A stretch of DNA of 15,556 bases from Dysgonamonadaceae bacterium (GTDB lineage: Bacteria > Bacteroidota > Bacteroidia > Bacteroidales > Azobacteroidaceae): positions 1 through 15,556 of the forward strand of contig JAISNS010000304.1 of the NCBI GenBank assembly GCA_031276105.1. The letters run 5' to 3'. Shown piece after piece: positions 1-15,556 of the stretch; within the stretch, counting starts at the first letter, position 1, and each line of letters begins with the position of its first letter. Made by a program: the position numbers and the translations under genes. The notes beneath the pieces were generated by a model. The model was not told the DNA's origin and made no database searches. It saw only the letters and a list, made by a program, of their open reading frames with translations.

Positions 1-282
1 ATTTACGCATTGAAAAAGTTGGATATCGATTATAAAGACAGTACGGACAGCCCTTGGGCAAGTTCTTATCTGCACGAAAATCAACTGGTTTTGAAAAACC
101 GCGAAATGGCGACAAACGCTGTCCCCAATGTTATCGGAATGGGCGCCAAAGATGCGCTTTTCGCGATGGAAAGCGCCGGACTGAAGGTTTCACTTTCGGG
201 AAGAGGAACCGTCGTGGGGCAATCCGTCGGCAGCGGGGCTAAAGTAATTAAAGGACAAACAATCATATTGACACTTAAATAA
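1..282 (+). CDS. ftsI: C-terminus of FtsI-type penicillin-binding protein with PASTA domain (5' partial)
   Basis: This is the last roughly 93 codons of a gene that enters from the left; the frame is open from base 1, so no start is visible here and the first TTG/ATG codons are internal. Residues from about VPNVIGMGAKDAL to the final LTLK form one PASTA domain, with the typical VPNVIGM opening, the LKVSLSGRGTV middle and a GQTIILTL ending. PASTA repeats end the septal peptidoglycan transpeptidase (PBP) of Bacteroidota dcw clusters. The stop is 9 bases before murE, which is the usual ftsI-murE order. The protein is expected to be anchored in the inner membrane with its catalytic domain in the periplasm, cross-linking septal peptidoglycan; none of the transpeptidase domain lies in the window, so identity rests on the PASTA domain plus the neighbour. 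Confidence 0.85.
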   Translation: MYALKKLDIDYKDSTDSPWASSYLHENQLVLKNREMATNAVPNVIGMGAKDALFAMESAGLKVSLSGRGTVVGQSVGSGAKVIKGQTIILTLK

Positions 283-291
283 TAGAATAAT

Positions 292-1755
292 ATGAACTTA
301 GAAACACTTCTCTACGGTACGGCTTTTTCTGGAATTACAGGTAATTTGGATAAAAGCATCACGGGTATTCATTTCGATTCCCGGAAAATAAAAAAAGGAA
401 ATCTGTTCGTCGCTGTGCGGGGAACACAATCGGACGGTCACGCTTACATTAATCAAGCGATCGAAAACGGCGCTATTGCCGTTGTTTGCGAAACATTACC
501 CGCTACCATTCAGGCAGATGTTACTTACATTCAGGTCAAGGACAGCGCCGATGTCCTGGGACATTTAGCTTCCGCGTGGAATAATCATCCATCCGGAAAA
601 CTGATTTTGACCGGCGTGACGGGAACCAACGGGAAAACGACGGTTGCCACACTCCTGTACCAGCTATTCAAAAAGATGGGATACAAAACCGGTTTATTGT
701 CGACCGTTTGCAATTACATCGGCGATGAAGCGATTCCGGCGACGCACACCACGCCCGACGCGCTTGAACTGAACCGCTTGCTGGCGCAAATGAGCGCAAA
801 AGGCTGCCAATACGTATTCATGGAAATCAGTTCGCACGCCATTGTGCAAAGGCGGATAAGCGGTTTGCAATTCAACGGCGGGATTTTCACGAACTTGACG
901 CACGACCACCTCGATTATCATGAAACATTCGAGGCTTACCGCGACGCTAAAAAGGCGTTTTTCGACGCGCTGCCTTTCGACGCTTTTGCCTTGACAAATA
1001 TTGATGACAAAAACGGTTCGTTTATGTTGCAAAACTCGAAAGCGCACAAAGTAACTTATGCTTTCAAAACAGACGCCAATTTCAAAGGAAAAATCCTTGA
1101 AACACATTTCGACGGAACATTGATGACCATCGACAGCAAGGAAATATCGACGCAATTTGTCGGCCGGTTTAACGCATACAATCTGTTGGCCGTTTATGCA
1201 GCAGCCGTTGTGCTGGACGAAGAACCGGAAAATATTTTAATTGCACTGAGTACCCTTCAACCGGTTGCCGGACGTTTCCAAACGTTCCGTTCGCCCGGCG
1301 GATACACGGCAATAGTGGATTACGCACATACGCCCGACGCGCTGACTAACGTTTTGAATGCCATTCACGAAGTAATCGAAGGTACGGGCGAAATACTGAC
1401 CGTTGTCGGTTGCGGTGGGAATCGCGACAAACGTAAACGTCCCATCATGGCGAAAGAAGCCGTCCGCTTAAGTAACCGGGTCATCCTGACTTCCGACAAT
1501 CCGCGTTTCGAAAATCCGGACGACATTATTCAAGACATGGTCAATGGCCTGACTGCGGAGGAAAAGAAGAAAACGGTTTGCATTACCGACCGGCGAGAAG
1601 CTATCCGCACGGCTTGCCTGCTCGCCCAATCCGGAGACGTCATCCTGATTGCAGGGAAAGGGCATGAAGACTATCAGGAAGTAGAAGGCGTGAAGCGGCA
1701 TTTCGACGACAGGGAAATCGTAAGGGAAAGTTATGAACTAAGAACTAAGAACTAA
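292..1755 (+). CDS. murE: UDP-N-acetylmuramoyl-L-alanyl-D-glutamate--2,6-diaminopimelate ligase (MurE)
   Basis: MurE is a cytoplasmic ATP-dependent ligase that adds the third residue of the peptidoglycan stem peptide to UDP-MurNAc-L-Ala-D-Glu. The 487-residue length is normal. Seen in order: an N-terminal UDP-binding domain with [12 protein letters not shown]; the central ATPase domain with P-loop GTNGKTT (residues 111-117), THTTPD, and YRDAKKAFF, where Lys220 is the likely carbamylated lysine; and a C-terminal ligase domain with [10 protein letters not shown] and DNPR (402-405). DNPR is the signature of meso-diaminopimelate-adding enzymes, as opposed to lysine-adding ones, so meso-DAP peptidoglycan is inferred. 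ATG at 292 gives the standard MurE N-terminus. It sits 9 bases after ftsI and is probably co-transcribed with it. The stop codon lies inside an array of GAACTAA heptamers, so the last few residues (ELRTKN) are repeat-encoded. The usual downstream gene mraY is missing. Confidence 0.97.
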
Positions 1756-1762
1756 GAACTAA
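1735..1762 (+). repeat. GAACTAA heptamer tandem array at the murE stop
   Basis: Four exact head-to-tail copies of GAACTAA cover the end of murE. The murE stop TAA (1753-1755) falls in the third copy. Because 7 is not a multiple of 3, successive copies place TAA in each of the three forward frames, making the array an all-frame stop. A related AAAACTA array sits at the stop of the next gene (3251-3271). Confidence 0.9.
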
Positions 1763-1795
1763 GAGTTATGAGTTACGCGAAGCAAACGTTCCTTC

Positions 1796-2012
1796 CCTGT
1801 CATTGCGGGCTTGACCCGCAATCCCCCAATCCGATTGGGGAAGCCCCCAACTCGGTTAAAGAAGTCAATAATTCGGATTGTTTACCTGTCATTGCGGGCT
1901 TGACCCGCAATCCCCTGAATAGCACACTGCGCCTTTGTAGGGGATCCCGCGTCAAGCGCGGGATGACAAGGGGAGAAAGGGATTGCGGGATCAAACTCGC
2001 AATGACAAGGGG
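1796..2012. repeat. Cluster of four REP-like palindromic repeats, two forward and two inverted
   Basis: This cluster fills most of the non-coding stretch between murE and the SusE-like gene (1756-2058). Each unit is a hairpin flanked by CCTGTC on one side and CCCC on the other. Stems: ATTGCGGG/CCCGCAAT at 1802-1822 and again at 1891-1911, both with loop CTTGA; ATCCCGCG/CGCGGGAT at 1944-1964 with loop TCAAG; and ATTGCGGG/CTCGCAAT at 1982-2003 with one wobble position. Units 1 and 2 run forward and units 3 and 4 run in reverse, so the halves can also pair with each other. An extra hairpin, CCCCAAT/ATTGGGG with a 3-base loop, lies at 1824-1840. The rest of the gap is AT-rich (2021-2058), with no promoter I can defend. 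An 86-codon ORF through the repeats reads as the familiar spurious translation of such elements. Confidence 0.85.
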
Positions 2013-2058
2013 AGAAAGTGTTATTTAACATATTATTAATTTTTAAAACAAAAAAGCA

Positions 2059-3258
2059 ATGACAACACATCAATATTTTTATTTCATAAAGAGGCTTTTC
2101 CTTTTTAGCCTCCTTTTCTCATCCTGTTACAACTACGACTGGGAGGCAAAACACGAAACATCGCTCGCGCCGTTCAGTATCACCACGCCCGATTTGCAGC
2201 AAACAATTGCCGTAAATTACGCCGACAGCGCTTCAACCTTCGGCAAAGAAACGCGGCTGGAATGGGAAAAATCAAGCGCAGCCGACTTTTCCAAAGTATT
2301 TTACGAAGTTTGGTTTTATAATCCGAAAAATTTGGAAACACCCTTTTTAAAACAAATTACAGGTTCAGGCCAAACAGAAAATTTTCTCATCCTGAACGAA
2401 AAAGAGTTGAATATCGTTGCCGAAAAAGCCGGTATCGCCCCCAACTCTACCGGCGAAGTGCGCTGGAAAGTCAACGCCGCAAACGGCATCAATAACCAAT
2501 TCAGCAACAACGAAAAAACGCTAACCATTACCCGTCCCGCAGGATTTGCCTATTATCCCGAAAAAATGATGACTGCCGGCGCGGCGCTTGGCGATAAAAG
2601 AATAGAAATGAAACGAATCGCAATAAAAGATAAAGACAGGGAAGCATATACCGGCGAATACGAATTGTTTGTTTACCTCGCCGAAGGCAATTTTTACCTG
2701 ACCGAACAGGGCACCGACCGGCGCTTCTACATCTCGGAAAACGGAAACTTGAAAGAAGTTTTTGACGAAGAAAAACAGTCGCTACTCAACTCCCCTATTA
2801 CGACCGGTAAAATCCACCGGCTTAAAATCAACCTGAAAACCGCTACCGCCCTTTTTGTCGCAATAGAAGCCGTTGACTTATGGTACAGCGGCACAAACAA
2901 CATCCTCGGCGCTTTGCAACAGAGCGATCCTCAAGTTCCATACTGGACTGTAACCCAATATATTGAACTCGCCGGAGAAGGGACGGCAACCGATTATCGC
3001 TACAAATTTCGCCTAACGCAAAAAAACACTACCGGCGAACAGTCGGCCTCCTTCTGGGGCTACAGCGCCATCACTGCGCCCAACCAAAGCGCAACCTCGC
3101 AACCTTCCTACTTTTATCTGTATGAAGTCGATAATAGCCGGTCGGACTATTGCTACAAATTCAATCGCACCGACCACAATCGGAATACACTGAAAATCGA
3201 CGTCGATTTCAGACCCGAAATAGAACACTTTACACACCAACTAAGAGTTAAAAACTAA
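2059..3258 (+). CDS. SusE/SusF-like outer-membrane glycan-binding lipoprotein
   Basis: The 399-residue protein begins with a lipoprotein signal: a basic start, the hydrophobic run LFLFSLLF, then SSC with Cys23 as the likely lipidated residue, followed by aromatic and acidic residues (YNYDWE). Residues of about 35-165 look like the N-terminal SusE domain, a fibronectin-like beta-sandwich with RLEWEKSSAADFSKVFYEVW and a later GEVRWKVNAANGINNQ. The rest (about 175-399) contains beta-rich segments such as ELFVYLAEGNFYLTEQ and YFYLYEVDNS that resemble the starch-binding-type modules of SusE/SusF proteins. Such lipoproteins sit on the cell surface and bind glycans without cleaving them. No SusC or SusD gene is present beside it, which is unusual because SusE genes normally follow susCD. 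The stop lies in a heptamer array. The family assignment is from motif recall; the ligand is unknown. Confidence 0.65.
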   Translation: MTTHQYFYFIKRLFLFSLLFSSCYNYDWEAKHETSLAPFSITTPDLQQTIAVNYADSASTFGKETRLEWEKSSAADFSKVFYEVWFYNPKNLETPFLKQITGSGQTENFLILNEKELNIVAEKAGIAPNSTGEVRWKVNAANGINNQFSNNEKTLTITRPAGFAYYPEKMMTAGAALGDKRIEMKRIAIKDKDREAYTGEYELFVYLAEGNFYLTEQGTDRRFYISENGNLKEVFDEEKQSLLNSPITTGKIHRLKINLKTATALFVAIEAVDLWYSGTNNILGALQQSDPQVPYWTVTQYIELAGEGTATDYRYKFRLTQKNTTGEQSASFWGYSAITAPNQSATSQPSYFYLYEVDNSRSDYCYKFNRTDHNRNTLKIDVDFRPEIEHFTHQLRVKN

Positions 3259-3320
3259 AAACTAAAAACTAAAAACCGCTTCGCGCAACTTTTAGTTTTT
3301 ATCTTTTAGCTTTTAGTTCT
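3247..3320. terminator. AT-rich imperfect inverted repeat after the SusE-like gene (possible terminator or processing hairpin)
   Basis: The left arm is a tandem of AAAACTA heptamers (3251-3271) that contains the stop codon of the upstream gene. The right arm holds diverged reverse-complement copies (CTTTTAG-like) up to 3320. The best core pairs TAAAAACTAAAA (3263-3274) with TTTTAGTTTTTA (3290-3301), 12 perfect base pairs, with a 15-base loop that has its own CGC/GCG mini-stem. A weaker extension (CTAAAA) continues outward. It could end or attenuate transcription before the binding-protein gene, but there is no clean GC-rich stem with a U-tract, so terminator function is only an inference. Confidence 0.45.
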
Positions 3321-3345
3321 ATATTATTATTATAAATTATTTATC

Positions 3346-5499
3346 ATGAAAATCAAAAATTATCTCATCAAGCAAGCAGGGCTTTCATTAATGTCGTTTG
3401 CAGCCCTCACACAACTAAATGCGCAACAAACCTTCGAAGCCGAAGCGTTTATAGAAAGCGCTTACGCCACCGTTACAGACGCCGAACTTTTCTCCGGCGG
3501 CAAGTACGTAACCATGAACGCCGCCTACGGCAGTTATGTGAAATACATAATAACCGCTGAGGCAGCAGGAACCTACGATTTTGCGATCGACTATGCTACA
3601 ATGAACGGCCGCAGCATGTATGTCAAAGCAGAAAACTACCTGCCGGTAATTGCCGTATTCGACACATTTACCGGCTCGTGGGACGGATCGGAAGGAACCG
3701 GCGACGACGGCAACCCCTTAGCCGGAATCATGACGCTGACCGTACCCGTCTATCTCAACGCCGGCGAGAACGAAGTGGAAATCGGCGCTTTCGATGGCCA
3801 AGACGGCAGCTTTTCGCCCAACTTCGACAAATTTACCGTATCGCCGTCAGCCGCAACAACCCTCCCCACCCTATCGCCCGCGGCGCTTTCCTTTGAAGCC
3901 GAAAATGCGAGAATCATTTCGGCAGATATCAACGACGCCACCTGCTATTCCGGCGGCAAAGGCATATTCAACATCGGAGCATCAAGCAAAATTCAGTTCG
4001 AAAACATCAACGTAGCCGAAGAAGGAACATACAACGTTGTTGCCTATTACACAACATTTAGCGAACGCAATTTTACCGTTAAGGCAAACAACTACTTACC
4101 CGTAACGATGGCCTGCAAAATCGGATTGCCTTACTGGACCTGCCCCGAAAACGAAGAACAGGAAAACGACCCGACCCGCCCGACTATCCTGAAAAAAACC
4201 GTACAGGTATATTTCAATGCCGGCAGCAACACCCTCACTTTTTCGAGCTTTCAGGGCAACCCCACCCCCAATCTGGATAAAATCGAAATCGTAAAATCAG
4301 GCCTGAACCTTCCGAAACCCGGCTACGAAATAATGGCCGCCGTTTTCGATTTTACCGACAACGTAGCAAACTTTGCCACCGATTTTGTAGAGGAATACGC
4401 AACCGACAGCGCCAACCTTTCCCGTCTGATTGATAACAACGAATACACCACTTATATAAAAGAAGGCGTTTCGGAAACAAAAATCACCGCTAAAACGGCT
4501 TATCCGATCATTCTTACCGGCTATGCAATCGCCGGCATTTTCGGACAACCCGGCAAATTGCCGGACGATTGGACATTGGAATATTCCGACGACGGCAATA
4601 CTTGGAACCCCGTTGCCAACGTCGGTGCAATCGACACAGACGCTTATCGCAGCATTACCACCGGATACAACCTCGACAACCTTGTATCGGCACAATATTT
4701 CCGGCTTACCGCTACCGGAAACGGAAAAGTAGAAATCGGCGAATGGCAACTCTTTGGCGTACCCTACATCAGCGCCGAACAAGCATTTCCCAACGACGAC
4801 ATGACCCACAACGTTCCTTTCGATGAAATACTCAGCTATTCGATGGGCGACCCCGACGGATTCGACAGAGGAGGCGGATGGAATGAAGTATTTGAAAATG
4901 TGTTTGACAAACAGTTGAATACCGTTTACACGGTAGTGGACGGCAAAAATTTCTACATCCAATTTGAAACCCCCGATCTCGTTACGCTCAAAAGCTATGC
5001 ACTGACAGGGCGATTCGGATTTGCCCCACGCAGCCCGTCTAAATGGAAAATAGAAGCCCTCAGCGAAAAAACAAGCGATTGGGTTTTGCTCGACACACGT
5101 GAAAACATCAAATTCCCCGCCGACGCTTCAACGCTCATGTTTAATATTAAAGAACCTGTCGAATCGTTTCTGTATAAATTGACCGTTGAAGATACCGCAG
5201 GCGAGGGCACGGCCAATCTGGTGCAATGGCAAATGTTCAAAGATTGGTACGGTATTTCCCCCAGTCCTAACGCTATAAACAATGTAACCTGCCATTTTCC
5301 GGTAACGGTTGCCTCGCGTAAAGGCTCAATCCAATTATATACTACATCAGCCGCCAACCTGCCGTTCACCCTGTTCGATCTGCTTGGCAAACAGATCGAA
5401 AGCGGCGTTTGTCATCCGGGCATCACAGAAATCCGTGTTGGCAGTGGCGTGTATATCATTCGGGTAGGCGAAGCAGCAAGCAAGATAGTAGTAAAATAA
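3346..5499 (+). CDS. T9SS-secreted carbohydrate-binding protein: two CBM6-like and two F5/8C-like domains
   Basis: The 717-residue protein has a signal peptide (cut probably after LNA, residue 26). Domain 1 (about 29-165) and domain 2 (about 183-318) are CBM6/CBM35-like beta-sandwiches: each begins FEAE, has a SGGK motif, a YLPV strand and ends NFDKFTV or NLDKIEI. Two F5/8-type-C (discoidin-like) domains follow: about 325-472, with LEYSDDGNTWNPV and the closing GEWQLFG, and about 473-635, with a closing VQWQMF. The tail (about 648-717) is a T9SS type A sorting domain: FTLFDLLGKQIESG and GVYIIRVG ending in KIVVK. No catalytic domain is visible, so it is inferred to be a surface or secreted glycan-binding protein serving the enzymes downstream. 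It matches the leading architecture of the 12499 gene. ATG at 3346 directly precedes the signal peptide. Ligand unknown; the domain family names could shift to neighbouring CBM families. Confidence 0.8.
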   Translation: MKIKNYLIKQAGLSLMSFAALTQLNAQQTFEAEAFIESAYATVTDAELFSGGKYVTMNAAYGSYVKYIITAEAAGTYDFAIDYATMNGRSMYVKAENYLPVIAVFDTFTGSWDGSEGTGDDGNPLAGIMTLTVPVYLNAGENEVEIGAFDGQDGSFSPNFDKFTVSPSAATTLPTLSPAALSFEAENARIISADINDATCYSGGKGIFNIGASSKIQFENINVAEEGTYNVVAYYTTFSERNFTVKANNYLPVTMACKIGLPYWTCPENEEQENDPTRPTILKKTVQVYFNAGSNTLTFSSFQGNPTPNLDKIEIVKSGLNLPKPGYEIMAAVFDFTDNVANFATDFVEEYATDSANLSRLIDNNEYTTYIKEGVSETKITAKTAYPIILTGYAIAGIFGQPGKLPDDWTLEYSDDGNTWNPVANVGAIDTDAYRSITTGYNLDNLVSAQYFRLTATGNGKVEIGEWQLFGVPYISAEQAFPNDDMTHNVPFDEILSYSMGDPDGFDRGGGWNEVFENVFDKQLNTVYTVVDGKNFYIQFETPDLVTLKSYALTGRFGFAPRSPSKWKIEALSEKTSDWVLLDTRENIKFPADASTLMFNIKEPVESFLYKLTVEDTAGEGTANLVQWQMFKDWYGISPSPNAINNVTCHFPVTVASRKGSIQLYTTSAANLPFTLFDLLGKQIESGVCHPGITEIRVGSGVYIIRVGEAASKIVVK

Positions 5500-5511
5500 T
5501 CTTTCAAATAA

Positions 5512-5670
5512 ATGAAAATGAGTAAATATGCTCATATAGCTGCACTTATTTCCTTATTGTTTCCAACGCCTGCGCTTTTGGCGCAGGCACTGGAAGCTTG
5601 GGACGATGTAACCGTAACGCAAATAAACCGGGAAGAAGCCCATACAATTGCTATTCCTATTGTGTTATGA
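5512..5670 (+). pseudogene. GH2-like glycosidase N-terminal remnant, or 52-aa upstream ORF overlapping the GH97 start
   Basis: This short ORF begins 12 bases after the preceding stop (ATG at 5512, alternative ATG at 5518). It encodes a plausible signal peptide (KYAHIAALISLLFP, then PALLAQ) followed by EAWDDVTVTQINREEAHTIA and IPIVL, then TGA. The WDDVTVTQINREEAHTIAIP segment is what I recognise as the mature N-terminus of Bacteroidales GH2 beta-galactosidase-like enzymes, which normally continue for 800-1000 residues. Here it stops abruptly and its TGA (5668-5670) overlaps the ATG of the GH97 gene (5667-5669). The simplest reading is a deletion that removed the rest of a GH2 gene and left its translation start. 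It may still be translated and could couple translation to GH97. The alternative is an unrelated small exported peptide. The GH2 match is from memory, not a search. Confidence 0.65.
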
Positions 5671-8174
5671 AAAATTTATTATTACTTGCCGTCGCCACTT
5701 GTATTTCGCTGAATGTATTGGGAAATACACTGCTAACAACCATGTATTCAGCTGATAATCGGATTAAAATAGAACTGTTTCTACAAAACGATTCTTTGTT
5801 TTACAAAGCATTTTTCAACAATATGCTTGTAATTGACGCCTCGAATATCGGAATACGGTTTACCGGCGGAAATTTTCTGAGAAACTTGGTTTTCGACAGC
5901 AAACGCGACAGCATTATCAATGAAACTTACACCTTGCCTTCCGGAAAAGTATCGGAATATCATAACTTTTGCAATGAAACGACTGCGCGTTTTACAACTG
6001 CTTCAGCCATACTCGAAATAGTATTTCGAGTTTATAATGAAGGATTTACATTCAGGTATCAATCGCCAGGCGCAGCCATAGCAAACGTTACGTTTCAACA
6101 GGAAAATTCGTTTGTGAATGTTGCAAATTTCGAATCGTCGTGGGTGCAAAAATACCATCCCGACTATTCGTGGTACTACGAAAAGCGCGACTGGAACCTC
6201 AATGTAAATACCGAACACACACAACGCGGACTGAATACGCCGGCATTAATCAAAGCCGGCAACGTATATCTGCTGATTTCAGAAGCTGCAAACGATAGAC
6301 AATATGCCACATCGCGACTGATAGCAAACAATAAATCGGGATGTTACAATTTTGAACCGGTGGGTAACATCAACTCGCCGCTTCCTTTTGCCACGCCATG
6401 GCGTGTCGTTTTTGTGGGAGATTTAAAAACAATTGTAGAATCGACATTGATTGAAAACCTTAATGCTCCGAGCATTTACAGCGATTTTTCGTGGATTCGG
6501 CCCGGTCGCGTAGCCTGGGATTGGGGTGGAGAAGACGCGCAAAATGTGATTGGATACGATATTTCAAAATCCTATATTGATTTGGCAGCCCGAATGGGTT
6601 GGGAATATTACAATCTCGACGATGGTTGGGATAGCAATCGCGCCGATTATCAACTGGCCGACATCGTTAATTATGCCGATTCCAAAGGCGTAAAACTCAT
6701 TCTTTGGACTCATAACAATCGCTTCGCCAACAATCGACAAGACATTTACAACAAACTTTCGGCATGGAAAAATCTTGGAGTGGCAGGCATAAAAGTTGAT
6801 TTTTGGGAAAACGACGACCAAGCGACAATGCAAAAATATGAAACACTGCTTGACGTAACCGCCGAACTGCAAATGGCGGTTAATTTTCACGGCTGCACCA
6901 AACCTTCGGGCTTGCGCCGGAAATATCCGCATTTTTTGACTTCCGAAGCTGTGCTCGGCGGCGAATTTTATTTCGGAGACATGCCGCAAATGGTTAATTC
7001 AAAGCATAATATTAATATAGCGCTTACCCGGAACGTTATCGGATCAATGGATTTTACGCCCTGCGATTTTGCAAAAAAGAATGGCCGGGTGCAACACGAA
7101 ACTTCGTGGGCACAGCAAGTGGCGCATACTATTTTGTACGAAAGCGGACTGTTGTACTTCCTCGACCACCCAAACAATTATCGCTATCATATTGCCGAAA
7201 GTTTCCTCAAACAGATACCTGCCGCATGGAACGAAATTAAATGCCTCGAAGCCGAGCCTGACAGGTATGTAAGCATCGCCCGCAAAAACGGCGCCGACTG
7301 GTTTGTTGCTTCAATTACCGACGCAAAACGTACTCTGAACTTAAATCTTTCATTTTTAGATGAAAACAAAACTTACAATGCCTACATTTACAAAGATGGC
7401 GACTGTAAGTCGGAAATTACATTTGATTTTCAGGCAAATTTGACAAATACAAGTTCGTTGCAAATTCCACTTTTAGATTCGGGCGGAGTGGCCATTCGCT
7501 TTTCCGAAAACGCCGGTTTGCCAAAACCGGCGCAACAAAAATGGGAAGCTGAAAACGCATTTACTTACGGTTCAAAAACGACTGATACCGATGGCCTTTG
7601 TTCGGGTAAAAAATACGTTTCCAATCTCGGAAAAATGAATAAGTTGAAATTCAGCAATATAAACGTAGAAAAAGATACGCTTTATGCGCTAACGATTTTT
7701 TATATGAGCGATGAAGCAAAATCGGCTTACATCAAAATCAACGATGAAAGCGAACCGCTGTATTACGATTTCCGTAACACAGGCGGCGAAAGCGGTCGAT
7801 TTTTAGCCATGAAAAACCTTGTCGTTCCGTTGCACGCGGGAAATAATACAATTGAATTGGGTAATACTCAAGGTTTTGCACCATGTATCGACCGCATTAC
7901 CATAAAGTCGCTTTCGGACGAATCCGGTGCGCCCAATGTAATCCCTTACGAAAATCTGCAAAAACGATTCTCTTGGTTTGTAAAAGAAAATACAATAACG
8001 CTGAATAGCGCCTTTGCCGGAAATTTTACTCTTTTCGATTTGCAAGGACATAAATTGAATACCGGGAAAATGATTGCCGGCGAAAACTTTATCGTACTCC
8101 CTGAAAAAGGCGTTTTTATCATCAGCATGGATGCAGGATATGAATCATTTTCATTTAAAACAATAAACAAATAA
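5667..8174 (+). CDS. GH97 glycoside hydrolase (retaining type) with CBM6-like domain and T9SS tail
   Basis: An 835-residue exo-acting alpha-glycosidase, probably an alpha-galactosidase or related. I chose ATG 5667 because it starts a clean signal peptide (KNLLLLAVATCISLNVLG); an in-frame upstream start at 5598 would put 23 unrelated residues ahead of it. Layout: GH97 N-terminal beta-domain (about 22-270); catalytic barrel (about 275-540) with WIRPGRVAWDWGG, YYNLDDGW, GIKVDFWEND and NFHGCTKPSGLRRKYP; GH97 C-terminal domain (to about 615); CBM6-like domain (626-750); T9SS sorting domain (about 766-835, FTLFDLQGHKL and KGVFIIS). Asp378 in KVDF is the likely nucleophile of the retaining branch, and Glu427 in TSEAV the likely acid/base. 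It is therefore expected to be exported across the outer membrane. Its start overlaps the stop of the GH2-like ORF, and the next gene follows after 10 bases. Exact sugar specificity cannot be read from sequence. Confidence 0.9.
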   Translation: MKNLLLLAVATCISLNVLGNTLLTTMYSADNRIKIELFLQNDSLFYKAFFNNMLVIDASNIGIRFTGGNFLRNLVFDSKRDSIINETYTLPSGKVSEYHNFCNETTARFTTASAILEIVFRVYNEGFTFRYQSPGAAIANVTFQQENSFVNVANFESSWVQKYHPDYSWYYEKRDWNLNVNTEHTQRGLNTPALIKAGNVYLLISEAANDRQYATSRLIANNKSGCYNFEPVGNINSPLPFATPWRVVFVGDLKTIVESTLIENLNAPSIYSDFSWIRPGRVAWDWGGEDAQNVIGYDISKSYIDLAARMGWEYYNLDDGWDSNRADYQLADIVNYADSKGVKLILWTHNNRFANNRQDIYNKLSAWKNLGVAGIKVDFWENDDQATMQKYETLLDVTAELQMAVNFHGCTKPSGLRRKYPHFLTSEAVLGGEFYFGDMPQMVNSKHNINIALTRNVIGSMDFTPCDFAKKNGRVQHETSWAQQVAHTILYESGLLYFLDHPNNYRYHIAESFLKQIPAAWNEIKCLEAEPDRYVSIARKNGADWFVASITDAKRTLNLNLSFLDENKTYNAYIYKDGDCKSEITFDFQANLTNTSSLQIPLLDSGGVAIRFSENAGLPKPAQQKWEAENAFTYGSKTTDTDGLCSGKKYVSNLGKMNKLKFSNINVEKDTLYALTIFYMSDEAKSAYIKINDESEPLYYDFRNTGGESGRFLAMKNLVVPLHAGNNTIELGNTQGFAPCIDRITIKSLSDESGAPNVIPYENLQKRFSWFVKENTITLNSAFAGNFTLFDLQGHKLNTGKMIAGENFIVLPEKGVFIISMDAGYESFSFKTINK

Positions 8175-8184
8175 TTTGAAAAAT

Positions 8185-10470
8185 ATGAAAAAATCAATCG
8201 TTACTGTCGCTGCCTTGCTCGCCATGACAATCGACTTGAAAGCACAACAGCCTGTTTTGGATTACAGTCTGTTGGATTCGCCGGATATAGTATCGGTTTC
8301 CACTTCTGTTATTAACGAAACCGCCGCTAATCTGACCGACAAGAATGTTTGGACTTACTATCAAGTCGAAAACTTTACGGGCGAAGTAGCCATTACAATA
8401 GAAACATCACAACCGGTTGTCGTAAAGGCTTACAGTTTTGTGTCATCCGACGACGAAAGCGCCGATCCGAAGGTTTTTAAGTTGGAATACTCCGACAATG
8501 GAGCCACTTGGACACGCATCGGCACAAGTATTTATTCACATACTTTCGATGGACGTCTCTCTCAGTCGCTGTTTGCACAAAACAGCAATGCGCAAGCGCA
8601 TACTCGCCATCGTATTGTTATTTCGGCAGTTAATGGCGGAACAAAACTCAAAATCGCTGAGTTTCAACTTTTCGGGCTGCCCGCTTTATTGCCTGCCGAC
8701 TTCACGCAAACAGAAAATGTTTCGGCTTCGGGCGATCTCGGCGCGTCCAATTTGCTCGCTAACGATCTCAACGCTGTTTTCCGAAAAAACAACAGCCAAA
8801 CAGCCGAAATAATTTACACCTTCGACCAACCTGTCGGCATTGCCGGCTACTCGCTTATTACGACCACTGCCGCCAATGTTGCCAATCAAATCCGCTCATG
8901 GGAAGTTTCAGGCTCTAACGACGGCGCAACATGGAAAACGCTTGATGTTCGCGCCAACAAAAATGTGCTTCCGGTGACCAATAATTTCCAGCTTTATCGC
9001 ATAAGCAACGAAACGGAAAAAACAGGATGGAGCGCGTGTGCCGACTCTATGCAGAGTAAAATGATCGACCTGTTTTGGCGACAGCGCGGTTCGGGATACT
9101 ATCTCGTCCACGCAAATAATCTCGAAGCCGAAACAAAAGACTTCGGATTCAATTATTGGTGGATGGCTCACGCGATTGATGTGTTTATAGACGCTTATGC
9201 AAGAACAGGAAATAATGATTATAAGCTAAAAATGAGACAAATATACAACGGGATGAAATCCGGACAAAATAGCTTGAAAAACGGTTTTTTTGATGATATG
9301 GAATGGATGGCTTTGGCATGTATCCGCGCTAACGAAGTAGAACCCACAGGCATGGTTAATTGGAAAAACGAAGCTATTCAACTTTGGAATTGGATAAAAC
9401 TCGGTTGGAACACCGACTATCACGGCGGCGGGATACAGTGGGTCGATACGCAGCCGCAATCGAAAAACGCCTGTTCCAATGCACCTGCAATTATTGTTGC
9501 AGCGCGGCTGTTCCAACTGACCGGCGAACAAACCTACCTGGATTGGGCATTGCAAATCTATAACTGGATGAAATCCGGCCTGATTCTCTCCAATGGACTT
9601 GTGCGCGATTCTTACGACAACGATTGGATTTTTACCTACAACCAGGGAACTTGGATTGGCGCTTGCCTCGAACTCTACAAAATTACAAACGAACAGCAGT
9701 ATTTCGATGCAGCCATGCGAACAGCCGACTACATTTTGAACGACCCAACCAAATTTTCGCCTTACGGAATACTGTATAACGACGAAGGTGGTGGCGACGG
9801 CGGAATGTTTAAAGGAATACTGATGCGTTATCTATCACAATGGATTTTGTCGGGAAAATTAGACGCCGATCGCGAAGAACGATTTATCAACTACTTCATC
9901 GCCAACGGAAAAAGCGTATGGCAGTCGGCGCTGAATTTCAATACAGGCGTAGCCGGAAACACTTGGTTCGAACGAACGCCGCGTGTTTCCGCCGAAAGTA
10001 CGGCAAAGGGCTATGAGTCGTCTATTCATTTGAGCGCAACGATGCTTTTTGAATTGCTCGACGAGTTGGAACGCAACGGCTTCATAACCGAAAAAGGATT
10101 GGCAAAAGGAATGGAATCAAATGTCAACCGGCCATATAAATACTATCGCCTGAATGTAACGGCAAACAACAACGGATCGGCGGTAGAAGTGGCGCGTTGG
10201 CAGTTGTTTGAACGAATCGGAGGAAGCGGCATTGTCGAAAAGCAAACCGTAAACAATCCGGTAATAATCACCGCGCAACAAGGTAGTCTGCATTTGTGCA
10301 ACACAAGCGACCGGAAACTGCAATACCGCCTGCTCAATTTGCAGGGAGCAACGGTTTCGACAGGCGAACTTATCCGGTCGAAAGAAATCAAACTGAATCA
10401 AGGCATTTATATGGTAACCGTTATTGACGGAACAACCGTATATGCCAACACTAAAAGTATAATTTTCTAA
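8185..10470 (+). CDS. GH76 alpha-1,6-mannanase nested within an F5/8C domain, T9SS-exported
   Basis: A 761-residue endo-alpha-1,6-mannanase. ATG 8185 starts the signal peptide (KKSIVTVAALLAMTIDLKA); a TTG at 8176 is possible but less likely. Domain 1 (about 30-170) is F5/8C-like and closes with KIAEFQLFG. A second F5/8C-like domain starts near 173 (IRSWEVSGSNDGATWKTLD) and breaks off at YRISNETE (about 271-278). The GH76 catalytic domain follows (about 280-640): NYWWMAHAIDVF, FFDDMEWMALA with the catalytic Asp pair 370-371, GGGIQW, SNAPAI and FTYNQGTWIGA. After GH76, the missing end of the F5/8C domain appears: PYKYYRLNVTANN and VARWQLF (648-676). A T9SS tail ends the protein (about 690-761). 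GH76 cuts alpha-1,6-linked mannan backbones. Gaps to the neighbours are 10 and 5 bases, indicating co-transcription. The family call is strong; the nested architecture is my reading of the alignment. Confidence 0.9.
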   Translation: MKKSIVTVAALLAMTIDLKAQQPVLDYSLLDSPDIVSVSTSVINETAANLTDKNVWTYYQVENFTGEVAITIETSQPVVVKAYSFVSSDDESADPKVFKLEYSDNGATWTRIGTSIYSHTFDGRLSQSLFAQNSNAQAHTRHRIVISAVNGGTKLKIAEFQLFGLPALLPADFTQTENVSASGDLGASNLLANDLNAVFRKNNSQTAEIIYTFDQPVGIAGYSLITTTAANVANQIRSWEVSGSNDGATWKTLDVRANKNVLPVTNNFQLYRISNETEKTGWSACADSMQSKMIDLFWRQRGSGYYLVHANNLEAETKDFGFNYWWMAHAIDVFIDAYARTGNNDYKLKMRQIYNGMKSGQNSLKNGFFDDMEWMALACIRANEVEPTGMVNWKNEAIQLWNWIKLGWNTDYHGGGIQWVDTQPQSKNACSNAPAIIVAARLFQLTGEQTYLDWALQIYNWMKSGLILSNGLVRDSYDNDWIFTYNQGTWIGACLELYKITNEQQYFDAAMRTADYILNDPTKFSPYGILYNDEGGGDGGMFKGILMRYLSQWILSGKLDADREERFINYFIANGKSVWQSALNFNTGVAGNTWFERTPRVSAESTAKGYESSIHLSATMLFELLDELERNGFITEKGLAKGMESNVNRPYKYYRLNVTANNNGSAVEVARWQLFERIGGSGIVEKQTVNNPVIITAQQGSLHLCNTSDRKLQYRLLNLQGATVSTGELIRSKEIKLNQGIYMVTVIDGTTVYANTKSIIF

Positions 10471-10475
10471 TAATT

Positions 10476-12449
10476 ATGAACAAACGATCAATCTTTATTA
10501 CCGCTCTGTCGGTTGCAATTTCTTCTTTGTTTGCAAATGCCGCAAACAAAAAATGGTTTGAACTTCGCTCTCCGGACGGCGATTTGAAAATTACCGTCAA
10601 ACTCGACGATAAAATCACTTACGACCTGTCGGTAAACGAGCAAATCATGCTCGAAAACGGTGAAATCGCCCTCGAAACATCAACGGCGATATTCGGCACA
10701 AATCCCATACTCGTCAGCCAAAAACGCGCAAGCGTAAGCGAAACAATAACGCCCGTTGTCCCGTTGAAGTTCTCGACGGTTAAAAATCAATACAACCGTT
10801 TGTTATTGAACTTCAAAGGCAACTTTTCGGTCGAATTTCGCGCTTTCGACGAAGGTGTCGCTTATCGCATCATTATGAACCGAAAAGGCGAAATGGAAGT
10901 ATTGAACGAAACGTTTTCGCTGCAAATACCGAACGATTATCTGTTGCATTGCCAATTTACCGGCGGTTTCAAAACCCCTTATGAAGACGATTATCATCAT
11001 TTAAACATTGCCGAATGGCAACAAAACCGCCCAATGGCGCCCCTGCCGTTGCTTATTGATTCCAAAAAGCAATGTAAAATCCTCCTGTCCGAATCGGATT
11101 TAAGCGACTATCCGGCAATGTTTCTCAAAACGGCGGCTAACAACAATATCGTTTCTGCTTTTCCGAAAATGCCGCTTGCGTTTGGCGAAGACGGCGACCG
11201 AAGTCTAAAAATAACAAAAGAAGCCGCTTACATAGTCAAAACAACAGCTACAAGAACATTACCTTGGCGTTATTTTGTATTGGCAAAAACCGACGCGCAA
11301 CTCGCTGAAAATACAATGACATTGAAACTCGCCGCAAAAAGTGAACTCGCCGACGCCTCGTGGATTAAGCCCGGACAAGCCTCGTGGGAATGGTGGAATG
11401 GCGCTACACCCTACGGCCCCGATGTAAATTTCGTGTCGGGATTCAACCTTGATACCTACAAGTATTTCATCGACTTTGCCTCGAAATACGGCGTAGAATA
11501 TATTGTAATGGACGAAGGTTGGGCAAAATCGACCCGCGACCCTTATACGCCGAATCCTGAAGTAGATGTTCACGAAATAATCCGGTATGGAAAAGAACAC
11601 AACGTAGGCATATTTCTTTGGCTCACTTGGCTAACGGTGGAAAACAATTTTGAGATATTCAAAACCTTTGAACAGTGGGGAGTAAAAGGCGTGAAAATTG
11701 ACTTTATGGATAGAAGCGATGCCTGGATGGTCGATTTCTATGAACGTGTGGCACGCGATGCGGCCTCCAATCATTTGCTCGTCGATTTTCACGGCGCATT
11801 CAAACCGGCAGGACTTGAATACAAATATCCAAACGTGATTTCTTATGAAGGCGTGCGCGGAATGGAATACATGGGCGCTTGCCTGCCGAACACAAGCGTC
11901 TATTATCCGTTTATCCGCAATGCGGTAGGCCCGATGGATTACACGCCCGGCGCCATGCTTTCGATGCAGCCGAACGCTTACGGCGGACGTTCGGGCGACC
12001 GTCCCAACTCGGCAAGTATCGGTACTCGCGCCTACCAAATGGCGCTCTTCGTTGCCTTTGAAAGCGGCATACAAATGCTTGCCGATAATCCGACACTCTA
12101 TTATCGCAACCACGAATGTACCGAATTTATCACTTCCGTGCCTACTACTTGGGACGATACCAAAGTATTGGCAGCCGAAGCCGGTAAATACTATATTGTA
12201 GCCAAACGCAAAGGCGACAAATGGTTCATTGGCGGAATATGCAACAGCGACAAGCCGAAACGCACTTTTGAACTCAACCTGTCGTTCCTTCCGGAAAATA
12301 AAACGCTGACAATGACAAGTTTTGAAGACGGAATCAATGCCGGTCGGCAAGCGATGGACTATCGCAAAAATGTAAAACCGGTCATGCAGAGCGATAAACT
12401 TTCCATCAAAATGGTACATAACGGCGGCTTTGCCGCTGTAATTGAATAA
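10476..12449 (+). CDS. GH97 glycoside hydrolase (retaining type), probably periplasmic
   Basis: A 657-residue GH97 enzyme of typical length for the family. Its signal peptide (MNKRSIFITALSVAISSLFANA) is cut near residue 22. The N-terminal beta-domain (about 24-275) opens with FELRSPDGDLKITV. The barrel (about 280-560) shows SWIKPGQASWEWWNG, YIVMDEGWAKS, GVKIDFMDRSD and DFHGAFKPAGLEYKYP. Asp409 in KIDF is the likely nucleophile, as in retaining alpha-galactosidase-type members, and Glu458 in SYEGV the likely acid/base. The 49-residue spacing equals that in the GH97 encoded at 5667. The C-terminal domain ends in GGFAAVIE. Unlike the other GH97 it has no CBM and no T9SS tail, so it is expected to stay in the periplasm and trim imported oligosaccharides. 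It starts 5 bases after the GH76 stop, so the pair is probably translationally linked. The two GH97 copies are clearly diverged and not a recent duplication. Confidence 0.92.
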   Translation: MNKRSIFITALSVAISSLFANAANKKWFELRSPDGDLKITVKLDDKITYDLSVNEQIMLENGEIALETSTAIFGTNPILVSQKRASVSETITPVVPLKFSTVKNQYNRLLLNFKGNFSVEFRAFDEGVAYRIIMNRKGEMEVLNETFSLQIPNDYLLHCQFTGGFKTPYEDDYHHLNIAEWQQNRPMAPLPLLIDSKKQCKILLSESDLSDYPAMFLKTAANNNIVSAFPKMPLAFGEDGDRSLKITKEAAYIVKTTATRTLPWRYFVLAKTDAQLAENTMTLKLAAKSELADASWIKPGQASWEWWNGATPYGPDVNFVSGFNLDTYKYFIDFASKYGVEYIVMDEGWAKSTRDPYTPNPEVDVHEIIRYGKEHNVGIFLWLTWLTVENNFEIFKTFEQWGVKGVKIDFMDRSDAWMVDFYERVARDAASNHLLVDFHGAFKPAGLEYKYPNVISYEGVRGMEYMGACLPNTSVYYPFIRNAVGPMDYTPGAMLSMQPNAYGGRSGDRPNSASIGTRAYQMALFVAFESGIQMLADNPTLYYRNHECTEFITSVPTTWDDTKVLAAEAGKYYIVAKRKGDKWFIGGICNSDKPKRTFELNLSFLPENKTLTMTSFEDGINAGRQAMDYRKNVKPVMQSDKLSIKMVHNGGFAAVIE

Positions 12450-12498
12450 AAACAAGTTTTCAAATTTATAAAAAACAAATCAATTAATTAAATTCATC

Positions 12499-15324
12499 AT
12501 GAAAAGAAAAAATTACTTCTTGAGAGTTTTTACTCTCTGTGTTTTTGGAATTGTAGCCACAGCTACCGCATTTTCCCAAACAAACATCGTTATTGAGGCT
12601 GAAAATGCCGATGTGTTTCACTTTGCCACGACTTCAAGTCGCTCAGGCTTTTCTAACGGCACGGGTATTGATATGGAAAGCACCGCTAACGCTTATGTGC
12701 GCTATAACGTAACCGTAGCATCCGAAGGCGTTTATAATCTGGCGATTGCTTATGCCGGCATGAATATTCGCTCTTGCTATGTGCAGGTAAACAACCAAAA
12801 ACCATTGTTGCTTACTTTTACCGAAAGTACGACCGACTGGGAGACTTCCGACAAATCGCTTAACCAACTGATTTATCTCGATGAGGGAGCAAATGTAATT
12901 GAACTCGGCGCGTATGAGTACAACCGCACGCAACACGCGCCTGCTATCGACAAATTAACGATTACCGATTCCGCCGAAACGTTCGAAAAACCCACCGACC
13001 GCATTACGCCCGTCGTGGTGGAAGCTGAAGCATGGACTTCAAAAACAGGAAATGCCGAAACGCGCGCCTGTTCCGATTTTGCCTCAGGTAGCGGCGCGGC
13101 GGCAGGCGACGAAAGCGCTAACGGATCGCTTACTTATGAAAATATAAACGTTCTCGAAGCAGGTACATACGACCTGATTTGGTATTATGCCAATGGCGGA
13201 CAAACACGTGGCGTTTGGATTCAGGTAAACAACCAGCAGGCTAAAAAATCAATTGTACTCGCCAATTCATCAACTTGGGGCGATGATCACAAAGACCCTG
13301 CCGACATTGCCGGTGAAAACGGCGAAACTGCCCATGCCGACCATGCGCCTTATGCACTTGCCAAAATCGAACAAGTGTATTTGGAAGCGGGAAACAATAG
13401 TATCACCATTGGCGGCGCCAATATTTTTGAACGCGACTTTGGCCCAAATCTCGACCGGTTTGTTATCAAAAGTTCGCCGAAATCAATTGACAAACCGGCT
13501 GACCTGAAGCCAACAAGCAATGCTTATATTGCCGACTATACCGATATTCGGACAAGCGCGGCTATCAACACTTTCACATCTCAAGAAAATTTGAACAATC
13601 TGTTCGACAACGATGAAACAACATTTTTCACGGCTCCCGAAACAACGCAAATAGAAATAGAACTGCCTTATCCGATTATAGCTACTTCCTATTCGTTGGC
13701 TTTAAACGAAAATTACGATAAATCGAATGTAACGGTCGAGTATTACCGGTTGCCCACAAGCTGGTGTTCCGATTGTCCGAAATGGGTAAATTTAGACGAC
13801 CAATTAAAGGACACAGAGCAACCCGAATTTACCGCCCATTCGGTAAGTATTTATACAACGTCGTTAGGAACAGAACAGAAGGATCACGCTGCGCAAAAAT
13901 TCCGCATAACTCTCAACGGCGAAAACATAGCTGTCGGCGAATTTCAAATCAACGGTTTTCCATACGTTGGCCCGTATGATGAAGACACCTATTTCCCGCT
14001 CGACTTAACCGAAGGCGCCGGCGCTTGGGCTTTCGACCAAAAAGGTTGGGGAACTTCCGACGGTTACGGCAGCGAAGGCGTTCATAACATACACGACCGC
14101 AAACCTGTTGGCGTGTCAAGTCCTTATACTGCCGAAAGTAATAAATGTTATATTGAATTTAGTTTCGATACGCCGACTGAAGTAGGGGCATATTCTATCT
14201 GCAATCGCCCCGACCAATACGACCGTAACCCGAAAAAATGGATTTTGTATGGCTATGCCGAAAATCAAGACGACAACAATGCAGGCACAATTCTTGATTA
14301 TCAATACGATGTTGTTTTCACAAACAATTATTTGCAAAACTTCGTTTTCAAAATTGCCGATCCGGCGGCATACAAACGCTATCGCTTGCATATTACTCAG
14401 GCCAATGGCAGCGGCGGTAATCTGGATGCCGGCGAAATTCAATTATTGCCGGCTTATCCCGCTCCCGCCGATATAATTGCTTTTACGTCGGGAGAACTGG
14501 TGATTCCTGTCGATGGCTCAAAATCGGCAGACGACTATATCAACGCCGGTTTGTCCGGTCTTGTATTCAACGAAGGATCGCAACTGACCGGTGCGGAAAA
14601 TTTGGAAATATACGGTACGGTCAAAATAGTGAAGACTTTCGCTACCGACAAATGGCATCCCATCGGCTTCCCGTTTGATATTGTAAGCATAAACGTTGAA
14701 TACGGCGGCGAAAGCAAACCCGGCGTTGTCTATAATGGCAGCGGCACAATTACCGAAGGCCTTGATCCTGCCGACGGAAATTCGGCTACCGCCAATATCT
14801 ATGCCGCAACTTACGACGGCGATGCTTTCGTTTACGCATCTGCTCTCGAAGCAAGACAGGCATATATCCTCGAATTTCCCCGATCAGCCTTCGGCAACGC
14901 AGAAACTGTAACGGTTACATTCTCCACTGCTGCAGGCGAAGTATTAAACACAACCGGCGCTGCTCCGTCTATCAACGGATATACATTCGTTGCCAATCCC
15001 GATTTGACAAATAAAAGCGATTTAGGCGCGCTTTATTATTATATCTTGAATGAATCTCATAAACGGTTTGAAAAAGCGACAACATTATCAACGCCGCTCA
15101 AACCTTTCGATGCTGTCATTGCCGCTACCGAAGGTGACAAAGTTTCTATCAACATTGATGAAGTAACTGTATTGCCAAGCATCGCAAAAAAGCATATCCT
15201 CAGTACGGAATATTATAATCTGCAAGGTATTAAAATTGCGAAACCGGTAAAGGATCAAGTTTATTTGATTAAGAAGATTTTTGCGTCGGGAATGGTTAGC
15301 GTCAGCAAAAACTTTTCCTATTGA
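12499..15324 (+). CDS. Large secreted carbohydrate-binding protein: two CBM6-like, two F5/8C-like domains and a long C-terminal region
   Basis: A 941-residue exported protein with a signal peptide cut near AFS/QT (residue 26). CBM6-like domains lie at about 31-154 (VIEAENAD, VQVNNQKPLL, PAIDKLTI) and about 172-325 (VVVEAEAW, WIQVNNQQA, NLDRFVIKS). F5/8C-like domains follow at about 341-492 (closing GEFQINGFPY) and 493-654 (KKWILYGYA, AYKRYRLHITQANG, AGEIQLL). Residues of about 655-900 form a further beta-rich region with KWHPIGFPFDIVSI and ALEARQAYILEFP, a pattern I recall from C-terminal parts of other Bacteroidales surface proteins but cannot name. The end (YYNLQGIKIAKPVKDQVYLI to the stop) resembles a sorting-domain tail but is less canonical than those of the other genes. 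No catalytic motif is seen. It probably binds the same glycan as the enzymes. It lies 49 bases after the GH97 stop, in an AT-rich gap without an evident promoter. Confidence 0.75.
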   Translation: MKRKNYFLRVFTLCVFGIVATATAFSQTNIVIEAENADVFHFATTSSRSGFSNGTGIDMESTANAYVRYNVTVASEGVYNLAIAYAGMNIRSCYVQVNNQKPLLLTFTESTTDWETSDKSLNQLIYLDEGANVIELGAYEYNRTQHAPAIDKLTITDSAETFEKPTDRITPVVVEAEAWTSKTGNAETRACSDFASGSGAAAGDESANGSLTYENINVLEAGTYDLIWYYANGGQTRGVWIQVNNQQAKKSIVLANSSTWGDDHKDPADIAGENGETAHADHAPYALAKIEQVYLEAGNNSITIGGANIFERDFGPNLDRFVIKSSPKSIDKPADLKPTSNAYIADYTDIRTSAAINTFTSQENLNNLFDNDETTFFTAPETTQIEIELPYPIIATSYSLALNENYDKSNVTVEYYRLPTSWCSDCPKWVNLDDQLKDTEQPEFTAHSVSIYTTSLGTEQKDHAAQKFRITLNGENIAVGEFQINGFPYVGPYDEDTYFPLDLTEGAGAWAFDQKGWGTSDGYGSEGVHNIHDRKPVGVSSPYTAESNKCYIEFSFDTPTEVGAYSICNRPDQYDRNPKKWILYGYAENQDDNNAGTILDYQYDVVFTNNYLQNFVFKIADPAAYKRYRLHITQANGSGGNLDAGEIQLLPAYPAPADIIAFTSGELVIPVDGSKSADDYINAGLSGLVFNEGSQLTGAENLEIYGTVKIVKTFATDKWHPIGFPFDIVSINVEYGGESKPGVVYNGSGTITEGLDPADGNSATANIYAATYDGDAFVYASALEARQAYILEFPRSAFGNAETVTVTFSTAAGEVLNTTGAAPSINGYTFVANPDLTNKSDLGALYYYILNESHKRFEKATTLSTPLKPFDAVIAATEGDKVSINIDEVTVLPSIAKKHILSTEYYNLQGIKIAKPVKDQVYLIKKIFASGMVSVSKNFSY

Positions 15325-15330
15325 TATGTA

Positions 15331-15344
15331 TGCCCTATCGGGCA
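15331..15344. other. Small hairpin after the last binding-protein gene
   Basis: TGCCC and GGGCA form a 5-base-pair stem with the loop TATC, starting 7 bases after the stop of the preceding gene. It lacks a following U-tract, so it is at best a weak end-of-transcript structure. The sequence from here to about 15380 is notably rich in C (GATGCCCCCG, CTTGCCCCCTC), unlike the AT-rich gaps elsewhere in the window. Confidence 0.25.
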
Positions 15345-15385
15345 AGTTAAGATGCCCCCGCGCTTGCCCCCTCGCCCCGTCCGCC

Positions 15386-15416
15386 TTGGGAATATCGAAA
15401 TTTTAGCGTACGTTTG
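15386..15416 (+). promoter_or_regulatory. Bacteroidota-type promoter candidate for dgt
   Basis: TACGTTTG (15409-15416) is an exact match to the Bacteroidota -7 element TAnnTTTG. A TTG at 15386-15388 sits 20 bases upstream, a suitable place for the -33 element. The dgt start lies 15 bases further down, which would give a very short leader. It is the only site of this type I noticed in an intergenic gap here, and it implies that dgt is transcribed separately from the glycan locus. Confidence 0.5.
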
Positions 15417-15431
15417 CCGCCATTATAAGTA

Positions 15432-15556
15432 ATGACAATGAACTGGAAACAATTATTATCGTCCAAGCGCTTCGGGATGGAACAGTATCACGACGAAAAG
15501 CAACACGACAGAACCGAGTTTCAGCGCGATTACGACCGGCTGGTGTTTTCGTCGCC
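15432..15556 (+). CDS. dgt: Deoxyguanosinetriphosphate triphosphohydrolase, N-terminus (3' partial)
   Basis: The first 41 codons of a gene that leaves the window on the right. The protein begins MTMNWKQLLSSKRFG, then has TEFQRDYDRLVFSS. This matches the start of Bacteroidota dGTPases, where FQRDYDRLIFS is followed by a region leading to the HD-domain metal site, which lies outside the window. dGTPase hydrolyses dGTP to deoxyguanosine and triphosphate in the cytoplasm. The start could be ATG 15432 or ATG 15438; the second gives MNWKQLL, the more usual family start. It has no functional tie to the glycan locus and probably marks its right edge. Confidence 0.8.
   Translation, partial: MTMNWKQLLSSKRFGMEQYHDEKQHDRTEFQRDYDRLVFSS

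Follow-up and report, generated by a model that had tools for sequence, protein, structure and literature searches.

Modular enzymes are usually pictured as beads on a string, and the gene discussed here (P0001) raises the question of whether a whole catalytic domain can be lodged within a domain of the binding type. The gene lies in a stretch of 15,556 nucleotides from a contig of a Dysgonamonadaceae bacterium, referred to throughout as the window, and the features concerned are collected in Table 1. In the encoded protein a first F5/8C domain (d1) comes before a second, of which the initial three quarters (d2N) precede a complete GH76 domain; a short segment (d2C) and a C-terminal tail close the protein. 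A first-pass annotation of this DNA had proposed that the GH76 domain intervenes between the YRISNETE and VARWQLF strands of a single F5/8C domain, and the motifs are located as it quoted them (YRISNETEKTG at residues 271-281, PYKYYRLNV at 650-658 and VARWQLF at 669-675), with the Pfam match to GH76 between them.

Table 1. Features of the window that bear on the nested GH76 gene (residue numbers refer to P0001)
Feature	Position	Strand	Basis
SusE-like protein	2059..3258	+	PF14292, 25.7 bits (cut-off 25.2)
CBM6/35-like domains with tandem uninterrupted F5/8C domains and tail; same host type, unsplit	3346..5499	+	Pfam, joined profiles
GH97 with CBM35-like domain	5667..8174	+	Pfam; closest PDB entry 5xfm, an alpha-glucosidase entry, 9.8e-67 (query started two codons upstream of the ATG)
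Nested GH76 gene P0001, 761 aa and stop	8185..10470	+	Coding part 8185-10467; orthologue L048, 82% identity over residues 1-761
Probable signal peptide, residues 1-20	8185..8244	+	By eye: basic start, hydrophobic stretch, then QQ
d1, F5/8C domain, residues 21-166, C-terminal end KIAEFQLFGLP	8245..8682	+	PF00754; alignment to L023
d2N, first part of split F5/8C domain, residues 168-274	8686..9006	+	PF00754 at 175-269 (profile 4-100 of 127); joined-flank alignments and profiles
N-linker, residues 275-281	9007..9027	+	Family alignment
GH76 catalytic domain, residues 282-630	9028..10074	+	
Catalytic Asp pair, residues 370-371, FFDDMEWM	9292..9297	+	Alignment with 6shd
C-linker, residues 631-649	10075..10131	+	Family alignment
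d2C, last two strands of split F5/8C domain, residues 650-676	10132..10212	+	Joined-flank alignments and profiles; predicted strands
C-terminal tail, T9SS type A-like, residues 691-755	10255..10449	+	TIGR04183, 18.8 bits (under cut-off 23)
GH97	10476..12449	+	Pfam; closest PDB entry 3a24, a retaining alpha-galactosidase, 1.1e-131

Pfam finds PF00754 in two stretches of P0001, the better being that listed for d2N, with 38.5 bits for the whole protein (cut-off 28.2). Taken alone, d1 scores 25.9 bits, under the same cut-off, over profile positions 6-90 of 127, and it aligns with an uninterrupted relative (L023) through its last strands. The GH76 domain is recognised by PF03663 at residues 286-598 with 134.8 bits (cut-off 25.9), and its residues D370-D371 align with the DDMEW motif of 6shd, whose Asp pair is replaced by NN in 6y8f, the inactive variant; the pair is kept in all 16 rows of the nested family alignment.

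Structures were predicted for the whole protein from alignment A1, which holds four nested rows, one of them truncated (model 1: pLDDT 57.2, pTM 0.49), and for residues 168-680 from alignment A4, with eight rows (model 2: pLDDT 67.9, pTM 0.66). Both predictions are of modest confidence. The 50 PDB structure matches listed for each are all GH76 or other (alpha/alpha)6-type enzymes and so bear on the GH76 part, for which the models support a complete (alpha/alpha)6 fold. In model 2, d2N has five strands and d2C two, and both models place the d2C strands at residues 651-660 and 669/670-676. Four of the rows behind model 2 are uninterrupted d2 domains, which ties it to the sequence argument given below; model 1 does not depend on that argument and is of low confidence. 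The single match under E 0.001 in a BFVD structure search was F9VHN7 (504 columns, rmsd 18.4), and the F5/8C or galactose-binding matches there were short, at about 71-129 columns, weak (E 0.19-0.6) and listed without ranges.

Whether both flanks make one F5/8C domain was addressed by joining them. The first-pass annotation expected the joined flanks to give one full-length F5/8C match, and the outcome was neutral: with residues 168-279 joined to 645-680 the Pfam match lengthens from profile positions 3-100 to 4-114 of 127, but the score passes from 27.2 to 26.0 bits, under the cut-off of 28.2. The segment d2C alone matched no Pfam family. Annotation profiles can score the halves of a split domain badly, and here Pfam gains nothing from the second half; family-specific profiles were therefore built, from the 15 complete nested proteins that are known. 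The absence of a rise in Pfam score is in keeping with another account, in which d2N is already complete and d2C is either left over from a third F5/8C domain that has been lost or an unrelated hairpin packing on the tail, and so is the position of the tail directly after d2C in the window protein.

The family-level comparisons point the other way. When residues 21-278 are joined to 647-761, the product aligns in one piece, gap-free at the junction, to uninterrupted tandem F5/8C proteins encoded at L023 (26% over 357 columns, 2e-35) and L029 (1e-27), both from a congener. For a wider comparison, the joined profile and one of d2N alone were scored against the 382 ORFs left once 17 nested ORFs and the redundant ones had been taken out, among which 25 domains had a d2N i-E below 1e-3; the loci had been chosen as matching P0001 or its relatives or as flanking nested genes, and the set is thus a non-random sample. 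The joined profile gained a mean of 14.3 bits over d2N alone and was positive in 24 of the 25 uninterrupted domains, as against a mean of +0.03 bits, with 13 of 25 positive, for ten column shuffles of d2C. A profile of d2C only found a match directly behind that of d2N in 16 of the 25, several of these being far too weak to stand alone. Across the junction region (profile positions 105-125), all 26 uninterrupted matches that cross it have 0-3 inserted and 0-4 deleted positions, from which it follows that d2N and d2C neither overlap nor leave a gap. Outside nested ORFs the joined profile gave 31 matches, 24 full length, five N-only, two other and none C-only. It splits in 12/12 complete non-redundant nested ORFs, largely by construction, as this is the point at which the profile was cut.

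A joined profile made from 11 of the 15 nested proteins (A2) matched both CBM32 domains of 7nsn, the alpha-1,2-mannosidase NnGH92, with an E of 1.3e-29, the best stretch running across the join (positions 25-147 of 151). Beyond 7nsn the PDB matches are weak: 4bxs comes next (3.8e-4), and for neuropilin, factor VIII and O-GlcNAcase the match lies mostly in d2N. The NnGH92 report sets the C-terminal CBM32 at residues 1182-1316 (PMC10167667), so that d2C corresponds to the final portion of a domain delimited by crystallography.

Set against the unbroken passage of all 26 matches through the junction, and its freedom from gaps in the L023 alignment, a d2N that is already complete appears very improbable. 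The same is argued by the pairwise identity of d2C, which at 40.6% stands beside 17.3% for the tail, and by the nested protein at L068 (1468-3477), which retains d2C, stops one residue after it and has no sorting tail; SprA is encoded in its genome (G465). Once the GH76 insert is set aside, every part of an F5/8C domain is present, and in order. That one such domain is split by a whole GH76 domain, as the first-pass annotation held, is what the unbroken alignments and the gain over shuffled controls bear out, and its further point that both ends of GH76 are tethered to the host domain is likewise supported. We hold the nested architecture to be real with high confidence.

The arrangement might also have been produced by assembly or gene calling, and the assembly of the window genome is indeed fragmented (370 contigs), or the C-terminal strands might resemble an F5/8C ending by chance. 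The same domain order occurs in 14 genomes, however, and the shuffled d2C control performs at chance, so that we give these explanations next to no weight. The orthologue at 82% identity (L048) and another 13 complete relatives have the arrangement too, which rules out an assembly artefact.

In total the nested arrangement was found in 15 complete proteins, that of the window included, and one truncated protein. A scan of genome contigs gave three nested loci, from Candidatus Symbiothrix (L048, 82%), a Bacteroides sp. MAG (L049, 33%) and an uncultured Muribaculaceae MAG (L050, 37%), the last with its gene cut by the contig end; a scan of viral contigs gave no relative. Relatives other than L048 are 30-37% identical to the window protein. 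In the window's family a match at 1e-10 was present in 11 of 45 genomes, two of them with the nested form. The survey of the order found matches at 1e-30 in 15 of 393 genomes, full length in the window's own only, and that of the phylum found matches at 1e-40 in nine of 395, again nested in the window's own only. Within the family of the L050 genome, matches at 1e-40 occurred in 11 of 397 genomes and were nested in all 11; the same family surveyed from the L049 genome with alignment A3 gave 13 of 347 at 1e-60, 12 nested and one matching the GH76 part only. Nested copies may be missed in these counts, as two candidates were scored per genome in the surveys of the order, of the L050 family and of the phylum and three in the survey from the L049 genome. 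Among 64 non-redundant GH76 ORFs, 13 are nested, three have F5/8C after GH76 in the ordinary order and 48 are without F5/8C by these profiles. The family would thus appear to belong to a narrow range of gut Bacteroidales lineages. Two genomes carry two nested GH76 genes each (L051 and L054 in G433, of which one copy is cut by the contig end; L052 and L053 in G434), and congeneric GH76 proteins with one to four F5/8C domains after GH76 are encoded at L025/L021 (G016), L012 (G035) and L016 (G029).

How the arrangement came about is suggested by the GH76 domains themselves. A tree of 34 of them, drawn from matches at E up to 1e-30 with L081-L088 and L090 (phylum survey) and L105 (family survey) left out, separates the 15 nested domains from 19 free-standing ones by a single branch with support of 100/99. 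Free-standing relatives, one of them in the window's own genome (L002), end where they align with residues 628-634, which is where the insert ends, and the uninterrupted form of the host, a tandem F5/8C protein with a tail, is encoded two genes upstream of the nested gene. The simplest account would be one insertion of a free-standing GH76 domain into a tandem F5/8C protein, with its direction read from these comparisons. On this account a whole domain of the GH76 endo-alpha-1,6-mannanase type would have entered a secreted tandem F5/8C protein of gut Bacteroidales once, at the loop that precedes the final two strands of an F5/8C (discoidin, CBM32-type) domain, and the arrangement would have been inherited thereafter.

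The linkers bear on what the nesting may do. The segment around the N-linker (residues 273-283) has 11 residues in 14 of 16 rows of the family alignment and 12 in the other two, and that around the C-linker (626-654) is 27 residues long in 12 of 15 rows, the others having 29 (two rows) or 23 (one row). Mean pairwise identity over 13 rows is 61.0% for GH76, 46.1% for the C-linker (residues 626-649), 35.7% for d2N, 32.8% for the N-linker and 30.2% for d1, and with the values given above for d2C and the tail these figures indicate that d2N and d2C change at similar rates, unlike the tail. Counting the strands alternately up and down, the insertion loop would lie at the pole of the C-terminus, and the loop bearing Asp148 and Arg152, ligand residues in the NnGH92 CBM32, at the other. 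As a scaffold, d2 would then clamp both ends of GH76 and fix the enzyme at the far end of the fold from the usual CBM32 ligand loops. Of the rigid nested unit put forward in the first-pass annotation, the near-fixed linker lengths and the conservation of the C-linker relative to the tail give indirect support, while rigidity itself is read from linker statistics only; judged from sequence, a fixed display of GH76 by d2 is somewhat the better bet.

The architecture may also be real but functionally neutral, GH76 having landed in a permissive loop and been kept by descent, with the domains behaving as if flexibly linked. A single origin and a narrow lineage range would fit this. It seems rather unlikely, however, given that linker length and sequence are kept among relatives that, the 82% orthologue aside, are only 30-37% identical to the window protein. 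The architecture and its single origin appear very likely, and the clamp is the likeliest reading of the mechanism. In its fullest form the proposal is that the F5/8C sandwich closes only around an intact GH76 domain, so that scaffold and enzyme would fold in a coupled way, with the active site kept at a fixed angle on the far pole from the ligand loops; these proteins would be exported CAZymes of single origin with the enzyme as guest and the discoidin domain as host, and the first described GH76 so built. We judge the chances of this fuller version to be evenly balanced.

Comparison with known systems shows where the arrangement differs. The GH76 alpha-1,6-mannanases (6shd, Salegentibacter GH76A; Aman6 of Bacillus circulans, and BT2949 and BT3792 of B. 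thetaiotaomicron) match the window protein within residues 278-602 only, in a sequence search that compares the matched segment alone. Discontinuous CAZymes are described in PMC7848910, which reports the type as widespread in gut Bacteroidetes loci and includes the Xyn10C-type GH10 xylanases with two inserted CBM4 domains (Pm25, from termite gut) and SusG (GH13 with CBM58); there the polarity is reversed, the CBM lying inside the catalytic domain. CE20 esterases likewise have a domain insertion with a defined linker, and the insert contributes to the substrate region, but in them the beta-sandwich ancillary domain is the insert and the SGNH enzyme domain the host (PMC12313940). In NnGH92, likewise an alpha-mannan enzyme, a CBM-like domain accommodates an inserted domain, but there the insert is a CBM32 and the enzyme follows in series (PMC10167667), whereas the insert of P0001 is catalytic. 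Within the same lineage, tandem F5/8C proteins that are not interrupted (window 3346-5499; L023; L029) share the order d1-d2-tail and differ in having no enzyme inside d2.

Insertion of CBMs into catalytic domains is therefore known already; the reverse, a GH76 domain within an F5/8C or CBM32 domain, was not found reported in a search of the open-access literature with few wordings, which shows absence weakly. The first-pass annotation knew of no described example either. If true, the coupled reading with guest enzyme and host discoidin would mirror, with the roles exchanged, the GH10/CBM4 and SusG insertions. A conserved insertion of a catalytic domain in a scaffold would be another way of fixing enzyme geometry and would offer a model from nature for tethering (alpha/alpha)6 enzymes at two points. 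It also singles out a defined gut Bacteroidales family, with alpha-mannan as the probable substrate, for study of its structure and biochemistry.

It could be argued instead that d2 is a working CBM32 which anchors the enzyme on mannan or some other glycan, the nesting merely presenting both to one chain. Its closest solved relatives are, after all, the CBM32s of an alpha-mannosidase, one of which is bound to mannoimidazole, with contacts from Asp148 and Arg152 of the N-terminal CBM32 (PMC10167667). In d2, however, neither residue is found at the aligned positions and they are not kept across the nested family, in a loop alignment that is gapped there and leaves Glu105 and Phe122 unmapped; a sugar-binding role is thus not supported at the level of sequence. 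In the same study the extra domains of NnGH92 appeared to matter little for affinity towards yeast mannan. A binding role for d2 is accordingly doubtful, and the scaffold reading is preferred.

The gene neighbourhoods offer pointers to the substrate. The window holds the SusE-like gene and neither SusC nor SusD, which lie beside SusE in the syntenic locus L072, and no second mannosidase was found in it. Relatives of the window neighbours (SusE, CBM-F5/8C, GH97) accompany the nested gene in three of eight fetched neighbourhoods (L072, L073, L079) and are absent from the other five; they also occur at L050. Other enzymes of the alpha-mannan type are present in four of the eight (GH76, GH31 and GH36 at L073; GH38 with F5/8C at L076; GH38, GH125 and GH76 at L078; GH92 and GH76 at L079), and the neighbourhoods of L074 (GH78-type), L075 and L077 hold no pointer to mannan. 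From these neighbourhoods and the likeness of the GH97 proteins the substrate is probably alpha-mannan, possibly alpha-galactosylated, and the nested protein would cut its alpha-1,6-linked backbone.

The protein is presumably exported. Besides the probable signal peptide, after which Q21 is invariant in alignment A3, the tail resembles T9SS profiles below their thresholds, with PF18962 at 15.3 bits (cut-off 27) in addition to the TIGR04183 score of Table 1. SprA (PF14349) is encoded in the window genome (G000, E 5.8e-194) and was found in seven of nine searched genomes with nested genes and not in the other two. At the other end of the window the SusE-like gene directly follows murE (292-1755), and an 86-aa ORF between them (1768-2028), with CHCGLDPQSP and similar repeats, looks more like an intergenic repeat element than a gene.
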